Assembly: GCF_004151485.1 (NCBI RefSeq)
Contig: NZ_SBFF01000004.1
Coordinates: 62,001-126,000, forward strand
Length of the DNA: 64,000 bases
Reading direction: 5' to 3'
Source: Sphingosinicella sp. CPCC 101087
GTDB taxonomy: Bacteria; Pseudomonadota; Alphaproteobacteria; Sphingomonadales; Sphingomonadaceae
Numbering within the stretch: position 1 is the first letter of the stretch; each line of letters starts with the position of its first letter. The position numbers were made by a program, and so were the translations under genes. Of this stretch, positions 1 through 64,000 are shown one piece after another. The notes beneath the pieces are model-generated. The model saw nothing but the letters and a program-made list of their open reading frames with translations, did not search any database and was not told the DNA's origin.

Positions 1-252
1 GCCACAGCGGGCGCCGACCTTCTCACCGATATAGAGCATCGGAGCCTCGTCCCGCTCGCCTTCGCCGATGACGATGGTGCCGTCGAGGTCGAGCTCATTC
101 AGCGCGCTGCGCATCGCCTCGACGGCCGCCTGGTCGGCCGCCCGCTCGTCGCCGCGCCCGACCAGCTTGGATGCCGCGACCGCCGCGGCTTCCGTTACCC
201 GCACCATTTCCAGCACGAGCAGTCGATCGAGGACGTGGCTTCCCTTCATCAT
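1..252 (-). CDS. glpX: Fructose-1,6-bisphosphatase class II (GlpX), 5' end only
   Basis: Only the first 84 codons lie in the window; the gene runs off the left edge. The readable N-terminus ([20 protein letters not shown], then [18 protein letters not shown] and [20 protein letters not shown]) is the characteristic start of the GlpX family, including the [14 protein letters not shown] segment that belongs to the metal/phosphate-binding fold. Family knowledge: the cytoplasmic enzyme hydrolyses fructose-1,6-bisphosphate to fructose-6-phosphate in gluconeogenesis. The start is ambiguous: two consecutive ATGs (252, 249) and a further in-frame ATG at 264. I chose 252 because the AAAGGA stretch is too close to the 264 ATG. 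Confidence 0.93.
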
Positions 253-306
253 GATTTCTGGCATCCTTTGCTTGGGCCGGTTACCGGGAGCGGATAAGCG
301 AGCCGC

Positions 307-702
307 ATGACAAAGTCGAGAATGACGCCCTGGCTTGCTCTGCTCGTCCTCGCCTCTCCGGCAGGCGCGCAACCGGTCGACGTCGACGGTCTCGTCGCGG
401 CCCAGCGGGAGACGCTCCGATCGGCTATGCGGCTCGATTGTCCCCCGGCCGGAGCGGACGAAGAGATTGTCGTGTGCGGTTCGCGTGACCCGGGCCGCGA
501 ACACCGGCTCCCGCTCCCCGTCGCACGCGAGCCACGCGCCGGCGACCGCGCCGCCGGAGAGCAGCGCGCCGCGCTCGACATCGACTCCAGCCGCTGCACG
601 CCCGTGGGGCGGGCTCAGCAATGCAGTGGCGGGCTCGACGTCATCGGCATCGCCTTCACGATGGCCCGCGCCCTGGGACAGGCTCTCGCCGACGAGGATT
701 AG
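307..702 (+). CDS. Small exported protein of unknown function, cysteine-containing
   Basis: A 131-residue protein with a clear Sec signal peptide (hydrophobic core residues 8-19, probable cleavage after the AGA at 19-21). The mature part has four cysteines, among them one in a [10 protein letters not shown] segment, and the C-terminal pair lies in [12 protein letters not shown] associate the short 'IVVCG-R' exported proteins with sphingomonads, but no function is known to me. Diverges from glpX, and its stop overlaps the stop of the convergent hxlR-type gene by four bases. Probably periplasmic; disulfides are an inference. Confidence 0.72.
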
Positions 703-1403
703 CTCGCCGGCACCGGCGCCTTGGGGGGAAGCTCGAACAGATTCGCGAAGGCGGCCGCCACTTCGCGATCGCCGTCGACGGCCAGCGCTCCGTCCGCTTC
801 GAGCGCTTCGAGAGGCACATCCCCGTAGACGAAGGCGGCGATCGCCGAAGCGGGACCGGTAAGGACCAGGTCCGAACCCTCCGGATCGCCGCGTGCGGTG
901 TGGACCATTCCGCCGGCCACATCGGCAACGAACGTCTCGGCGCCGATGCGAAAGCCGACCCGCGCCGTCATCCCCTCGGCTTTGCCGGAATCGAACATGG
1001 TGCGGAAAGACAGCATCAGCGACGTCCCACTAAGCGGCAGTGTCGGATCGTGGGCGGGTGAGCGTGCCGCCCATTTTCCAAGCGCCTTGATGATCGGTTC
1101 GGCCTCATAGCCCCACTCGGTAAGTTCGTAGACTTGGGCGGAGGCAGGCGGAGGAAGCCGGCGACGGACGACGAGCCCGGAGGCCTCCAGCCCCTCGAGC
1201 CGCTGAGTGAGCACGTTTGCGCTCAAACCAGGCAGGTCGCTTCGAATGTCACCGAACCTCTTCGGACCAAGCATAAGCTCCCGCATCACCAGCAGGGCCC
1301 AGCGCTCGCCGACCAAATCGAGCGCATGGGCGGTCCCGCATGCGTCATCATACCGCCGGCGGGATGCAGGTCGAGGCGACTCAGTTATTTTTTGTAACTC
1401 CAT
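699..1403 (-). CDS. HxlR-family transcriptional regulator with C-terminal SCP2-like domain
   Basis: 234 residues. Residues about 18-115 are the HxlR winged helix ([20 protein letters not shown], then [20 protein letters not shown], recognition region [18 protein letters not shown]). Residues about 130-225 resemble the SCP2/sterol-carrier-like ligand domain often attached to this subfamily (...[20 protein letters not shown]...). HxlR proteins usually repress a neighbouring gene and respond to electrophiles, oxidants or aromatic compounds. Divergent from the cassette starting at 1465, so that cassette is the likely target together with itself. A near-perfect promoter ends only a few bases before the ATG at 1403, so the message is probably leaderless. 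Specific inducer unknown. Confidence 0.9.
1384..1398. promoter_or_regulatory. Candidate HxlR operator, dyad 1
   Basis: GTTATTTTTTGTAAC: four-base arms GTTA/TAAC (five with the flanking A and T) around a 7-base centre. It covers the -35 of the forward promoter and codons 2-7 of the regulator gene. Second copy 21 bp away, i.e. on the same face of the helix. Confidence 0.55.
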
Positions 1404-1419
1404 AGTTGCATTTTATAAC
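1392..1419 (+). promoter_or_regulatory. Promoter of the VOC/GST/DoxX/DUF1428 cassette
   Basis: TTGTAA (1392-1397), 16-base spacer, TATAAC (1414-1419) reading towards the gene at 1465. Its elements are embedded in the two dyads described separately, the layout expected of a repressible promoter. Confidence 0.6.
1405..1419. promoter_or_regulatory. Candidate HxlR operator, dyad 2
   Basis: GTTGCATTTTATAAC, same GTT(A/G)-N7-TAAC pattern as dyad 1, starting 21 bp after it. It overlaps the -10 elements of both divergent promoters. Confidence 0.55.
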
Positions 1420-1435
1420 CGAACAGCGCATCAAC
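1412..1435 (-). promoter_or_regulatory. Promoter of the HxlR-type gene (-35 and -10)
   Basis: On the minus strand, TTGACG (1440-1435) is followed by a 17-base spacer and TATAAA (1417-1412), a near-consensus sigma70 promoter. The expected transcription start is at about 1405-1403, which is the ATG itself, so the transcript is likely leaderless. It overlaps the forward promoter of the 1465 cassette. Confidence 0.75.
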
Positions 1436-1464
1436 GTCAAACCCCGATTCGCAAGGAGGACGAG

Positions 1465-1902
1465 ATGTCCAAGATGATTTTCGTGAACCTGCCCGTTGCC
1501 GACCTCCCCGCCGCCAAGGCCTTCTACGAGGCAATCGGCGCGACGAACGAGCCGCGCTTCACCGACGAGACGGCGGCCTGCATGGTCTTTTCCGACACCA
1601 TTTTCGTGATGCTTCTGACCCACGAGAAGTTCGCCCAGTTCACGCCCAAGACGATCGTCGACGCCCACCACAGCAGCGAAGTCCTGATCGCCATCTCCGC
1701 CGACAGCCGCGAAGGCGTGGACGAGATCACCGACAAGGCGCTCTCCGCCGGCGGCCGAGAGCCGCGCGACCGGCAAGATTATGGCTTCATGTACAGCCGC
1801 AGCTTCGAGGATCTCGACGGTCACATCTGGGAGCCGATGTGGATGGACGTCGAGGCGGCGATGGCCGAGGCGCCCCAGCCATCCGAGCCGGTCCAGGCCT
1901 GA
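1465..1902 (+). CDS. VOC-superfamily protein (glyoxalase-like), first gene of the cassette
   Basis: 145 residues forming one vicinal-oxygen-chelate unit: an opening strand/helix (IFVNLPVADLPAAKAFYEAI), a central region and a terminal DGHIWEPMWMD that carries the usual C-terminal acidic residue. The first metal position that is normally His is Asn here, so metal catalysis is uncertain. The VOC fold serves glyoxalase, dioxygenase and drug-binding proteins, and the substrate cannot be read. The ATG at 1465 is preceded by AAGGAGG (1453-1459), an ideal ribosome-binding site, which rejects the longer upstream reading. Leads six co-directional genes with 23-66 base gaps. Confidence 0.88.
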   Translation: MSKMIFVNLPVADLPAAKAFYEAIGATNEPRFTDETAACMVFSDTIFVMLLTHEKFAQFTPKTIVDAHHSSEVLIAISADSREGVDEITDKALSAGGREPRDRQDYGFMYSRSFEDLDGHIWEPMWMDVEAAMAEAPQPSEPVQA

Positions 1903-1925
1903 GAACGAGCGGCAGGGAGAGAATC

Positions 1926-2603
1926 ATGCCCGTCGATCCGAATGCGCCGGTGCGCATCAGCGCCTACAACTGGGTCCCGCCCTTCGCCCGCGGCCTCGTC
2001 CGCGACCTGCGCGTCCGCTGGGCGCTCGAGGAAGCCGGAATCCCCTATGCGGTCCGCAAGCTCGACGCGAGGGCCGAGCGACCGTCCGACTATTTCGCCG
2101 AGCAGCCGTTCGGCCAGGTGCCGAGCTATCGCGACGAGTCGATCAGCTTGTTCGAGTCGGGCGCCATCGTCATCCATATCGGCGAGACGTGCGACACCCT
2201 GCTGCCGTCCGATGCAAAGGGACGCGGCCGTGCCATTTCCTGGGCCATCGCCGCGCTCAACAGCATCGAACCGTCGGTGATGAACCTGGCGACCATCGAC
2301 TTCTTCAATCCTGACGCAGCCTGGGCGCGTGAGAGCCGTCCCCGAGTGGCCGCAATGGTCGAAAGCCGCCTCGATCGGCTGGTCGACCATCTCGAAGACC
2401 GGGAGTGGCTGGAAGGCCGGTTCACGGCCGGCGACCTGTTGATGGTCACGGTCCTGCGTGCCCTCAAGCATACCGATCTGGTCGAGGCACGGCCGACGCT
2501 CGCCGCATACAAGAAGCGGGGCGAGGAGCGACCGGCCTTCGAGCGCGCGCTCGCCGCCCAACTCGCGGATTTCGAGGAAGGCGAAGCCGCGGCAGCGGCG
2601 TGA
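1926..2603 (+). CDS. Glutathione S-transferase family protein
   Basis: 225 residues. The N-terminal thioredoxin-like domain (about 10-90) contains the GSH-binding cis-proline region (GQVPSYRDESISLFESGAIV, the usual 'ESxAI' motif), and residues about 95-215 are the all-helical C-terminal domain. The family conjugates glutathione to electrophiles or acts as peroxidase or isomerase in the cytoplasm. The catalytic Ser/Cys/Tyr near the N-terminus is not obvious (YNWVPPFARG region). Separated from the VOC gene by 23 bases, and shares its transcription unit and probable HxlR control. Specific substrate not deducible. Confidence 0.9.
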   Translation: MPVDPNAPVRISAYNWVPPFARGLVRDLRVRWALEEAGIPYAVRKLDARAERPSDYFAEQPFGQVPSYRDESISLFESGAIVIHIGETCDTLLPSDAKGRGRAISWAIAALNSIEPSVMNLATIDFFNPDAAWARESRPRVAAMVESRLDRLVDHLEDREWLEGRFTAGDLLMVTVLRALKHTDLVEARPTLAAYKKRGEERPAFERALAAQLADFEEGEAAAAA

Positions 2604-2634
2604 CCGGCCCCAGCCTCTTTCAAGGAGACCTTCG

Positions 2635-3069
2635 ATGAACACGGCCGCACTGGACTATCGGACAGGGACGGACGGGGCACGACCCTCGGTCGGCGGGGTT
2701 CGCGCAGGTTGGGCCTTGAGCGGGATCGTCATCCTGTTCCTCGCTCTCGACGGCGCGATGAAGCTGACGCAGCTTCCGATCGTCGCCGAGACGAGCGCGC
2801 AGCTTGGCTGGCCCAGCGACTCGCCTACCCTCTATCTGCTCGCTGGGCTGCTGCTCGGATCGACCCTGCTCTACGCGATTCCGCGAACGGCGATCCTCGG
2901 GGCCATCCTGCTGACCGCCTATCTCGGCGGTGCGGTCTCCACGCACGTCAGGATCGGCAATCCTCTCTTCAGCCACATTTTGTTCGGGGTGTATCTTGGC
3001 ATCTTCGTCTGGGGCGGCCTGTGGCTCCGCGACGCCAAGGTGCGGGCCCTGTTGCCGCTGCGTGGATGA
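2635..3069 (+). CDS. DoxX-like integral membrane protein
   Basis: 144 residues with four predicted membrane segments (about 27-45, 65-85, 90-108, 118-135), the size and layout of the DoxX/DoxX-like family; the central GLLLGSTLLYAIPRTAILGA loop is typical. DoxX proteins are linked to quinone/thiosulfate oxidation and redox stress, but most members have no assigned reaction. Start preceded by AAGGAG at 2621-2626. Third gene of the hxlR-controlled cassette, likely the only membrane component. Confidence 0.85.
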   Translation: MNTAALDYRTGTDGARPSVGGVRAGWALSGIVILFLALDGAMKLTQLPIVAETSAQLGWPSDSPTLYLLAGLLLGSTLLYAIPRTAILGAILLTAYLGGAVSTHVRIGNPLFSHILFGVYLGIFVWGGLWLRDAKVRALLPLRG

Positions 3070-3122
3070 AGGCGGCCGAACCAGTCGATCGAAACAGGGA
3101 AGCCAAGGAAAGGAGAATGACC

Positions 3123-3884
3123 ATGACCTATGTTGAAGGATTCGTCGCGGCAGTTCCGGCGAAGAACAAGGAAGCCTATCGCAAGCACGCCGCCGACGCG
3201 GCTACGCTGTTCAGGGAGTTCGGCGTGGTCCGGATGGTCGAGACCTGGGGCGACGACGTCCCCGACGGCAAGGTCACCGACTTCAAGGGCGCCGTCCAGG
3301 CGAAGGAAGACGAGGTCGTCGTCTTCTCCTGGTTCGAATATCCCTCGAAAGAAGCCCGCGACGCCGCCAATCAGAGGATCGCGAGCGACCCGCGCATGAA
3401 GGCAATGGGCGAGTCCATGCCGTTCGACGGGCAGCGCATGATCTATGGCGGCTTCGCCCCGATCGTGGAGGAGTCGACCGGCGGCCGAATGGGCTATGCC
3501 GACGGATATCTGCTCGCGGTGTCCGACTCCAACAAGGAGGCCTATCGGGAGATGGCACAGAAGGCCTCGGTCATATTCCTCGATCATGGCGCGACCCGGG
3601 TGATCGAGGCCTGGGGCAACGATGTCCCCGACGGCAAGGTCACCGACTTCAGGCGGGCCGTGAAGGCGGTGGACGGCGAGAGCATCGTCTTCTCCTGGGT
3701 CGAGTGGCCGTCGAAGGAGGCCCGCGCCAAGGGTTGGGAGAAGGTCATGGCGGACGAGCGGATGAAGTGCGATCCGAACAACATGCCGTTTGACGGTCAG
3801 CGCATGATCTATGGCGGCTTCGTGCCGATCGTCGACGAAGGCGCGCCCGTCCAGGCGAAAGCGGCCATGCCGCAGCCGGCCTGA
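3123..3884 (+). CDS. Tandem DUF1428 protein (two fused copies)
   Basis: 253 residues, about twice the usual DUF1428 length. Copies span residues about 1-118 and 121-240; both contain the segment DDVPDGKVTDF/NDVPDGKVTDF, an FSW-E-PSKEAR motif and the terminal MPFDGQRMIYGGF. DUF1428 has a ferredoxin-like (dimeric alpha/beta barrel) fold, so the fusion may make an intramolecular dimer; no reaction is known. Two close ATGs (3117, 3123); 3123 has AGGAG at a 7-base distance and was chosen. Followed by a strong hairpin at 3899-3924. Fourth cassette gene. Confidence 0.88.
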   Translation: MTYVEGFVAAVPAKNKEAYRKHAADAATLFREFGVVRMVETWGDDVPDGKVTDFKGAVQAKEDEVVVFSWFEYPSKEARDAANQRIASDPRMKAMGESMPFDGQRMIYGGFAPIVEESTGGRMGYADGYLLAVSDSNKEAYREMAQKASVIFLDHGATRVIEAWGNDVPDGKVTDFRRAVKAVDGESIVFSWVEWPSKEARAKGWEKVMADERMKCDPNNMPFDGQRMIYGGFVPIVDEGAPVQAKAAMPQPA

Positions 3885-3898
3885 TCTCTCTCCCCCTG

Positions 3899-3924
3899 CC
3901 GGGGCCGCCACGAGGCGGCCCCGG
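3899..3924 (+). terminator. Strong hairpin inside the cassette
   Basis: An 11-bp perfect GC stem (CCGGGGCCGCC / GGCGGCCCCGG) with ACGA loop, followed by the pyrimidine run TCCCTTCTC, in the 66-base gap between the DUF1428 gene and the two-domain VOC gene. It could act as a leaky terminator or as an mRNA-stabilising hairpin that changes the ratio of upstream to downstream products. The U-run is poor, so full termination is doubtful. Confidence 0.55.
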
Positions 3925-3950
3925 TCCCTTCTCGACGAAAGGATTTGCGA

Positions 3951-4790
3951 ATGTCCGACCTCACCAGCGCGCCTGCGGCGACGGCGACCCTTTCCGATAC
4001 TCCCGCACCCGGCACAGGCAGATTCTTCTGGTACGAGCTGATGACCACGGATCAGGACGCGGCCGCGCGCTTCTATGGCGAGGTGGTCGGCTGGACCGCG
4101 GCCGACCAGGGTTCGGCCGATCCCAGCGGACAGCGCTATCTCGTCCTGTCCGCCGGCAAGCATGGGGTAGCCGGCCTTCTCCAGCTGAACCGGACGATGA
4201 TCGAAGGCGGTGCGCGGCCGGGATGGATCGGCTACATCTACGTTCCCGACACCGACGAAGCGGCGAAGCGGATCCGGGAAGCAGGTGGCGCGGTCCACAT
4301 GCCGCCGCAGGACATTCCAGGGATCGGCCGCTTCGCCATGGTGGCCGATCCGGGAGGCGCTCCCTTCTACGTGATGAAGCCCTTGCCTCGCGACGACGCG
4401 CCGCCACCCGCGGCGCCCAACACGCCCGGCCATGTGAGCTGGCACGAACTCTACGCCGCCGACGGCGAGGAAGCCGCCTTCAAATTCTATTCGGGCCAGT
4501 TCGGTTGGGAGACCGTGTCCGAGATGGATATGGGGCCGATGGGCAAATACCGGATCTTCGGCTTCGACGGCGTGCAGATGGGCGGCATGATGGACAAGCC
4601 CGAGCAGGTGCCGGTCCCGTCCTGGGCCTTCTATTTCGAGGTCGACGGCCTCGAGGCGGCGATTGCGCGGATCCAGGCGCAGGGCGGAAAGGTGACGATG
4701 GGCCCGCACCAGGTGCCCGGCGACAGCTGGATCGTCCAGGCCGTGGACCCGCAGGGGGCCAGCTTCGCGCTCGTCTCCGAACGGCGCTGA
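3951..4790 (+). CDS. Two-domain VOC-superfamily protein
   Basis: 279 residues with two VOC domains: about 22-135 (GRFFWYELMTTDQDAAARFY start) and 148-270 (GHVSWHELYAADGEEAAFKF start). This is the architecture of CFP-30/27 kDa antigen-like proteins, in which the second half repeats the first. The function of that group is unknown; a small-molecule binder or lyase is likely. The ATG at 3951 follows a GAAAGG (3937-3942). Fifth cassette gene, just after the hairpin. Confidence 0.87.
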   Translation: MSDLTSAPAATATLSDTPAPGTGRFFWYELMTTDQDAAARFYGEVVGWTAADQGSADPSGQRYLVLSAGKHGVAGLLQLNRTMIEGGARPGWIGYIYVPDTDEAAKRIREAGGAVHMPPQDIPGIGRFAMVADPGGAPFYVMKPLPRDDAPPPAAPNTPGHVSWHELYAADGEEAAFKFYSGQFGWETVSEMDMGPMGKYRIFGFDGVQMGGMMDKPEQVPVPSWAFYFEVDGLEAAIARIQAQGGKVTMGPHQVPGDSWIVQAVDPQGASFALVSERR

Positions 4791-4814
4791 ATACCCTCAT
4801 CAGGAGAGAGCATC

Positions 4815-5318
4815 GTGCAGAAGATCACCCCTTGCCTCTGGTTCAACCACAATGCCGAGGAAGCCGCCAATTTCTACGTGACCCTGCTTCCCGACAGCCG
4901 CATCGACAAGATCGTCCACGCCCCCGCCGACACGCCGTCGGGCTCTGAAGGCTCGGTGCTCGTCGTCGAGTTCACCTTGTCAGGCCAGAATTATATCGGC
5001 CTCAACGGCGGCCCCAACTTCCCGTTCACGGAAGCCGTCTCTTTCATGATCCGCACCGAAGACCAGGCGGAGACGGACCGACTGTGGGAGGCGCACCTCG
5101 CCAATGGCGGCGAGGAGAGCGCCTGCGGCTGGCTCAAGGATCGCTGGGGCCTGTCCTGGCAGATCACGCCCAAGCGCCTGCTCGAACTGGTATCCGATCC
5201 CGACCCGGCCCGCGCCCGCCGGGCGACCCAGGCGATGATGAAGATGGTCAAGATCGACATCGCCGAAGTGGAGCGCGCCGCCGACGCAGCGGAGCCGGAG
5301 GCCGCGACCGGCTCCTGA
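4815..5318 (+). CDS. PhnB-like VOC-superfamily protein
   Basis: 167 residues. Opens with QKITPCLWFNHNAEEAANFY, the hallmark of the PhnB/'3-demethylubiquinone-9 3-methyltransferase' group of VOC proteins, and has the typical GWLKDRWGLSWQITPKRL. Despite the old name, no methyltransferase activity is expected. GTG start at 4815 with AGGAGAG (4802-4808) in front; no nearer in-frame ATG fits the family start. Last gene of the cassette, followed by a GC hairpin at 5345-5372. Confidence 0.87.
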   Translation: MQKITPCLWFNHNAEEAANFYVTLLPDSRIDKIVHAPADTPSGSEGSVLVVEFTLSGQNYIGLNGGPNFPFTEAVSFMIRTEDQAETDRLWEAHLANGGEESACGWLKDRWGLSWQITPKRLLELVSDPDPARARRATQAMMKMVKIDIAEVERAADAAEPEAATGS

Positions 5319-5344
5319 TTTGGCCCGCTTCCGCCGCCGTCTTC

Positions 5345-5372
5345 GGGCGCGGGCCGGACCGGCTCCGCGCCC
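5345..5372 (+). terminator. GC-rich hairpin after the cassette
   Basis: GGGCGCGG ... CCGCGCCC (8 bp), with an inner GCCGGACCGGC element, 27 bases downstream of the last cassette gene. No clear U-run follows, so the terminator call is tentative. Confidence 0.4.
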
Positions 5373-5524
5373 GTCGCGGCTGCGCCCTGTCGTATGTGAG
5401 CGCGCCGGAGGCCGCCTGAAGAATCCCTCTAACTCACGTTAAATAAACGCTTCTTTCGCGCTCCGGGGCGGAACTCGGCGGTTCCGGGCCTGTTTCGCGG
5501 TCGTCGAAGAACAGGAGGGATCGA

Positions 5525-6061
5525 ATGATGCGCAGCTACTTGATTGCACTCGCGGGGTCGGCGACCCTGATCGTCGGGTGCGCGCCAATGGACGATGGCG
5601 CAACCTCGGCCGCGGCCGCGGCCGCTGGAGACGCCACCCCCGAGGAGCGCACCGCTTATGTCGCCATGGCGGGTTCCAGTGATCTCTACGAGATCCAGTC
5701 GGGCCAGCTCGCCCAGCAAAAGGCCCAACGCGACGAACTGCGGCAGTTCGGACAGATGCTGGTACAGCATCACACCCAGACGACGCAGCAGGTGATGAGC
5801 GCAGCGCGAAGCGCCGGCATGAACCCGCCCCCGCCTTCGCTGACGCCGATGCACCGCCGAATGCTCGACGACCTCCAGCAGGCCTCGGGCGCCGCGTTCG
5901 ACAACTTGTTCGTTCGTCAGCAGATCCAGGCCCACGAGATGGCTCTGGGCTTGCACCAGAATTACGCCCGCAATGGCGACGCTCCGCCGCTGCGGACGGC
6001 GGCGAATTCCGCAGTGCCCATAATCACGCAGCATCTCGAGCGTGCGAGGCAGCTCGACTGA
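5525..6061 (+). CDS. DUF4142 lipoprotein
   Basis: 178 residues. Lipoprotein signal with lipobox ending at Cys19 (LIVGC), then a DUF4142 domain (about 42-176), a ferritin-like helical bundle with the usual SSDLYEIQSGQLAQQKA and LVQHHTQTTQQ helices. Function unknown; family members are often stress-induced and outer-membrane or periplasm associated. AGGAGGGA at 5513-5520 supports a start at 5525 or the second ATG at 5528. Its TGA overlaps the ATG of the next small gene, so the two are translationally coupled. Confidence 0.9.
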   Translation: MMRSYLIALAGSATLIVGCAPMDDGATSAAAAAAGDATPEERTAYVAMAGSSDLYEIQSGQLAQQKAQRDELRQFGQMLVQHHTQTTQQVMSAARSAGMNPPPPSLTPMHRRMLDDLQQASGAAFDNLFVRQQIQAHEMALGLHQNYARNGDAPPLRTAANSAVPIITQHLERARQLD

Positions 6062-6222
6062 TGATGGACGACGACTCGCCCTCCGCCGAGGCCGAGCCGG
6101 GCACGCCCGGAACGGGAGAGAATCTCTGCCGCCATTGCAACGGCACCGGCAGGCTGGAGGGCGAGCCGTGCCCTCATTGCGGGGGCACCGGCAAAGTGAC
6201 GGAAGGCATAGGGGGGGGCTAG
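6061..6222 (+). CDS. Tiny zinc-finger protein (two DnaJ-type CxxCxGxG motifs)
   Basis: 53 residues, shorter than most gene-finder cut-offs. Two CxxCxGxG repeats (CRHCNGTG, CPHCGGTG; cysteines 23/26 and 37/40), the central zinc-binding module of DnaJ without the J domain. Its ATG shares a base with the stop of the DUF4142 gene (TGATG), strong evidence for translational coupling. Such mini zinc fingers occur in alphaproteobacteria; a chaperone/redox role is only inferred from the motif. The 3' end contains a run of eight G (6211-6218) in which slippage would change the last residues. Confidence 0.8.
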   Translation: MMDDDSPSAEAEPGTPGTGENLCRHCNGTGRLEGEPCPHCGGTGKVTEGIGGG

Positions 6223-6240
6223 GTCGTCGTTCCGAGTTCT

Positions 6241-6807
6241 TCAGCCGCCGGCCTGCCACGCAGCGACGGATTCGATCGGCGCCAGCAGCATCAGTACGTT
6301 GAGAGTCAGATTGTCGCGGATCACGATCAGCGCCAACAGCTCGAATCCGATCGCGAGCGCCACGGTAGCCCATAAGGGGAGTCGACGCGCGATGGCGAAG
6401 CCGACGATCATCCACAACATGTCGGCCAGGGAGTTGAGCACGCTGTCGCCGGTATAGCCCAGCGCCATCGTCGCCTCCCGGTACCGGTCGATCACCCGGT
6501 CGGTATTCTCCAATATCTCCCAGGCGGCCTCGATAGCCATTGCGGCGATCAGCCGGTCGCCGGGAGGATTGCGACGCAAGAACAGCCATCCAAGGCCGTA
6601 GAAGAGAAAGCCGTGAATGATGTGGCTTGGCGTGTACCAATCGATGAGATGCTGACTGTTGTGCGGTCCATGCACCTCCCCGACCCATAATCTTACCTCG
6701 CCGCAGGCGCAGATGAGCGGGCGGCCCATCCACAGCAGGATGGCGGCCGTGCCGCAGGCTATCGCGGCCGCGATGAACCAGTAGCGACGGGGAATGAGGG
6801 GCGTCAT
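6241..6807 (-). CDS. DUF2585 (UPF0314) membrane protein
   Basis: 188 residues with four to five membrane segments, the first at about 9-28. Conserved family stretches are visible: HGPHNSQHLIDWYTPSHIIH, AMAIEAAWEILENTDRVIDR and YTGDSVLNSLADML. The family is restricted mainly to alphaproteobacteria and has no assigned function; the His/Asp/Glu-rich conserved face suggests a membrane enzyme, which is speculation. Start overlaps the stop of the DUF1697 gene by four bases (ATGA), so the pair is one operon. Confidence 0.92.
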   Translation of the reverse strand: MTPLIPRRYWFIAAAIACGTAAILLWMGRPLICACGEVRLWVGEVHGPHNSQHLIDWYTPSHIIHGFLFYGLGWLFLRRNPPGDRLIAAMAIEAAWEILENTDRVIDRYREATMALGYTGDSVLNSLADMLWMIVGFAIARRLPLWATVALAIGFELLALIVIRDNLTLNVLMLLAPIESVAAWQAGG

Positions 6808-7340
6808 GCGCCCAGCATATCCAAGAGCTTCATCGCGGTGCGATAGTTTCGGGTGGTCGCCACGAACGGCTCGCCCGCGAAGGTCTTAGGCCAGACGAGC
6901 TTGGACGGGCCGATCCCGGCCGGGTAGTGGATCCACAATATGCCCGCCGCCCGGCGAACCCTTTCGCCCGCCGCGCCGGTCGCCTCCATCGCCCCCTCGA
7001 TATTCTGGGGCGGCGCCGTCTTCCCCACCATGAGCAGCAGCCAGTTCGGCGCCTCGCGTGCCGCATCGGGGAAGGGATTGGCCGCGACGATACCCTGCCA
7101 CTCGCCCGCGGTGCGGACGACCGTGGGAACCTTCATCGCGAACCGGCGCTCGATCGCAGCCTCGAGTTCGGCCGCTACCGCTTCGGGCCGCTCCCGGGCT
7201 GAGAAGACAATGTTGCCGCTCTGGATATAGGTGGCGATGTCGGCCAGCCCGAGCTCGGCGCAGAGCGCACGCAGATCGGCCATCGGCAGGCTACGGCCAC
7301 CGACATTGATTCCCCGCAGCAGCGCCACCATCCGCTCCAT
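6804..7340 (-). CDS. DUF1697 protein
   Basis: 178 residues matching the DUF1697 pattern from the first residues: MVALLRGINVGGRSLPMADL, then YIQSGNIVFSA and the C-terminal TTRNYRTAMKLLDM. Cytoplasmic, two ferredoxin-like halves, function unknown. First gene of a two-gene minus-strand operon with DUF2585, overlapping by four bases. Confidence 0.93.
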   Translation of the reverse strand: MERMVALLRGINVGGRSLPMADLRALCAELGLADIATYIQSGNIVFSARERPEAVAAELEAAIERRFAMKVPTVVRTAGEWQGIVAANPFPDAAREAPNWLLLMVGKTAPPQNIEGAMEATGAAGERVRRAAGILWIHYPAGIGPSKLVWPKTFAGEPFVATTRNYRTAMKLLDMLGA

Positions 7341-7438
7341 CGCGCCTGTCTAGCAGGAAAGCGGCTCGCGTCTGCCCCGGACGCGCAGGCTTTCGCGGCC
7401 GTTTAAGGCGAAAGGCCGGCCGAGCCGCGCGCAATCCC

Positions 7439-7468
7439 TTGACGCCCGGCTTTCCGCTCCGCCACTAG
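7439..7468 (+). promoter_or_regulatory. Candidate promoter upstream of gmk
   Basis: TTGACG (7439-7444) with an 18-base spacer to CACTAG (7463-7468). The -10 is weak. It would give a leader of about 110 bases that contains an inverted repeat GTTCCG-N6-CGGAAC (7556-7573) close to the gmk start, which itself has no visible Shine-Dalgarno sequence. Confidence 0.4.
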
Positions 7469-7587
7469 GGCACTCCCCGTGGACGCGGGAGCCTGTTTGC
7501 GATCAGGGAGCGCGGCAAGAAATTGAAACCTGGACCGCTTTCCCACTGCCGTCGGGTTCCGCTCTTCCGGAACGTGGTCTAGCGCGC

Positions 7588-8220
7588 ATGGAAGTCACAA
7601 GCGCCTTCAAACGGAGAGGCCTGCTCTTCGTCCTTTCCAGCCCGAGCGGTGCCGGCAAGTCGACCATCGCTCGCATGCTCCTCGCTACCGACGACGGCAT
7701 CGCCATGTCGATCTCCGCCACCACCCGGCCGATTCGGCCCAGCGAGGAGGATGGACGCGACTATCATTTCGTCGACGACGCCACTTTCGACACGATGGTC
7801 GCAAAGGGGGACTTCCTGGAATGGGCCCACGTCTTCGGCCACCGCTACGGCACGCTGAAGAGCGAGGTGCTCAAGGTGATCGAATCGGGACGCGACGTCC
7901 TGCTCGACATAGACTGGCAGGGTACGCAGCAGCTCAAGCAGGTCGACCCCGACATCGTCAGAGTATTCATCCTGCCGCCATCCCTGGCAGAGCTGGAGCG
8001 CCGCCTGCGGGCCCGCGGAACCGACAGCGAGGAAGTGATCGGCCGCCGGATGGAACGCGCCGCCGCCGAGATGAGCCACTGGGCCGAATATGATTATGTG
8101 CTGATCAACAACAGTGCGGAAAAGTGCCGCGAGCTCGTCCACAACATTCTCAAGGCCGAGCGGCTCAAGGCGACCCGACGGGTGTTCCTCCACGACTTCG
8201 TCCGCGAGCTCATCGGCTGA
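7588..8220 (+). CDS. gmk: Guanylate kinase
   Basis: 210 residues, full length for the family. P-loop SGAGKS with Lys24; the GMP-binding SATTRPIRPSEEDGRDYHFV segment and the FLEWAHVFGHRYGT signature are intact; DIDWQGTQQLK and the lid arginines (RLRARGTDSEEVIGRRM) follow. Converts GMP and ATP to GDP and ADP in the cytoplasm, essential in guanine nucleotide synthesis. No yicC homologue precedes it in this window. No SD sequence before the ATG; a hairpin sits 15 bases upstream. Confidence 0.97.
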   Translation: MEVTSAFKRRGLLFVLSSPSGAGKSTIARMLLATDDGIAMSISATTRPIRPSEEDGRDYHFVDDATFDTMVAKGDFLEWAHVFGHRYGTLKSEVLKVIESGRDVLLDIDWQGTQQLKQVDPDIVRVFILPPSLAELERRLRARGTDSEEVIGRRMERAAAEMSHWAEYDYVLINNSAEKCRELVHNILKAERLKATRRVFLHDFVRELIG

Positions 8221-8338
8221 AGCGCTTCGCCGCCGGAACAAAAGCGTTCCGTCTCGCTTAGGGCTCCCAGAAGGGGGTCGTGATCCGCTCCGGGCCGAGC
8301 CCGAGGCGGTCATGGTCTAGCGCAGAGGGAGGATCGAC

Positions 8339-8920
8339 ATGATACGGGTCATCTTCGGATCGGCGGTCGCTTCGGTCGCGATGTTCGTCATCAGTCTCAT
8401 CTTCTTCGGCCCGCTTGGCCTCAGCAATCTCGGCACCCGCAACGTCGACGACGGGCAGGCCGCGGCAGTTCAGCAGGCGCTCGCCGCAAACCTGCCGCGC
8501 ACCGGCACCTATTTCGTTCCGGAGCCCGGCGCATCGGCCGCCCAGACGGTCATGTACGGCCAAGGGCCGATTGCCACGATCCACTACAATACCGCCGGAT
8601 TTCCGGCGACCGATCCGACGGCGCTGATCGGCGGGCTCGTCTTCAACTTCCTCGTCGCGCTGACGATCGGCGCCGCCCTGATCGGGATAGACCGCCGCGT
8701 TCCCGATTTCCCGTCACGGGCACGGGTGGCGGTCCTAATCGCCGTCGCCGCCGCGACCTTCACGCGACTTGGCGAGCCGATCTACAACCACCACGATTGG
8801 GGCCATTTCATCTACCTCTTCGTCGCCGACGCGCTCGCGCTCGGCGCCGCCGGCCTTATCCTCGCTTATTTCCTGCCGGTCTCCCGGGCTGGTCCGGAGG
8901 ACGCGCCGACCGACGTCTGA
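8339..8920 (+). CDS. Membrane protein of unknown function
   Basis: 193 residues. N-terminal membrane segment about 6-28 (GSAVASVAMFVISLIFFGPL), an extracytoplasmic stretch of about 60 residues, then three further segments (about 99-116, 128-146, 158-178). A PIYNHHDWGHF motif in a loop holds three histidines, possibly ligands. I do not recognise a named family. GGGAGGA (8327-8333) precedes the ATG. Confidence 0.75.
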   Translation: MIRVIFGSAVASVAMFVISLIFFGPLGLSNLGTRNVDDGQAAAVQQALAANLPRTGTYFVPEPGASAAQTVMYGQGPIATIHYNTAGFPATDPTALIGGLVFNFLVALTIGAALIGIDRRVPDFPSRARVAVLIAVAAATFTRLGEPIYNHHDWGHFIYLFVADALALGAAGLILAYFLPVSRAGPEDAPTDV

Positions 8921-9020
8921 CGGCTGCCGAAATTGCACGCGCTCCATGGCCAGGCACGCCCGCCCGGCCTGAAGCCGCTCCAGGACCGGCTGAGCCGGAA
9001 CGAAATGGCAGAGTCCCTTG

Positions 9021-9713
9021 CTATCCGTCCCGTCCCAGCAGGCAGAGGAAGCGGAAGCCCGCCTCGAAATCGTGCCGGCGGGCCGCAAGCGCCTTCGCCG
9101 CCTCGGCATCCTCGCCCCATTGCTCGGCCTGCCATTGCTCATCCAGAGTGGCGGCCGCCCAGGCGGTCTCTAGGTCGATTCCGCCTTCGGTAAGCGCCAG
9201 GGCCACGATGAGCGAGCCCGACACCGTCACCAAGGGGGAGAGGCCGGCCAGCTCGAATGCGTTCCGGGCCTGGACCGCCTGGGCCAGGCGATCGAGCGTT
9301 CCCGGCGGCTGCGGACGATGGATGATTCCCGTCGCGACTTCGAAATCTGCGTCGTACCGCCGCCGCGCCCAAGCCAGGATCGGGTCCCACTGCTCCGCCT
9401 GGCGCTCCGCCAGCCGCGGCGGAGCCTCCGCCCGATAGCAGAGCAAGTCGCTTTCGCCATAGACGGCGAGGCTGCGGGCGAATGCCGCCCGATCCAGGGC
9501 GATCCGGTCGATCGCGGCGTTGGCGAGGCCGGTCAGCGGCATGGAATGGGGATCGATCTTCTCGCCTTGGGCATTCCACTCGGCCGCCACCGCCTCGGCG
9601 AGCGCACCAGTCGGAAGCGCCAGCGCTTTTCGGCCCGGAGTCCGGATCGGCTTCCCGTCGAGCAGGACCGCACCGCCACGCTCGGTCTCGGCTTGCTTGT
9701 AAAAGCGCCTCAC
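9021..9713 (-). CDS. ATP12-family F1-ATPase assembly chaperone
   Basis: 230 residues from a GTG at 9713. The start MRRFYKQAETERGG.VLLDGKPIRTP is the standard N-terminus of bacterial ATP12 homologues. Later MPLTGLANAAIDRI and the YGESDLLCYRAE...QAEQWDPIL block are diagnostic. ATP12 binds the F1 alpha subunit during ATP synthase assembly; it is found in mitochondria and alphaproteobacteria. An ATG at 9749 is possible but would overlap the upstream gene by 40 bases, whereas the GTG gives a GTGA overlap of four bases and the family-typical length. Last gene of the six-gene minus-strand operon. Confidence 0.92.
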   Translation of the reverse strand: MRRFYKQAETERGGAVLLDGKPIRTPGRKALALPTGALAEAVAAEWNAQGEKIDPHSMPLTGLANAAIDRIALDRAAFARSLAVYGESDLLCYRAEAPPRLAERQAEQWDPILAWARRRYDADFEVATGIIHRPQPPGTLDRLAQAVQARNAFELAGLSPLVTVSGSLIVALALTEGGIDLETAWAAATLDEQWQAEQWGEDAEAAKALAARRHDFEAGFRFLCLLGRDG

Positions 9714-9940
9714 GGCGTCGGCGGCTCGCGCCAGCGGCGGGCCAGCCATTTCGGACCCCAGAAGCTGACCACCAGAAAGATCAAAGCGAGCGGGAATCCG
9801 ACGATCGACCCCCCCTCGACGAAGATATCGCTTTGCCAGAGCACGAGCGACGCAAGGACGCCGACGGTGGCGCCGATCCGAAGCAGGTTCATCGCAATGA
9901 AGCGGTTGCGCCACATCGCCTCTTGATCTTGGGGAGTCAT
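9710..9940 (-). CDS. Small membrane protein preceding ATP12
   Basis: 76 residues. Two hydrophobic stretches (about 24-40, 44-63) and a basic C-terminus (KWLARRWREPP). The MTPQDQEAMWRNRFIAMNLL start is amphipathic. Overlaps both neighbours by four bases (ATGA with the HAD gene, GTGA with ATP12), which makes it a real, translated gene. Function unknown; its position suggests an inner-membrane role connected to ATP synthase biogenesis, but that is inference from context. Confidence 0.8.
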   Translation of the reverse strand: MTPQDQEAMWRNRFIAMNLLRIGATVGVLASLVLWQSDIFVEGGSIVGFPLALIFLVVSFWGPKWLARRWREPPTP

Positions 9941-10596
9941 GCCATGGCCTTCATCAGTTCGAGTATCTCGAGGGGGTGCTCGGCAAGGTAGTGCGCGCCT
10001 GCCTCACGCAACGCCTCCGGGTCGTGATAGCCCCACGTGACGCCGATCGCCGTCACTCCGGCCGCCCGCGCCATCGCCATGTCGTAGCTCGTGTCGCCGA
10101 TCATCAGGGTCGTCCCGGCCGACGCGCCGGCATCGGCGATCGCCTGTTCGATCATCGACGGATGCGGCTTGGAAGGGTGCCGGTCGGCAGTCTGGAGCGT
10201 GACGAAGCGACCAGCAAGCCCGTGATGATCGAGACACAAAGCAAGGCCCCGGTCGGACTTTCCGGTGGCGACGCCGAGCAGCCAACCCGCCGCCTCCAGC
10301 CGGGCGATCAACTCGTCGATCCCTTCATAGAGCGGCTCGTCGGCCAGGCCACGCGCGCGCATCCCCTGGAAGGCGAGCTTGTAGGCCTCGGCCAAAGCAT
10401 GGTGGGATTCCGAGGCGGCGTCGGGCAGCATCGCCCGCATCGCCTCGACGAGGCTGAGCCCCACCACCGAGCGGGTCCGCTCGCGCGACGGTGCTTCGAG
10501 CCCGGCTGCGGCAAAGCACAGCTCCATTGCCATGCAGATATTGTGCTGGCTGTCGACTAGCGTCCCATCGCAGTCGAAGATGGCGAGGCGATTCAT
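9937..10596 (-). CDS. HAD-IA phosphatase, phosphoglycolate phosphatase-like
   Basis: 219 residues. HAD motif I FDCDGTLVDS (nucleophile Asp8, acid Asp10), motif II ATGKSD, Lys in HPSKPHPSM, motif IV GDTSYDMAMARAAG. The helical cap between motifs I and II (about 17-85) is the C1 type of Gph/PgmB-like enzymes. Removes phosphate from a small metabolite; 2-phosphoglycolate is plausible but cannot be proved. ATG at 10596 overlaps the stop of the PaiB-like gene by four bases. Confidence 0.9.
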   Translation of the reverse strand: MNRLAIFDCDGTLVDSQHNICMAMELCFAAAGLEAPSRERTRSVVGLSLVEAMRAMLPDAASESHHALAEAYKLAFQGMRARGLADEPLYEGIDELIARLEAAGWLLGVATGKSDRGLALCLDHHGLAGRFVTLQTADRHPSKPHPSMIEQAIADAGASAGTTLMIGDTSYDMAMARAAGVTAIGVTWGYHDPEALREAGAHYLAEHPLEILELMKAMA

Positions 10597-11210
10597 GCCC
10601 GGTCCCCGCCGCCGGGGGCCGGGATGGCTTTCTGAAGCATCAGCCGCGCCATTTCGGGGTCGAGCGCGGCAAGACCGTCGGCGGCCCCGAGCCGCTCCGC
10701 CTCGCTCTTGTTCTGGCCGAGCTTGAGGGTTCCGCGCAGATCCTCGATCTTCAACTCGAAGCCGATGATCGCCTTCAGCAGGCCCTCGAACCGGCCCGGC
10801 GACATCTTGGCGCGGGTCCAAGGCGGCTTTGGCGCGAGCCGCGCCTCTTGCTCGGCGCTGAGATCCTCAAGCTGCTGCGTCAGCTCCGCCTGGTCGAGCC
10901 GGCGTAGCGGACCTTCAGCTTCTACCGCGACATAGTTCCAGGTCGGGACCTGGTCCGCCGTCCCGTACCAGTCGGGGCTGATATAGGCTTCGGGCCCGAC
11001 GCAGGAGGCGATCGCTCGCGCGCCGTCGAGTCGCGACGAGGCGCGATTCCCGCGCGCGACATGGAAGAGAATTCGGTCCGGCGAACGGACCACGACCGGC
11101 GCGTGGACAAGGATCGGACCATCGGCGCAGATCGTGCAAAAGGCGACCTCGCGCACGAGATCGAGCATCGAGTCCCGGTCCTTCCAGACAAAGGCGCGAT
11201 TGGGATGCAT
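10593..11210 (-). CDS. PaiB-like FMN-binding protein
   Basis: 205 residues, similar in layout to Bacillus PaiB: HPNRAFVWKDRDSMLDLVRE start, flavin split-barrel core with HAPVVV and LFHVARGNR, VPTWNYVAVEAEG, and the C-terminal IVGFE-like segment (here KAIIGFELKIEDLRGTLKLG). PaiB is described as a negative regulator of sporulation/protease genes, but most proteobacterial members are probably flavin or heme oxygenase-like enzymes. Starts one base after the end of the pseudouridine synthase gene. Confidence 0.9.
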   Translation of the reverse strand: MHPNRAFVWKDRDSMLDLVREVAFCTICADGPILVHAPVVVRSPDRILFHVARGNRASSRLDGARAIASCVGPEAYISPDWYGTADQVPTWNYVAVEAEGPLRRLDQAELTQQLEDLSAEQEARLAPKPPWTRAKMSPGRFEGLLKAIIGFELKIEDLRGTLKLGQNKSEAERLGAADGLAALDPEMARLMLQKAIPAPGGGDRA

Positions 11211-12320
11211 TCAGTGTCCGCCCTCGTCGCGCCTCCGGCTTCGCCGCTCGCCGCGCCGCCCCTTGCGCCGAGCCTTCGCAGCGGCGCCGGCAGCGCGCCG
11301 CTTGCCCTCGGGCGTGTCCGAATATCTGACTTCGTCGAGCGGCAGGTCGCCGAGTGCCGGGTCGAAACCGAGCGAGGCCAGGCTCTCGCGGAAGTGGTCG
11401 GCGGGCTCCGCGGTGACGTCGATCCGGCCACCGTCGGGATGGTCGATCCTCAGCCGACGGGCGTGGAGGTGCATCTTGCGGCTGATGGATCCGGTCAGGA
11501 AGGCTTCCTGCCCGCCATATTTGCCGTCGCCGACGATCGGGTGGCCGATCGCGGCCATGTGGACGCGCAACTGGTGCGTGCGCCCGGTGTGCGGCTGCAA
11601 CTCGATCCAGGCCGCGCGGTTGCCGGCGCGATCGATCACGCGGTACCGGGTTCGCGCGGGCTGGCCCGCTTCACCCTGGTCAACGTGCATCTTTTCGCCG
11701 CCGGTTCCCGGCTGCTTGGCAAGCGGAAGCTCGATCAGTCCGTCCTCGACCGATGGCACGCCGACCACCAAGGCCCAGTAGACCTTTCGGGCGGTGCGGC
11801 CGGAGAAGGCCTTGGAGAAGAAAGCGGCGGCGCGTGGCGTGCGGGCCACCAGCAGGACTCCCGAAGTGTCCTTGTCGAGCCGGTGGACGAGCTTGGGCCG
11901 CGGCCCTCCTTCCTCGGCGAGGCCATCGAGCAGCCGGTCGAGATGGAGCACGGTCTTCGTCCCGCCCTGGGTGGCGAGCCCCGGCGGCTTGTTCATGACG
12001 ATGGCGGCCGGATCGCTATGGATCACCAGCGATCGCACGAAATCCACCTCGTCCGGGGTCAGCGTCTCCCGGACGGGGCGGCTGCGGCCCGTCTCGGCGG
12101 CCGGCTCGTCGATCGGCGGCACCCGGATCGTCTGGCCGGCTTCGATCCTGTCCCCGGGGGCGGCGCGACGGCCGTCCACCCGAAGCTGTCCGGTCCGGGC
12201 CCATCGGGCCACCATCCCGAAGCTCGCCTCCGGCAGGTTGCGGCGGAACCAGCGGTCGAGGCGGATCCCGTCATCCTCCTCTTCGACGGTGAAGGTACGG
12301 ACCTGTTCCGAAGCGCTCAT
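11211..12320 (-). CDS. RluA-family pseudouridine synthase (RluC/D-like)
   Basis: 369 residues. N-terminal S4 RNA-binding domain (about 14-75), catalytic domain with HRLDKDTSGVLLVART (catalytic Asp in HRLD), the KVYWALVVG strand and HTGRTHQLRVHM. An Arg/Lys-rich tail (last about 35 residues, KRRAAGAAAKARRKGRRGER) extends the usual length of about 320 and probably binds rRNA. Modifies uridines in 23S rRNA; exact positions cannot be assigned. ATG at 12320 overlaps the crcB stop by four bases. Confidence 0.94.
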   Translation of the reverse strand: MSASEQVRTFTVEEEDDGIRLDRWFRRNLPEASFGMVARWARTGQLRVDGRRAAPGDRIEAGQTIRVPPIDEPAAETGRSRPVRETLTPDEVDFVRSLVIHSDPAAIVMNKPPGLATQGGTKTVLHLDRLLDGLAEEGGPRPKLVHRLDKDTSGVLLVARTPRAAAFFSKAFSGRTARKVYWALVVGVPSVEDGLIELPLAKQPGTGGEKMHVDQGEAGQPARTRYRVIDRAGNRAAWIELQPHTGRTHQLRVHMAAIGHPIVGDGKYGGQEAFLTGSISRKMHLHARRLRIDHPDGGRIDVTAEPADHFRESLASLGFDPALGDLPLDEVRYSDTPEGKRRAAGAAAKARRKGRRGERRSRRRDEGGH

Positions 12321-12694
12321 GCCGCCGCCCGGGCCAGCCAGAGGCCGGCAAAGAGCAAGGCCAGCGCGCCGGCGACAGAGACGAGGACGTAAGAGGCCGC
12401 CTGTCCGACGTCGCCCCGCTGGAGCATGTAAGCGGTCTCCGCGCTGAAGGCGGAGAAGGTGGTGAAGCCGCCGAGCAACCCGACGCCCAGGAATAGCCGC
12501 CACGGATCGGCCGTCCCGCCGCGATCGAGGAGAAAGCCGAGCAGCAACCCGGCGCACAGGCCGCCGGCCAGGTTCACCAGCAACGTACCCCACGGAAAGG
12601 CGGCCCCGAGCCGCCGCGCCGCGGCAAGCCCCACGCCGTAGCGCATGCCGGCACCGAGCGCGCCGCCCATCATGACGAGGAGGAGGTTGGGCAT
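12317..12694 (-). CDS. crcB: Fluoride exporter CrcB/Fluc
   Basis: 125 residues with four membrane segments and the diagnostic GGFTTFSAFSAE motif (phenylalanine box and Na+ site region) plus the N-terminal GGALGAGMRYGV and GTLLVNLAG. Forms a dual-topology dimer that releases cytoplasmic fluoride. Start at 12694; a longer reading to 12718 lacks the family N-terminus. First gene of a six-gene overlapping operon; no obvious fluoride riboswitch is visible in the 74 bases before it. Confidence 0.95.
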   Translation of the reverse strand: MPNLLLVMMGGALGAGMRYGVGLAAARRLGAAFPWGTLLVNLAGGLCAGLLLGFLLDRGGTADPWRLFLGVGLLGGFTTFSAFSAETAYMLQRGDVGQAASYVLVSVAGALALLFAGLWLARAAA

Positions 12695-12768
12695 CGCCGC
12701 GGATGTAGCGAGCCGCACGGCGGGACGCCAGTGGCGCAGCCGGCCCCTTTCGTCAGAGGGGCCGCCGA

Positions 12769-13443
12769 TCAGGCCCCTTTGTTGACGATCAGCGCAACGT
12801 CCGAACCGCGTTCGAGCGGAGTCACGATCAGGTAGAAGGCGCCGTCATTGCCGGCATCGACGCCGCCAAGGACGTGGTCGGCGCCGCGCACCTGATGCTC
12901 GGCCGAGAAGCCGGCCCGGGTGGCGAGGCCGCGATAATGATCGAGGACACGCGCATAAGGGTCGGACGTGCGGAAGGTGACGACGCGCATGTGGCAATTG
13001 CCCGAATCGCTACCGGCCGCCTCGGTCACGCGTCCGCCAGGATAAGGCGGGAAGGCCGCCGGCAGACGCTCGGCCCATTGCGGGCCATATTGGAACGGAA
13101 CGCCGCAAGCGCTCGTCTCGACGCCCCCGGCCGATGCGGCGCGGGCGCGGTTGCCTCCGGCCATCGCACGACGCGCGCTTTCGGCCGCCGATCCTGCGGG
13201 ATATTGCGCCTGGACCGGCCCCTCGGGCGGGCGGACCGTGTTGGGATGCGCCTGCTGCACCAGATTGGGGTCGACCAGGATCTGGTCCTCCAAGGCGCTG
13301 GTCAGCGCCGGATCGGCGCCGTTGGCGAGCAGGGCGTTGTCGAGCTCGGATAGGTTGTTGCCCTCGCCCCCGCCACAGGCGGCAAGCGCGAGCAGGCCGA
13401 CCAGGGCGGCCGTGCGGGAAAGGCGGGAGAATCGGGTCTGCAT
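12769..13443 (-). CDS. Lipoprotein of unknown function
   Basis: 224 residues. Lipobox LALAAC with Cys23 after a basic n-region. The C-terminal half (about 110-222) looks like a small mixed alpha/beta domain (CHMRVVTFRTSDPYARVLDHY ends a strand-helix), with a linker of about 80 residues rich in Ala, Gly and Pro before it. I do not recognise a named domain; likely anchored to the outer membrane. Stands alone, divergent from nothing and followed by crcB on the same strand. Confidence 0.8.
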   Translation of the reverse strand: MQTRFSRLSRTAALVGLLALAACGGGEGNNLSELDNALLANGADPALTSALEDQILVDPNLVQQAHPNTVRPPEGPVQAQYPAGSAAESARRAMAGGNRARAASAGGVETSACGVPFQYGPQWAERLPAAFPPYPGGRVTEAAGSDSGNCHMRVVTFRTSDPYARVLDHYRGLATRAGFSAEHQVRGADHVLGGVDAGNDGAFYLIVTPLERGSDVALIVNKGA

Positions 13444-13506
13444 GTCGCGGCTCCTCTTGGCCGCCTTCTAGCGCAAAAGCCCCCGCCGATGGGTGAGCAG
13501 ACATGG

Positions 13507-13896
13507 TTAATCGGCGCCCGGCGGCGCCTGTGTGTCATAATCGGACTGCCAGAAGGCGAAGGTTTCCGCCTGCATCGCGGCGATGAAGCGGGCGGCTTCC
13601 GGCCCATCCCAGGGACCTTCATAACCGCGCTCACGGCCGCCTCCGGCGAGCCACCAGCCCTGGCCGGGCAGGCCGTCGCTCCGGCGCACGACCAGGACCG
13701 CCAGCTCCGGCTCGCCGCGTTCGGCGGCGACCCGGTCGATCTCGCCGAGAATGGCGCAGAGCTGGCGCATCTTCGGCCGCGAAAAGGCATAGCCGAGATG
13801 CTCGAGCAACTCGCCATAGCTCAGAGCCACGCCGGAACGGGCGGCGGCGACGAGATGCGCACGCACCTCATCGGGATCGGCGAGCGGTTCGGCCAT
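13507..13896 (-). CDS. Conserved cytoplasmic protein of unknown function
   Basis: 129 residues. The helical N-terminus contains SYGELLEHLGYAFSRPKMRQ and LCAILGEIDRVA, followed by GEPELAVLVVRRSDGLPGQG and a WW-containing segment. The winged-helix-like start followed by the 'GLPGQGWW' loop resembles proteins that I have seen misannotated as ribose-phosphate pyrophosphokinase; the PRPP-binding loop of that enzyme is absent. ATG at 13896. No function assigned. Confidence 0.75.
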   Translation of the reverse strand: MAEPLADPDEVRAHLVAAARSGVALSYGELLEHLGYAFSRPKMRQLCAILGEIDRVAAERGEPELAVLVVRRSDGLPGQGWWLAGGGRERGYEGPWDGPEAARFIAAMQAETFAFWQSDYDTQAPPGAD

Positions 13897-13948
13897 GTCC
13901 CTCCCTCGCCGGCAGCGGATGCGCCTCGCCGCCGGAAGAAGGCTCGTA

Positions 13949-14470
13949 TCAATTCGAACCGGAGAGGAGAAGTCGCCCTTCGGTGCCGCCGCCCGCGCCG
14001 GGCGCGATCCGGAGGGTGAAGCGATCGCCATCCTGGCGATCGGTGCCGGTGACGACGAAGCCGTTCCCTTCCGGCCGCGCCGTTTCGAGCGCGAATTCCT
14101 GCCCTCGCGCCGGATCGCGATACCAGCCGACGACCTGTCCAGGCGCGTCGCCCGTGGTGAAGCGCAGCTCGACCTCGCCGCCATCCTGGCCGCCCGGCCC
14201 TTCCCGTCCGCCCTGGACGTGCATGCCCGCGAAGGTGGATCCCGGATAGAGCAGGCTTCCTTCATCCATCTCGGCACGCGAACGGATGCCCTCGGGAATG
14301 CTGATCGACATGTTGAAGCCGGGCGCCTCCACGGTGAGTCGCCCCTCCTCGGCCCGCCCGGCCGCGCTGGCATTCTCCTCGACTGAGGGCGCGTCGTTGC
14401 CGATCCGCGCCTCGCAGGCGACCAGCAGGGTGGCGGCGGCCATGGCCGGAACCAGCTTCGAGAGGGTCAT
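13949..14470 (-). CDS. Lipoprotein of unknown function
   Basis: 173 residues with lipobox TLLVAC (Cys19). Mature region is acidic and Gly-rich at both ends, with a compact domain (about 45-170): GFNMSISIPEGIRSRAEM, a LLYPGSTFAGMHV strand and a VVGWYRDPARGQEF segment. Not a family I can name. Divergent from rarD; a perfect 20-base dyad lies between their starts. Confidence 0.78.
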   Translation of the reverse strand: MTLSKLVPAMAAATLLVACEARIGNDAPSVEENASAAGRAEEGRLTVEAPGFNMSISIPEGIRSRAEMDEGSLLYPGSTFAGMHVQGGREGPGGQDGGEVELRFTTGDAPGQVVGWYRDPARGQEFALETARPEGNGFVVTGTDRQDGDRFTLRIAPGAGGGTEGRLLLSGSN

Positions 14471-14508
14471 CCCTTGTCCTCCTCGCCTCGATCAGGAGGC
14501 AATGGTAA

Positions 14509-14528
14509 CTGTATTATCTACGTAATAC
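14509..14528. promoter_or_regulatory. Candidate operator: perfect AT-rich dyad
   Basis: TGTATTA TCTACG TAATACA: 7-bp arms with a 6-base spacer, exceptional AT content for this genome, centred between the divergent lipoprotein (start 14470) and rarD (start 14583). It overlaps a possible -10 (TATTAT). GntR-type regulators favour similar sites, but no such regulator is encoded nearby. Confidence 0.5.
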
Positions 14529-14582
14529 AATACGGGCCGGATCCGCTTGCCCGAGTCTATCGCCTCCCGTAGGGCGCGCGCC

Positions 14583-15494
14583 ATGGCGCACGATTCAAGC
14601 CGCGAGCGCGCCGGGCTGCTGCTCGGTCTGGGCGCCTATCTTTCGTGGGGCGTGCTGCCGCTTTACTTCAAGGCGCTCGCCCACATTCCCGCCACCGAGA
14701 TCATCGCCCACCGGATCATCTGGTCGGTGGTGCTCCTTGCCGTGATCGTCACCCTGTGGCGGCGATGGTCCGCCATCGCCGCTGCCTTCTCCGCGGGCCG
14801 GGTGGTGATCACCCTCATCGTCACGTCCCTGCTGATCGCGATTAACTGGCTGACCTATATCTACGCCGTGGTGAGCGGCCATCTGCTCGAGGGCAGCCTG
14901 GGCTATTATCTCAATCCGCTGGTGAACGTGCTGCTCGGCGTGGTGCTGCTCAAGGAGAAGCTCAGCCGCCCCCGCATCGCCGCCACCCTGCTCGCCGGCG
15001 CCGGAGTCGCGGTGCTTGCCATCGGAGCCGGATCGGGGCTGTGGATCAGCCTGACCCTAGCCGTCTCGTTCGGCCTCTACGGCTTCGTCCGAAAGGTGGC
15101 GCCGGTCGATTCCCTCGAGGGACTGTCGATCGAAACCGCGCTCCTGGCGCCGATCGCCCTGGGCTGGGTCCTATGGCTGCAGCAGGCCGGCAGCGGCGGC
15201 CTCGGCCAGTTCGGCTGGGGTACGGACGTCCTGCTCGCGCTCGGCGGCGCGGTCACCGCCATCCCGCTGCTGCTGTTCACCGGCGCGGCGCGGCGCCTGC
15301 CCTATTCAACCCTCGGCTTTCTCCAATATATCGCGCCGTCGCTCCAGTTCCTCCTTGCCGTCCTGGCGTTCGGAGAGCCGCTGACGACGGCGCACATGAT
15401 CTGCTTCGGCGCAATCTGGACCGCGCTCGTCATCTTCACCCTCGACGGCTTGTGGTCGGCACGGTCGCGGGCCGGGCCGACAGCGCCGGCTTGA
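14583..15494 (+). CDS. rarD: RarD-like EamA-family transporter
   Basis: 303 residues with ten predicted membrane segments in two EamA repeats. RarD hallmarks: AYLSWGVLPLYFKALAHIPA, EIIAHRIIWSVVLL, INWLTYIYAV and the C-terminal LGFLQYIAPSLQFLLAVLAF. RarD is linked to chloramphenicol tolerance; the natural substrate is unknown. ATG at 14583 was preferred over an upstream TTG because the family N-terminus begins a few residues later. Confidence 0.93.
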   Translation: MAHDSSRERAGLLLGLGAYLSWGVLPLYFKALAHIPATEIIAHRIIWSVVLLAVIVTLWRRWSAIAAAFSAGRVVITLIVTSLLIAINWLTYIYAVVSGHLLEGSLGYYLNPLVNVLLGVVLLKEKLSRPRIAATLLAGAGVAVLAIGAGSGLWISLTLAVSFGLYGFVRKVAPVDSLEGLSIETALLAPIALGWVLWLQQAGSGGLGQFGWGTDVLLALGGAVTAIPLLLFTGAARRLPYSTLGFLQYIAPSLQFLLAVLAFGEPLTTAHMICFGAIWTALVIFTLDGLWSARSRAGPTAPA

Positions 15495-15540
15495 GGCCAG
15501 CCGCATACGGAGTCATGCTGCCGCCCTGGTGAGGTGCCGC

Positions 15541-16137
15541 ATGAAGAGTGACCCGCGCGTCGACGCCTATATCGCCCGGCAGGCCGACTTCGCCCGCCCC
15601 ATCCTCGAACATCTTCGCGAAGCGGTGCACGCGGCCTGCCCCGACTGCGAGGAGACACTGAAATGGGGGGCTCCCCATTTCACCTATCGCGGCGAGATGC
15701 TGGCTGGGATGGCTGCCTTCAAGCAGCATGCCACCTTCGGCTTCTGGCGCGGCGGGCTCGTGGTCGGCCAGGAAAAGGTGCAGATGAGCGGCATGGGGCA
15801 GTTCGGCAAGCTGACGGCGATCGCCGACCTGCCGGTCCGGTCCGAGCTCGAGGCCCTCGTCAGTAAGGCGATGAAGCTGAGCGACGAAGGCGTGAAGGCG
15901 CCCCGCCGCAAGCATGATAAGCCGCCGCTGACGATGCCGCCGGACATGCGCGCCGCGCTCGACGCCAATCCGGCCGCGGCCGCCACGTTCGACGGATTCC
16001 CGGCCGGCGCCCAGCGCGAATATGTCGAGTGGATCACCGAGGCCAAGCGCGACGAGACCCGGACCAAGCGACTAGCGCAGGCGGTCGAATGGTTGGCCGA
16101 GGGCAAGCGCCGGCACTGGAAGTACCAGAATTGCTGA
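15541..16137 (+). CDS. YdeI/DUF1801-type protein with bacteriocin-protection-like C-terminus
   Basis: 198 residues. Residues about 1-110 are a DUF1801 domain (CEETLKWGAPHFTYRGEMLA, FKQHATFGFW). Residues about 130-195 are the YdeI/OmpD-associated C-terminal part (ALDANPAAAATFDGFPAG, QREYVEWITEAKRDETRTKR). Bacillus YdeI is linked to resistance against LL-37-like peptides; in proteobacteria the role is unproven. Located 46 bases after rarD. ATG at 15541 chosen over an upstream GTG. Confidence 0.9.
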   Translation: MKSDPRVDAYIARQADFARPILEHLREAVHAACPDCEETLKWGAPHFTYRGEMLAGMAAFKQHATFGFWRGGLVVGQEKVQMSGMGQFGKLTAIADLPVRSELEALVSKAMKLSDEGVKAPRRKHDKPPLTMPPDMRAALDANPAAAATFDGFPAGAQREYVEWITEAKRDETRTKRLAQAVEWLAEGKRRHWKYQNC

Positions 16138-16198
16138 GGGCTCAGCCTGACCGTTATCCCGGCGACAGCTGGATCCGAGCCGATTCGCGGCGGAGCCT

Positions 16199-16594
16199 TC
16201 AGCTTCCTTCGTTCGCGGCTGTGCCCGTCCCGTCGGCCGGGCGGCACTGAGGCAGGCCGAGCTCGCGCATCTCGCTGCACTGGCGGACCTGGGTGTCGCC
16301 GTTGGGCGCGATGAACAAGGCCCAGTGGCGGCCGTCGTTGCAAAGCGCCACCCACAAGGCCATGTTGCGATAATCTTCCTGGTAGCGCGTCGCCTCGACC
16401 CGCTGGCAACGCATGCCATTGTCCCGGATCGCCCGCATCACGCCGAGCCGCTGCATGTCCGGGTTCAGGGCCATCAGCTGGTCATGATGGGGATTGGCGA
16501 TCTTGATGGCCGGTGCCTGTTCGGGCGGAGGCCCTTCGTCGCAGGCCGCCGCCGTCAAGACCAGCAAAGCGGCCGCCGCGCCCCGGAATCGCAT
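16199..16594 (-). CDS. Lipoprotein, paralogue A of a tandem pair
   Basis: 131 residues, lipobox TAAAC (Cys18). Shares with its upstream neighbour the pattern MRAIRD-G--CQ-VE ... W-A-C-(G)--W-(L/T)-I--(N)G, so it contains two conserved cysteines (RCQRVEAT and VALCNDG) and a C-terminal CSEMRELGLPQC. One base separates it from the next gene's stop. Periplasmic; unknown function. Confidence 0.78.
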   Translation of the reverse strand: MRFRGAAAALLVLTAAACDEGPPPEQAPAIKIANPHHDQLMALNPDMQRLGVMRAIRDNGMRCQRVEATRYQEDYRNMALWVALCNDGRHWALFIAPNGDTQVRQCSEMRELGLPQCRPADGTGTAANEGS

Positions 16595-16595
16595 C

Positions 16596-16982
16596 CTATT
16601 CGCCCTGCGCATTCTGCGCGGCGGAATCGTTGGTCTCGACCAGCCGTGCCTCGGCCGGATTGAGGACCGAAGCGGTGCCGTCATTGCCGATCACGATCGT
16701 CCATTCGACGCCGCCGAGGCAGCGGGCGGTCCAGACCGGAAAGCCCTGATGCTCGCCGGCGCGCGACGAGCTCTCGACATGCTGGCAGTCCTGCCCGGAA
16801 TCGCGGATCGCCCGGACGAAGACGGCGTTCCGCGCCGCTTCGGGCATCTCCTCGAGCCGGTTCTGGACCGCCTCGGGGCCAGGCACCTCGACCTGCTGGT
16901 TCGCCGGCTGGGGAGCGCCGCCGTCGCATCCTGCCACCGCGGCCGCCACGGCGGCCGCCGTTCCGATCATGAGCTTGCGCAT
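16596..16982 (-). CDS. Lipoprotein, paralogue B of a tandem pair
   Basis: 128 residues, lipobox AVAGC (Cys19). The core (FVRAIRDSGQDCQHVESSSR, then VWTARCLGGVEWTIVIGNDG) aligns with the downstream gene at 16199, indicating a tandem duplication that has diverged. Two conserved Cys may form a disulfide. First gene of the pair; its start lies about 70 bases from the end of the acyl-CoA synthetase gene. Confidence 0.78.
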   Translation of the reverse strand: MRKLMIGTAAAVAAAVAGCDGGAPQPANQQVEVPGPEAVQNRLEEMPEAARNAVFVRAIRDSGQDCQHVESSSRAGEHQGFPVWTARCLGGVEWTIVIGNDGTASVLNPAEARLVETNDSAAQNAQGE

Positions 16983-17049
16983 GTCTCGCTCCCTTGTTGG
17001 TTCGGCTGAACAATGACCGAGCGCGCCCTGAGTTGCAGGGCAGGCCGTT

Positions 17050-18723
17050 CTAGGCCGCGTCGGCGATCTTGCGATAGCGGTCCCTGAGCTCGACCTTGTC
17101 GATCTTGCCGGTACCGAGCTTGGGCAGCGGCTCCTCCCGGATCCAGACATAAGCGGGCAGCTTGAACTGGGCGAGTTGCCCGGCCAGGAACTCCAGCAGC
17201 GCGTCGCGGGTGAGCCCGCCCGTTTCGGCATAGACCACCGCCGCCGGCACCTCACCGAGCCGCTCGTCGGGAACGCCGAAGACGGCAGCCTCGGATACCG
17301 CCGGATGCGTGTAGATCGCCGCCTCGACCTCCTGGGCGCTGATATTCTCGCCGCCCCGAATGACGATGTCCTTCTTGCGATCGACGATGAACAGATAGCC
17401 GTCTTCGTCGAGATAGCCGACGTCGCCGGTGCGGACATAGCCGTCTGCGGTGAAGGCCGCGCGGGTCGCCTCCTCGTCGCGCCAGTAGCCGCGTATGTTC
17501 GCGGCCGACCGAATCGCGACCTCGCCCCGTTCGCCCGGCGGCAGGTGGACATCGCCCTCACCGAGGATCGCCAATTCGACGAGCGGCCGCTGCGCGCGCC
17601 CGGTCGAAGCGGGCTTGTCGTGATAATTTGCCCAGAAATTGCCGCAGCCGACGGCATTGGTCTCGGTCAAGCCGTAGCCGAGAGCAGGCTGGGCACCCCG
17701 AAACGTCTCCTCCAGCCGTTCGACGTGGGCGACCGGGCGCGGCGCGCCGCCCGCGGCGATGTCCGTCAGGGTCGAAAGGTCATATTTGTCGCGGTCGGGA
17801 TGCGTCATCATCTCGAGGCTCATCGTCGGCACGCCGACGAAATAGGTGACCTTCTCCGCCTCGATCAGCCGCATCGCCTCACCGGCGTCCCATTTGGGCA
17901 TAAGCACCATCGTGCGGCCGATAACCAAGCTGTTGAGCAGGACCGGCACCTCGCCGGTCACGTGGAACAGGGGCACGTTGACCAGGGTCTTGGGCGGGTT
18001 GACGGGCGGCTGGCCCTCGCTCTCCTTGATGCCGAGCAAGGTGAGCAGGCCGATCGCGTAGGCGTAGACGCCGGTCGTTACCGCGCGATGGGTGGAGACG
18101 GCGCCCTTGGCGACGCCGGTCGATCCGGACGTGAACAGGATGGTCGCATCGTCCTCCGGCGCGACCGACGGCAGATCGGCATCGGGGCCGCCGAGCAAGG
18201 GCCCCATCGCTTCCTCGACCTTGCGCTCGACCGGCAGGACGGCGGTCGCGATTCCGAGCCCGGTCGCGTCGATGCGCGGCGCACGCGACGCGTCGGCGAT
18301 CACAAGCTTCGGCTCGGTCAGCGACAGAGCGTGGCGCATCTCGTCGGCCTGCCACCAGCCGTTGATCAGGGTGGCGACCCCACCTGCTTTCAGCACGGCC
18401 ATCCAGGCGACGATCCAGGTCGGGCAGTTGCGCATCGCGATTCCGACGCGGTCTCCCTTGACGATCCCGGAGCCGGCGAGGGCCCGGGCCAAACGCGTGG
18501 CGTGCTGGTTGAGCTCGGCGAAGGTCAGCCGCTCGTCTCCCGCGACGACGCCCTCGACCTCGCCATGAAGCATGCAGAAGACGTCGAACAGCGACGGCAG
18601 CGTCGGCGGCAGGTTGGTGACGATGGCCCGCCCGTCGGGGTCCCGGCCGATCTGGACACGGCCGCCTTCGCCGAGGACCTTCTCCAGGACGGCATCATAT
18701 TTCCGGTCGAGCGCGCTCGGCAT
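17050..18723 (-). CDS. Class I adenylate-forming acyl-CoA synthetase
   Basis: 557 residues, complete. AMP-binding P-loop [21 protein letters not shown] motif; [20 protein letters not shown] hinge; [12 protein letters not shown]; and the catalytic Lys in [11 protein letters not shown]. Activates a carboxylic acid to its acyl-CoA through an acyl-adenylate. It groups by look with medium/long-chain fatty acid CoA ligases (FadD3/FACL-like), but the acid cannot be read. No beta-oxidation genes are nearby. Divergent from lgt. Confidence 0.93.
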
Positions 18724-18795
18724 CCTCGGCTATCTCCCGTGCTTTGCCTTTCCTTCTCCCCCCACTATGAAGGCGCGAGCCCGAAGGGGGAAGCC

Positions 18796-19677
18796 TTGAT
18801 CGACGCCTTACTGACATCGATGACAGCGACGGCGAACGCCATACGCTGGGAGAATCTCGGGCTCGATCCGGTGATCGTCGACCTCGGCTTCTTCCAGCTC
18901 AGATGGTACAGCCTTGCCTATCTCGCCGGGATCGTCATCGGCTGGTGGTACCTGCTGAAGCTGCTCGCCCAGCCGGGGGCACCGATGGCGCGGCGCCACG
19001 CCGACGACATGGTCTTCTACGCGACGCTGGGGATCATCCTCGGCGGCCGGCTCGGCTACGTCCTGTTCTATCGTCCCTTATACTATCTGGAAAATCCGCT
19101 TGAGATCCCGATGGTGATGGAAGGCGGCATGTCCTTCCATGGCGGGGTCATCGGCGTGTCGCTCGGCATCCTCTGGATGGCGCGCCGCCACGGCCTCGAC
19201 TGGCTTCGGATCCACGATTATGTCGCCTGCTGCATTCCCTTCGGCCTGTTCCTCGGGCGGCTCGCCAATTTCGTGAACGCCGAGCTGTGGGGCCGGGCGA
19301 CCGACGTGCCCTGGGCGGTGATCTTCCCCACCGGCGGCGAGATAGCCCGCCATCCGAGCCAGCTCTACGAAGCCTTTCTGGAAGGCTTCGTCCTGTTCCT
19401 GGTGCTCGCTTTCATGTTCTGGCGGACCCAGGCGCGCTACAAGCCGGGCATGCTGGTCGGCACCTTCGTGCTCGGCTACGGGCTCAGCCGCTTCTTCGTC
19501 GAATTCTTCCGGGAGGCCGACGAGCATCTCATGGAGTTCGCCCGCATCACCCATCTCCATATGGGCCAATGGCTGTCGCTGCCGATGATCCTGATCGGCC
19601 TCTACCTCATCCTCACCGCGACCCGCCGCACCGCGCGGGTTCGCCCGGTCCCGGCCGATGGCGCTGCCGCTTCCTGA
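18796..19677 (+). CDS. lgt: Prolipoprotein diacylglyceryl transferase
   Basis: 293 residues from a TTG at 18796, preceded by AAGGGGG (18784-18790) at ideal distance; the alternative ATG at 18820 has no ribosome-binding site. Seven membrane segments; HGGVIG segment and the signature [27 protein letters not shown] follows. Transfers diacylglycerol from phosphatidylglycerol to the lipobox cysteine, the first step of lipoprotein maturation; its substrates here include the many lipoproteins of this window. Overlaps the next gene by 20 bases. Confidence 0.95.
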
Positions 19678-20674
19678 CGATGCGCCGGTAAAGGACGAGA
19701 CGGTCGCCGACCGGCTCGCCCGCCGGATCGCGCGCGAGGGCTCGATCGGGGTCGCCGATTACATGGCCGAGGCGAATGCGCATTATTACGCCACGCGCGA
19801 CCCGCTCGGCCGGAGCGGCGACTTCATCACCGCCCCCGAGATCAGCCAGATGTTCGGCGAGCTGATCGGCGTGTGGCTGGCCGACCTGTGGCTGCGCGCC
19901 GGGAAGCCGGAGGGCACGCGCTATGTCGAGCTCGGCCCCGGTCGCGGCACGTTGGCTCAGGACGCGCTGCGGGCGCTCCGCGGCACGGGACTGGAGCCGC
20001 CGCTCGACCTGGTCGAAATCAGCCCGACGCTGCGCAGAGCTCAGGCCGAGCGCCTGCCACCGGCGCGCTGGCACGAGACGATGGCGACGGTTCCCGGCAA
20101 CGGCCCGCTGCTCGTCGTCGCCAACGAATTTTTCGACGCGCTGCCCGTCCGCCAGCATGCGCTGGGCGGCGGCGAACTTCGTGTCCGGCTCGAAGAGGGA
20201 CGCTTCAGGCGCGATGCGGCCGAAGCGCTCGTCGAGGATTCGCCCGCCTCGATCGAGGCCGTCGGCGCGCTCGCCCGCCGGCTCGTCGCGCAGGGCGGAG
20301 CGGCATTGATCGCAGATTACGGACACGACCGACCGGGAGTAGGCGAGACGCTCCAGGCCGTCGCGGGCCACCGTTACGCCGATCCGTGGGAAGCGCCGGG
20401 AACCCGCGACCTCACCGCGCATGTCGACTTCTCCGCGCTTGCCGAGGCTGCAAGGTCCGCCGGGGCGCGCGTGTTCGGACCGGTCGGCCAGGGCGACTGG
20501 CTGGAAGCGATGGGAATACAGCTGCGCGCCGCCTCGCTCGCCAAGGCGGCGCCCGAGCGGACCGAGGAGATCGCCGCCGCCCGCGACCGCCTCACCGGGC
20601 CGGCGCAGATGGGCCGGCTGTTCAAGGTAGTGGCCCTGGTCGCGCCCGGCTGGCCGCAGCCGGCAGGCTTCTGA
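19658..20674 (+). CDS. NDUFAF7/MidA-type SAM-dependent arginine methyltransferase
   Basis: 338 residues. [20 protein letters not shown] is the family signature, the SAM-binding motif is [13 protein letters not shown] (about residue 88), and [13 protein letters not shown] is the conserved acceptor-side block. Mitochondrial NDUFAF7 dimethylates an arginine of complex I NDUFS2 during assembly; the alphaproteobacterial homologue presumably does the same to NuoD, by family inference. Lies in an operon lgt-NDUFAF7-GNAT-pgeF with overlaps at every junction. Confidence 0.94.
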
Positions 20675-21183
20675 TGACGGTCCAGTGGCGCAAGGCGGGC
20701 CCGGAGGATGCGGCGATCATGGCGGCGATCGGCCGCGAGACCTTCGTCGAGACGTTCGGTAATCTCTACACGCCGGAGGATCTCGCCGCCTTCCTCGTCA
20801 ACCACAGCGAGGAGAAATGGCGCGCCGACCTGGCGGATCCGGAATATTCGATCCGGCTGGGCGAATCCGATGGCCGCGCCGCGGCTTATGCGAAGATCGG
20901 CCCGCCCTCGCTGCCGCTCGAGGCGAAAGGGCCGACGATCGAGCTTCGCCAATTCTACATCCGCAAGCCCTGGCAGGGTGCCGGCCTCGCGCCGCCGTTG
21001 ATGGAATGGGTGCTCGCCGAAGCCCGCGCCCGGGGCGCCGTCGCGGTCCAGCTCTCGGTATTCACCGAAAATGTGCGCGCGCGCCGCTTCTACGAGCGCT
21101 ATGGCTTCGAATATGCCGGCGAAAATAAGTTCATGGTCGGCAACCAAGCCGACGATGACCTGATCATGCGATTGAACCTTTGA
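20674..21183 (+). CDS. GNAT-family N-acetyltransferase
   Basis: 169 residues. Acetyl-CoA-binding region IELRQFYIRKPWQGAGLAPP (motif A, R/Q-x-x-G-x-A variant) and the ARRFYERYGF motif B are clear, and the ETFVETFGNLYTPEDLAAFL start resembles the spermidine/protein acetyltransferase branch. Its ATG overlaps the preceding stop (TGATG), and its stop is overlapped by the pgeF TTG. Substrate unknown. Confidence 0.9.
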   Translation: MTVQWRKAGPEDAAIMAAIGRETFVETFGNLYTPEDLAAFLVNHSEEKWRADLADPEYSIRLGESDGRAAAYAKIGPPSLPLEAKGPTIELRQFYIRKPWQGAGLAPPLMEWVLAEARARGAVAVQLSVFTENVRARRFYERYGFEYAGENKFMVGNQADDDLIMRLNL

Positions 21184-21941
21184 CCGTCGAGGCAATATGC
21201 TCCGCCCTCATCCAGGCGCCGCACGGCTTTCTCGGCCGGCGCGGCGGGGTGTCCGAGGGTATCTGCCAAGGGCTCAACGTGGGGCTCGGTTCGGGCGACG
21301 ACCGCGCCGCCATCGCGGAGAATCGCCGCCGCGCCGTCGAGGCGGTTGCCCCTGGGGCGACGCTCGTGACGGTCCACCAGGTCCACTCGGCGGTGGCGGT
21401 GGTGGCGACGGGGCCCTGGCCCGACGAGGCGCGGCCGCACGCGGACGCGATCGTCACCGATCGGCCCGGTCTCGCCTTGGGCATCCTCACCGCCGATTGC
21501 GCGCCGATATTGTTCGCCGACGCCGCCGCGGGCGTGATCGGCGCTGCCCATGCCGGCTGGAAGGGCGCGTTCGGCGGCGTCGTCGAGGCGACGGTGACGG
21601 CGATGGAGTCGCTCGGCGCGGACCGCGCCCGGATCGCCGCAGCGATCGGCCCGGCGATCGCGCGGAGAAGCTATGAAGTCGACGAGGGGTTCCTGCGCCG
21701 CTTCACCGAGGCCGATCCCGAGCATGAGCGATTCTTCACGCCCGGCCGCGACGGCCACCATCAATTCGATCTCGAGGGCTTCGTCGCCGCACGCGTGGGT
21801 GGTGCCGGCGTGCGGCGGGTCGAGGCGCTGGGGCTCGACACCTATTCGGATCCCGACCGGTTCTTCAGCTACCGACGCGCGACCCATCGCGGCGAGCCCG
21901 ATTACGGGCGGCAGATCTCGCTGATCGCACTGGCTGGATAA
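21180..21941 (+). CDS. pgeF: Peptidoglycan editing factor PgeF (YfiH/laccase-domain family)
   Basis: 253 residues from TTG 21180, which overlaps the GNAT stop (TTGA). Conserved motifs: VSEG, VHQVHS, TADCAPILFAD, AHAGWKGAFGGV and the histidine of FTPGRDGHHQFDL; the Cys and two His form the metal site. PgeF acts on muramyl peptides wrongly containing L-Ser instead of L-Ala; older 'polyphenol oxidase' labels derive from related proteins. Last of the four-gene operon. Confidence 0.93.
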   Translation: MTVEAICSALIQAPHGFLGRRGGVSEGICQGLNVGLGSGDDRAAIAENRRRAVEAVAPGATLVTVHQVHSAVAVVATGPWPDEARPHADAIVTDRPGLALGILTADCAPILFADAAAGVIGAAHAGWKGAFGGVVEATVTAMESLGADRARIAAAIGPAIARRSYEVDEGFLRRFTEADPEHERFFTPGRDGHHQFDLEGFVAARVGGAGVRRVEALGLDTYSDPDRFFSYRRATHRGEPDYGRQISLIALAG

Positions 21942-21946
21942 GGGGG

Positions 21947-21960
21947 TACCCGATCGGGTA
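21947..21960. promoter_or_regulatory. Perfect 14-bp palindrome after pgeF
   Basis: TACCCGATCGGGTA, six bases after the pgeF stop and upstream of the leader of the next gene. It could be an operator for that gene. As an RNA hairpin it has no U-run, so it is not a standard terminator. Confidence 0.35.
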
Positions 21961-21982
21961 GAGAGCCGGCGGGCGACGGACC

Positions 21983-22080
21983 TCACCCCCCGGGGCCGCA
22001 CTGGCGTGCGGCCGGTGAACCTATCCGAAAGTGACAGGTTCGGTCTCCAGCGCATCAGATGCGAGTGGCTCAAGGGAGAC
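21983..22080 (+). promoter_or_regulatory. Structured 5' leader (candidate riboswitch or RNA element)
   Basis: Three stems can be read. SL1: TCACC (21983-21987) with GGTGA (22014-22018), enclosing an 8-bp perfect hairpin GGCCGCAC/GTGCGGCC (21994-22013). SL2: GAACCT/AGGTTC (22017-22022/22036-22041) with a 13-base loop. SL3: GTCTCC/GGAGAC (22043-22048/22075-22080) enclosing CGCAT-CAG-ATGCG. SL3 hides the AAGGGAG ribosome-binding site of the gene at 22087. SL1 and SL2 compete for two bases. It does not fit the SAM-II core as I remember it. Confidence 0.5.
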
Positions 22081-22086
22081 ATATCC

Positions 22087-23388
22087 ATGCCAGACGAAGC
22101 CGACCTTACCGGCGCGACTCCGCGCCGCCGCCCCAAGCCCGACGTGCTCGAGATCGGCGGGCGCCGCCTGAAGCCATCGACCCTGATGATGGGGCACGGC
22201 TACGACCCTGCCCTTTCCGAAGGCGCGCTGAAGCCGCCCATCTTCCTGACCTCGACGTTCGTGTTCGAAAGCGCCGAGGCCGGTAAGCGCCACTTCGAGG
22301 GCGTGACAGGCAAGCGCGCCGGCGGCGCCGAGGGCCTCGTCTACTCGCGGTTCAACGGGCCCAACCAGGAGATATTGGAGGACCGGCTCGGCGTCTGGGA
22401 GGATGCCGAGGACGCGCTCAGCTTCTCCTCGGGCATGTCCGCGATCACCACCCTCCTGCTCACCTTCGTCCAGCCGGGCGACGTGGTCGTCCATTCCGGC
22501 CCGCTATACGCCGCGACCGAGACGCTGATCGGCCGGATCCTGGGCCGGTTCGGCGTACAATGGCTCGATTTCCCCGCCGGCGCGACCGAGGAGGAGATAG
22601 CCGAGGTGATGGAGCGGGCGAAGGGGATGGGCCGCGTGCCGCTCGTCTACCTCGAAAGCCCGGCCAACCCGACCAACCAGCTGGTCGACGTCCAGGCGGT
22701 GCGGCGGGTCCGCGACTCGCTGTTCCCCGACGATCCGCCGCCGATCGCGATCGACAACACCTTCCTGGGGCCGCTGTGGCATCATCCGTTGCGCCACGGC
22801 GCCGATCTGTCGGTCTATTCGCTCACCAAATATGCCGGCGGCCACAGCGATCTGGTCGCGGGCGGAGTCGTCGGCGCCGAGGCGCTGATCACGCCGATTC
22901 GGATGATGCGCAACACGATGGGCACGATCACCGATCCGAACACGGCCTGGATGCTGCTGCGCAGCCTGGAGACGCTGGAACTTCGAATGACCCGCGCCGG
23001 CGAGAATGCCGCCCGGGTCTGCGAATTCCTGCGCGAGCATTCGAAGGTGGAGAGCGTCGGCTATCTCGGCTTCCTCAGCGAAGGGCGGCAGGCCGACATC
23101 TACCGGCGCCACTGCACCGGCGCCGGCTCGACCTTCTCGCTCTACCTCAAGGGCGGAGAGCGGGAAGCCTTCGCCTTCCTCGACAGCCTGAAGATCGCCC
23201 ATCTTGCGGTGAGCCTGGGCGGAACCGAAACGCTGGCGAGCCATCCGGCCGGAATGACCCATTTGTCGGTGCCCGACGCGCGCAAGCAGGCGCTGGGGAT
23301 CACCGACAATCTCGTCCGCATTTCGATCGGGGTGGAGGATGCGGACGATTTGATCGCCGATTTCGACCAGGCGCTGCAGGCGGTTTAG
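22087..23388 (+). CDS. Cystathionine gamma-synthase-family PLP enzyme
   Basis: 433 residues, somewhat longer than the usual 380-400 because of an N-terminal extension of about 30. PLP lysine Lys248 in YSLTKYAGGHSD; substrate/PLP residues in FSSGMSAITTLLL, the YSRFNGPNQEILE loop and AIDNTFLGPLW. In the Cys/Met-metabolism family members act as cystathionine gamma-synthase, sulfhydrylase or methionine gamma-lyase; motifs do not separate them. The ATG at 22087 follows AAGGGAG held in a stem (see leader). Stands alone, so control probably rests in its leader. Confidence 0.9.
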   Translation: MPDEADLTGATPRRRPKPDVLEIGGRRLKPSTLMMGHGYDPALSEGALKPPIFLTSTFVFESAEAGKRHFEGVTGKRAGGAEGLVYSRFNGPNQEILEDRLGVWEDAEDALSFSSGMSAITTLLLTFVQPGDVVVHSGPLYAATETLIGRILGRFGVQWLDFPAGATEEEIAEVMERAKGMGRVPLVYLESPANPTNQLVDVQAVRRVRDSLFPDDPPPIAIDNTFLGPLWHHPLRHGADLSVYSLTKYAGGHSDLVAGGVVGAEALITPIRMMRNTMGTITDPNTAWMLLRSLETLELRMTRAGENAARVCEFLREHSKVESVGYLGFLSEGRQADIYRRHCTGAGSTFSLYLKGGEREAFAFLDSLKIAHLAVSLGGTETLASHPAGMTHLSVPDARKQALGITDNLVRISIGVEDADDLIADFDQALQAV

Positions 23389-23524
23389 CCGGCTTCCTTT
23401 CCCTGGCGAGGCCCCCTCAGCCGCGATCGGGACAAGCCCCAAGATCCAGTCGCAGCCGCCCAATTTCCCGTTCCGCGCCATCTGCGCCTGTGGCATCCTG
23501 CGTTCGTCGGGCGTTGAGGTCGGC

Positions 23525-24340
23525 ATGGACGACTCGAGAACGGGCCCGCGCGGGTGGAAACGGACTGCGATGTCGCGGAGCGTGTGGAGCAAGTTTGCCG
23601 TCTTTTCGGTCGCGGCCTTGCTGCTGGCCGGGGCGGCGCCGGATTGCTCCTCCCAGGAGCGCTCTTCCGAAGCGCGCTTCGCCGCCGAGCGCGAGCGCAT
23701 GGTCGAGAGCGTCGCCAGCATGGCCGCCGGCGCGGGGGTGAGGGACGCGCGCCAGATCGACCGCGCGGTGCTAGACGCGATGCGCTCGGTTCCGCGCCAC
23801 CGCCTGGTGCCGGCGGGGAGCGAGGCCGAAGCCTATGACAACCGCCCGCTGCCGATCGGGCAGGGCCAGACAATCTCGCAGCCGTTCATCGTCGCCCTGA
23901 TGACCCATCTGCTCGCGCCGCGGCCGGATCATGTGGTGCTCGAGGTCGGCACCGGATCGGGCTATCAGGCGGCCATCCTGTCGCGGCTCGTCGGCCGGGT
24001 CTATTCGATCGAGATCGTACCTGAGCTCGCCGAGCGCGCCGCCGAGCGGCTGGACGCGCTCGGCTATGACAATATCGTCGTGCGTCAGGGCGACGGCTAT
24101 GCCGGCTGGCCCGAGCATGCGCCATTCGACGGAATCATCGTCACCGCCGGAGCCGAGCGGATTCCCGAGCCTCTGATCGCACAGCTGAAGCCGGGCGGGC
24201 GGATGGTCATCCCGCTCGGGCCGTCGCACGACCAGCAGCTGGTGCTGGTGACCAAGAGCGAGGCGGGCCGGATCCAGCGGGAGGCGGTGCTGCCGGTGCG
24301 GTTCGTGCCCTTCACTCGGGAGGGTGACGGGCGGGAGTGA
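23525..24340 (+). CDS. pcm: Exported protein-L-isoaspartate O-methyltransferase-like protein
   Basis: 271 residues. The SAM-binding core is canonical Pcm: QTISQPFIVALMTHLL, VLEVGTGSGYQAAILSRLVG, YSIEIVPELAE and FDGIIVTAGAERIPEPLIAQ. Unlike classic Pcm, it has a signal peptide (hydrophobic residues about 24-37, MSRSVWSKFAVFSVAALLLA inside). A weak GAGG precedes the 23525 ATG; the ATG at 23570 is an alternative and leaves the signal intact. Exported Pcm proteins are known, although SAM is not known to be present in the periplasm. Repairs isoaspartyl residues in damaged proteins if active. Confidence 0.9.
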   Translation: MDDSRTGPRGWKRTAMSRSVWSKFAVFSVAALLLAGAAPDCSSQERSSEARFAAERERMVESVASMAAGAGVRDARQIDRAVLDAMRSVPRHRLVPAGSEAEAYDNRPLPIGQGQTISQPFIVALMTHLLAPRPDHVVLEVGTGSGYQAAILSRLVGRVYSIEIVPELAERAAERLDALGYDNIVVRQGDGYAGWPEHAPFDGIIVTAGAERIPEPLIAQLKPGGRMVIPLGPSHDQQLVLVTKSEAGRIQREAVLPVRFVPFTREGDGRE

Positions 24341-24376
24341 GGCGGCTTGCGCCGGGATCGGGTCCTTCGGAGGGAC

Positions 24377-24403
24377 TGGGCCCCGGCCTTCGCCGGGGTG
24401 ACG
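24377..24403. repeat. REP-like palindromic repeat, copy 1
   Basis: A 27-base unit containing CCCCGGC-CTTC-GCCGGGG, flanked by TGGG and TGACG. It matches copy 2 at 53348-53374 in 25 of 27 positions. It lies between the ends of two convergent genes (pcm and the APC permease), so it may also act as a bidirectional terminator. Confidence 0.75.
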
Positions 24404-24434
24404 ATTCCGACCGAGCAGGACGGCGTCTGGTCGG

Positions 24435-25835
24435 TCAGGGAGCCCTGGTGTCGGCTCCCCGGCTGCGGCGCTCGACGGCGAGCAGCGGCACCGCTCCAGC
24501 GACGAGTACAATGATGCCGAACAAGGCTCCCACGCCGGTGTAGGCGATGCTGGAGTAGAGCAGATAGAATGTGGTGGCGCAGAAGATCAGCGGCAGGAGC
24601 GGATACAAGGGTACCCGGAAGGGCCGCGGCGCGGCGGGATCGCGCCGCCTGAGCACGAACAGCGACACGCCGACCAGCAGGAAGAAGAACCAGAAGACCG
24701 GCGCGGTGAAGGCGACGGCGGTCTCGAACCCGTCGCGGGTGAGGCTGCCGATCGCGACCAGCAGCAAGGCGGCCGCGCCCTGCACCAGCACCGCGGTGCC
24801 GGGTGTCCCGGTGCGTGAATTCCACCGCCCGAGCCAGGCGAGCGGCCGGTGCGCCTCCCCGAGCGCATAGGCGCTCCGCGCCCCGGTGATCATCGTCGCG
24901 TTGGCCGAGGTCAGGGTGGCGATCGCCACCAGGGCGCTCATCAGCAGCAGGCCCGGAGCGCCGAATGCGCGATCGAGCAGGTCGGCGGCGACCGTCTCGG
25001 ACGCGGCCAGCCCGCCGAGCCCGAGCACGCGCAGATAGGCAAGATTGGCGAGCAGATAGAGCAAGGTGACGAGCATCAGGCTGCCGACCATCACCGGTGC
25101 GATGCGCCGCGCGACGTCGCGCAGCTCGGCCGAGATATAGGCCGCCTCGCTCCAGCCGCCGAAGGTGAGCAGCACGAAGACCATGACCAGGCCGATATTG
25201 GTCTGCACCGGCGCCGGGTGCGCGACCGGCTCGGCCGGTGCGATGAGGAGACCGGCCACGATCACCAGGACGAGGCCGAGCAGCTCGACCGCGGTCAGCC
25301 AGTTCTGCGTTCCGGCGGCCTTGCGGATGCCCGCCCAGTTGATCGCGGTGAGCAGGGCCACCGCCAGCGCGGCAAGGAAAGGCGAAGCGGACGGACCGAG
25401 GCCCGCAAGCCGCGCGGCATAATCGCCGAAGACGAAGGCGAGCAAGGCGATCGAGCCGGTCTGGATCACCGCCAGCCGGGCCCAGGCGTAAAGAAAGGCA
25501 AGCCGGGGTCCGAAGGCACGGCCGAGAAAATGATAGTCGCCGCCGGCATGGGGATAAGCGGCGGCGAGCTCGGCATAGCAGAGCGCGCCGACGATCGAGA
25601 GCAGCCCGCCGGCGGCCCAGGCGGCGAGCATGGCCGCCTCGCTTCCCGCCGCGCCGGCGATCACCGACGGCGTGCGGAAGATGCCCGCGCCGATGACGAT
25701 GCCGACGGTGATCGCGACCGCGTCGCGCGCGCGCAGGGTAAGACGGGGCCGGCCCGCGCCGGACTCTCCGTCCGGAGGGGTCGCGCCCGGCCGCGCCGAG
25801 CCTCTCCCAGATTCGCCAAGTTCGTGAGGCTCCAT
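24435..25835 (-). CDS. APC-family amino-acid permease
   Basis: 466 residues, twelve predicted membrane segments. Family motifs: VGIVIGAGIFRTPSVIAGAA (TM1, substrate carboxylate site), ALCYAELAAAYPHAGGDYHF (TM3), GWSEAAYISAELRDVARRIA (TM6-7). Probably an amino-acid/polyamine:H+ transporter or exchanger of the inner membrane; specificity unknown. The ATG at 25835 is nearly back-to-back with the divergent methyltransferase. Confidence 0.92.
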   Translation of the reverse strand: MEPHELGESGRGSARPGATPPDGESGAGRPRLTLRARDAVAITVGIVIGAGIFRTPSVIAGAAGSEAAMLAAWAAGGLLSIVGALCYAELAAAYPHAGGDYHFLGRAFGPRLAFLYAWARLAVIQTGSIALLAFVFGDYAARLAGLGPSASPFLAALAVALLTAINWAGIRKAAGTQNWLTAVELLGLVLVIVAGLLIAPAEPVAHPAPVQTNIGLVMVFVLLTFGGWSEAAYISAELRDVARRIAPVMVGSLMLVTLLYLLANLAYLRVLGLGGLAASETVAADLLDRAFGAPGLLLMSALVAIATLTSANATMITGARSAYALGEAHRPLAWLGRWNSRTGTPGTAVLVQGAAALLLVAIGSLTRDGFETAVAFTAPVFWFFFLLVGVSLFVLRRRDPAAPRPFRVPLYPLLPLIFCATTFYLLYSSIAYTGVGALFGIIVLVAGAVPLLAVERRSRGADTRAP

Positions 25836-25914
25836 GACAGGACGGCTTGGCACAGATCGGGACGAAGCGCATAGCCGGGGCTGGTCCGTGCCCCTTGCGA
25901 GAGGAGATCGAGGC

Positions 25915-26526
25915 TTGCGCTGCGAAACCCACTCTCCCCGGCGTGCCGTCGCAGCACTCGCGCTGCTCGCGGCCCTGGCGCTCCTGCCGGCCTGCACCGA
26001 GCCGGCGCCGGTCCGCGAAGCGGGACCGACCGCGACGGCGGCGAGGCCGCTGCGGGAACCGGACGTGCGCTATGAGCCGACCCCCCAGCCGGTCGTGCGG
26101 GAAATGCTTCGGCTCGCCCGAGTCGGCCCGACCGACCTCGTCTACGACCTCGGTTCGGGAGACGGCCGAATCCCGATCACCGCCGCGCGCGAGTTCGGGG
26201 CGCGCGGCATCGGCATCGACATCGATCCCCAGCGCATCCGGGAGGCGGAGGCGAATGCGCGCGCCGCCGGCGTCACCGATCGGGTGCGCTTCCGCAACGA
26301 GGATCTGTTCGAAGCCGATTTCCGGGACGCGACCGTCGTGACGCTGTTTCTCTACCCGGACGTCAATTTGAGACTGCGGCCGCGCCTGCTGCGCGAGCTG
26401 GCGCCGGGAACCCGGGTGGTGAGCTACTGGCACGACATGGGGGACTGGAGGCCGCTGCGCACCGTGCGGATGCCACGGTCGAACATCTATCTGTGGGTGA
26501 TCCCGCCTGCCGCGGCGCCGGAATAA
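25915..26526 (+). CDS. Lipoprotein class I SAM-dependent methyltransferase-like protein
   Basis: 203 residues from a TTG at 25915 with AGGAG (25902-25906) 8 bases upstream. The ATG at 25834 would overlap the divergent permease start and is rejected. The N-terminus has a basic region, a hydrophobic core and lipobox LLPAC (Cys22). Residues about 65-200 form a methyltransferase fold: VYDLGSGDGRIPITAAREFG (motif I), IGIDIDPQRIREAEANAR (motif II), FLYPDVNLRLRP. An intact SAM-binding core with lipidation is unusual; the substrate is unknown. Confidence 0.85.
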   Translation: MRCETHSPRRAVAALALLAALALLPACTEPAPVREAGPTATAARPLREPDVRYEPTPQPVVREMLRLARVGPTDLVYDLGSGDGRIPITAAREFGARGIGIDIDPQRIREAEANARAAGVTDRVRFRNEDLFEADFRDATVVTLFLYPDVNLRLRPRLLRELAPGTRVVSYWHDMGDWRPLRTVRMPRSNIYLWVIPPAAAPE

Positions 26527-26826
26527 CGGGTGGCGGCCGGACGTTGCGATCGCGGCTTCCCGCACCTGCCGGTTCCACGGCGAGCGTCGCCAAGGCGCTT
26601 CGAAACGATCCTCATCCTTCCATGGCCCTCGCCGTCACGATCCTGATCGAACACCCAGCGGCTACTGGCGAAACCGCGCTCACGCACGAGTCTCGAGGCC
26701 CTTCGGGCTTCCGCCGGTCCGCGAGACCGAGCGGGGGCAGACGGCAGCCTGGACGGATGCCGGAACATGCCGGGGACAGGATTCCGCGATCGGCATGAAA
26801 TCAGGCCGCTCCGCACGCCTGGGGGG
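26527..26826. other. Convergent intergenic stretch without a gene
   Basis: 300 bases between the methyltransferase and the DUF1905 gene. I see no credible ORF, repeat or RNA gene. The only feature is a weak hairpin (AGGCCC-TTC-GGGCTT, about 26696-26710). Confidence 0.6.
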
Positions 26827-27141
26827 TCAGCGACCGGTGATTCGCATCACGACATGAATATTATCGCCCAGCCCGACGCCCGCCGCCTTCTGCACGGCCG
26901 CCTTGACGGGCAGCAGGTAGGTTTCGCCCTTCGGAAAGAGCGACGTGGTGAAATCGGCCGTTCCGATCCTCGCTTCGACCGGCACGACGCCCCACCCATA
27001 GCTTGCCGATCGCGCGGCATATCTGATCTCGGCGACATGATGTTCCGGGACGGGCGCGAAGAGATAGGGTGCCGGCCCGCGCCAGTGGATGACCTCCGCA
27101 TCGAATTCGACGCACAGCAGAGGTTCGCCGCGGCTGTTCAT
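26827..27141 (-). CDS. DUF1905 protein
   Basis: 104 residues. FDAEVIHWRGPAPYLFAPVP is the usual strand-turn start of DUF1905, followed by the WGVVPVEARIG and FPKGETYLLPVKAAVQKA segments that end the small beta-barrel. The function of the family is unknown; it occurs alone or fused to YdeI-like modules. The ATG overlaps the stop of the HAD-IB gene by four bases, forming a two-gene operon. Confidence 0.88.
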   Translation of the reverse strand: MNSRGEPLLCVEFDAEVIHWRGPAPYLFAPVPEHHVAEIRYAARSASYGWGVVPVEARIGTADFTTSLFPKGETYLLPVKAAVQKAAGVGLGDNIHVVMRITGR

Positions 27142-27851
27142 ACACCTGCCTTGTCGATCGACCTTGAACCGGAGCGCTTGCGGTCGCGCCAGTCGAGCAC
27201 CTCCCAGCCTTCCGCGGTGGCGAGGCGGATCAGCCGGTCGTCGGCATTGGTCGCGAAGGCCTCGTCCGACCAGCGATGCACCGGCGCATCGGAGATGTGG
27301 TCGGAATAGAAGCGGATGTGGACGGCGCCGCGCTCCAGCCCCTCGCGCTGGAGCCAGGCTTCGATCATGTCGAGCTTGGCAAGGCCGTAGCAATTGCGGC
27401 CGTCGATCCGGGCGACGATCCGGCCGCGTTCGTCAGGAAGCGTGTCGGTGGCGATGACGTCGTCGAAGCCGAGCCTGGCGGCGATCGCCGCCGCGTAGAG
27501 GCGATAGGAAGCGGTCGCCAGCACCAGTCGGCGGCCGGCGGCCTTGTCCTCGGCGATACGGGCGCGGGCACCGGCCATGATGTTGGTGGCGAGCTGTCGG
27601 TCGGCGAAGCTCTGCACCACCGGCTCGAGCCGCTCCGAAGGGACCCGGCCGACGAGAAGGCGATAGTTCAGCTCCTTGAGCCGGCCGCGGTCGATCAGCC
27701 GCAGCCCATAGAGAAGGCCGGTCACCAGCAAGGCCGGAGCGAGCGCCATCCGCCACGGCGCGAGCCGGAGAACGGCATGGACCAGGAACAGGCCGTAGGT
27801 CGGCCTCCGGGTCACGGTCTTGTCCATGTCGTAGATGGCGAGCGTGGGCAT
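27138..27851 (-). CDS. HAD-IB-family phosphatase (SerB-like)
   Basis: 237 residues. Motif I IYDMDKTVTRRP (Asp8, Asp10), motif II VLATASYRLYAAAIAARLGF, later YSDHISDAPVHRWSDEAFAT containing the acidic motif IV, and ATNADDRLIRLA. This is the HAD-IB/PSPase-like branch with a short helical cap. In sphingomonads and others it acts on phosphoserine-like or lipid-linked phosphates; the substrate here is unknown. A hydrophobic stretch (about 37-50) in the cap suggests membrane association. Confidence 0.88.
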   Translation of the reverse strand: MPTLAIYDMDKTVTRRPTYGLFLVHAVLRLAPWRMALAPALLVTGLLYGLRLIDRGRLKELNYRLLVGRVPSERLEPVVQSFADRQLATNIMAGARARIAEDKAAGRRLVLATASYRLYAAAIAARLGFDDVIATDTLPDERGRIVARIDGRNCYGLAKLDMIEAWLQREGLERGAVHIRFYSDHISDAPVHRWSDEAFATNADDRLIRLATAEGWEVLDWRDRKRSGSRSIDKAGV

Positions 27852-28097
27852 GGGACGCCTTCATAGCGCGTTATGGTCATGGCCGAGATGGAAATTCGGA
27901 CACCGGCGCTTCCCGGGCGAAGGCTGAATCCTGGACGGACTCTGCACCGCGATCCCGAGTCTCCCCGGGAACACCGAAAAGCATCAGACTTCGGGCATCA
28001 ACGAGGACCGGTGTCGGTATGGGGACCTGCCCCGGCGAATTCGGCCGATTCGCGGCGATATCCGCCCATCCGTTTCACCCGAACCGCGCCTCTTCGC

Positions 28098-28126
28098 TTG
28101 CCGCCTCACGGGATTTGACGCACTAA
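28098..28126 (+). promoter_or_regulatory. Weak promoter just upstream of mlaE
   Basis: TTGCCG (28098-28103), 17-base spacer, CACTAA (28121-28126). The start site would be at about 28133, four bases before the ATG, and no Shine-Dalgarno sequence is present, so a leaderless message is likely. Confidence 0.4.
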
Positions 28127-28136
28127 TCCCCCTCAC

Positions 28137-29246
28137 ATGACCGCAACAGCCGACTTCGACCAAAAATATGAGGATGGGCGCCGGGTGCTGCGGTTCAGCG
28201 GCAACCTCACCCTGTTGCGCGTTCGCAAGCTGAACGAGCAGCTCGAGGCGATCGAGGGCGACAAGCTCGTCGTCGATCTTTCGCAGGTCGACCGGATGGA
28301 CACGGTCGGCGCCTGGCTCATGCACAAGCTCCAGCGCGACCGCGGCGCAGAGATCGTCGGCGCCAACGAGGATCACCAGACGCTGATCGACCATGTCGCG
28401 CGCGCCGACCAGCCGATGAAGGTACGGCGCGAGGCCGAGCCGAGGCTGCGCCAGCTTGCCGGTGAAGTCGGGCTCGCGACGCAGACCGCCCTCCATACGA
28501 TGGTCGGCCTGCTCGGATTCTTCGGCGCCCTGCTCATCTCGATCGGGAACATCATCCGCCATCCGCGCCGGTTCCGGTTCAACGCGGTCGTCACCCGATT
28601 CGACGTCGTCGGCGTGCGGGCGCTCGGCATCATCGGCCTGATGAGTTTCCTCGTCGGGATCGTCATCGCCCAGCAAGGCGCGGTCCAGCTTCGCCAGTTC
28701 GGTGCCGAAGTATTCACCGTCAACCTCATCGCCCGCAGCGCGATGAAGGAGCTCGGCGTGCTGATGACCGCGATCATGGTCGCGGGGCGGTCGGGATCGG
28801 CTTTCGCCGCCCAGCTGGGATCGATGAAGCTGAACGAGGAAGTGGATGCGATGCGGACCATCGGCGTGTCGCCGATGGAAGCCCTGGTGTTTCCGCGCGT
28901 CCTGGCGACCGTGCTGATGATGCCGCTGCTCGGCTTCTATTCGGCGATGATCGCGATCGTCGGCGGCGGCCTGTTCTCCTGGGTCGCGCTGGACATGCCG
29001 CCGATCACCTTCGTCCAGCGCGTCCGCGAGATCATTCCGATGACCGACATCTACCAGACGCTGATCAAGGCGCCGGTGTTCGGGCTGATCATCGCCATGG
29101 CCGGTTGCTATCAAGGCCTGCAGGTCGAGGGAAATGCCGAGGAGGTCGGCCTGCGGACGACCACCGCGGTGGTCCAGGGCATTTTCCTGGTGATCGTCCT
29201 CGACGCCATTTTCGCGGTGTTCTTCACCGAGATCGGCTGGCCGTGA
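28137..29246 (+). CDS. mlaE: MlaE-type ABC permease with N-terminal STAS domain
   Basis: 369 residues. Residues about 10-95 form a STAS domain (KLVVDLSQVDRMDTVGAWLM), the role played by separate MlaB in E. coli. From about 105 the MlaE permease follows, with FLVGIVIAQQGAVQLRQFGA, the cytoplasmic EEVDAMRTIGVSPMEALVFP coupling helix, and about six membrane segments. Acts in the inner membrane in phospholipid transport that maintains outer-membrane asymmetry. Stop overlaps the mlaF start (GTGA). Confidence 0.95.
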   Translation: MTATADFDQKYEDGRRVLRFSGNLTLLRVRKLNEQLEAIEGDKLVVDLSQVDRMDTVGAWLMHKLQRDRGAEIVGANEDHQTLIDHVARADQPMKVRREAEPRLRQLAGEVGLATQTALHTMVGLLGFFGALLISIGNIIRHPRRFRFNAVVTRFDVVGVRALGIIGLMSFLVGIVIAQQGAVQLRQFGAEVFTVNLIARSAMKELGVLMTAIMVAGRSGSAFAAQLGSMKLNEEVDAMRTIGVSPMEALVFPRVLATVLMMPLLGFYSAMIAIVGGGLFSWVALDMPPITFVQRVREIIPMTDIYQTLIKAPVFGLIIAMAGCYQGLQVEGNAEEVGLRTTTAVVQGIFLVIVLDAIFAVFFTEIGWP

Positions 29247-30040
29247 TTCAGCCGAACGTATCCGTCATCGAGGTCACGGGCCTGGAGAACCGCTTCGGCG
29301 AGCAGGTGGTTCACGATGGGCTCGACCTCAGCGTCCGCAAGGGCGAGATACTCGGCGTGGTCGGCGGGTCGGGCACCGGCAAGTCGGTGCTGATGCGATC
29401 GATCATCGGCCTCAAGACGCCCGATGCGGGCGAGGTCACCGTGTTCGGCGAATCGATGGTCGGCCGCGACGAGGAAGAGGCGAAGCATGTCCGCCGCCGA
29501 TGGGGCGTGCTGTTCCAGGGCGGTGCCCTGTTCTCGACCCTTACCGTCGCCGAGAACATCCAGGTGCCGATCCGCGAATTCTATCCCGGAATCAGCCAGG
29601 ACCTGCTCGACGAGATCGCCGCCTACAAGACGGCGATGAGCGGGCTGGCGCAGGACGCCGGGGCCAAGTTTCCGGCAGAGCTGTCCGGCGGCATGCGAAA
29701 GCGCGCCGGGATCGCTCGCGCGCTGGCGCTTGATCCGGAACTGCTCTTCCTCGACGAGCCGACGGCGGGACTGGACCCGATAGGCGCGGCCGCATTCGAC
29801 GAGCTGATCTGCGAACTGAGGGAGGCGCTCGGCCTGACCGTCTTCCTGATCACTCATGATCTCGACACGCTGTACGCGATCTGCGACCGGGTGGCGGTGC
29901 TGGCCGACCGGAAGGTCGTCGCGATCGGGACGATCCCGGAACTGCTGGCTCTGGATCATCAGTGGATCCAGGAATATTTCCGGGGGCCGCGCGGGCGCGC
30001 CGCCTCGAAGATCGACGCAGCTGAGAAGGCCGAAGCCTGA
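29243..30040 (+). CDS. mlaF: MlaF-type ABC ATPase
   Basis: 265 residues, GTG start at 29243 overlapping the mlaE stop by four bases. Walker A GGSGTGKSV, Q-loop FQGGALFSTLTV, signature LSGGMRKRAGIARALALDP, Walker B ELLFLDEP, switch His in LITHDLD. The FQGGALF and the LSGGM-KR forms are typical of the Mla/Ttg2A ATPases. Powers lipid transfer through MlaE/MlaD. ATG of mlaD starts on its stop (TGATG). Confidence 0.96.
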   Translation: MIQPNVSVIEVTGLENRFGEQVVHDGLDLSVRKGEILGVVGGSGTGKSVLMRSIIGLKTPDAGEVTVFGESMVGRDEEEAKHVRRRWGVLFQGGALFSTLTVAENIQVPIREFYPGISQDLLDEIAAYKTAMSGLAQDAGAKFPAELSGGMRKRAGIARALALDPELLFLDEPTAGLDPIGAAAFDELICELREALGLTVFLITHDLDTLYAICDRVAVLADRKVVAIGTIPELLALDHQWIQEYFRGPRGRAASKIDAAEKAEA

Positions 30041-31035
30041 TGGAAACCCGCTCGAACCAGATCCTCGTCGGCAGCATCGTGCTCGGTCTGCTCGCCGCCT
30101 TGGCGGTCTTCATCGTCTGGCTCAGCCAGCTCGGCGAAGGCGGGGAGAAGACCTACGACGTCTTCTTCCAGCAGTCTGTCGAGGGGCTCGCCAAGGGTTC
30201 CGCGGTCACCTTCCGGGGCGTGCCGGTCGGACAGATACGATCCATCAATCTCGAGCCCGCCAGTCCCCAGTTCATCCGCGTGCGCATCACCGTCGCCGAG
30301 CAGACTCCGGTCCTGCGCGGCACCACGGCGACGATCCGAGGCGTCGGCTTCACCGGCGTCTCGCAGATCCAGCTCGACCCGCCCGAGGCGGTTCCTGGCC
30401 GGCCGGCGCCGCCGCGCGAGCAGATCGTCTGCCCGGAGCAGAATCGCGAGGCCGAATGCCCGTACGGCTATCCGGTCATTCCGACCCGGCCCGGCGCCCT
30501 CGGCCAGTTGCTCAACACCGCGCCGGAGCTGCTCGAGCGGGTCTCGACACTGACCGAGCGGCTGACCGCCTTGCTGTCCGACCGCAACCAGGAGTCGATC
30601 GCCGGAATCCTGGACAATCTCGAGGTAGTGAGCCGAAGCCTGGCCGAACGATCACCCGAAATCGCGGCGTCGCTGGCCGAGGCCCGGGTGGCGATCGCCC
30701 AGGCGGGCGCCGCGGCCGAGCAGCTCGGAAAGCTCGCCGGCACCACCGAGGCCCTGCTGGACGAGGACGGCCGGCCGCTGATCAACGATCTGAGGCGGAC
30801 GGTCCAGGCAGCCGAGCAGAGCATGCAGAATCTCGACTCGGTCCTCGGCGACGCACGCCCCGGCGTGCAGGCTTTCTCGACACAGACGCTTCCGGAGATC
30901 GGGCAGCTGGTCCGCGATCTTCGCGCCACGACCGATTCTCTGCGGGACATCAGCGGCCGGCTGAACCAGCAAGGCGTGAGCGGCGTGATCGGCGGGCAGC
31001 GCCTTCCCGACTACCAGCCCGGACGGAGGAATTGA
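30040..31035 (+). CDS. mlaD: MlaD-type MCE protein
   Basis: 331 residues: N-terminal membrane anchor about 9-28, an MCE domain (about 38-115: YDVFFQQSVEGLAKGSAVTF, GVPVGQIRSI, GVGFTGVSQIQL), and a long periplasmic helical tail (about 165-320) with heptad-like Leu/Ala, ending in LPDYQPGRRN. It forms the hexameric lipid-binding ring with the ATPase/permease core. The helical tail is longer than in E. coli MlaD (183 aa), so it may build a longer tunnel as in PqiB/Mce1-type proteins; this is inference. Confidence 0.95.
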   Translation: METRSNQILVGSIVLGLLAALAVFIVWLSQLGEGGEKTYDVFFQQSVEGLAKGSAVTFRGVPVGQIRSINLEPASPQFIRVRITVAEQTPVLRGTTATIRGVGFTGVSQIQLDPPEAVPGRPAPPREQIVCPEQNREAECPYGYPVIPTRPGALGQLLNTAPELLERVSTLTERLTALLSDRNQESIAGILDNLEVVSRSLAERSPEIAASLAEARVAIAQAGAAAEQLGKLAGTTEALLDEDGRPLINDLRRTVQAAEQSMQNLDSVLGDARPGVQAFSTQTLPEIGQLVRDLRATTDSLRDISGRLNQQGVSGVIGGQRLPDYQPGRRN

Positions 31036-31037
31036 CG

Positions 31038-31652
31038 ATGCGTGCAGCAGGCTTTCGCGCTATCGGGCGCCCCGGGCCCGGACGGACTATCGCCGCCGGC
31101 CTTGCCGTTCTGCTCCTCGGCGCCTGCCTCGGCGGCCCGGACGTCCCCGACCAGCTGCTGACCCTGAGCGCGTCCTCGAGCCGGGCGGCGGCGGCGCAGA
31201 CCTCCGCGCCGGGGCAGACGATCAGCATCGCCGAGCCGAGCGTGCCGCAGGCGCTGCGCACGCCCCGGGTTCCGGTCTATGTCAGCGAGACCGCGATCCA
31301 GTATCTCCAGGATGCCCAGTGGATCGAATATCCGGGCGCCCTGTTCGGGCGGCTGATGAGCGAAGTCATATCCGCCCGCACCGGCCGGGTGGTGCTGCAC
31401 CCCGACCAGTTCGTCCAGGACCCCGGCCTTAGAGTGACCGGACAGCTCCATCGGTTCGGGATCGACTCGACGACGATGGAGGCCGTCATGGTCTATGACG
31501 CCGCCGTCCTGCGGGGCGACTCCGGCATCACGACCAACCGCTTCGAGGCGCGCGTCCCGGTCGCCGGAGTGACGCCGGAGGCGGTCGCGCCAGCGCTCAA
31601 CCAGGCCGCGAACCAGGTGGCGGAGCAAGTCGCGGCCTGGGTGGCGCAGTAG
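31038..31652 (+). CDS. ABC-type transport auxiliary lipoprotein (PqiC-like)
   Basis: 204 residues, lipobox LLLGAC (Cys30). PqiC/YmbA-type domain: RTPRVPVYVSETAIQYLQDA, WIEYPGALFGRLMSEVISA, FVQDPGLRVTGQLHRFGID. In Pqi/Let systems this lipoprotein sits on the outer membrane at the end of the MCE bridge. Starts two bases after mlaD, so it is the fourth gene of the operon. No periplasmic MlaC carrier is present, which fits a direct bridge rather than a shuttle. Confidence 0.92.
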   Translation: MRAAGFRAIGRPGPGRTIAAGLAVLLLGACLGGPDVPDQLLTLSASSSRAAAAQTSAPGQTISIAEPSVPQALRTPRVPVYVSETAIQYLQDAQWIEYPGALFGRLMSEVISARTGRVVLHPDQFVQDPGLRVTGQLHRFGIDSTTMEAVMVYDAAVLRGDSGITTNRFEARVPVAGVTPEAVAPALNQAANQVAEQVAAWVAQ

Positions 31653-31722
31653 CACACCGCCGTCACCTCAACTCACCGCGAAGCCGCGCAGGCTCCTCCG
31701 CTCCGCGGGGGAAGCAAGAAGC

Positions 31723-34308
31723 CTAGCCCAGGCTCTTGCTGGCCTGCTCGAACACATCCTTGGAAAGGCCCGCCGTCGCGACGATCCGCTCGAGCTCGGC
31801 GCGCATGAGTGCGGCGCGCTGTTCGTCGAAGCGGCGCCAGCGGCCCAGCGGGGGAACCAGTCGGGCCGCAGTCTGCGGGTTGAGCTTGTCCTCGGCCAGG
31901 ATCATGTCGGCCAGGAAGCGGTAGCCGCGCCCCGACACATCGTGAAACGCGCGCTGGTTGGCGGCGAAGGCGCCGACGAGCGAGCGCAGCCGGTTCGGGT
32001 TGGACAATGTGAAATCCGGGTGCCGGGCAAGCGCCTCCACCTGGGCCGGCGTGTCGGCGCGCGTCGACAAGGCCTGCACGCTGAACCATTTGTCGAGCAC
32101 CAGCGCATTGTCCCGGTAGCGGTCGTAAAAGGCGGAGAGGGCCGCCTGCCGCTCCGCCGAATCGCCATTGGCGAGGACGACCAGCGCGCCCTGCCGGTCC
32201 GTCATGTTGTCGGCGCCGTCGAACTGGGCCTGGGCGAGCACGGGCGCATCCGCCGCGCCGGCCGCCATGATGTAGCCGAGCGCGACCGAACGCAGCCGTC
32301 GGGCACCCTTGGCGGACGAACTATATTCGTAGCGATTGGCGGCGTGAGTCGAATAAGCCTGCCGCCACAGCGCCTCCAGCTCGCGGCCGAGCTCGGCGCG
32401 CAGCGCCTCGCGGCTCCGGTGGATCGCATCGGGATCGACCGTGTCCATCCGGTCGCCGATGAAGGTCTCGCTCGGCAGGAGCACCGTTTCGGCGACGAAG
32501 GCGGGATCGAGCGCCCGATCGGCGAGCGCGTGGCGCACGGCCTCGACGACCGCATGATGATCGGCCGCGCCGCCCGAGACGGACCGGATCAAGGTGTCGA
32601 GCATCAACTGCTGCATCGCCTCGTAGCGGGCGAAGGGATCGTCGTCATGCGCGGACAGGAAAGCGAGGTCGGCCGCCGTGCGGTCGGTCTCGACGATGAT
32701 GGGTGCCGAGAAGTCGCGGTTGATCGACAGGACCGGCCGTTCGGGCGCGCGCTCGAGCACGACTTCGGCCTTCGCCTCGTCGAGGAGGACGAGACGCTCG
32801 TCGGCCGCCACGCCGGTGGCCTCGTCGAGCAAGGCGATCCTGAGCGGGATCGGCATCGGCTGCTTGGCGGGCTGCCCCGGGGTCGGCGGCACCTCCTGCT
32901 CGAGCAGCAATCTCGGGCTGCCCGGACCCCGCACCAGGCTCGCCCTGACCCGGGGGGTGCCCGCCTGGGAATACCACAAGCGGAAGCGCGACAGATCGGC
33001 CCCGCTGGCATCCTCCATCGCCCGGACGAAATCCTCGCACGTCACCGCCTGGCCGTCATGCCGGTCGAAATAGAGGTCGCATCCGGCGCGGAACTTCTCC
33101 GGGCCCAGGATAGTGCGGATCATCCGGATGAGCTCGGCGCCCTTGTTGTAGACGGTCGCCGTGTAGAAGTTGGAGATCTCGATATATGAATCGGGCCGCA
33201 CCGGATGCGCGAGCGGCCCGCCGTCCTCCGGAAACTGGGCCGCGCGGAGCATCCGGACGTCCTCGATCCGCTTCACCGCGGGCGAGCCCATGTCGGCGCT
33301 GAACTGCTGGTCGCGGAAGACCGTGAAACCCTCCTTCAGCGACAGCTGGAACCAGTCGCGGCAGGTGACCCTGTTCCCCGACCAGTTATGGAAATATTCG
33401 TGCGCGACGACGCCGGCGATCGCGTCATAGTCCGCATCCGTCGCCGTATCCGGGTCGGCGAGGATGTAGCGCGAGTTGAAGATGTTGAGGCCCTTATTCT
33501 CCATCGCGCCGAAATTGAAGTCGGCGACCGCGACGATGTTGAACATCTCCAGGTCATATTCGCGGCCGAACACCTCCTCGTCCCACTTCATGGCCGCCTT
33601 CAGCGAGGTCATGGCATGCTCGGTCTTCGGCAGGTCGCCCTCGCGAACCCAGATGGCCAGCTGCACGGTCTTGCCGGAGCGGGTGACGAAGCTGTCGCGA
33701 TTGGCGACGAGGCTGCCGGCGACCAGCGCGAAGAGATAGCAGGGCTTGGGAAAGGGATCGTGCCATTCCGCCCAATGCCGGCCGCCGTCGAGCTCGCCCT
33801 GCGCGACCGGATCGCCATTGGCGAGCAGCACCGGATAGGCCCCGCGGTCGGCGACCATCCTGACCCGATATCGGCTGAGCACGTCCGGACGGTCCGGAAA
33901 CGGCGTGATCCGGCGAAAGCCTTCGGCTTCGCACTGCGTGCACAGCATGCCGCCGGATTCGTACAGTCCCATGAGCTGGGTGTTGGCGCGCGGCGCGATC
34001 TCGACCTCGGTCTCGACGGTGGCACGGTCGCCTTCGATCGGGATTCTCAGGACGTCATTCTCGAAACGATAATTGACCGCCTGGCCGTCGACCGCGACGC
34101 GGCGCACCACGAGATTCTTGGCGTCGAGGCGCAGCGGCAGCCGGTGCCGGCCTTCGCGCTCTATCTCGAGAGTCGAGCGCACCACCGTGCGCGCGCCGTC
34201 GAGATCGAGTTCCAGCGAGATCTGTGGAACGCGCCATTCCGGCGGCTGGTAGTCCTCGCGCCGAACGATCGGCGGAGGGGCGGTGTGAGCGGGACGGGCA
34301 TCGGCCAT
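31723..34308 (-). CDS. pepN: Aminopeptidase N (M1 family)
   Basis: 861 residues. Exopeptidase motif NFGAMENKGLN, zinc site VAHEYFHNWSGNRVTCRDWF with the second-half Glu in LSLKEGFTVF, and the four-domain layout of E. coli-type PepN; the C-terminal ARM-like domain is complete. Releases N-terminal residues from peptides in the cytoplasm. ATG at 34308 gives MADARPAH, which fits the usual length of 860-890; the upstream reading without a signal or SD is rejected. Confidence 0.96.
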   Translation of the reverse strand: MADARPAHTAPPPIVRREDYQPPEWRVPQISLELDLDGARTVVRSTLEIEREGRHRLPLRLDAKNLVVRRVAVDGQAVNYRFENDVLRIPIEGDRATVETEVEIAPRANTQLMGLYESGGMLCTQCEAEGFRRITPFPDRPDVLSRYRVRMVADRGAYPVLLANGDPVAQGELDGGRHWAEWHDPFPKPCYLFALVAGSLVANRDSFVTRSGKTVQLAIWVREGDLPKTEHAMTSLKAAMKWDEEVFGREYDLEMFNIVAVADFNFGAMENKGLNIFNSRYILADPDTATDADYDAIAGVVAHEYFHNWSGNRVTCRDWFQLSLKEGFTVFRDQQFSADMGSPAVKRIEDVRMLRAAQFPEDGGPLAHPVRPDSYIEISNFYTATVYNKGAELIRMIRTILGPEKFRAGCDLYFDRHDGQAVTCEDFVRAMEDASGADLSRFRLWYSQAGTPRVRASLVRGPGSPRLLLEQEVPPTPGQPAKQPMPIPLRIALLDEATGVAADERLVLLDEAKAEVVLERAPERPVLSINRDFSAPIIVETDRTAADLAFLSAHDDDPFARYEAMQQLMLDTLIRSVSGGAADHHAVVEAVRHALADRALDPAFVAETVLLPSETFIGDRMDTVDPDAIHRSREALRAELGRELEALWRQAYSTHAANRYEYSSSAKGARRLRSVALGYIMAAGAADAPVLAQAQFDGADNMTDRQGALVVLANGDSAERQAALSAFYDRYRDNALVLDKWFSVQALSTRADTPAQVEALARHPDFTLSNPNRLRSLVGAFAANQRAFHDVSGRGYRFLADMILAEDKLNPQTAARLVPPLGRWRRFDEQRAALMRAELERIVATAGLSKDVFEQASKSLG

Positions 34309-34445
34309 GTCCAAGGTGTAGGACCGAGCAGGAACCGGCGCAATGGAAGGCGAACGGTTGCTGTGCCGTAACACGCGCCGCAAATCGCACGTCTCGTCGA
34401 ATTTTTCAGGCTTCCTCAATGTTTTCCTGCTGATAGGGTCGCGCC

Positions 34446-34916
34446 ATGAACCGCATAGACGACCTGCTGATCGACAAAGTCACCTCCCCGCTCGCCGGAT
34501 GGCTCCAGCACCGCCTGGACATGCCTCCGTGGCGCGCCTCATTCGAATGCCTGAACGGCAGCGTCGTCTTCTACGTCGCCGCGGTCGCGCTCCAGATCGC
34601 CGGCACGGGACCCTATGACGGGGTGTTCGCGATCATGCTGAGGGCCCTGGTCTGGCTGCTCGTCCTCGAAGCGGTGCGCAAGCATGCCTATCGCCAGGCG
34701 GCCTCGTCGGTCGGCACCCGGACGGCGCGCGTGCGCGAATGGATGTTCCGGATCGTCTTCGCGGCCATGCTGCCGATCAGCCTCTGCTATGCCGACGGGA
34801 TCGACAATCTTCTCTATTCGACCTCGTTGCTGCTGCTTGTCGGGCATCTCTACTTCAAGGCCTCGGACACTCCGCCGCCTCAGCCGAAAGGCCGTCTCGC
34901 CCTCGGCCGCGCCTGA
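34446..34916 (+). CDS. Membrane protein of unknown function
   Basis: 156 residues with two or three membrane segments (about 36-55, 61-78, 101-118 and possibly 123-137) and a charged RTARVREW loop. Ends in a Pro/Lys-rich tail. Divergent from pepN. I recognise no named family. Confidence 0.72.
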   Translation: MNRIDDLLIDKVTSPLAGWLQHRLDMPPWRASFECLNGSVVFYVAAVALQIAGTGPYDGVFAIMLRALVWLLVLEAVRKHAYRQAASSVGTRTARVREWMFRIVFAAMLPISLCYADGIDNLLYSTSLLLLVGHLYFKASDTPPPQPKGRLALGRA

Positions 34917-34956
34917 GCGAAGCGGCAAGCGCGCCCACCGGATTCGGTCCGGCGGC

Positions 34957-34982
34957 GGAACCAAGCCCAAGGGTCAAGCGTC
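34957..34982 (+). promoter_or_regulatory. EcfG-like (general stress response) promoter
   Basis: GGAAC (34957-34961), 17-base spacer, CGTC (34979-34982). Consensus of the alphaproteobacterial EcfG promoter is GGAAC-N16/17-CGTT, so one base differs. It lies 53 bases before the ATG of a YeaQ/YmgE-type stress protein, a typical EcfG target. Confidence 0.45.
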
Positions 34983-35034
34983 TTGTTGGCGATCCGCAGT
35001 TTCGGCTGACGGAGCACGGACGGGAGTATCCACC

Positions 35035-35307
35035 ATGGGTCTTATTCTGGCGCTTATCATCGGAGGCATCATCGGGTGGCTGGCCAGCATCGTCATGCGC
35101 ACCGATGCCCAGCAGGGGATCATACTCAACATCGTCGTCGGCATCGTCGGCTCGCTGCTCGGCAGCTTCCTGCTTGGCGGTTTCTTCGGTGCTGATGGCA
35201 ATATCATCAACAGCCCGCTCGACGTCGGCACCCTGATCGCCGCCTTCCTTGGCGCGGTCATCCTGCTGGCGATCGTCAACCTGTTCCGCAGGGGCGCGGT
35301 CCGCTAA
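35035..35307 (+). CDS. GlsB/YeaQ/YmgE-family stress-response membrane protein
   Basis: 90 residues, three membrane segments rich in Gly (about 2-19, 30-51, 65-83), typical LILALIIGGIIGWLASIVMR start and GNIVVGIVGSLLG-like centre. Members are transglycosylase-associated/stress-inducible small membrane proteins. An EcfG-type promoter upstream agrees with general-stress induction. Followed by two strong hairpins. Confidence 0.9.
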   Translation: MGLILALIIGGIIGWLASIVMRTDAQQGIILNIVVGIVGSLLGSFLLGGFFGADGNIINSPLDVGTLIAAFLGAVILLAIVNLFRRGAVR

Positions 35308-35324
35308 CCGAGGTTTCGGTCTCC

Positions 35325-35360
35325 GGCAAGCCCGCTTTCGTCCCCCGGCGCGGGCTTGCC
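35325..35360. terminator. Hairpin 1 in convergent gap
   Basis: GGCAAGCCCGC (35325-35335) and GCGGGCTTGCC (35350-35360): an 11-bp perfect stem with a 14-base loop, between the YmgE-type gene (+) and the EamA gene (-). No U-run directly after it. Confidence 0.55.
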
Positions 35361-35369
35361 CATCCAGGG

Positions 35370-35404
35370 CAGCAGGCGATCCCATCGCCTGCTGTCCTAG
35401 TTTT
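35370..35404 (+). terminator. Hairpin 2 in convergent gap
   Basis: CAGCAGGCGAT-CCC-ATCGCCTGCTG (35370-35394), an 11-bp perfect stem, followed by TCCTAGTTTT. Good candidate for the intrinsic terminator of the plus-strand gene; read on the minus strand it can also stop the EamA/aldolase message. Confidence 0.7.
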
Positions 35405-36330
35405 CACGTCCTGGTGGGCGCCTGCCTCGCTCGCAGCGCAATCGCCATTCCAGCCAGCGCCAAGATGCCCCCCGCGACGGCGAGCGCCGACCAGCGATAG
35501 CCTTCCGCGACGGTCGAGATCGCCATGGCGAGAATCGGAATGAGCAGACTCGAATAGGCCGCGCGGCCAGGCCCCACTGCCCGGACCACGGCGAAATACA
35601 GCGGGAAGGCGAGCGCCGAGGCGACCAGGCCGAGGTAGAGAAGCCCGAGCCAATAGCCCGGCCGCGAATCGGCGACCGGCGCGCCTGACAGCAACCAGGC
35701 AATGAGGGCGTTGGCGACGCAGGCATAAACCATTGCCCAGGCGACGAGACTCGCCATCGGCCAGGCTGTTACGCGGCGGGTGGCCTGGATGACGTTGGCG
35801 GCCGACGCCGAGAGGACGCCGAGCAGGCTGAAGCCGATCCCGAGTCCGATCTCCCGGGGCGGGAGCGGGCTCGCCCGCAATTCTTGCACGAACAGAAGGG
35901 CGACCCCCGTCGCCGCGAGCGCGGATCCGCCGACGAAGCCGATGGTCAGCCGCTGCTTGAGGAACAGCCAGGCAAGCACGCTGTTGGGTACCATCAACAG
36001 GGCGAAGACGGTCGCGACCAGACCGGACGTGACGTGATGCTCCGCCGCGTAGACGAAGTTGAAGTTCAGGGAGAATTGCAGGAGCCCGAGCGGGACGGCG
36101 AGGAGATGGCCGGCCCGGCCGATGCGCAGCGAGGCGCCGACGGCGGCGGCGTAAACGAGCATCGCAACGGCGGCGATGGCGAATCTGTAGGTCACGGACC
36201 ATGAGGCGGGTACCGGGAACGGTCCGCCGATCTGATCCTTGATGACGATCCAGGTCGAACTCCAGATCAGCGTGATGAGAAGAAAGGGGATCAGGACCTT
36301 CGGGTCGCGGAGCCCGCGAGCGTCGCTCAC
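35404..36330 (-). CDS. EamA-family (DMT) transporter
   Basis: 308 residues, ten predicted membrane segments in two EamA repeats. TLIWSSTWIVIKDQIGG is the common DMT opening, and the LLMVPNSVLAWLFLKQRLTI segment ends the first repeat. An exporter or importer of small metabolites; the substrate is unknown, although the coupling to a threonine-aldolase gene (four-base overlap) suggests an amino-acid connection. Inner membrane. Confidence 0.92.
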   Translation of the reverse strand: MSDARGLRDPKVLIPFLLITLIWSSTWIVIKDQIGGPFPVPASWSVTYRFAIAAVAMLVYAAAVGASLRIGRAGHLLAVPLGLLQFSLNFNFVYAAEHHVTSGLVATVFALLMVPNSVLAWLFLKQRLTIGFVGGSALAATGVALLFVQELRASPLPPREIGLGIGFSLLGVLSASAANVIQATRRVTAWPMASLVAWAMVYACVANALIAWLLSGAPVADSRPGYWLGLLYLGLVASALAFPLYFAVVRAVGPGRAAYSSLLIPILAMAISTVAEGYRWSALAVAGGILALAGMAIALRARQAPTRT

Positions 36331-37331
36331 AGCGCCCGGATTGCCGCCGCGAGCGCATCGACCGCGGCCGGGTCGCTGTCCCAGCTCGTCACCAGCCGCG
36401 CCTCACCAGGCCCCCAGTCGTAAAAGTCGAAGCCCTGAGCGCGCAATGTCGCCGCTTCCTCGAACGTCACCCGCACGAACACCTCGTTAGCCTGCACCGG
36501 CAGGACCAGACGATCCGCTCCGGCCGCTTCGGCGAGCCGCGCTGCCGCCGCATTGGCGGCGCGGGCGTTGCGCAGCCACACGTCGCCCTCCAACATGGCG
36601 AGGATCTGAGCGGCAAGGTAGCGCCCCTTGGACAGGAGATGGCCCGCGCGCTTGCGGCGGTAGCGGGTGGCCATCGCCAGCTCCGGGCGGAAGAAGACGA
36701 GGAGCTCGGCGGACAGGCCGCCATTCTTGACGAATCCGAAGCTCAGCGCATCGACGCCGGCCTTCCAGCTGAGGTCGGCCGGGGTGCAGCCGAGGCTCGC
36801 CACCGCATTGGCGAAACGGGCGCCGTCGAGATGGAAACCGAGGCCCCGATCACGGCAGAGCGATCCGAGCGCCGCGGTCTCCTCGGGCGTGTAGACGAGA
36901 CCATATTCGGTCGCGTTGGTGATCGACAGCGCCGCCGGCTGGACCTGATGCACGTCGTCACGGACCGTGTCGATCAAGGCCTTCACCGCCGCGGGAGTCA
37001 GCTTCGCGCCTTCGCCCTCGGCGAGCAGCAGCTTCGCGCCATGGGTGAAGAATTCGGGCGCGCCGCATTCATCGTTCTGGATATGAGCGTCGCGATGGCA
37101 GACGATGGCGCCGTGCGGCGGGCAAAGCGCGGCCAGAGCAAGGCTGTTCGCGGCCGTGCCGGTCGAGACCCAGAGCGCCGCCACCTCGGTTCCGAACAGG
37201 CCGGACAGCGCCTCGTCGAGACGTCGGCTCCAGGCATCGCCGTCATAGGCCGTGTCCATGCGATTGGCCTCGGCGATCGCCGAGATCGCCTCGGGGCAGG
37301 CCGCGGCGGCATTGTCGGAAAAGAAGCGCAT
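36327..37331 (-). CDS. Low-specificity L-threonine aldolase family enzyme
   Basis: 334 residues. MRFFSDNAAAACPEAISAIA start, PLP-binding FLSG/WVSTGTAANSLALAALC-type segment, HLDGARFANAVASLG, and the Schiff-base lysine in DALSFGFVKNGG. The beta-eliminating lyase/threonine aldolase group cleaves L-threonine or other beta-hydroxy amino acids to glycine and aldehyde. In the usual motif SFGGTKNG two residues differ here (F-V), with the lysine retained. Overlaps the EamA gene by four bases. Confidence 0.92.
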   Translation of the reverse strand: MRFFSDNAAAACPEAISAIAEANRMDTAYDGDAWSRRLDEALSGLFGTEVAALWVSTGTAANSLALAALCPPHGAIVCHRDAHIQNDECGAPEFFTHGAKLLLAEGEGAKLTPAAVKALIDTVRDDVHQVQPAALSITNATEYGLVYTPEETAALGSLCRDRGLGFHLDGARFANAVASLGCTPADLSWKAGVDALSFGFVKNGGLSAELLVFFRPELAMATRYRRKRAGHLLSKGRYLAAQILAMLEGDVWLRNARAANAAAARLAEAAGADRLVLPVQANEVFVRVTFEEAATLRAQGFDFYDWGPGEARLVTSWDSDPAAVDALAAAIRAL

Positions 37332-37454
37332 GCGGCGGCATTAGAGCCGGCACGGGCCCGGTCAATCCTGCGGATCATCCGCGAAAAGAAGGCGTGCGTT
37401 TACGAAATCTTGGCCCTTGGCCGCTAGTCCGGAATTCGAACCGAGGGAAAAGGA

Positions 37455-37886
37455 ATGGGCGCCGACAATTTCGTGAACGCCGAGGTAGGCGGAAAGCGCG
37501 CGGCGAAGCGGGCGCGGGTCCTGATCGCGGCGAAGCTGAAGACGCCCCTCGGCGAGGTCGACGTACGTCTCAGGGACCTGTCGCGAAAGGGGGCCCTCGT
37601 CGAATGCGTCCAGCAGCCGGAGGTCGGCAGCGAGGTGGTCTTCATACGCGGCTCGACGCAGGTTCCGGCGCGCGTCGCCTGGGCCGCGGGTGGGCGGATC
37701 GGGCTCGAATTCCTGTTCATGATCGACGAACAGGAGGTGCTCGTCCAGCTCAAGCGCCGCGAGAGGTCTTCGGGGGACCGCTACCGGCGCCCCGGCCTCA
37801 ACGAGGTCATGTCCGACCAGGAGCGCAAGCTCGCCGTCGCCTGGGGCGTGACCGTCGGGCTCAACCTCCCCGGAAGCGACAGCTGA
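37455..37886 (+). CDS. PilZ-domain protein
   Basis: 143 residues, one PilZ domain (about 16-100): basic start GGKRAAKRARVLIAAKL, DLSRKGALVEC motif, and ARVAWAAGGRIGLEFLFMI strand. The canonical c-di-GMP RxxxR sits in the KRAAKRARV region; the D/N-x-S-x-x-G motif is DLSRKG. Possibly binds c-di-GMP and tunes surface behaviour. Eight bases before a second PilZ gene. Confidence 0.88.
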   Translation: MGADNFVNAEVGGKRAAKRARVLIAAKLKTPLGEVDVRLRDLSRKGALVECVQQPEVGSEVVFIRGSTQVPARVAWAAGGRIGLEFLFMIDEQEVLVQLKRRERSSGDRYRRPGLNEVMSDQERKLAVAWGVTVGLNLPGSDS

Positions 37887-37894
37887 GACCGGCC

Positions 37895-38281
37895 GTGACC
37901 GCTTTTTCCGGCCACTGGTCACCTTCGTTCAGCGCCCCGCTGACGCTCAGCGGCGAAATCTCCACCCACGTCGAATTCGATGCGCCGACACGGAAGAGCC
38001 GACGCTCCGAGCGGGTCCCGGTCGCGCTCGGCGCGGGCCTGCGCCAGCGCGGCGCATCGGGCGTCTCCGTCCAGATCACGGACCTTTCCACCGACGGCTT
38101 CCGCGTCGCCACGCACCTCGAACTGCAGGTCGGCACCGACGTGTGGCTGCGCCTTCCCGGCCTGGAGGCGAGCCACGCCCGCGTCGTCTGGGCGGAAGGT
38201 CAATCGATCGGCTGCGCCTTTATTCGCCCCCTACACCCGGCCGTCCTCGAAATGATCGTTGCGAAGTCCCAGCGACGCTGA
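37895..38281 (+). CDS. PilZ-domain protein (second copy)
   Basis: 128 residues from GTG 37895. PilZ domain about 32-118: SRRSERVPVALGAGLRQRG (arginine-rich c-di-GMP arm), QITDLSTDGFRVATHLEL (DxSxxG motif), ARVVWAEGQSIGCAFIRPLH. It retains both binding motifs better than the first copy. Same operon, 8-base gap. The GTG start gives an N-terminal extension of about 30 residues of unknown role. Confidence 0.85.
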   Translation: MTAFSGHWSPSFSAPLTLSGEISTHVEFDAPTRKSRRSERVPVALGAGLRQRGASGVSVQITDLSTDGFRVATHLELQVGTDVWLRLPGLEASHARVVWAEGQSIGCAFIRPLHPAVLEMIVAKSQRR

Positions 38282-38367
38282 GCCGGCCCGGGGCGACCAG
38301 CCGCCGGACGGATTCGGAATTTGTCCGATCTTGTGTTAAGCGGGCGGGGTCGAGGGGAGGCGACAAT

Positions 38368-38535
38368 ATGGAATCAGACTATCGCTATTATTCGCGTCGA
38401 GCCGCGGAAGAGACGCGGCGTGCGGCACGCGCCATTACACCCGAAGCCCGCGAGCGCCATCGTGAGCTTGCCAACCTGTTCGAGACCAAGGCCGAAGAGC
38501 GTCATCACGGCCAGGAACGACGATATGCCCGTTAG
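38368..38535 (+). CDS. Small charged helical protein
   Basis: 55 residues: SDYRYYSRRAAEETRRAARA, then PEARERHRELANLFETKAEE and a His/Arg tail. All helical, strongly charged; no membrane segment. GAGGGGAGG (38352-38360) precedes the ATG by 7 bases, supporting translation. I associate similar 'YY-RRA--E' short proteins with sphingomonads; no function is known to me. Confidence 0.72.
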   Translation: MESDYRYYSRRAAEETRRAARAITPEARERHRELANLFETKAEERHHGQERRYAR

Positions 38536-38574
38536 GGCCTGACTTCCTCGCGATGGGATAGCAATAGGCACCCT

Positions 38575-38595
38575 GGCCGTGAGATATTCACGGCC
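38575..38595 (+). terminator. Hairpin after the 55-residue gene
   Basis: GGCCGTGA-GATAT-TCACGGCC, 8-bp perfect stem 39 bases downstream of the stop; a T-rich stretch (GGCTTTATT) follows after 6 bases. Possible intrinsic terminator. Confidence 0.45.
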
Positions 38596-38720
38596 GCCGC
38601 GGCTTTATTGGTGCGCCGCCTTGAGCATCTGTCCCGAAACATGGACCAAGATCGACCGGGTCGCCCGATCGCGCCTGTGCGGCGGATCGAAGCCTGGAAG
38701 CCCAGGCCATTGGCCGCGAA

Positions 38721-38795
<75 letters not shown>

Positions 38796-38816
38796 ACGTC
38801 GTTCGCGGAAGGCGGC

Positions 38817-38846
38817 GCTATGGCCGCTGGGGCGATATAGTGTCAA
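38817..38846 (-). promoter_or_regulatory. Promoter of tRNA-Thr
   Basis: TTGACA (38846-38841), 18-base spacer, CATAGC (38822-38817); start expected at about 38810, 15 bases before the mature tRNA. Confidence 0.7.
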
Positions 38847-38920
38847 GGCGGCTCGCCGCAACCGCGCCCGTCGCCCGCCGCCGGATTGAGTTTGGCGCCG
38901 GTCGGGCATAACCCGGCGCC

Positions 38921-39058
38921 ATGGCTGGAAAGGACCAAGAGCGCGCACAAAGGCTCGCCGCGGCGCTGCGCGAGAATCTGCGCCGCCGCAAGGCGCAGGC
39001 GCGTGCGAAGGACCATGCGCCGGCCGACGACAAGAAGGAACCGGACTCCGGCGCCTGA
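38921..39058 (+). CDS. Conserved 45-residue basic protein
   Basis: 45 residues: AGKDQERAQRLAAALRENLR and then RRKAQARAKDH, with an acidic end. The 'LAAALRENLRRRKAQAR' type helix is, to my knowledge, a conserved small protein of alphaproteobacteria, commonly left unannotated. No SD sequence is obvious (CCGGCGCC before ATG). Possibly nucleic-acid binding on the basis of charge only. Confidence 0.7.
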   Translation: MAGKDQERAQRLAAALRENLRRRKAQARAKDHAPADDKKEPDSGA

Positions 39059-39077
39059 CCGGCTCCGGCCGATCGCA

Positions 39078-40877
39078 TCAGAGCGGGGCGCACTGCGCCT
39101 CGAGCCAGGCGCGTACCTCCCCTTCGAGCTGCGGCCCCACGACCTCGAGCACCTTGGCGTGATAGCGGTCGATCCAGTTGCGCTCCCCGGGCGAGAGCAT
39201 TCCGGTTTCGATGAGGGCGCGATCGATCGGCGCGAAGGTGAGTGTCTCGAAGCCGAGCATCTTCCTTTCCGCGCCCTCGATCTCGCGGGCCACGACGAGG
39301 ACGAGATTCTCGACCCGAATGCCGTAGGCGCCGGTCTTGTAATAGCCGGGCTCGTTCGAGAGGATCATTCCGGCGCGCAGCGGCTCGTCTCCTCCGGGCT
39401 GGCCGCTGCCGGCCGGCGAGATACGCTGCGGCCCCTCATGGACGGAGAGAAAGCTTCCGACTCCGTGACCGGTGCCGTGGGCATAATCGAGCCCCGCCTG
39501 CCAGAGATATTGCCGGGCAAGGCTGTCGAGCTGGCTGCCCCGCGTGCCGTCGGGGAAGATTGCCCGCGCGACGCCAACATGGCCCTTGAGGACGCGAGTG
39601 AAGCGGTCGCGCATCTCCGCGCTCGGCGTGCCGATCGCGACGGTGCGGGTAACGTCGGTGGTTCCGTCCGGATACTGGCCGCCGCTATCGACGAGGTAGA
39701 GGGAATCGCGCTCGAGCGGCCGGTTCGTCTCTTCGGTCACGCGATAGTGGACGATCGCGCCGTTCGGGCCCGCGCCCGAGATGGTGTCGAAGCTCAGATC
39801 GCGAAGGTCGCCGCAGGCCTGCCGCAACGCATGCAGCTTCGCCGCGGCGCCGAGTTCGTCCACCCCGCCCTTGGGCGCCTCGACCGAGAGCCAGTGGAGG
39901 AAGCGGGACAGAGCCGCGCCGTCGCGCGCCTGGGCGGCGCGATGGCCCGCTATCTCGACTTCATTCTTGATCGCCTTCGGTAGAACGGAGGGGTCGCGTC
40001 GGGCGATCACCTTGGCACCCGCCTTGTCGAGCGCCCCGAAAATCGCCGCTACCGAGCGTTCCGGATCGACCGCGACCACCTTGCCGCCCTGCCCCGCCAG
40101 CCAGGGTTCGAATGCGTGGCGCTCGTGCAGCCGTACGCCGTTGCCGAGATGCTGCCGCACGTCCGGTCCGACCTTCTCCGAATCGACGAACAGATCGGCG
40201 GTGCCGTCCGCGTGGACGACGGCGAACGACAGAGCGACGGGAGTATGCTCGACATCCTGGCCGCGCACGTTGAGGGTCCAGGCAATGGAATCGAGGGCCG
40301 CGAGCACTGCCGAGTCCGCCTTCTGGGATTTCAGCCAGTCGGCCATCTCCTGTCGCTTGGCGGCCGACGAGCGGCCGGCAAGGCTGTCGGAGTGGACGAT
40401 GAGGCGCGCCCGCGAGGGCTCCGGCTTGTCGGCCCAGACGGCATCCACCGGGTTGCGTCGCACCGGCACCAGTTCGGCCCCCTTGTCGGCAAGCGCTTCC
40501 CGGGCCTTTTCGACCCAATCCCTCGTATGAAGCCAAGGATCATAGCCGATCCGCGCCCCTTGTGGCGCGTTCGCCTTCAGCCAGTCGGCGATGCTGGTCT
40601 CCGGGACCGACTGATAGCTCCAATGCTCGCCATCGACCTGGGCCCGCACCTGCAGCGTGTAGCGGCCATCGACGAAGATCGCCGCCTGTTCGGGCAGCAC
40701 CACGGCGGATCCGGCCGAGCCCTGGAACCCGGTCAACCAGGCCAGGCGCTGGGCGTAGCTGCCGACATATTCGCTCATATGCTCGTCGGTGAGCGGCACG
40801 ACGAAGCCGTCGAGTCGGTCGGACTTCAGTTGCTCGCGAAGCGCGGCGAGGCGGGCGGCATAGGTGGACATTTGCAT
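39078..40877 (-). CDS. Aminopeptidase P-family metallopeptidase (M24B)
   Basis: 599 residues, full length for the larger (three-domain) aminopeptidase P type. Two creatinase N-like domains followed by the pita-bread domain with dinuclear metal ligands: LVDSGGQYPDGTTDVTRTVA (two Asp), GHGVGSFLSVHEGP (His), ILSNEPGYY (Glu), GIRVENLVLV (Glu). Cleaves X-Pro N-termini of peptides in the cytoplasm. Two ATGs (40877 and 40871) are equally possible. Confidence 0.94.
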   Translation of the reverse strand: MQMSTYAARLAALREQLKSDRLDGFVVPLTDEHMSEYVGSYAQRLAWLTGFQGSAGSAVVLPEQAAIFVDGRYTLQVRAQVDGEHWSYQSVPETSIADWLKANAPQGARIGYDPWLHTRDWVEKAREALADKGAELVPVRRNPVDAVWADKPEPSRARLIVHSDSLAGRSSAAKRQEMADWLKSQKADSAVLAALDSIAWTLNVRGQDVEHTPVALSFAVVHADGTADLFVDSEKVGPDVRQHLGNGVRLHERHAFEPWLAGQGGKVVAVDPERSVAAIFGALDKAGAKVIARRDPSVLPKAIKNEVEIAGHRAAQARDGAALSRFLHWLSVEAPKGGVDELGAAAKLHALRQACGDLRDLSFDTISGAGPNGAIVHYRVTEETNRPLERDSLYLVDSGGQYPDGTTDVTRTVAIGTPSAEMRDRFTRVLKGHVGVARAIFPDGTRGSQLDSLARQYLWQAGLDYAHGTGHGVGSFLSVHEGPQRISPAGSGQPGGDEPLRAGMILSNEPGYYKTGAYGIRVENLVLVVAREIEGAERKMLGFETLTFAPIDRALIETGMLSPGERNWIDRYHAKVLEVVGPQLEGEVRAWLEAQCAPL

Positions 40878-40948
40878 TTTCCCGATTGGCGTCTATCGCC
40901 CGAGATAATCGCGCCGGGCACGCCGCGCTAGCGGGGGTGGGAACCATC

Positions 40949-43123
40949 ATGCGAATTCTGACCATGTGCCTGCTGATGATCGCGGCTCCGCTCGCGGCCC
41001 AGGACCAACCACAAAGGGAATCGATGACCCCCTCGACCTCGTCCGGCTCAGGCCGCACCGCCGATCTGCCCGCACCGCCGCGCGCCGAGCAGCGCCCGCA
41101 TTCCTTCGAGCATCACGGAATCCGAGTCGACGATCCGTGGCACTGGCTGAAGGACCCGTCCTACCCGAATGTCGACGACGAGGACGTGCTCGCCTATCTG
41201 CGCGCCGAGAACGCCTATTTCGAGGCGGCCATGGCGCCGCACCAGCCGCTGATCGACACCTTGTTCCACGAGATGCGCGGACGCATCCAGGAAGACGACA
41301 GCTCCGTGCCGGTGCGCGAAGGCAACTGGCTCTATTGGTGGGCATTCCAGCCGGGGGCGCAATATCGCACCTGGTATCGCCGGCCGGTGGCCGGCGGAGA
41401 GTCGCAGGTGATCTTCGACGAGCCGGCCGAGGCGGCCGAGAAGCAGTATTTCCAGCTGGGCGCGCTCGAGGTGAGCCCGGACGGCCGCTTTGCCGCGATC
41501 ATGGTCGACGATGACGGGTCCGAGCGGTACCAGCTGCGGATCCGCGATCTCGAAAGCGGCCGCGACGTCGAGACGGTGACCGACGTCGGAATCGGCGCGC
41601 CGGTGTGGACCGCGGACAGCCGCGGCGTCCTGTTCACCGAAGTGAACGAGAATTGGCGCAGCTATCGGGCCCGGTTCCACCGGCTCGGCGAGCCGGTCGA
41701 AAACGACCGCACCGTCTATGAGGAGACGGAGAACGTCGCCTTCACGGTGAGCGTGGGTCATAGCCAGGACCGCCGCTACATCCTGATCAACAGCGGCGAG
41801 AACGTCTCGAACGAGATCCGGCTGGTGCCCGCAGACGATCCCGACGCGGAGCCATTGCTGGTGGCGAGGCGGCGGCCGAACATCCAATATTCGGTCGATG
41901 CGAGCCACGGCCGGCTGTGGATCCTCACCAACGACAATCACGTCAATTTCCGCCTTGCCGAGGCGTCGCCGGAGGCTCCCGGCGAGTGGCGCGAGGTGAT
42001 CGCCGGATCGGACTCGGTCTATCTGCGCGGCATTGCCGCCTTTCGCGACCATCTGGTCGTTACCGAGCGGGTCGACGGCCTCGATCAGATCCGGCTGCGC
42101 GGCTATGACGGCAGCGAGCGGCGCATTCCCTTCCAGGAGGCGAGCTACACCGTCTCGCTCGGCAGCAATCCCGAATATGCGCCCGACGCCTACCGGCTGA
42201 ACTACGCATCGATGGTGACGCCGCCGACGGTGTACGATTATCATCCCGCCGAGGACCGGCTGGAAACCCGCAAGGTCCAGCAGATCCCGTCCGGCTACGA
42301 TCCCGCCCGGTATGTCACCGAGCGAATCACCGTCCCGACCCGCGACGGGCGCCAGCTGCCGGTGTCGATCGTGTACAGGAAGGGCTTCGAGCGAAACGGG
42401 CAGGGCCGCCTGTTCCTCTACGCCTACGGCGCCTACGGCTTTGCCTTTCCACCCGGCTTCAGCACCAACCGGCTGAGTCTGCTCGACCGGGGCTATGCCT
42501 TCGCCATTGCCCATATCCGCGGCGGGGACGATCTCGGCTATCAATGGTATCTCGACGGCAAGCTCGACCGGCGGACCAACACATTCAGCGACTTCGTCGA
42601 CGCCGCCCGCGGCCTCATCGAGCGGAACTATACGCGCGCCGGAAATATCGCGATCCAGGGCGGATCGGCGGGCGGCGAGCTGATGGGGGCCGTGGTCAAT
42701 TCGGACCCGGACCTGTGGGGCGCAGTGGTCGCCGACGTGCCCTTCGTCGACGTGCTCAACACGATGCTGGACGAGAGCCTTCCGCTGACCCCGGGCGAGT
42801 GGAACGAATGGGGCAATCCGATCACCGACCGCGCCGCGTTCGAATATATCCGCTCCTATTCGCCCTACGACAACGTCCGCCCGCAAGCCTATCCGCCGAT
42901 GCTGATCACCGGCGGCCTCAACGATCCGCGGGTCACCTACTGGGAGCCGGCCAAATGGGCGGCGCGGCTGCGTGCGACCAAGACGGACGACAATCTGCTG
43001 CTGCTCAAAACCAATATGGGCGCCGGCCATGGCGGTCAGTCGGGCCGCTGGACGCGGCTGCGCGAGGTGGCCGAGGCCTATGCCTTCATCCTGACCCAGA
43101 TGGGTGCCGAAGAGGCGCGATGA
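40949..43123 (+). CDS. Exported prolyl oligopeptidase (S9A)
   Basis: 724 residues. Signal peptide about 1-18 (MRILTMCLLMIAAPLAAQ). N-terminal cap with YAPDAYRLNYASMVTPPTVY junction, then the alpha/beta-hydrolase part: Ser573 in GGSAGGELMGAV, Asp659 in GGLNDPRVTY, His694 in GAGHGGQSGR. The closest family is S9A prolyl oligopeptidase/oligopeptidase B. Probably periplasmic degradation of peptides. The ATG at 40949 gives the signal peptide. Overlaps the next gene by four bases. Confidence 0.94.
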   Translation: MRILTMCLLMIAAPLAAQDQPQRESMTPSTSSGSGRTADLPAPPRAEQRPHSFEHHGIRVDDPWHWLKDPSYPNVDDEDVLAYLRAENAYFEAAMAPHQPLIDTLFHEMRGRIQEDDSSVPVREGNWLYWWAFQPGAQYRTWYRRPVAGGESQVIFDEPAEAAEKQYFQLGALEVSPDGRFAAIMVDDDGSERYQLRIRDLESGRDVETVTDVGIGAPVWTADSRGVLFTEVNENWRSYRARFHRLGEPVENDRTVYEETENVAFTVSVGHSQDRRYILINSGENVSNEIRLVPADDPDAEPLLVARRRPNIQYSVDASHGRLWILTNDNHVNFRLAEASPEAPGEWREVIAGSDSVYLRGIAAFRDHLVVTERVDGLDQIRLRGYDGSERRIPFQEASYTVSLGSNPEYAPDAYRLNYASMVTPPTVYDYHPAEDRLETRKVQQIPSGYDPARYVTERITVPTRDGRQLPVSIVYRKGFERNGQGRLFLYAYGAYGFAFPPGFSTNRLSLLDRGYAFAIAHIRGGDDLGYQWYLDGKLDRRTNTFSDFVDAARGLIERNYTRAGNIAIQGGSAGGELMGAVVNSDPDLWGAVVADVPFVDVLNTMLDESLPLTPGEWNEWGNPITDRAAFEYIRSYSPYDNVRPQAYPPMLITGGLNDPRVTYWEPAKWAARLRATKTDDNLLLLKTNMGAGHGGQSGRWTRLREVAEAYAFILTQMGAEEAR

Positions 43124-44511
43124 CCAAGTTCGTGGCCGCGATTCTCCTGCTCGCCTTCGCGGCAAGTCCCTCTTCCTCCGCCAGCCCGATCGAAGTGGCG
43201 GTCAGCCGCAGCGGAGCCGAGTGGACGGCGGACTTCCACTTTCCCCGGCGGGCCGCCGCCTGGGCCTTTGTCCGATCTTCCGTCACCCGGAACGGCGCGC
43301 GCCCGTGGCGGCCGATGAGCTGGACGGTCGAGACGCCGGGCGTCCGGATCGAGCGGCGAGGTCATTATGACGTCCTCGCCGCCGAGAACGGCCGGCCGTT
43401 GCCCGAACGGATAAGGATCAAGTTCGCGCCCTTTACCGGCGACCTCATCGCCGATTACGATCCGGCCCTCTCGTTCACCGACGGATCCGTGGCGCTGTAC
43501 AGCGAGCAGTTCGATGCCTTCCCGCTCCGGTCGGCGCAGCGGGCGGAGCGGCTGCCGATCGATCTGGGCGACAGCGAGGTGGCGATCGATCCGACCCGCG
43601 TGACGTTTCGCGACACGGCCGGCGAGGTCCTTCATCGGGGCCGGCGGGTCGCGGCCGTCAGCCTCGACGACGATGACGGGACCTACGTGCTGTTCGGCCC
43701 GGCCGAGCCGGTGGCCACCGAGGCGCTGGCGGCGATCATCGATCCGGCCTTGCCCGGCTGGATCCGACGCAGCCTGCTCGGAGACACGCCGCGAATCCTG
43801 GCCGGCTATGCCGCGGCGCTCGGGCCGGCGCCGGGGCCCAAGCCGACCCTGATGGTGAGCTGGGCCGGTGCGACGCCGCGCCTCACCAGCATGGGCGGAA
43901 GCGTCCTGCCGGGGCTGATCGCCATGACCTATGAAGGTGCCGGTGTCGTCGAGGAAAGCGAGGCAGTACGGCGCGAAGGGCTGTGGTTCATCGCCCACGA
44001 AGGCGCCCATTTCTGGCTCGGCCAGGCGGTCACCTACCAATATTCGCGGGATGCCTGGATCACGGAAGGCGGCGCCGACCTGCTGGCCATCCGGGCGGTT
44101 CCCGCGGTCGATCCGGCCTACGACGCGCGCGGCGCGTTGCAGGCGGCGGTCGACGATTGCGCCGCTTTGACCGCCGGCCGCGGCATCGCCGCCGCCGAGC
44201 AGCGCAACGAGCACCGTGCATATTATGCCTGCGGCGCCGTATTCGGCCTGGTGGCCGAGGCCGCGTCGGGACGCCCGTTCGCAGACTTCGTCCGCAAGCT
44301 GATCGACGCCAATCGCCGGGACAAGGTGGTCACTCGCGAGGAATGGCTGGCGGCGCTCGATCGCGCCTCGGGAGACCCGATGCTGTCCGACTCGATCGGC
44401 CGGCTGATCGACCGCGGCGCGGACGATCCGAAGGCGGCGCTGACCGCCCTCTTCACCCGAGCGGGCATAGCCTTCACCGTCGGGCAGGACGGCACGCCGA
44501 GGCTGCAATGA
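43120..44511 (+). CDS. Exported M1-like zinc metallopeptidase (gluzincin), unannotated type
   Basis: 463 residues, signal peptide about 1-21. Zinc motif HEGAH at 293-297 and a Glu exactly 18 residues after it (WITEGGADLLA, Glu316): HExxH-X18-E, the pattern of M1 peptidases. The N-terminal half (about 22-130) is beta-rich. No GAMEN sequence; WFIAHEGAHFWLGQAV is close to the M1/M61 consensus. Start overlaps the prolyl oligopeptidase stop (ATGA), so both are co-expressed in the periplasm. Whether it is an active peptidase is inferred. Confidence 0.82.
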   Translation: MTKFVAAILLLAFAASPSSSASPIEVAVSRSGAEWTADFHFPRRAAAWAFVRSSVTRNGARPWRPMSWTVETPGVRIERRGHYDVLAAENGRPLPERIRIKFAPFTGDLIADYDPALSFTDGSVALYSEQFDAFPLRSAQRAERLPIDLGDSEVAIDPTRVTFRDTAGEVLHRGRRVAAVSLDDDDGTYVLFGPAEPVATEALAAIIDPALPGWIRRSLLGDTPRILAGYAAALGPAPGPKPTLMVSWAGATPRLTSMGGSVLPGLIAMTYEGAGVVEESEAVRREGLWFIAHEGAHFWLGQAVTYQYSRDAWITEGGADLLAIRAVPAVDPAYDARGALQAAVDDCAALTAGRGIAAAEQRNEHRAYYACGAVFGLVAEAASGRPFADFVRKLIDANRRDKVVTREEWLAALDRASGDPMLSDSIGRLIDRGADDPKAALTALFTRAGIAFTVGQDGTPRLQ

Positions 44512-44912
44512 CGCCCTTCGAGCGGAAGATTACCGCCCGGCCGGCGGACATCGATGAACTCGGGCACGTCAACAATGCCGCCTGGGTTCGCTGGATCCAG
44601 GACATGGCGACGGCGCACTGGCATGCTGTCGCGCCGCGGGCCCATGTCGACGCTTTTGTCTGGGTCGTGACGCGGCACGAGATCGACTATCTGCGCGCGG
44701 TCGGCCCGGGCGAGACGGTGACGGGGCGGACCTGGGTCGGCGAATCGCCTAAGGGGGCGCGCTTCGACCGCCACGTCGAGTTCGTCGGAGAGGACGGGAA
44801 GGTGCGGGTGCGGGCGAAGACGACGTGGGCGATCATCGACAGAGCCAGCGGCCGGCCGATCCGCGTGCCACCGGAGGTTGCGGCGCCCTTCCTCGAGCGC
44901 GGCGGCTCATAG
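44508..44912 (+). CDS. Acyl-CoA thioesterase (hot-dog, 4HBT-like)
   Basis: 134 residues, single hot-dog domain. ADIDELGHVNNAAWVRWIQD is the catalytic 4HBT motif (Asp at the start, GHVNN); then RHEIDYLRAVGPGETVT and the RFDRHVEF strand. Hydrolyses acyl-CoA or aryl-CoA thioesters in the cytoplasm. Overlaps the preceding gene by four bases (ATGA), making it the third gene of the peptidase operon, an unusual partner. Confidence 0.9.
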   Translation: MTPFERKITARPADIDELGHVNNAAWVRWIQDMATAHWHAVAPRAHVDAFVWVVTRHEIDYLRAVGPGETVTGRTWVGESPKGARFDRHVEFVGEDGKVRVRAKTTWAIIDRASGRPIRVPPEVAAPFLERGGS

Positions 44913-45013
44913 CAGGCGGATCAGCAGACGAAGCGGGCATGCCTGCCGGCCTGGAGACGCAACAACTCGAGGCTTTACAGCGATCGAACCGACTCGAACC
45001 GCTCGGTCCTGCT

Positions 45014-45742
45014 CTAGGCGGCGCGCTCTTCCTCATGCGACGAGGGCGGTGCAAAGCTGCGGATCGCCTCGACGATGCCGGGAAAGGCGCGGGCGCTGAC
45101 GGCGAAACCCATGTGACTGCAGTCCAGCTCGACATGATGGTCACGCTCGCCGGCTTCCCCCCGTGCGCAGTCGACCGCGACGATCCCGTCCTGGCGCGAC
45201 CATAGAGCCAGAGTCGGAACCGGCGGCTTCTCTTCGAGCACGGTGGCGATGGGCGGATCGTCGACCGGATGGCCGGCGACCAGCTCATAGAGTCGCCAGA
45301 CATTGTTGGCGCGCCGGTTGCCCGAGAAAGGCGAGCCCATCGTCACCACTTTGGCGACGAGATCCGGCCGTGTCTTGGCCACCTCGCGCGCGTAGATCCC
45401 GCCCAGACTCCAGCCGACGAGGATCACCGGCTCGCCGGCGCCGAAGCGCTCGAGCCGTTCGACGATCCGCTCGATCGTGTCGGCACGGGCGCCGGAGTTG
45501 AGGTCGAGGCCCCATCCCGTCACGCGATAGCCGGCCTCGGCGAGGGCGCGCTGAAGGCCGAGCGTGGTCCGATCGGTGGCGAGGAAGCCGGGGATCACCA
45601 TCAGCTTGGGCCCATCGGCGGGGCCACGCTCGCCCATAGCGCCAAAGGCCCGGTAGAATCGCGCCATCAGCGCCGCGCACTCACGCAGCAGCATCCAGGC
45701 CGGCGGCGGCCTGGTGTCGCGCGGCTCAGAGATATTCGCCAT
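45014..45742 (-). CDS. Alpha/beta-hydrolase (lipase/esterase-like)
   Basis: 242 residues, no signal. Nucleophile elbow VGWSLGGIYAREVA, oxyanion region GFLATDRTT, acid Asp in WSRQDGIVAV, His in ELDCSHMGF. The CSHMGF form resembles triacylglycerol-lipase or PGAP1-like hydrolases. The start overlaps the serS stop region by 17 bases, so the two are co-transcribed. Substrate unknown. Confidence 0.88.
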   Translation of the reverse strand: MANISEPRDTRPPPAWMLLRECAALMARFYRAFGAMGERGPADGPKLMVIPGFLATDRTTLGLQRALAEAGYRVTGWGLDLNSGARADTIERIVERLERFGAGEPVILVGWSLGGIYAREVAKTRPDLVAKVVTMGSPFSGNRRANNVWRLYELVAGHPVDDPPIATVLEEKPPVPTLALWSRQDGIVAVDCARGEAGERDHHVELDCSHMGFAVSARAFPGIVEAIRSFAPPSSHEEERAA

Positions 45743-46985
45743 CCATCAGCTCGTGCAAGGCCGCGGGCAGCCGCACCCGCCCGTCGGCGGTCTGGTGGTT
45801 CTCGAGCAGTGGAACGAGGATCCGCGGCGTCGCCAGCGCGGTATTGTTCAGGGTGTGGACGAAGCGGACCTTGCGCTCCTCGTCGCGCCACCTCAGGTTC
45901 GCGCGGCGAGCCTGCCAGTCGTGCAGCGTCGAGCAGCTATGGGTTTCGCGATATTTTCCGAGCGAGGGCACCCAGCTTTCGATGTCGTTCATTCGATACT
46001 TGCCGGTGCCCATGTCGCCGGTCGAAGCCTCGATCACCTGATAGGGAATTTCGAGATCCTTCAGCAGGCCTTCGGCATTGGCGAGGAGGCGCTGGTGCCA
46101 GCGCGCGCTCTCCTCCGGATCGTCGCGGCAGATCACATATTGCTCGAGCTTGTAGAATTGGTGGACGCGCAGCAGCCCGCGCACGTCCCGACCGGCGCTG
46201 CCCGCCTCGCGGCGGAAGCAGGGCGAATAGCCCGCATAGAGGATGGGCAGACGGTCCGGCTCGATGATCTCGCCCGAATGGAGGCTGGTCAGCGCAATCT
46301 CGCCGGTGCCGGCGAGATAGAGCTCGTCGGCGGGGATATGATAGGCTTCCTCCTCGTGACCGGGAAAGTGCCCGGTGGCCACGAAGGCATGCGGCCGCGC
46401 CAAAGCAGGCACGGTCATGAGCGTGAAGCCGTCCGCGGCCAGACGCCGCTGCGCCCACAGCAGCAGCGCCTGCTCCAGCAACGCCAGCCGCCCCTTGAGA
46501 CAGTAAGTGCGGGAACCGGCCACCTGGGTGATGCGGGCGAGATCGGCCCAGTCGTTCTTCTCGATCAGGGCGACATGGTCGAGCGGCTCGAAATCGAATT
46601 CCGGGATGCGGCCTTCATGGCGGACGACGACATTGGCGCTTTCGTCGGGGCCGACCGGAGCGCCTTCCCAGGGAATGTTCGGCACCCGCAGCAGCAAGGC
46701 GTCCAATCGCGACTGCTTCTCGCCCAGCTCCCCCTCGAGCGCCGAAATCTCCGCGCCGACCGCCTTCGCCTTTTGACCGAGCGTCGGACGTTCCTCGGGC
46801 GGGGCGCTCTTGAAGCCGTCGCTGATCGCATTGCGCTGGCGCCTCAGCTCGTCGGCGCGGGTCTTCACCTCGCGCACCTCGGCGTCGAGGGCGAGCAAGG
46901 TGTCGAGATCCAGCCCGACGCCCTTCTGCGCGATGGCCGTGCGGACGGCGTCGACATTCTCTCGGATGAAGGGGAGGCTCAACAT
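45726..46985 (-). CDS. serS: Seryl-tRNA synthetase
   Basis: 419 residues. N-terminal coiled-coil arm (about 27-100: LDAEVREVKTRADELRRQRN), class II catalytic core with motif 2 SPCFRREAGSAGRDVRGLLR and motif 3 NNTALATPRILVPLLENHQT. Charges tRNA-Ser, including the tRNA-Ser(GCT) encoded at 50249. ATG at 46985 gives MLSLPFIREN, the standard SerS N-terminus; the upstream ATG at 47015 is rejected. Confidence 0.97.
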   Translation of the reverse strand: MLSLPFIRENVDAVRTAIAQKGVGLDLDTLLALDAEVREVKTRADELRRQRNAISDGFKSAPPEERPTLGQKAKAVGAEISALEGELGEKQSRLDALLLRVPNIPWEGAPVGPDESANVVVRHEGRIPEFDFEPLDHVALIEKNDWADLARITQVAGSRTYCLKGRLALLEQALLLWAQRRLAADGFTLMTVPALARPHAFVATGHFPGHEEEAYHIPADELYLAGTGEIALTSLHSGEIIEPDRLPILYAGYSPCFRREAGSAGRDVRGLLRVHQFYKLEQYVICRDDPEESARWHQRLLANAEGLLKDLEIPYQVIEASTGDMGTGKYRMNDIESWVPSLGKYRETHSCSTLHDWQARRANLRWRDEERKVRFVHTLNNTALATPRILVPLLENHQTADGRVRLPAALHELMDGEYL

Positions 46986-47050
46986 GGCGGCCACACCTGC
47001 GGGCGGGCCGGACAAAAATCAAGGTCGTGAGGAGCGGACAAGCCCCCGGT

Positions 47051-48316
47051 TCACGGCGTCGCCGCCCCGGTCCCACCGACGGACTGCCAGCTTTGCTCCA
47101 GCTCCGCGTCGATGGTCCGGACGATCGACCGGAAGCGGGGATCCTGCTCCGACCCGAAGCGGGCGGCGAAATCGCGCTCGGCCAGGCCCTCCGGAAGTGC
47201 CCGCAGCGGGGTGGGGAGCAGCGTCGCTTCGGTCGCGGAGGCGAGGAAGGCTGCGGCCGAGGCGGCGGTCCGCGGCTGGCGCGCCCGCCGGGCGGCGAGC
47301 AAGCCCGAACGATCCGCCGCGAGGTCGACGAACGAGAAGCCGGACCCGCCTGAGCCGCTATCCGCCTTTTCCTTCCAGATCCCCGCCAGCCGTGCAGCAC
47401 CGTCGCCGAACAACGCGGCCAAGGCGGCGGAGAGCGCCCAGTGCTTTGCCAGGTCGGCGCGGCGGGCGAGCCGGATCTCGGGTCCGCCGGCCGCGCAATC
47501 GGCAACCGCATCGGGCGCAAGGCCTGCGAGCCCGCCCACTTCGGGATCGACGGTCATCATCGCCAAGGCGACGAACGCTGCCCTGCTGTCCGCGACGGCC
47601 TCTCCGTCCGCGCCACGGAAGGCGCGTCTCACCTGTACCGCGAGCGAGGATTGGGGATCGCGGCGTTGAAGCTCGCCGAGCCGGCAATAGGCGCCCCGCA
47701 CGCCCCCGGTGTCGATCGATCCCGACCGGAGGCCGGCGAGCGCGCGGGCCATTCCGCCGCTGCCGGTCGGAAGCCGGAGGTCGGCCGCGACCCGTCCTTC
47801 GTCTATCGACAGGCTGCGGACGATATGCTCGACCGGCGGGCCATCGGCCGGGTCGATGCCGAGCGCCCACCGTGCGGCGCGCATTGCCGCGGGAGTCGCC
47901 CTGGCGGGGAGGGTGAGGCGACCGACCGAGAGGCGTATCGGCGGCGGATCGGCGCCCGCCGGAAAGGCAGACAGCCTGCCGTTAGCCCAGAATCCCGCTC
48001 CCAGCTCGTGGCTCGCCTCGATGGCGACACGGTCGGGATGGAGCGCGAAGCGCAGACGCTCCACGCCGGTCGTACGGCTGGTGATCGCTGCCAGGCCGCG
48101 CAAGCCCGCCTGTCCGACCTCGACTTCGCCCCGGCCGGTCAGGCGCGCGGCCTTGAGCGCGACCAGCGCCCGCCCACCGGCCGCGAGCTCCTGCGGGGAA
48201 GGCGTCGGTGTCATCGGGACTGCCGGAGCACGGCTCAACGCCAGCGCACCCAGGATGAGGAGGAGCACCGCCAGCAGCATTCCGACGGCGAGGGAGAAGC
48301 GCAGGAATGCTCTCAA
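47051..48316 (-). CDS. Membrane-anchored protein of unknown function
   Basis: 421 residues from TTG 48316, preceded by AAGGGGAG (48332-48325) at an 8-base distance. The ATG at 48385 would add residues that read through a repeat-like sequence, so it is rejected. One N-terminal membrane segment (about 10-29, VGMLLAVLLLILGALALSRA), the rest probably periplasmic, with about 390 residues of alternating strands and helices rich in Ala, Gly and Arg. I recognise no domain. Downstream of it is serS on the same strand. Confidence 0.75.
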   Translation of the reverse strand: MRAFLRFSLAVGMLLAVLLLILGALALSRAPAVPMTPTPSPQELAAGGRALVALKAARLTGRGEVEVGQAGLRGLAAITSRTTGVERLRFALHPDRVAIEASHELGAGFWANGRLSAFPAGADPPPIRLSVGRLTLPARATPAAMRAARWALGIDPADGPPVEHIVRSLSIDEGRVAADLRLPTGSGGMARALAGLRSGSIDTGGVRGAYCRLGELQRRDPQSSLAVQVRRAFRGADGEAVADSRAAFVALAMMTVDPEVGGLAGLAPDAVADCAAGGPEIRLARRADLAKHWALSAALAALFGDGAARLAGIWKEKADSGSGGSGFSFVDLAADRSGLLAARRARQPRTAASAAAFLASATEATLLPTPLRALPEGLAERDFAARFGSEQDPRFRSIVRTIDAELEQSWQSVGGTGAATP

Positions 48317-48350
48317 GAGCCTCGCTCCCCTTCCATGCCACGCGTCATTG

Positions 48351-48382
48351 CCAATCTCTGCTTTCGATCCCTCGCGGACATC
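48351..48382. repeat. Possible degenerate copy of a palindromic interspersed element
   Basis: Read on the minus strand: TGTCCGCGAGGGATCGAAAG continuing CAGAGATTGG. It resembles the hairpin repeat TGTCCGCTTT-GGGTCG-AAAGCGGACA that I recall from other alphaproteobacterial intergenic regions, with arm decay. It explains why the upstream ORF extension reads in an atypical way. Confidence 0.3.
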
Positions 48383-48563
48383 CAAGGCAGTGCGGTCACA
48401 GCCGTTCCCGGGCGGAAGGGATTGTTGCGGCGGTCGGGAAGCGTTCTGGAGGCGCAGCGCGCAGGAAATCTCGTCGGCAGGCTAGCTAGTCTCCCGGCGA
48501 CCGCGCATCAAGCTGCCTGTCCTGTCTTCCTCGGCCGGCAGCCCCGCTGCACCGCCTGGGCTG

Positions 48564-50072
48564 TCACGGCGTGGCCTGTGGAGCGGGCAGCTCGAAGGGC
48601 GGCAGGCGCTCGGCCTGGACGCAGCCAGTATCGAGCCCCTCGACCCGGCCGGCGCGCAGGAAGGCCGCGGCGATCGCGTCGACGCACTCGCTCCACGGCA
48701 CGTGAGCTCCCGGCATGACGAGGTGAAGGCTGTTGGGCAACGAGCGGCGCGCCACCTCTCCCCAGCTCGGCGGCGTCACCGGGTCTATAGCGCCGGAGAC
48801 GAGCAAAGCCGGCACGTCCGCCCGGAGCGGCCGGTAGTAATCGTCCCCGACGGCCCCGCGCGGCCAGCCGTCGCATGCCGCCATTTGTCCGAGCACGCGG
48901 CTGGCGCCGATGAAGCTCCCCGCCGTCTCCCGAGCCACCTCCTCGGGGCGGATCCGCCAAACATCCTCGCTGCAGGTGAATGCGAGGAGGAGGCCGAGCC
49001 GAATCGATCGTGTCATGCCTCGGCTGTGCGTCAGCGCCGTCTCCGCGAACGGCGCGAGATCGCCTGCCCGTGCGCGGCTGAGGAGAAGCGGGACGCGCCG
49101 GCCCGTCTGCGCCGAATAGAGCATGACCCGCAACGCGTCGGCGAAAGCCGCCGCGCCGAGGCTGATCCGTTCAGGAACATCCGTTACCGGATGACGAACC
49201 TCGACAGTGGCGGGAGCCTTTCGCAGCCGCTCCAGCACGGCGAGGAGGTCGCCGCGCACGTCGGGAAAAGCGGCGCGGCACGCCGGCTCGGCCGCGCACT
49301 GGTCCGCCACAAGATCGAAACCGCGCTGCGCCGCGGCGGCGTGGAAGAGCGGAGCGCGATTCTCGACCGGGACGAGGCTGGCGAGGATGGCGGCATGGAC
49401 TCGCTGCGGGAACAGCCGGATGTAGACCAGAGCGGCGCGTGTCCCATAGGAGCCGCCGTCCAGGGCGATCCGCTCGTGGCCGAGGGCCTCGCGCAGCTCG
49501 TCGAGATCGCGCATCGCATTCTCGGTCGTATATTGGGTGAGGTCCGCAATCCGTTCGAGCTCGGCCCGGCATCGGGCATAAAGGGCCCCCTCGGCGAAAA
49601 GCGGCTCCAGCCAGGCCTGAAGGTCCTCGTCCGAGCCGCCGAGGCGGCAGTCGAGTCGATGGCCCTCTCCCGTTCCCCGCACGTCCATCAGCACGACGTC
49701 GCGATCGTCACGATAGCGGGCGAGCGCATAGCCTGAGGCGGATTCGCTCGCCGCCTGGCCGGGACCGCCCGCGAGGATATAGACCGGCTCTCGGGCCTGC
49801 GCGGTGCGCGACGGCAAGACGACGACGCGAAGCGGGAGCATCCTGTCCCCCTCGCCGGAACGGTTCTCCGGCACGAGAAAGGTGCCGCAGCGGGCAGGAT
49901 GGCTCTCTTCCGCCGGCGCCTGTCGGTCGGGGCTTTCGGCCGCGACGAGGCAGGGAGCCAGGGTGAGCCGCTCAGCGCGCGCCGGCGTGACCGCATCGAC
50001 CTCGATCGAATGCGCCGCGCCGACGAGCAAGGCAATAGCTGCAAGGACCCCTCGTTTGCTCAACGCCCTCAT
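48564..50072 (-). CDS. Exported TAP-like alpha/beta-hydrolase (tripeptidyl/prolyl aminopeptidase-like)
   Basis: 502 residues. Signal peptide about 1-22 (MRALSKRGVLAAIALLVGAA). ILAGGPGQAASE oxyanion motif, DVRGTGEG, nucleophile DGGSYGTRAALVYIR, acid SGAIDPVTPP, histidine PGAHVPWS: a complete triad of the S33/TAP-like family. GGGAGG (50089-50084) lies 11 bases before the ATG at 50072 and only 2 before the ATG at 50081. Substrate unknown; peptides from the N-terminus by family analogy. Confidence 0.9.
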   Translation of the reverse strand: MRALSKRGVLAAIALLVGAAHSIEVDAVTPARAERLTLAPCLVAAESPDRQAPAEESHPARCGTFLVPENRSGEGDRMLPLRVVVLPSRTAQAREPVYILAGGPGQAASESASGYALARYRDDRDVVLMDVRGTGEGHRLDCRLGGSDEDLQAWLEPLFAEGALYARCRAELERIADLTQYTTENAMRDLDELREALGHERIALDGGSYGTRAALVYIRLFPQRVHAAILASLVPVENRAPLFHAAAAQRGFDLVADQCAAEPACRAAFPDVRGDLLAVLERLRKAPATVEVRHPVTDVPERISLGAAAFADALRVMLYSAQTGRRVPLLLSRARAGDLAPFAETALTHSRGMTRSIRLGLLLAFTCSEDVWRIRPEEVARETAGSFIGASRVLGQMAACDGWPRGAVGDDYYRPLRADVPALLVSGAIDPVTPPSWGEVARRSLPNSLHLVMPGAHVPWSECVDAIAAAFLRAGRVEGLDTGCVQAERLPPFELPAPQATP

Positions 50073-50248
50073 TATCGCCATATCCTCCCAGTCGGTTCGG
50101 ATGCAGCAAGAATCATGCCCGGCCTCGGCAGAGGGAGAGACGCCCCGCGGCCGCACACCGCTGTCCGCAGCCGGACAGGCGCATGTTCATCGCCGGACAA
50201 TGTTCGCGAAGAGGGCTTATGGTCGCCCCGGATCGGACGAGCGCAAGC

Positions 50249-50341
50249 TGGCGGAGACGGAGGGATTCGAACCCTCGGTAGGAGTAATCCCCCTACGGCG
50301 GTTTAGCAAACCGCTGGTTTCAGCCACTCACCCACGTCTCC
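50249..50341 (-). tRNA. tRNA-Ser (anticodon GCT)
   Basis: 93 bases with encoded CCA. Acceptor GGAGACG/CGTCTCC, anticodon loop TTTGCTAAA with GCT, long class II variable arm (GTAGGGGGATTACTCCTAC), T arm GAGGGTTCGAATCCCTC. All arms pair. Confidence 0.96.
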
Positions 50342-50361
50342 GAGAGGCCCAAGGCTGACCG

Positions 50362-50390
50362 CCTATATAGGGGCGATTCCAAAGGTTCAA
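50362..50390 (-). promoter_or_regulatory. Promoter of tRNA-Ser
   Basis: TTGAAC (50390-50385), 17-base spacer, TATAGG (50367-50362). Start expected about 50355, 14 bases before the tRNA. Confidence 0.7.
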
Positions 50391-50534
50391 CTGAGGAACG
50401 GCGCCCCTTGAGTCAGGCCGCCGGGAAGAAATCGGACTCGTTCCGCCTCATTATCGACTCAGGTCGCCGCCCGTTCATTGAAGGGAAAGCCCCGCATCGT
50501 CTATTCTTACCGCCGGAGCGTGTGGGGAACAGAG

Positions 50535-51356
50535 ATGCTGAAATCATTCGTGAATCTGGCGGGGGCCGCGGCGCTCGGCCTCGCCGCGCCCGCCTTCGCG
50601 CAGATGCAGACGATCGACCCCAACCAGGCCGACAGCTACCAGGCGGCGCCCGAGGACCAATGGCTCGCCGAACCCGCGGACGGGACGGCGACGGATGTGC
50701 CGGCGACCGGATCGGAATGGGAGGCGGATTCCTCCTCCACGTCGTCGGATTCGGTCTGGGTGCCGACCGAATCCAACCAGGCCGATTCCTACGCATCGGA
50801 CCCGCAGACCGCCGACCCCTATGCCGAGCGCGCCGAAACGGCTCCGACGGCTGCCGGGGCAGCGGCGCCCGCAAGCACCGTTCCGCGTGAGGACGTATTC
50901 ACCGCCGCCGAGGGTCTGTTCGGCCGCGGCGCCGAGGGGCTCGCCGGCATCCTCGAGAACATCCTGCGCGAGCAGGGCGAGCCGACCGCCTATATTTCCG
51001 GGCAGGAAGCAAGCGGGGCGTTCGTCCTCGGAGTGCGCTACGGATCGGGCACCATGCGCCACCAGATCGAAGGGGACCGCGTCGTCTACTGGACCGGCCC
51101 GTCGATCGGCTTCGACGTCGGCGCGGACGCCAACAAGGTGTTCGTGCTGGTCTACAACCTGCACGACAGCCAGGACCTGTTCCGCCGCTTCCCCGGCGCC
51201 GAAGGCAATGCCTATTTCGTCGGCGGCTTCACCGCGCAATATATGCGGCACGGCGACATCGTGCTGATCCCGATCCGCCTGGGCGTCGGCCTGCGGCTCG
51301 GAATCAATGCCGGCTACATGCGCTTCTCCGAGCGCAATCGCTGGCTGCCTTTCTAA
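50535..51356 (+). CDS. DUF1134 exported protein
   Basis: 273 residues: signal peptide 1-22 (cleavage after AFA), a Ser/Asp/Ala/Pro-rich linker (about 24-125) in which the NQADSY segment occurs twice, and a C-terminal DUF1134 domain (about 130-273: EGLAGILENILREQGEPTAY, GTMRHQIEGDRVVYWTGPSI, GGFTAQYMRHGDIVLIPIR). The family is restricted to alphaproteobacteria and predicted periplasmic/outer-membrane associated; function unknown. Divergent from the tRNA. Confidence 0.9.
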   Translation: MLKSFVNLAGAAALGLAAPAFAQMQTIDPNQADSYQAAPEDQWLAEPADGTATDVPATGSEWEADSSSTSSDSVWVPTESNQADSYASDPQTADPYAERAETAPTAAGAAAPASTVPREDVFTAAEGLFGRGAEGLAGILENILREQGEPTAYISGQEASGAFVLGVRYGSGTMRHQIEGDRVVYWTGPSIGFDVGADANKVFVLVYNLHDSQDLFRRFPGAEGNAYFVGGFTAQYMRHGDIVLIPIRLGVGLRLGINAGYMRFSERNRWLPF

Positions 51357-51413
51357 CCAAGTCGCCTCGGAGGCCGGGCGGGTCGAACCGCCCAAGACGG
51401 GCAAGGCGTCGGT

Positions 51414-52460
51414 TCAACCTTCTGCAATACGCCAGGGCAGGGTTTCGCCGGCCTGGAACGGGATCAGCCGCGAGCCCGCGGCGGCAATCGATTCCGGCAC
51501 GGTGACGGGAGCGCGCTCGAGGACGATCCGTTCCTCGTTCGGCGGCAGCCCATAGAAGCGGGGGCCGTTCTCGGACGCGAAGGCCTCGAACTTGTCGAGG
51601 GCCCCTTCCGCTTCGAAGACCGCTGCATAGCTTTCGATAGCGAAGGGCGCGTTGAAGATGCCGGCGCAGCCGCAGCCGGATTCCTTGCGCTCGATCGAAT
51701 GAGGGGCGCTGTCGGTGCCGAGGAAGAATTTCGGCGAGCCTGAAACTGCGGCGCGGCGGACGGCGAGGCGATGGCGCTCGCGCTTGGCGACCGGCAGGCA
51801 ATAAGCATGGGGCCGCAGGCCGCCTTCGAACAGGGCGTTGCGGTTCATCAGGAGGTGGTGCGGCGTGATCGTCGCCCCAACCCGGGCGTCCGCGGCCTCG
51901 ACGAACGCCGCCGCCTCGGCGGTCGTGATATGTTCGAGGACGACCTTGAGGGCCGGGAAGTCTTGAAGCAGCGGGGCCAGGATCTTGTCGATGAACACCG
52001 CCTCGCGATCGAAGATGTCGACGGCGGGATCCGTGACCTCGCCATGGACCAGCAGCGGCATGCCGATACGCTGCATGGCCTCGAGCGCCGGATAGAGATT
52101 GCGGATGTCGGTCACGCCGAGCGCGGAATTGGTCGTCGCATTGGCCGGGTAGAGCTTGCAGGCGGCGAACACCCCCTCTTCGTGGCCGCGCGCAATCTCG
52201 GCCGGATCGGCGCGATCGGTGAGATAGCAGGTCATGAGCGGCGTGAAGCCGTTTCCCGCCGGCAGAGCGGCGAGGATGCGCCCGCGATAGGCCTGCGCCG
52301 CGGCGACATCGATGACTGGCGGGACGAGGTTGGGCATCACGATCGCCCGGGCGAAGGTGCGGGCGGTGAAGCCGGCCACCGCCTGGAGCATCTCGCCGTC
52401 GCGCAAGTGGACGTGCCAATCGTCGGGGCGACGTATTTCGAGGCGGTTGGATGAACTCAC
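51414..52460 (-). CDS. pyrC: Dihydroorotase (PyrC type)
   Basis: 348 residues. [20 protein letters not shown] (metal His pair), carboxylated Lys in [20 protein letters not shown] and EHITT histidines, Asp in LGTDSAPHS. Class II (E. coli-like) dihydroorotase that closes carbamoyl-aspartate to dihydroorotate in pyrimidine synthesis. Cytoplasmic. Convergent with the DUF1134 gene and divergent from ygfZ. Confidence 0.96.
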
Positions 52461-52528
52461 GTCTTTTCCTTGCCGGCTTTCCCTTGCGCCGGCTTTCCTT
52501 TGGACCCGCGCCTCCCTAACTGAGGACC

Positions 52529-53254
52529 ATGGCCGGGACCACCCTCGTCGAGCGCGCGCTGATCCGCCTTTCCGGGGAGGATGTGCGCGGCTTCCTTCAG
52601 GGGCTGGTGACCAACGACGTCGCCGCCCTGACTCCGGACCGGCCGGCCTGGGCGGGCCTTCTCTCGCCGCAGGGCAAGGCGTTGTTCGATTTCATCCTCT
52701 GGGCGGACGGCGAGGACGTTCTGGTCGACTGCGAGCGTGAGGCGGCCGGGGACCTGGCCCGGCGCCTCACCCTCTACCGGTTGCGCCGGCCGATCCGGAT
52801 CGAGCGCGAGACGGAGCTGTGCGTCCACTGGTCGGCCGACGCAAAGGAAGGCGTTCCCGACCCGCGCCTTTGTGCGCTCGGCCGCCGCTGGCTCGCCCCA
52901 GCCGACGGCGGGGGAGGCGCGGACGAAGCATGGCGGAGCCACCGGCTGCCGCTCGGTGTCACCGAAGGCATCGCCGAGCTCGGCTCGGACAAGACCTTGT
53001 GGCTCGAATGCAATGCGAAGGAGCTGAACGGCGTCAGCTTCGAGAAGGGCTGCTATGTCGGGCAGGAGAACACCGCCCGGATGAACTATCGCAACAAGGT
53101 CAATCGGCGGCTTGTGGTGGCGCCGACCGACACGCCGGGGGAGCGGACGCGGATCCATTATCCCGAGCTCGGTTTCGCCGTCGAGCACCGCCGCACCGAC
53201 GATCTCTCCGGCGCGATCATCCCCGACTGGCTGGCGCCGGCGCTGGCGGGTTAG
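52529..53254 (+). CDS. ygfZ: YgfZ/CAF17-type folate-binding Fe-S cluster protein
   Basis: 241 residues, GcvT-like fold. The diagnostic [16 protein letters not shown] motif is intact (Cys of the KGCYxGQE loop). [20 protein letters not shown] and [18 protein letters not shown] are the N-terminal family blocks. Supports repair or assembly of Fe-S enzymes with tetrahydrofolate; acts in the cytoplasm. Followed by a REP-like repeat in the gap. Confidence 0.94.
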
Positions 53255-53347
53255 CCACGCTCCGCCGGTCGTCATTCCAACCAAGGCCGGCATCGAAGCG
53301 ATATCGGGATCAGCTTTCGGCGCCTGACAGATTGCCCATCGGCCGCT

Positions 53348-53374
53348 TGGGCCCCAGCCTTCGCCGGGGCGACG
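53348..53374. repeat. REP-like palindromic repeat, copy 2
   Basis: Same 27-base unit as at 24377 (25 of 27 identical): CCCCAGC-CTTC-GCCGGGG, flanked by TGGG and CGACG. It too lies between convergent genes (ygfZ and the cyclase). Confidence 0.75.
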
Positions 53375-53381
53375 GGTAAGG

Positions 53382-53999
53382 TCAGCGCATGACCTGGGCG
53401 AAAGCGCGGACCGGGAAGGTGCCCATTCCGACCACCTTCGGCGGTACGGCGGTGAAGGCGAAGCCCTGGTCGGGTAGGCTGCCGAGGTTGGTCATATGCT
53501 CGCAGACCAGCACACCGGCGCCGAGCAGGATCGTGTGGACAGGGCGCGAGCGGGTGCGGGTGTCATCGATATTGTAGCTGTCGATCCCGACCAGCCGGGC
53601 GCCCCGGTCCGCGAGAAGCCGTGCCGCTGCCTCGGTGAGGAAGGGATGATTCTCGAAATAGGCCGGGCTTCGCCAGTGACGGTCCCAGCCGCTATGGACG
53701 AGCACCGCCTTGCCCGCCACGTCGAGCCGCTCGAAGGCCTCGACGCCGATCGCCAGCTCCGCGGGTCCGGCGCGCACGACGAGGCCGGGCAGCGCCGCCA
53801 GCCGGTCCAGCGCCAGCCCCGCGAGGTCGTCGCCGTCGGCATATCGGTGAAACGGCGCATCGAGATAGGTGCCGGTATTGGCCACCATGTCGATCCGGCC
53901 GATCTGAAAGGTCGATCCGTCGTCAAAGAAAGCGGCGGAGTGCTCCCGCTCCCAATAATCGCAAATGTGCGGCGCCGGCAGCCCCTTGTAGGTGGTCAT
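53382..53999 (-). CDS. Cyclase-family protein (kynurenine formamidase-like)
   Basis: 205 residues from the first ATG. Metal motif TGTYLDAPFHRYADG (usual HTGTHxDxPxH with Y instead of the second His), the VLVHSGWDRHW and LVGIDSYNIDD segments, and a C-terminal PPKVVGMGTFPVRAF. The conserved family N-terminus (LIDLSHSIENGMTTYKG) is encoded upstream of this ATG in the same frame, so translation probably begins earlier, at ATT 54041, behind AGGAGG (54052-54047); no ATG or GTG lies there. Hydrolase of N-formyl or lactone-like substrates. Confidence 0.85.
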   Translation of the reverse strand: MTTYKGLPAPHICDYWEREHSAAFFDDGSTFQIGRIDMVANTGTYLDAPFHRYADGDDLAGLALDRLAALPGLVVRAGPAELAIGVEAFERLDVAGKAVLVHSGWDRHWRSPAYFENHPFLTEAAARLLADRGARLVGIDSYNIDDTRTRSRPVHTILLGAGVLVCEHMTNLGSLPDQGFAFTAVPPKVVGMGTFPVRAFAQVMR

Positions 54000-54079
54000 G
54001 CCGTTCTCGATCGAATGGCTGAGGTCGATCAGATGGGGAATGCCGTCCTCCTAGCGATCGTGCGACGATCTCGCAGGGA

Positions 54080-56800
54080 TCAGGCCGCCGAGTTCCCGCC
54101 GGCGAGCGAGCGGAGCACGAAGTTGAGGATGCCGCCGTGCCGGAAATATTCGAGCTCGTTGGCGGTATCGATCCGCACGCGCACCGGCAGCTTGTGCCTG
54201 GTGCCGTCGGCGCGAGTGACCTCGACTTCGATCTCCTGGCGCGGCTTCAGGTCGGCAAATCCGGTGATGGTGAACGTCTCGCTCCCGTCAAATTCCGGCA
54301 CCTCACCGAGGAACTGAAGCGGAAGCACGCCCATCCCGACCAGGTTCGAGCGGTGGATCCGCTCATAGGTTTCGGCGATGACAGCGCGAACGCCCAGAAG
54401 GCGAGTGCCCTTTGCCGCCCAATCGCGCGACGATCCGGTGCCATATTCCTTGCCGGCGACGACGACGAGGGGCGTGCCGGATTGCTTGTAGAGCATGGCG
54501 GCGTCGTAGATCGGCATCTGGGCGCCGCTCGGGATGTGGCGCGTAATGCCTCCCTCCACGCCCGGGACCATCTTGTTCTTGATCCGGATGTTCGCGAAGG
54601 TGCCGCGCATCATCACTTCGTGATTGCCCCGGCGGGCACCGTAGCTGTTGAACTCGGCGCGGCCGACCCGATGCTCCGTCAGATATTTGCCGGCCGGGCT
54701 GTCCAGCTTGATCGCGCCGGCGGGGCTGATGTGGTCGGTGGTGATGCTGTCGCCGAGGATGGCGAGCGGCCGGGCGTCGATCACGTCGCCCGGAGGGGTC
54801 GGAGTCATCGACATGCCTTCGAAATAGGGCGGATTGGCGATGTAGGTCGATCCTGCGGGCCAGGCATAGGTATCGCCGCCGGCCACCTCGATATTCCGCC
54901 ACTTGTCGTCGCCGGCATAGACGTTGGCGTAGCGCTCGCGAAACATCTCGCCATGAACGTAGGTGTCGATCAGCCGGCGCACCTCGTCATTGCTCGGCCA
55001 GATGTCCTTGAGGAACACGTCCTCGCCATCCTTGCCGGTGCCGATCGGGCATTCGACCATGTCCTCGATCACCGTTCCCTTGATCGCATAAGCGACGACG
55101 AGAGGCGGCGAGGCCAGATAGTTGGCGCGCACGTCGGGGCTCACCCGCCCCTCGAAGTTACGGTTGCCGGAGAGGACCGAGGCGGCAACCAGGTCATTCT
55201 TGTGGATCGCCTTGCTGATCGGCTCGGGCAGCGGCCCCGAATTGCCGATGCAGGTAGTGCAGCCATAGCCGGCGAGATTGAAGCCCAGAGCGTTCAGGTC
55301 GTCCTGAAGGCCGGCCTTCACGAGATAATCGGTCACTACCTGCGAGCCAGGCGCGAGGCTGGTCTTCACCCAAGGCTTGCGCTGCAGACCCTTCTGCCTG
55401 GCCTTGCGCGCGACGAGGCCTGCGGCGATCAGCACCGCCGGGTTCGACGTGTTGGTGCAGCTCGTGATCGCGGCAATGACGACGTCGCCGTGGCCGAGCG
55501 TCTCGGTCTGCTCGAGCCCGCCATTGGCGCCTGCGTCGGCCTCGACCGGGCAGCGCCGCTTCAGACGGCCGATGTCCTGGCCATATTCCGAGGTGAAATT
55601 CGAGACGAACTCATCGTCGACCCGCGACAGCACGACCTTGTCCTGCGGCCGCTTGGGCCCGGCGAGGCTGGGCTCGACCGTCGACATGTCGAGCGCCAGC
55701 GTCTCGGTGAAGAAGGGCTCCGGCGCATCAGGCTCCAGCCACAGGCCCTGCGCCCGGCAATAGGCTTCGGTGAGGGCGATCTGCTCCTCGGTGCGGCCGG
55801 TGAGGCGCAGATAGTCGATCGCCTTGCGGTCGATCGGAAAGAAGCCGCAGGTCGCGCCATATTCCGGCGCCATGTTCCCGATGGTGGCCCGATCGGCGAG
55901 GCTCAAGGCGGACACGCCAGGCCCATAAAATTCGACGAAGCGGCCGACCACGCCATGCTTGCGAAGCATCTGCGTGACGGTCAGAACCAGGTCGGTCGCA
56001 GTGATCCCTTCCCTGAGCTCCCCGGTCAGGCGGAAACCGACAACCTCGGGAAGCAGCATGGAGACCGGCTGGCCGAGCATCGCCGCTTCCGCCTCGATAC
56101 CGCCGACGCCCCAGCCGAGGACGCCGAGGCCGTTGACCATCGTCGTGTGGGAATCGGTGCCGACCAAGGTGTCCGGATAGGCCACCTCCTCGCTGCCGCC
56201 GACTTCGGGCGAAGACCAGACGCCCCGCGCGATATACTCGAGATTGACCTGGTGGCAGATGCCGGTGCCCGGCGGAACGACCTCGAAATTGCGGAACGCG
56301 CTCTGGCCCCATTTGAGGAACTGGTAACGCTCGAAGTTGCGCTCATATTCGAGCGCGACATTCTCCTCGAACGCGGTCGGAGTCCCGAAGGCGTCGACCA
56401 TCACGCTGTGATCGATAACGAGATGGACGGGGACGAGCGGGTTGATGCGCTGAGGGTCGCCGCCGAGTTGCGCCATCGCGTCACGCATCGCCGCAAGGTC
56501 GACCACCGCCGGCACGCCGGTAAAGTCCTGCATCAGGACCCGCGCCGGGCGGTACTGGATCTCGCGATCCGAGCGACGACCTTTCTGCCAGTCGGCGATC
56601 GCCTGGATATCGTCGCGGGTGACGGTAACGCCGTCCTCGAAGCGGAGAAGATTTTCGAGCAGCACCTTCATCGAAAAGGGCAGCCGCGACACGTCGCCAA
56701 TCTGCTCCGCGGCCTTGGCGAGCGAATAATAAGCATAGCTCTTGTCGCCGACCTTGAAGGTGCTGCGCGTGTTCAGTGAATCCTGTCCGACGGCGGTCAT
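54080..56800 (-). CDS. acnA: Aconitate hydratase (AcnA type)
   Basis: 906 residues, complete. 4Fe-4S cysteines: SCTNTSNP and [12 protein letters not shown]. Active-site blocks [36 protein letters not shown] and [16 protein letters not shown] are intact. Isomerises citrate and isocitrate in the TCA cycle; AcnA also has an apo RNA-binding role in other bacteria. Single gene with long upstream gap. Confidence 0.97.
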
Positions 56801-57166
56801 GGGCGGCCCTCATCATATTGGCGGTTCGATTGCCCGGGCCTCTAGCAAGGTGGCGGCGGAGGGGGAAGGCGGCTTCCTGACGGACGAGAAGCCCGCTCGA
56901 TCAACCGGCCTCCCGACGGTCCGCGCGAATGCCGGCCAGGAGACGCGAGGTGAGCAGGGATGCCGACCGGAGCGCAGCGCGGTGCCGAGCCTGCTGGTGC
57001 GCCGCCGCGGCGGCAGTAAGGATCAGGCCGTCCGGTTCGGACCGGACGGGCGCGGTGAAGAAAAACATCGCTGCCAAGCGCTCCAGGCGAAAGGGAGTTC
57101 CATCCGGCAGCGGCCGGCGCGAGAGCGCCGGATTTCAATTGGTCGGAAGATCAGGCGATCGGAAGA
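56801..57166. other. Intergenic stretch upstream of acnA
   Basis: 366 bases without a convincing gene. It holds a perfect hairpin CCGGCGC-GAGA-GCGCCGG (57114-57131), with a GNRA-type loop, and an 11-base direct repeat TCGGAAGATCA (57143-57153 and 57159-57169). The second copy overlaps the end of the next minus-strand gene. Confidence 0.6.
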
Positions 57167-57379
57167 TCAAGCCGTGGCGGGCGCAGCAGCGGCTTCGACG
57201 GCCTTGCGCGCCTCGGTCTCGGCACGCATCCGTTCGGTCCGGGCGGCGCGGGCGGCCATTTCGTCCCAGGCGGCGGCGGCCCGGAGGCAGCGCTCGCGCA
57301 CGTTAGATAGCGACGCCTCCTCGGCATCCCTTCGTGCAGCGGCAGCGCGCTCAAGATAGAATTCGTGATGCGTGGACAT
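57167..57379 (-). CDS. Small coiled-coil protein
   Basis: 70 residues: MSTHHEFYLERAAAARRDAE, then NVRERCLRAAAAWDEMA and an Ala-rich helical tail. I recognise this pattern (HHEFYLxRAAxAxxDAxxAxLxNVRxRCLR) as a short protein widespread in sphingomonads, without function. One conserved Cys. Strongly helical, cytoplasmic. No clear SD sequence lies immediately before the ATG. Confidence 0.8.
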   Translation of the reverse strand: MSTHHEFYLERAAAARRDAEEASLSNVRERCLRAAAAWDEMAARAARTERMRAETEARKAVEAAAAPATA

Positions 57380-57621
57380 GCGTTTCTCGCTTCAGTGGGG
57401 CAGCGGCGTCGGGGGAGGCTTTGCCGCAAAGCGCCGGGAGGGGCCGAACAGACCGGGACGCTTCCTCCTTAGGCGAACCGGCCGAATTTGGCAAACGCGC
57501 GGCCCTTCGCGCGGTTGCGCCCAGCGGCAGGCTAAGGTGCCGCCAAAGGGGCTTTTTCCGGCGAGTTCGGACGAGTGCCGGTCGGGACAGGAGCGCGTAA
57601 CCGGGGCCGAATCGCAACGCC

Positions 57622-57885
57622 TCAGCGCAGCGATTGAGCCGGAGCCGACTCGACTTCGGGGCCTGCGGCAGCGACCGCGGTGACCGCGGACGCCGATTGC
57701 GCCTTGAGCACTTCTGCCGAAACTGCGGCCGCTTCACGATTCTTCGTCGCAATCCGGTCCAGCACGGCGGGCGACGCGGGAGGCTCCTCCCGTTCCCGAT
57801 TTCCAAGCGCAAGGGAAAGGGCGATCAGGAAAAGGAGCCCCACCACGGCGACCAATGGCAAGCGGAGACGATGCGCGCGTCTCAC
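57622..57885 (-). CDS. Small single-pass membrane protein
   Basis: 87 residues: basic N-terminus MRRAHRLRLP, one membrane segment about 11-27 (VAVVGLLFLIALSLALG) and an Ala/Glu-rich periplasmic part. Pattern consistent with a small anchored protein of sphingomonads. The stop and start are well isolated. Unknown function. Confidence 0.68.
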   Translation of the reverse strand: MRRAHRLRLPLVAVVGLLFLIALSLALGNREREEPPASPAVLDRIATKNREAAAVSAEVLKAQSASAVTAVAAAGPEVESAPAQSLR

Positions 57886-58201
57886 GAGCCGGGTCCGAAG
57901 GGGCAGGGTTCAGCCATCCCACGCCCAAAGCCTGGCGGTCGCCCCGGTTCCCACACGGGGCTCCGATAGACCCCGCCAGACCCTGATTCGGCCCGCTGAA
58001 CGCAAATTTTTTTCAGGTGGGGGAAGCTCGCTCCGTCGCATCAGGAAAACGGCTCGTCGCTGCCGTTTTCCGGCGCTCCACACGGGTGAATCCATGGCGC
58101 ATCAGGAGACCACCACCGAGCCGTTCATCCTAACGCCATGAAACTTCTCGTTCTGGCCCGGCGTTTGGCATCGCAAGTGTTTGTTGAAAAGGAGCCGGAG
58201 T
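57886..58201. other. Divergent intergenic region with long inverted repeat
   Basis: 316 bases between the 87-residue gene (-) and the zinc-ribbon gene (+). Apart from the hairpin at 58044-58071 I see no gene; a 15-residue reading frame at 58094-58141 is too short to call. An A/T tract (AAATTTTTTTC) lies at about 58006-58016. Confidence 0.6.
58044..58071. repeat. Perfect 10-bp inverted repeat
   Basis: GGAAAACGGC-TCGTCGCT-GCCGTTTTCC. Could be an operator, a hairpin in a leader or a terminator; no U-run on either side. Each arm also resembles part of a GGAA...CGTT (EcfG-like) site, with a 15-base spacing that is too short. Confidence 0.5.
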
Positions 58202-58468
58202 ATGGCGACCAATGTGCTCGAGGCCCGAGGCGGAAGCCTGGTCCCTCCCGTGGCCCAGCGTGGCTACCACATCGTCTATCGCGACCATGAGACCAATCAC
58301 TGCCCGGGCTGTGGGCGAACCCACTGGTATATCGGACGGATCATGGCGGAATGCGCTTTTTGCGGCACCGCCCTTCCGCTGGAGAGCGCGCCGCTGATTG
58401 CCGGTGGACAGATCATCAGGACGATCCGCCGCTACCCCTTTTCGGACGGCCATGCCTATGCGGCCTAG
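58202..58468 (+). CDS. Small zinc-ribbon protein
   Basis: 88 residues with CPGCGRTHW and AECAFCGTALPL (two CxxC knuckles, residues about 34-37 and 51-54), a classic zinc ribbon. YHIVYRDHETNH precedes it. Strong SD (AAGGAG at 58188-58193). Seemingly a conserved sphingomonad protein; possible nucleic-acid or protein-binding role. Followed by a clear intrinsic terminator. Confidence 0.82.
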   Translation: MATNVLEARGGSLVPPVAQRGYHIVYRDHETNHCPGCGRTHWYIGRIMAECAFCGTALPLESAPLIAGGQIIRTIRRYPFSDGHAYAA

Positions 58469-58542
58469 CCGGTTCGGCGAGAGGATATCGCCGCGCCAGC
58501 GGTGAGCCCGCCCCGCCTGCGCTTGAAGTGCAATCAGACCAG

Positions 58543-58595
58543 GAGAGGCGGCCGGCGCCTGTCGGAGCGAAAGCTTCGGCGGGCGCCTCTCTTTT
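58543..58595 (+). terminator. Intrinsic terminator of the zinc-ribbon gene
   Basis: GAGAGGCG (58543-58550) pairs CGCCTCTC (58584-58591), with an inner GGAGC-GAAA-GCTTC hairpin (GNRA loop), followed by TTTT (58592-58595). Best terminator of the window. Confidence 0.8.
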
Positions 58596-58651
58596 CGCGC
58601 CTCAACCCCCGTTAACTCAGCCTTTGCCGAAGCGCCCTAGGCTGCGTGGTC

Positions 58652-59179
58652 ATGTCGATGGGCGGAACCCTGTTCTGGACGGCGGTCTGCGTGGCCGGAG
58701 TGGCGCTGCTCGCGCCCGCTCTCCCGACGGTGGAGGACAGGCCGGTGCCCTCGCCTCCGCCCTCGCCTGAGGCGCTCTCCGACGCCGGGCCCGGCGACGG
58801 CCGAGATCGGGACAGCAGCGGGGGCGCCTCGAAGAGGCTGGAACGCCATTCAGACGGGCATTTCTATGCGGAAGCGCGGGTGAACGGCGCCCGCATTCGC
58901 TTCCTTGTGGACACGGGCGCCAGCGTCGTGGCGCTCACCCCGCGCGATGCCCGGGCGGCGGGTATTCAGGCCGGACCGGAGCGAACGATGGCGCGCGGCG
59001 CCGGCGGTGCGGTTGAAATCGTCCCGGTGACGATCGACCATCTGGCGCTCGGCCCGATCGAGGCAAACGACGTCTCCGCCGCGATCGCCGAAACGCTTCC
59101 GATTTCCTTGCTCGGCCAGAGCTTTCTGTCCCGCGCCGACAGCGTGGAGATACGGGGCGACGAATTGAGACTGCGCTAG
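58652..59179 (+). CDS. TIGR02281-family retropepsin-like aspartic protease
   Basis: 175 residues. Membrane segment about 7-24 (LFWTAVCVAGVALLAPAL), Pro/Ser-rich linker, then a pepsin-like monomer domain with IRFLVDTGASVVALTPRDAR (catalytic D-T-G) and the ISLLGQSFLSR end. Dimeric retropepsin-like proteases of this family are membrane anchored with the active site in the periplasm; substrates are unknown. ATG 58652; a GTG at 58646 is possible. Confidence 0.88.
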   Translation: MSMGGTLFWTAVCVAGVALLAPALPTVEDRPVPSPPPSPEALSDAGPGDGRDRDSSGGASKRLERHSDGHFYAEARVNGARIRFLVDTGASVVALTPRDARAAGIQAGPERTMARGAGGAVEIVPVTIDHLALGPIEANDVSAAIAETLPISLLGQSFLSRADSVEIRGDELRLR

Positions 59180-59190
59180 CTCGAACCTCT

Positions 59191-60138
59191 TCAGGGACGG
59201 CGGCGCACCGGCACGTTGACGTTGCACAGGTCGACCCCGCCGGCGGGAACGTCGAAGAAGGTGCCCCCACGATTGGCGCGCCCGGTCACATAAGCGGAGA
59301 AAGCCTCGGTGTCGGTCCGCATCGCCTCGAAGCGGGGCCGCTCGGCTTCGGGCAGGTCGCTCGCCAGCCGGGTCGAACGGATCGGAACCGGCCGCTCGCC
59401 CTTGGCCTCGTCGTAGAAGCCCAGATCGCCGGTGCCCCTCGGACGGGCGGAAAGCGCCGCAATGCCTTCGATGACCCGCCCGACCGTGGCAATGTTGCGA
59501 TCGAGGTGCCGCGGCGCGTGGCCGATTACCGCATAAAGCTCCCCGCCGGTTCCCGTATCGGGCGCGACTTCACGCCCCACGCCCACCGAGCCGTAGCAGT
59601 GGGTCAGCCAGGCGCGCCCGCTGTCCGGATCCCAGGCAACCGGCCACCCGCCGGCATGGCCGACGACGGGCGCATAGCTGTCCGGAAAGCCGAGCGGCCG
59701 GACCGGGAGGCCGGCGAGCGCACGGTGATATTCGGCCGGCGGGGTACGGACCACGCCCGTGGGTAGCGACGCCCGGGCATCGCCATTGCCCCATTGGGCG
59801 ACATAATTGTCCTGGACGCGGTAGATTGCCGCGCCGTTCCACCAGCCGCCGCGGGCGAAGGCGCGGATGTTGGCGACATGCACCGGCGCGAAATCGGGCG
59901 CGAGCTCGATGAAGACCTGGGCGCCGTCGGCCAGTTCGAGAATGAGGAGATTGTCGGGCTCGATCTGGCGCCAGTCCGCCGCGGTCGATCGGGCGACGAC
60001 CTCGGACGGCTCCGCGGCGTCTTCGACCGGCGCAGGGCGCCACGGCGCATGACCGGGCGCCGCCTCCGGCACCTCGCCTGCGGTCGGCGTGCAGGCACCA
60101 AGGACGGAGGCTGCTGCGAGGATGGCGAGGTGTCGCAT
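59191..60138 (-). CDS. Exported peptidyl-prolyl isomerase (cyclophilin)
   Basis: 315 residues. Lipoprotein-like signal (Cys16 in LGACTPT), then a cyclophilin domain (about 60-225): VFIELAPDFAPVHVANIRAF, WWNGAAIYRVQDNYVAQWGN, the region with GELYAVIGHAPRHLDRNIAT. The C-terminal 80 residues (FFDVPAGGVDLCNVNVPVRR) form an extension absent from classic PpiA. Catalytic residues partly differ from E. coli. Convergent with the protease gene, 11 bases apart. Confidence 0.9.
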   Translation of the reverse strand: MRHLAILAAASVLGACTPTAGEVPEAAPGHAPWRPAPVEDAAEPSEVVARSTAADWRQIEPDNLLILELADGAQVFIELAPDFAPVHVANIRAFARGGWWNGAAIYRVQDNYVAQWGNGDARASLPTGVVRTPPAEYHRALAGLPVRPLGFPDSYAPVVGHAGGWPVAWDPDSGRAWLTHCYGSVGVGREVAPDTGTGGELYAVIGHAPRHLDRNIATVGRVIEGIAALSARPRGTGDLGFYDEAKGERPVPIRSTRLASDLPEAERPRFEAMRTDTEAFSAYVTGRANRGGTFFDVPAGGVDLCNVNVPVRRRP

Positions 60139-60225
60139 GTCTGTTCCCCCCTATTGGAAAGGGGCCAGACTGGGGCGCGCGGCGGCGGCCCGTCAAGCCG
60201 CCCGGGCGGCTCGCTGGGACGGGCG

Positions 60226-61320
60226 TCAGCCGACGCGCAGTTCCTCCGGATAGTCGCCGGCCTCCAGCGGCCCCTCTCCCGCGTCCGGGAGAAAGTCGCG
60301 GGCCCAGGCGATCGCGGCCTCGATCTGCGCGCCGTAGAGCCGATGGACGGTGCGGTCCGCCTCCTGCTGCGCTTCGGACGAATAGTCCGCGCCGGGCAGC
60401 TTGGCATTCCGGCCGGCGTTGCGGGCCACGCCCTGTGCCACCTCCCCGGCCGAGAGGTCGACGCCGAGCGCCTCGGCGGCCGCCGAGCCGGCACGATGGG
60501 GCGCACGCTCGATCGCGTCGAACGTGACGACATGCTCGCTGCCCCACCCGCCGGCGAGCAGGGTGTCGTGAAACTGGCGGATTTGGAGCCAGTGCGCGAA
60601 AGCCGCGATATGGGCCGCCTGGCCGAGCGGCTCGGAGGCCGCACCGATGGCGGCGGCGAGCAACGCCTGGCGGCTGCGGTTCCCGCTGGCGAGGTGCGAC
60701 GCGACCCGAGCGGCGAAAGCCAGCCGCTCACGGCCGCCGCGGAAGACAGCGAGCAGAAAAGCCCTGCGGTCGCTGGTGACGAACACGGGCCGAATCCGCC
60801 GGCCGCAAAGACACAGCTCGGGGAGCAGGTTGTTGACCCAGTTGGACGGCTTGACGATCACCGCTTCTTCCGGCTGCCAGCGCGAGCGCAGGCTTACGCA
60901 GGTCAGCCGCACCAGCGCGGCGAGGCGCGGATCCTCCCCGGAGCGGCGATCGAGCGCGGCCTTCCAGTCGGCCAGCTCCACAAGCAGGTTCGGCTCGCGA
61001 AGGGCGAGCACCCTGCCGGGCCGGTCCAGGATGCGGGCGAGGCGGGTGGACCCGCAGAAGGCGACGTGAAAGATGAAGCGGTCGGGGGCAGCATTCTCCG
61101 CCTCTTCGAACGCCGGTGTCTCCGCGGCCTGAAGCGCCTCGTCGAGCCGGCAGGCCACTTCGGGACCGGTGGCGATCGCGGTCCGCCCGTCGAGGAAGCT
61201 CGCGCGCGAGATCAGGCGCCGAGTCGTCGGCAGGAAAATCAGCCGGTTGCCGCCAATGTCGATCCGGTGCGCCAGATAATTGGGATCGAGGAGAAGTTCC
61301 GAAGCATCACACAAGCGCAT
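60226..61320 (-). CDS. P-loop sulfotransferase-like protein
   Basis: 364 residues. FIFHVAFCGSTRLARILDRP looks like a 5'-phosphosulfate loop (C-G-S-T-R-L-A-R) of the sulfotransferase superfamily; LALREPNLLVELADWKAAL and RIRPVFVTSDRRAFLLAVFR agree with the 3' regions of that fold, where the serine/arginine of 3'-phosphate binding usually lie. The N-terminal 70 residues are an extra domain. ATG at 61320; a GTG one codon upstream is possible. Function inferred from the fold only; substrate unknown. Confidence 0.65.
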   Translation of the reverse strand: MRLCDASELLLDPNYLAHRIDIGGNRLIFLPTTRRLISRASFLDGRTAIATGPEVACRLDEALQAAETPAFEEAENAAPDRFIFHVAFCGSTRLARILDRPGRVLALREPNLLVELADWKAALDRRSGEDPRLAALVRLTCVSLRSRWQPEEAVIVKPSNWVNNLLPELCLCGRRIRPVFVTSDRRAFLLAVFRGGRERLAFAARVASHLASGNRSRQALLAAAIGAASEPLGQAAHIAAFAHWLQIRQFHDTLLAGGWGSEHVVTFDAIERAPHRAGSAAAEALGVDLSAGEVAQGVARNAGRNAKLPGADYSSEAQQEADRTVHRLYGAQIEAAIAWARDFLPDAGEGPLEAGDYPEELRVG

Positions 61321-61595
61321 CACTCACCTGCACCCATCGTGGCAACCCGTCCCCTCGGTTCGCCGCGCCGCCCTGACGAGTGTGTTACTGCACTAAGTAT
61401 GCCAGACGCCAACCAGCGCCCGAGCAAGTTTCGGCTGCCCGATCTGCCCATCCAGAAAGGAACGGCGATTCAGCTATTTGCGCTTTCGCCGAGGTTTTGG
61501 AGCGAGCGTCCGCCTAAGCAAGACGGCACATGCGGCCATTATCCGCATCGGCCGCATCTGTTCGCTTCCGCACGGCCAGTGTCCGAAATCGGGCG

Positions 61596-62315
61596 TCAGC
61601 GCGGCCGACGCTCGAGGTAGAGATAGGCCGGGTCGAACTCGGCGACGCGCTCGAGCCCCGGCAGGTCATGGATGGCGACGCGGCCGCCGCGGAAGGCAAC
61701 CAGCCCCCGCTCGCGAAGCTCCTTCAGCGTGCGGTTCACATGGACGGGGGTGAGGCCGAGGCATTCGGCAAGATCGGTCTGGGTCAGCGGGAGATCATAG
61801 TCCGCCTCCTCCGCCCGGCCGACGAGCCGGAGGCGGAGGTGAAGCTCGCGGAAGAGGTGAGCCATACGGGACAAGGCCGAGCGCCTCCCCAGCGACACCG
61901 CCCATTCGCGGTGGATGGCGGCATCGAGATTGGTCGAGAACCAGTAGAGACGGCCGAGGTGCGGGAACGCCTCGATCATCGCCCTGATCCGATCATGCGG
62001 CACGAGGGCGACCCGGCAACGGGTCAGGCTCATGACGTTGTGGTCGAGCCGCTTGAGGGTGAAGCTGTGCAGGTCGGCGAAGTCGCCGGTCACGTGAAGC
62101 TCGGTGATCTGGCGCTGGCCGTCGCTCAGATCCTTGTACCGGCACAGCAGCCCCTCCAGCAGCAGCGTGCTGGCGTTGAGGAGGTTCCCGGCGCGGATGA
62201 TCGTCCGGTCGGGTGGGTGGTCGATGACCTCGGAAACGGCGGCGCGGATCGCCCGCTCCTCTTCGGCGGACACCTCGTCCCGAGCGCGGAGCTTGCGAAT
62301 ATGCGCGTCGATCAA
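61596..62315 (-). CDS. Crp/Fnr-family regulator, copy 1
   Basis: 239 residues from TTG 62315 with AAGGGAG at 62327-62321 (5-base spacing). cNMP-binding-like domain about 20-115 (TLLLEGLLCRYKDLSDGQRQ, no cAMP-contact arginine), C-terminal winged helix with LTQTDLAECLGLTPVHVNRT. No FNR cysteine cluster. Ligand unknown. Downstream of and paralogous to the next Crp gene. Confidence 0.9.
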   Translation of the reverse strand: MIDAHIRKLRARDEVSAEEERAIRAAVSEVIDHPPDRTIIRAGNLLNASTLLLEGLLCRYKDLSDGQRQITELHVTGDFADLHSFTLKRLDHNVMSLTRCRVALVPHDRIRAMIEAFPHLGRLYWFSTNLDAAIHREWAVSLGRRSALSRMAHLFRELHLRLRLVGRAEEADYDLPLTQTDLAECLGLTPVHVNRTLKELRERGLVAFRGGRVAIHDLPGLERVAEFDPAYLYLERRPR

Positions 62316-62396
62316 GCCGGCTCCCTTCCTTTCGCCGATGAAACGGTGCGAGCGGCGCAACGTTCCCGCGCCGTCACGCGCCTCCAGCCGTGCGGC

Positions 62397-63125
62397 TCAG
62401 TCGGGAAGGCCGCCGCTCATGCCGAGATGGAGATAGTTGGCGTTGAACATCGCCACCCGCTTGAGCGCCTCGAGGTCCGGAATGACCAGGCGCTTGAAGC
62501 CGAAAGTGAGCAGGCCGTCGCGGCGCATCTCCTGCAAGGTGCGGTTGACGTGGACGGAGGTGAGGCCGACGGCGCTGGCGAGATCCATCTGGGTCAGCGG
62601 AAAATAGCAGCTTTCGCCGTCGGTCAGGCCGACCGCCTTCAAGCGCAGGAAAAGCTCGCAGAACAGATGGGCGAGCCTCTCGTAGGCCGAACGCTGACCG
62701 ACATTGGCGACCCATTCGCGCGCAATGGCGGCGTTGACCAGTTCGTTCCAGCGCAGCGCGCGGGCGACCACCGGGCTCTGCGCTATCAATGCCTCGAAGT
62801 CGGCGAGGCCGATCTCGGCATAACTCAAGCGGGTCACCGCGCCGATCGAATGATCCATCTCCCGGACGATGGACAGGCCCGAATCGCACAGGTCTCCGGG
62901 AATGTGGAAGCCGACGATCTGGCGCCGCCCGTCGGGGAACTGCTTGTAGCGGCACGCCCAGCCCTCGAGCATCAGCGCGACGGCGCGCGGGCGGTCGCCT
63001 TCGCGCACGAGGTCGCGACGTGGCGCGACCTCCCGAACGCTCTTGCCGGCGAGCCGCTCGATCAGGGTCCGATCCTGTGAGGATAGCTCGGCAAATGCCT
63101 CGAGGGAAAGTTTCAGAGCGCCCAC
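62397..63125 (-). CDS. Crp/Fnr-family regulator, copy 2
   Basis: 242 residues, GTG start at 63125. Same layout and the same key sequences as copy 1: VALMLEGWACRYKQFPDGRR, FPLTQMDLASAVGLTSVHVN, RTLQEMRRDG. No cysteine cluster, no obvious cAMP-binding arginine. Tandem duplicates of this type are common in sphingomonads, where they may regulate stress or nutrient genes. It lies 81 bases from copy 1. Confidence 0.9.
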   Translation of the reverse strand: MGALKLSLEAFAELSSQDRTLIERLAGKSVREVAPRRDLVREGDRPRAVALMLEGWACRYKQFPDGRRQIVGFHIPGDLCDSGLSIVREMDHSIGAVTRLSYAEIGLADFEALIAQSPVVARALRWNELVNAAIAREWVANVGQRSAYERLAHLFCELFLRLKAVGLTDGESCYFPLTQMDLASAVGLTSVHVNRTLQEMRRDGLLTFGFKRLVIPDLEALKRVAMFNANYLHLGMSGGLPD

Positions 63126-63245
63126 CCAGCGACAAGGACTAGTCGTCCGTCCGAGCTAGCGCGGCCGCTGCCGCCGCTCGTTCAACTATGTTATTCCCTT
63201 GCGAATTCATCCCTGAAAAGAGGACGTTGCCCGGGCGGGGGAATG

Positions 63246-64000
63246 TCAGGGGCGGACCTCGGCAATGCGCTCACCGGTGACGAGCCAGACCCGCTGCGGC
63301 TCCCCGGTCGCGACGAGCAGGGGCCGGCCGATCAGCTGCGCCAGGAAGATGTGGATTTCCGTCGGCATCGGATCGAGCAGGTGGGTGACCCCCACAGGCG
63401 GCGCGGGCGCGCCGGCAGCCGCCGGGGGCAGCTCGACGTCCACGCAGCTGTTGGTGAAGCCGCGCGTCTCCACGATCGTGCCGTCGGGCGCGACGGTGCT
63501 GCGGAAATGACCGCCGAGCGGGAAGCTGCCGCGGCGCTCCGGCGCGCTGGTCTGGTAGACGTCGATCGGCGCGTCGGCCGAGGCCGGCGGCACGACGAGC
63601 ACGTTGAAGGGCTGAGCGGTGCAGGCGCTGTGGTCCAGCCCTTCCGTCGCCGCGCGGGCGGCCGCCATTCGCACCTGGACGGGATTCAGCGCCGGCCGGT
63701 CGTCGCCCAGGAAGATGTCGCGCGACACGACGCGGCCACCATTGACCGTCGCCCTGAAGACCGCGCTCGGCGCCTCGCCATCCGTGCCGGCGGCGTAGAA
63801 GGTGACGTCCATCGCATTGCCCTGCGGCTCGGCGATCCAGCCGGTGATCCCCGCGCCCTCGGGATCGGAAATCCGGGTGAGCATGTCCTGCGTGGCCAGG
63901 ATCCCGGCGCGGGCGATGGCGATGAGGAGCCGGCCGCGCTCGGCGGCGCGCTCGACCGCCGCCTGCTCGGCCCGGGTCAGCGTCGGCGCCGGCGACGAAG
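63246..64000 (-). CDS. Conserved protein of unknown function, 3' part
   Basis: The gene continues past the right edge; at least 251 codons are visible. The readable part starts with PTLTRAEQAAVERAAERGRL and continues ATQDMLTRISDPEGAGITGW, GNAMDVTFYAAGTDGEAPSA, with a GHFRSTVAPDGTIVETRGFT segment. Such proteins have an N-terminal signal peptide in other sphingomonads, to my memory, but it is outside the window. No domain recognised. Confidence 0.78.
   Translation of the reverse strand, partial: SSPAPTLTRAEQAAVERAAERGRLLIAIARAGILATQDMLTRISDPEGAGITGWIAEPQGNAMDVTFYAAGTDGEAPSAVFRATVNGGRVVSRDIFLGDDRPALNPVQVRMAAARAATEGLDHSACTAQPFNVLVVPPASADAPIDVYQTSAPERRGSFPLGGHFRSTVAPDGTIVETRGFTNSCVDVELPPAAAGAPAPPVGVTHLLDPMPTEIHIFLAQLIGRPLLVATGEPQRVWLVTGERIAEVRP

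Follow-up and report, generated by a model that had tools for sequence, protein, structure and literature searches.

A conserved twin-dyad element, probably an autorepressor operator, between an HxlR-SCP2 regulator gene and a divergent detoxification-type cassette in Sphingosinicella

Near the start of the window (the whole stretch of 64,000 nucleotides analysed here, from Sphingosinicella sp. CPCC 101087), a gene for an HxlR-type regulator and a cassette of detoxification type diverge from a common promoter region that carries two similar dyads. We consider it very probable that the 36-bp element formed by these dyads (1384-1419) is a dedicated autorepressor double operator, read by the adjacent HxlR-SCP2 regulator, which would repress its own gene and co-repress the cassette. 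The sequence, its conservation, its co-occurrence with the regulator and its constraint at the DNA level are direct results; binding, repression, cooperativity, transcription starts and the inducer are what we infer from them. The features involved are as follows.

699-1403, minus strand: gene for an HxlR-type regulator of 234 residues (PF01638)
1384-1398: candidate operator dyad 1, GTTATTTTTTGTAAC, overlapping the cassette -35 and regulator codons 2-7
1392-1397, plus strand: cassette -35, TTGTAA, inside dyad 1 (from sequence; weak consensus match)
1405-1419: candidate operator dyad 2, GTTGCATTTTATAAC, overlapping the -10 of both promoters
1414-1419, plus strand: cassette -10, TATAAC, inside dyad 2 (from sequence)
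1417-1412, minus strand: regulator -10, TATAAA, inside dyad 2 (from sequence)
1440-1435, minus strand: regulator -35, TTGACG (from sequence)
1446-1450: GATTC, a match to the CcrM-type motif GANTC; it closely precedes the regulator -35 and falls in what is presumed to be the cassette leader
1453-1459, plus strand: Shine-Dalgarno-like AAGGAGG of cassette gene 1 (from sequence)
1465-1902, plus strand: VOC/glyoxalase-fold protein, cassette gene 1 (PF00903)
1926-2603, plus strand: glutathione S-transferase-like protein (PF02798)
2635-3069, plus strand: DoxX-like membrane protein (PF13564)
3123-3884, plus strand: DUF1428 protein with two domain copies (PF07237, two stretches)
3951-4790, plus strand: two-domain VOC/glyoxalase-fold protein (PF00903, two stretches)
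4815-5318, plus strand: 3-dmu-9_3-mt (PhnB-like, VOC-fold) protein (PF06983)

The preliminary description had proposed two divergent promoters with the dyads lying over their -35 and -10 elements, and both proposals are borne out exactly. On the minus strand the regulator promoter reads TTGACG, 17 nt, TATAAA, 8 nt and the ATG (1403-1401); on the plus strand the cassette promoter reads TTGTAA, 16 nt and TATAAC. The two GTTR-N7-TAAC dyads start 21 bp apart. Dyad 1, moreover, lies within the regulator reading frame, from the end of codon 2 into codon 7, a point that goes beyond the earlier description. A generic sigma-70 scan listed neither promoter, because it demands a final T in the -10 and these two end in A and C. 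The pattern GTTRN7TAAC occurs three times in the window against 0.13 expected, all within these two dyads (one of them matches on both strands, hence the count of three), and none of 100 shuffles of the window reached three matches. When the two-dyad pattern was searched with up to two mismatches in the 4.7-Mb genome, it was found here, on both strands, and at one other place, with two mismatches; the reversed control gave two forward and two reverse matches.

If the dyads are the operator of the adjacent regulator, they should accompany its orthologues, as the preliminary description had suggested for other sphingomonads, and this proved to be the case. A protein search across 296 genomes of the order (E <= 1e-40) found the regulator in 93 genomes, at 95 loci, all of which were examined, and the pair was scored over its 16 defined bases at spacing 21. 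It reaches at least 14/16 in 90 of the 95 loci, a score attained by one of 1900 single-base shuffles, and 21 is the best of all spacings from 16 to 40 in 88 of the 90 loci with the pair at this level. Four of the other five loci score 13 and one, L179, scores 10. In a separate set of loci from genome contigs the pair is present in 80 of 80, in records labelled Sphingomonadaceae, Microvirga, Methylobacterium, Ancylobacter, Ochrobactrum/Brucella, Aureimonas, Brevundimonas and others, but this set is biased because it was found partly with the peptide MELQKITE, which is itself encoded by dyad 1. A draw of 289 genomes from the class contained the regulator in five, and three new loci from that draw (L248-L250, all from one genus) score 16, 16 and 15. 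With 93 positive genomes among 296 of the order and five among 289 of the class, the regulator is patchily distributed.

Across 171 unique loci, admitted on at least 13 of the 16 bases, the information is concentrated in the 36-bp element and the regulator -35, and the flanks are little conserved. The mean GC content of the element is 0.28, as against 0.65 for its loci. A composite pattern, GTTAN7CAACN5AGTYANNNAANNNAAC with one mismatch allowed, has a single match in each of 80 of the 93 regulator genomes and none in the 203 others; the remaining 13 regulator genomes lack it. This pattern was derived from the same loci, so that only the lack of matches in those 203 counts as independent, and the genomes in this comparison are related, so that a Fisher value is not a true probability. 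A looser version of the pair, also with one mismatch, proved too degenerate and was set aside: it matched 175 of the 296 genomes, and its controls gave counts of similar magnitude.

The genome gives no sign of a wider regulon, since single-dyad matches to GTTRN7TAAC (11 forward and 5 reverse) are fewer than those of the reversed control (44 and 47). The exact dyad is likewise absent from the starts of the genome's five other HxlR-like genes. One HxlR-like protein of the same genome (L002, C1:624068-624712) is 31% identical to the regulator in a match that spans query residues 15-221, and it probably carries the C-terminal domain as well, to judge from the extent of the alignment; its start region has no exact GTTR-N7-TAAC dyad.

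The same 171 loci bear on the two promoters. At the regulator -35 offset the TTG is conserved, and the best match to TTGACA falls at that offset in 110 of the 171. The distance from the regulator -10 to the start codon is fixed in the 149 unique loci that have ATG, GTG or TTG there. Considering that the -10 lies only 8 nt before the ATG, the regulator message is probably leaderless, its start site being placed by promoter spacing. The cassette -35 is weak here and in the relatives, where it is mostly TTCTAA or TTGTAA. A third dyad was sought in the 171 loci, and just eight extra dyads of at least 7/8 were found, at scattered offsets. Apart from the dyads, window position 1430 (offset -11 from dyad 2) is T on the regulator strand, and A on the cassette strand, in 88% of the 171 loci. 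This base falls between the regulator -35 and dyad 2 and may mark the point where cassette transcription starts, or else a contact made at the promoter.

The cassette itself is variable. Among 174 loci, divergent relatives of its genes within 5 kb were counted as DUF1428 in 139, the first VOC gene in 113, PhnB in 106, the second VOC gene in 99, GST in 52 and DoxX in 17; these counts are rough, as VOC-fold queries may cross-match and some contigs stop early, with DUF1428 the most frequent partner of the regulator. The dyads are also present at five loci without relatives of any of the six cassette genes, four of them distinct (L009 and L067 are identical).

Is dyad 1 conserved as DNA or as protein? 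Codon usage was counted in the 146 orthologues with an intact start, with codon 13 onward of the same genes as the comparison. Codon 3 is Leu in 124 of the 146, and it is written TTA in 122 of these 124, against 27 of 4035 later Leu codons. At codon 6, 54 of the 146 have Ile, spelled ATA in every one, against 54 of 1302 Ile codons elsewhere in the same genes. The usual start codon (ATG, GTG or TTG) is missing from 22 of the 171 loci, yet both dyads are kept, and 11 of these 22 carry a stop codon at dyad 1 in frame with the regulator. In some of the 22, translation may begin at a rare codon, ATT or ACG for instance. The loci that have lost the start and kept both dyads include L013, L015, L079, L099, L110 and L117; to judge by their reading frames, translation in these and others must start elsewhere, rare starts being possible for some. 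In the AlphaFold2 model residues 1-10 of the regulator have pLDDT below 50 and look disordered and dispensable. Given the use of TTA and ATA, the starts lost or stops gained while the dyads are kept, and the disorder in the model, the first residues of the protein are probably a by-product of the operator.

The regulator has an HxlR winged helix at residues 30-114 (PF01638, E 1.1e-20, 73.7 bits, cut-off 20.8), and its AlphaFold2 model has a mean pLDDT of 90.1. With Foldseek the N-terminal part superposes on chains of HypR, YodB, YtcD and HxlR among those listed, with TMt of 0.74-0.87 over 89-102 columns. The C-terminal part, residues about 137-226, is an SCP2-like domain fused to the HxlR domain: PF14864 and PF02036 fall just below their cut-offs, and Foldseek relates it to SCP2-type proteins and to alkylsulfatase C-terminal domains, with YjcS (4pdx) superposing over 102 columns at 2.7 A, and UbiJ-SCP2 reaching TMt of 0.51-0.59 but with an rmsd of about 7 A. 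The protein has a single cysteine, Cys22, which immediately precedes the first helix (23-31 of the model), where the HxlR (DUF24) family has its conserved Cys, and is present in 172 of 172 aligned rows (a few of them duplicates).

The closest known system is that of YodB, an HxlR/DUF24 repressor of Bacillus subtilis that likewise has the HxlR fold. Its site is TACT-N7-AGTA, and quinone alkylates its Cys6 at the start of a helix (excerpt of PMC8063818). The dyads here share the 4-N7-4 palindrome geometry of that site (same excerpt), with GTT(A/G) rather than TACT as the half-site. Residue 26 of the regulator aligns to residue 9 of the YodB chain, so that Cys22 adjoins YodB Cys6, an equivalence by position. 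The differences are that two dyads 21 bp apart are found here, one of them inside the regulator codons; that the regulator has an extra C-terminal SCP2-like domain; and that YodB uses Cys6 and Cys101, whereas the regulator has Cys22 alone. HypR (4a5m), HxlR (7bzg) and QsrR (4hqe and 4hqm) also superpose on the N-terminal part of the regulator, but the solved HypR, QsrR and HxlR chains are about 100-110 residues long and lack the SCP2-like domain. The layout has a counterpart in ForZ/forAA of Streptomyces formicae, a divergent pair with a leaderless regulator gene, whose shared promoter carries the one operator of the genome; ForZ differs in belonging to another subfamily (MarR), in having one dyad and in its proposed autoactivation (all from the available part of PMC12421854).

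The simplest scheme is that each dyad would bind one regulator dimer, with both dimers on the same side of the helix, two turns apart and probably cooperative. When occupied, the element would cover both promoter boxes of the cassette (-35 and -10); on the regulator side it would cover the -10 and the bases transcribed first. Since the dyads cover both promoters, the two units would be repressed together, and since the regulator message would have almost no leader, dyad 1 would be written into the first codons. How, then, might repression be relieved? The dimers would come off, and both units would be switched on, when a reactive compound acts on Cys22 or when the SCP2-like domain binds a hydrophobic ligand. 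Relief by reactive compounds, which the preliminary description had drawn from knowledge of the HxlR family, is plausible in view of the invariant Cys22 and the detoxification-type cassette, and an electrophile acting through Cys22 is the model we favour. The SCP2-like domain, which the earlier description did not mention, makes a hydrophobic ligand a serious alternative; it is possible that this domain is a hydrophobic-ligand sensor, in addition to Cys22. The operator interpretation put forward in that description thus stands as far as the dyads, their 21-bp spacing and their placement over both core promoters, all conserved with the regulator, are concerned. The joint response of the two messages that it also expected stays inferred, because the cassette -35 is a weak match.

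Other readings of the element have to be weighed against this one. Chance resemblance deserves mention because short dyads readily appear in AT-rich sequence such as that of promoters, but the window shuffles fell short of the observed count in every case and conservation in 90 of 95 loci refutes it; we give this reading practically no weight. It is also very improbable that the conservation at the gene start reflects a feature of the protein (the N-terminal peptide MKLEKIT) or an mRNA hairpin instead of an operator. The first residues are indeed alike in many orthologues, as their consensus indicates. The TTA and ATA codons, however, are used there though rare in the same genes, relatives with stops or lost starts through the dyad keep both dyads, and the N-terminus is disordered in the model.

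Two further readings accept a protein-binding site and change its reader or its sign. The candidate site is known from sequence, and the conserved T at -11 together with the GANTC site suggests that other factors read the region, so that another, unlinked transcription factor might bind the dyads and co-regulate both units, with the HxlR protein a mere target. This we regard as improbable: among the 296 genomes, each one that carries the composite element has a single copy and also has the regulator, and all 203 that lack the regulator lack the element too, the dyads persist at the loci without cassette-gene relatives, and the half-site spacing equals that of YodB, a member of the regulator's own HxlR/DUF24 family. 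Alternatively, the regulator could be an activator or a dual regulator instead of a repressor. B. subtilis HxlR is called an activator in its PDB entries, and autoactivation of a leaderless gene has been proposed for the MarR-family protein ForZ (available part of PMC12421854). Both dyads here, however, lie on core promoter elements and not upstream of a -35. An operator in such a position normally blocks polymerase, and activation is in our judgement unlikely, if less so than an unlinked reader. Repression by the adjacent HxlR-SCP2 protein is the reading that we retain.

The shared promoter has one further conserved feature. GANTC is the CcrM site, and it lies within -45 to -18 from dyad 2 in 90 of 94 unique Sphingomonadales loci, whereas the frequency of the word in these loci predicts 3.1. 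It is the commonest of the 256 words of the form XYNZW in the interval -45 to -22 (87 of 94 loci), a stretch that is otherwise hardly conserved, and two or three copies occur within -60 to +36 in 22 of the 94. In the genome-contig set, 44 of 77 unique loci contain GANTC (-60 to +36) against about 13% expected, with 17 occurrences at -13, between the -35 and -10; the intergenic density of the word would give about 15% over 92 positions. The middle base is C or A in 98 of 119 sites. An intergenic overrepresentation of GANTC of at least 1.5-fold has been reported (PMC7987155, in part), an excess far below the level at these loci.

In Caulobacter, GANTC is read by GcrA (excerpt of PMC3667746), and the genome studied here has a GcrA gene (PF07750, E 4.8e-41). 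As at the GcrA/CcrM-dependent promoters of Caulobacter, the GANTC site here stands beside a sigma-70-type promoter. The named Caulobacter targets are cell-cycle genes (same excerpt), whereas the candidate methylation site here stands ahead of the -35 box of a stress-regulator gene. Perhaps the shared promoter is a two-input switch, in which the HxlR-SCP2 repressor on the twin dyads is combined with CcrM methylation at GANTC, either read by GcrA or blocked by occupancy; we put this forward tentatively and think it somewhat doubtful. The site could also be bound by some other factor.

In the titles or abstract openings of the literature matches listed, which lie mostly outside the subscription literature, we found neither this operator, nor an HxlR-SCP2 regulator, nor a link between GANTC and HxlR. 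The available part of PMC5172544 has no occurrence of HxlR or glyoxalase, and that of PMC7835342 yielded no operator detail.

The switch is thus of a known kind, and what is new are the twin dyads, one of them in regulator codons, the SCP2-fused HxlR protein and the conserved GANTC. For the HxlR-SCP2 branch, found in roughly one in three genomes sampled from the order, the element provides a sharply defined candidate pair of factor and site, and it predicts, base by base, which changes should unlock both units. It is also a clean case of an operator that sets the opening residues of its own probable reader. If the two-input switch is true, the detoxification capacity of Sphingomonadales would be tied to replication state, or, alternatively, repressor occupancy would leave a heritable methylation mark. 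The conserved GANTC site raises the possibility that stress control is linked to CcrM methylation, beyond the cell-cycle genes.
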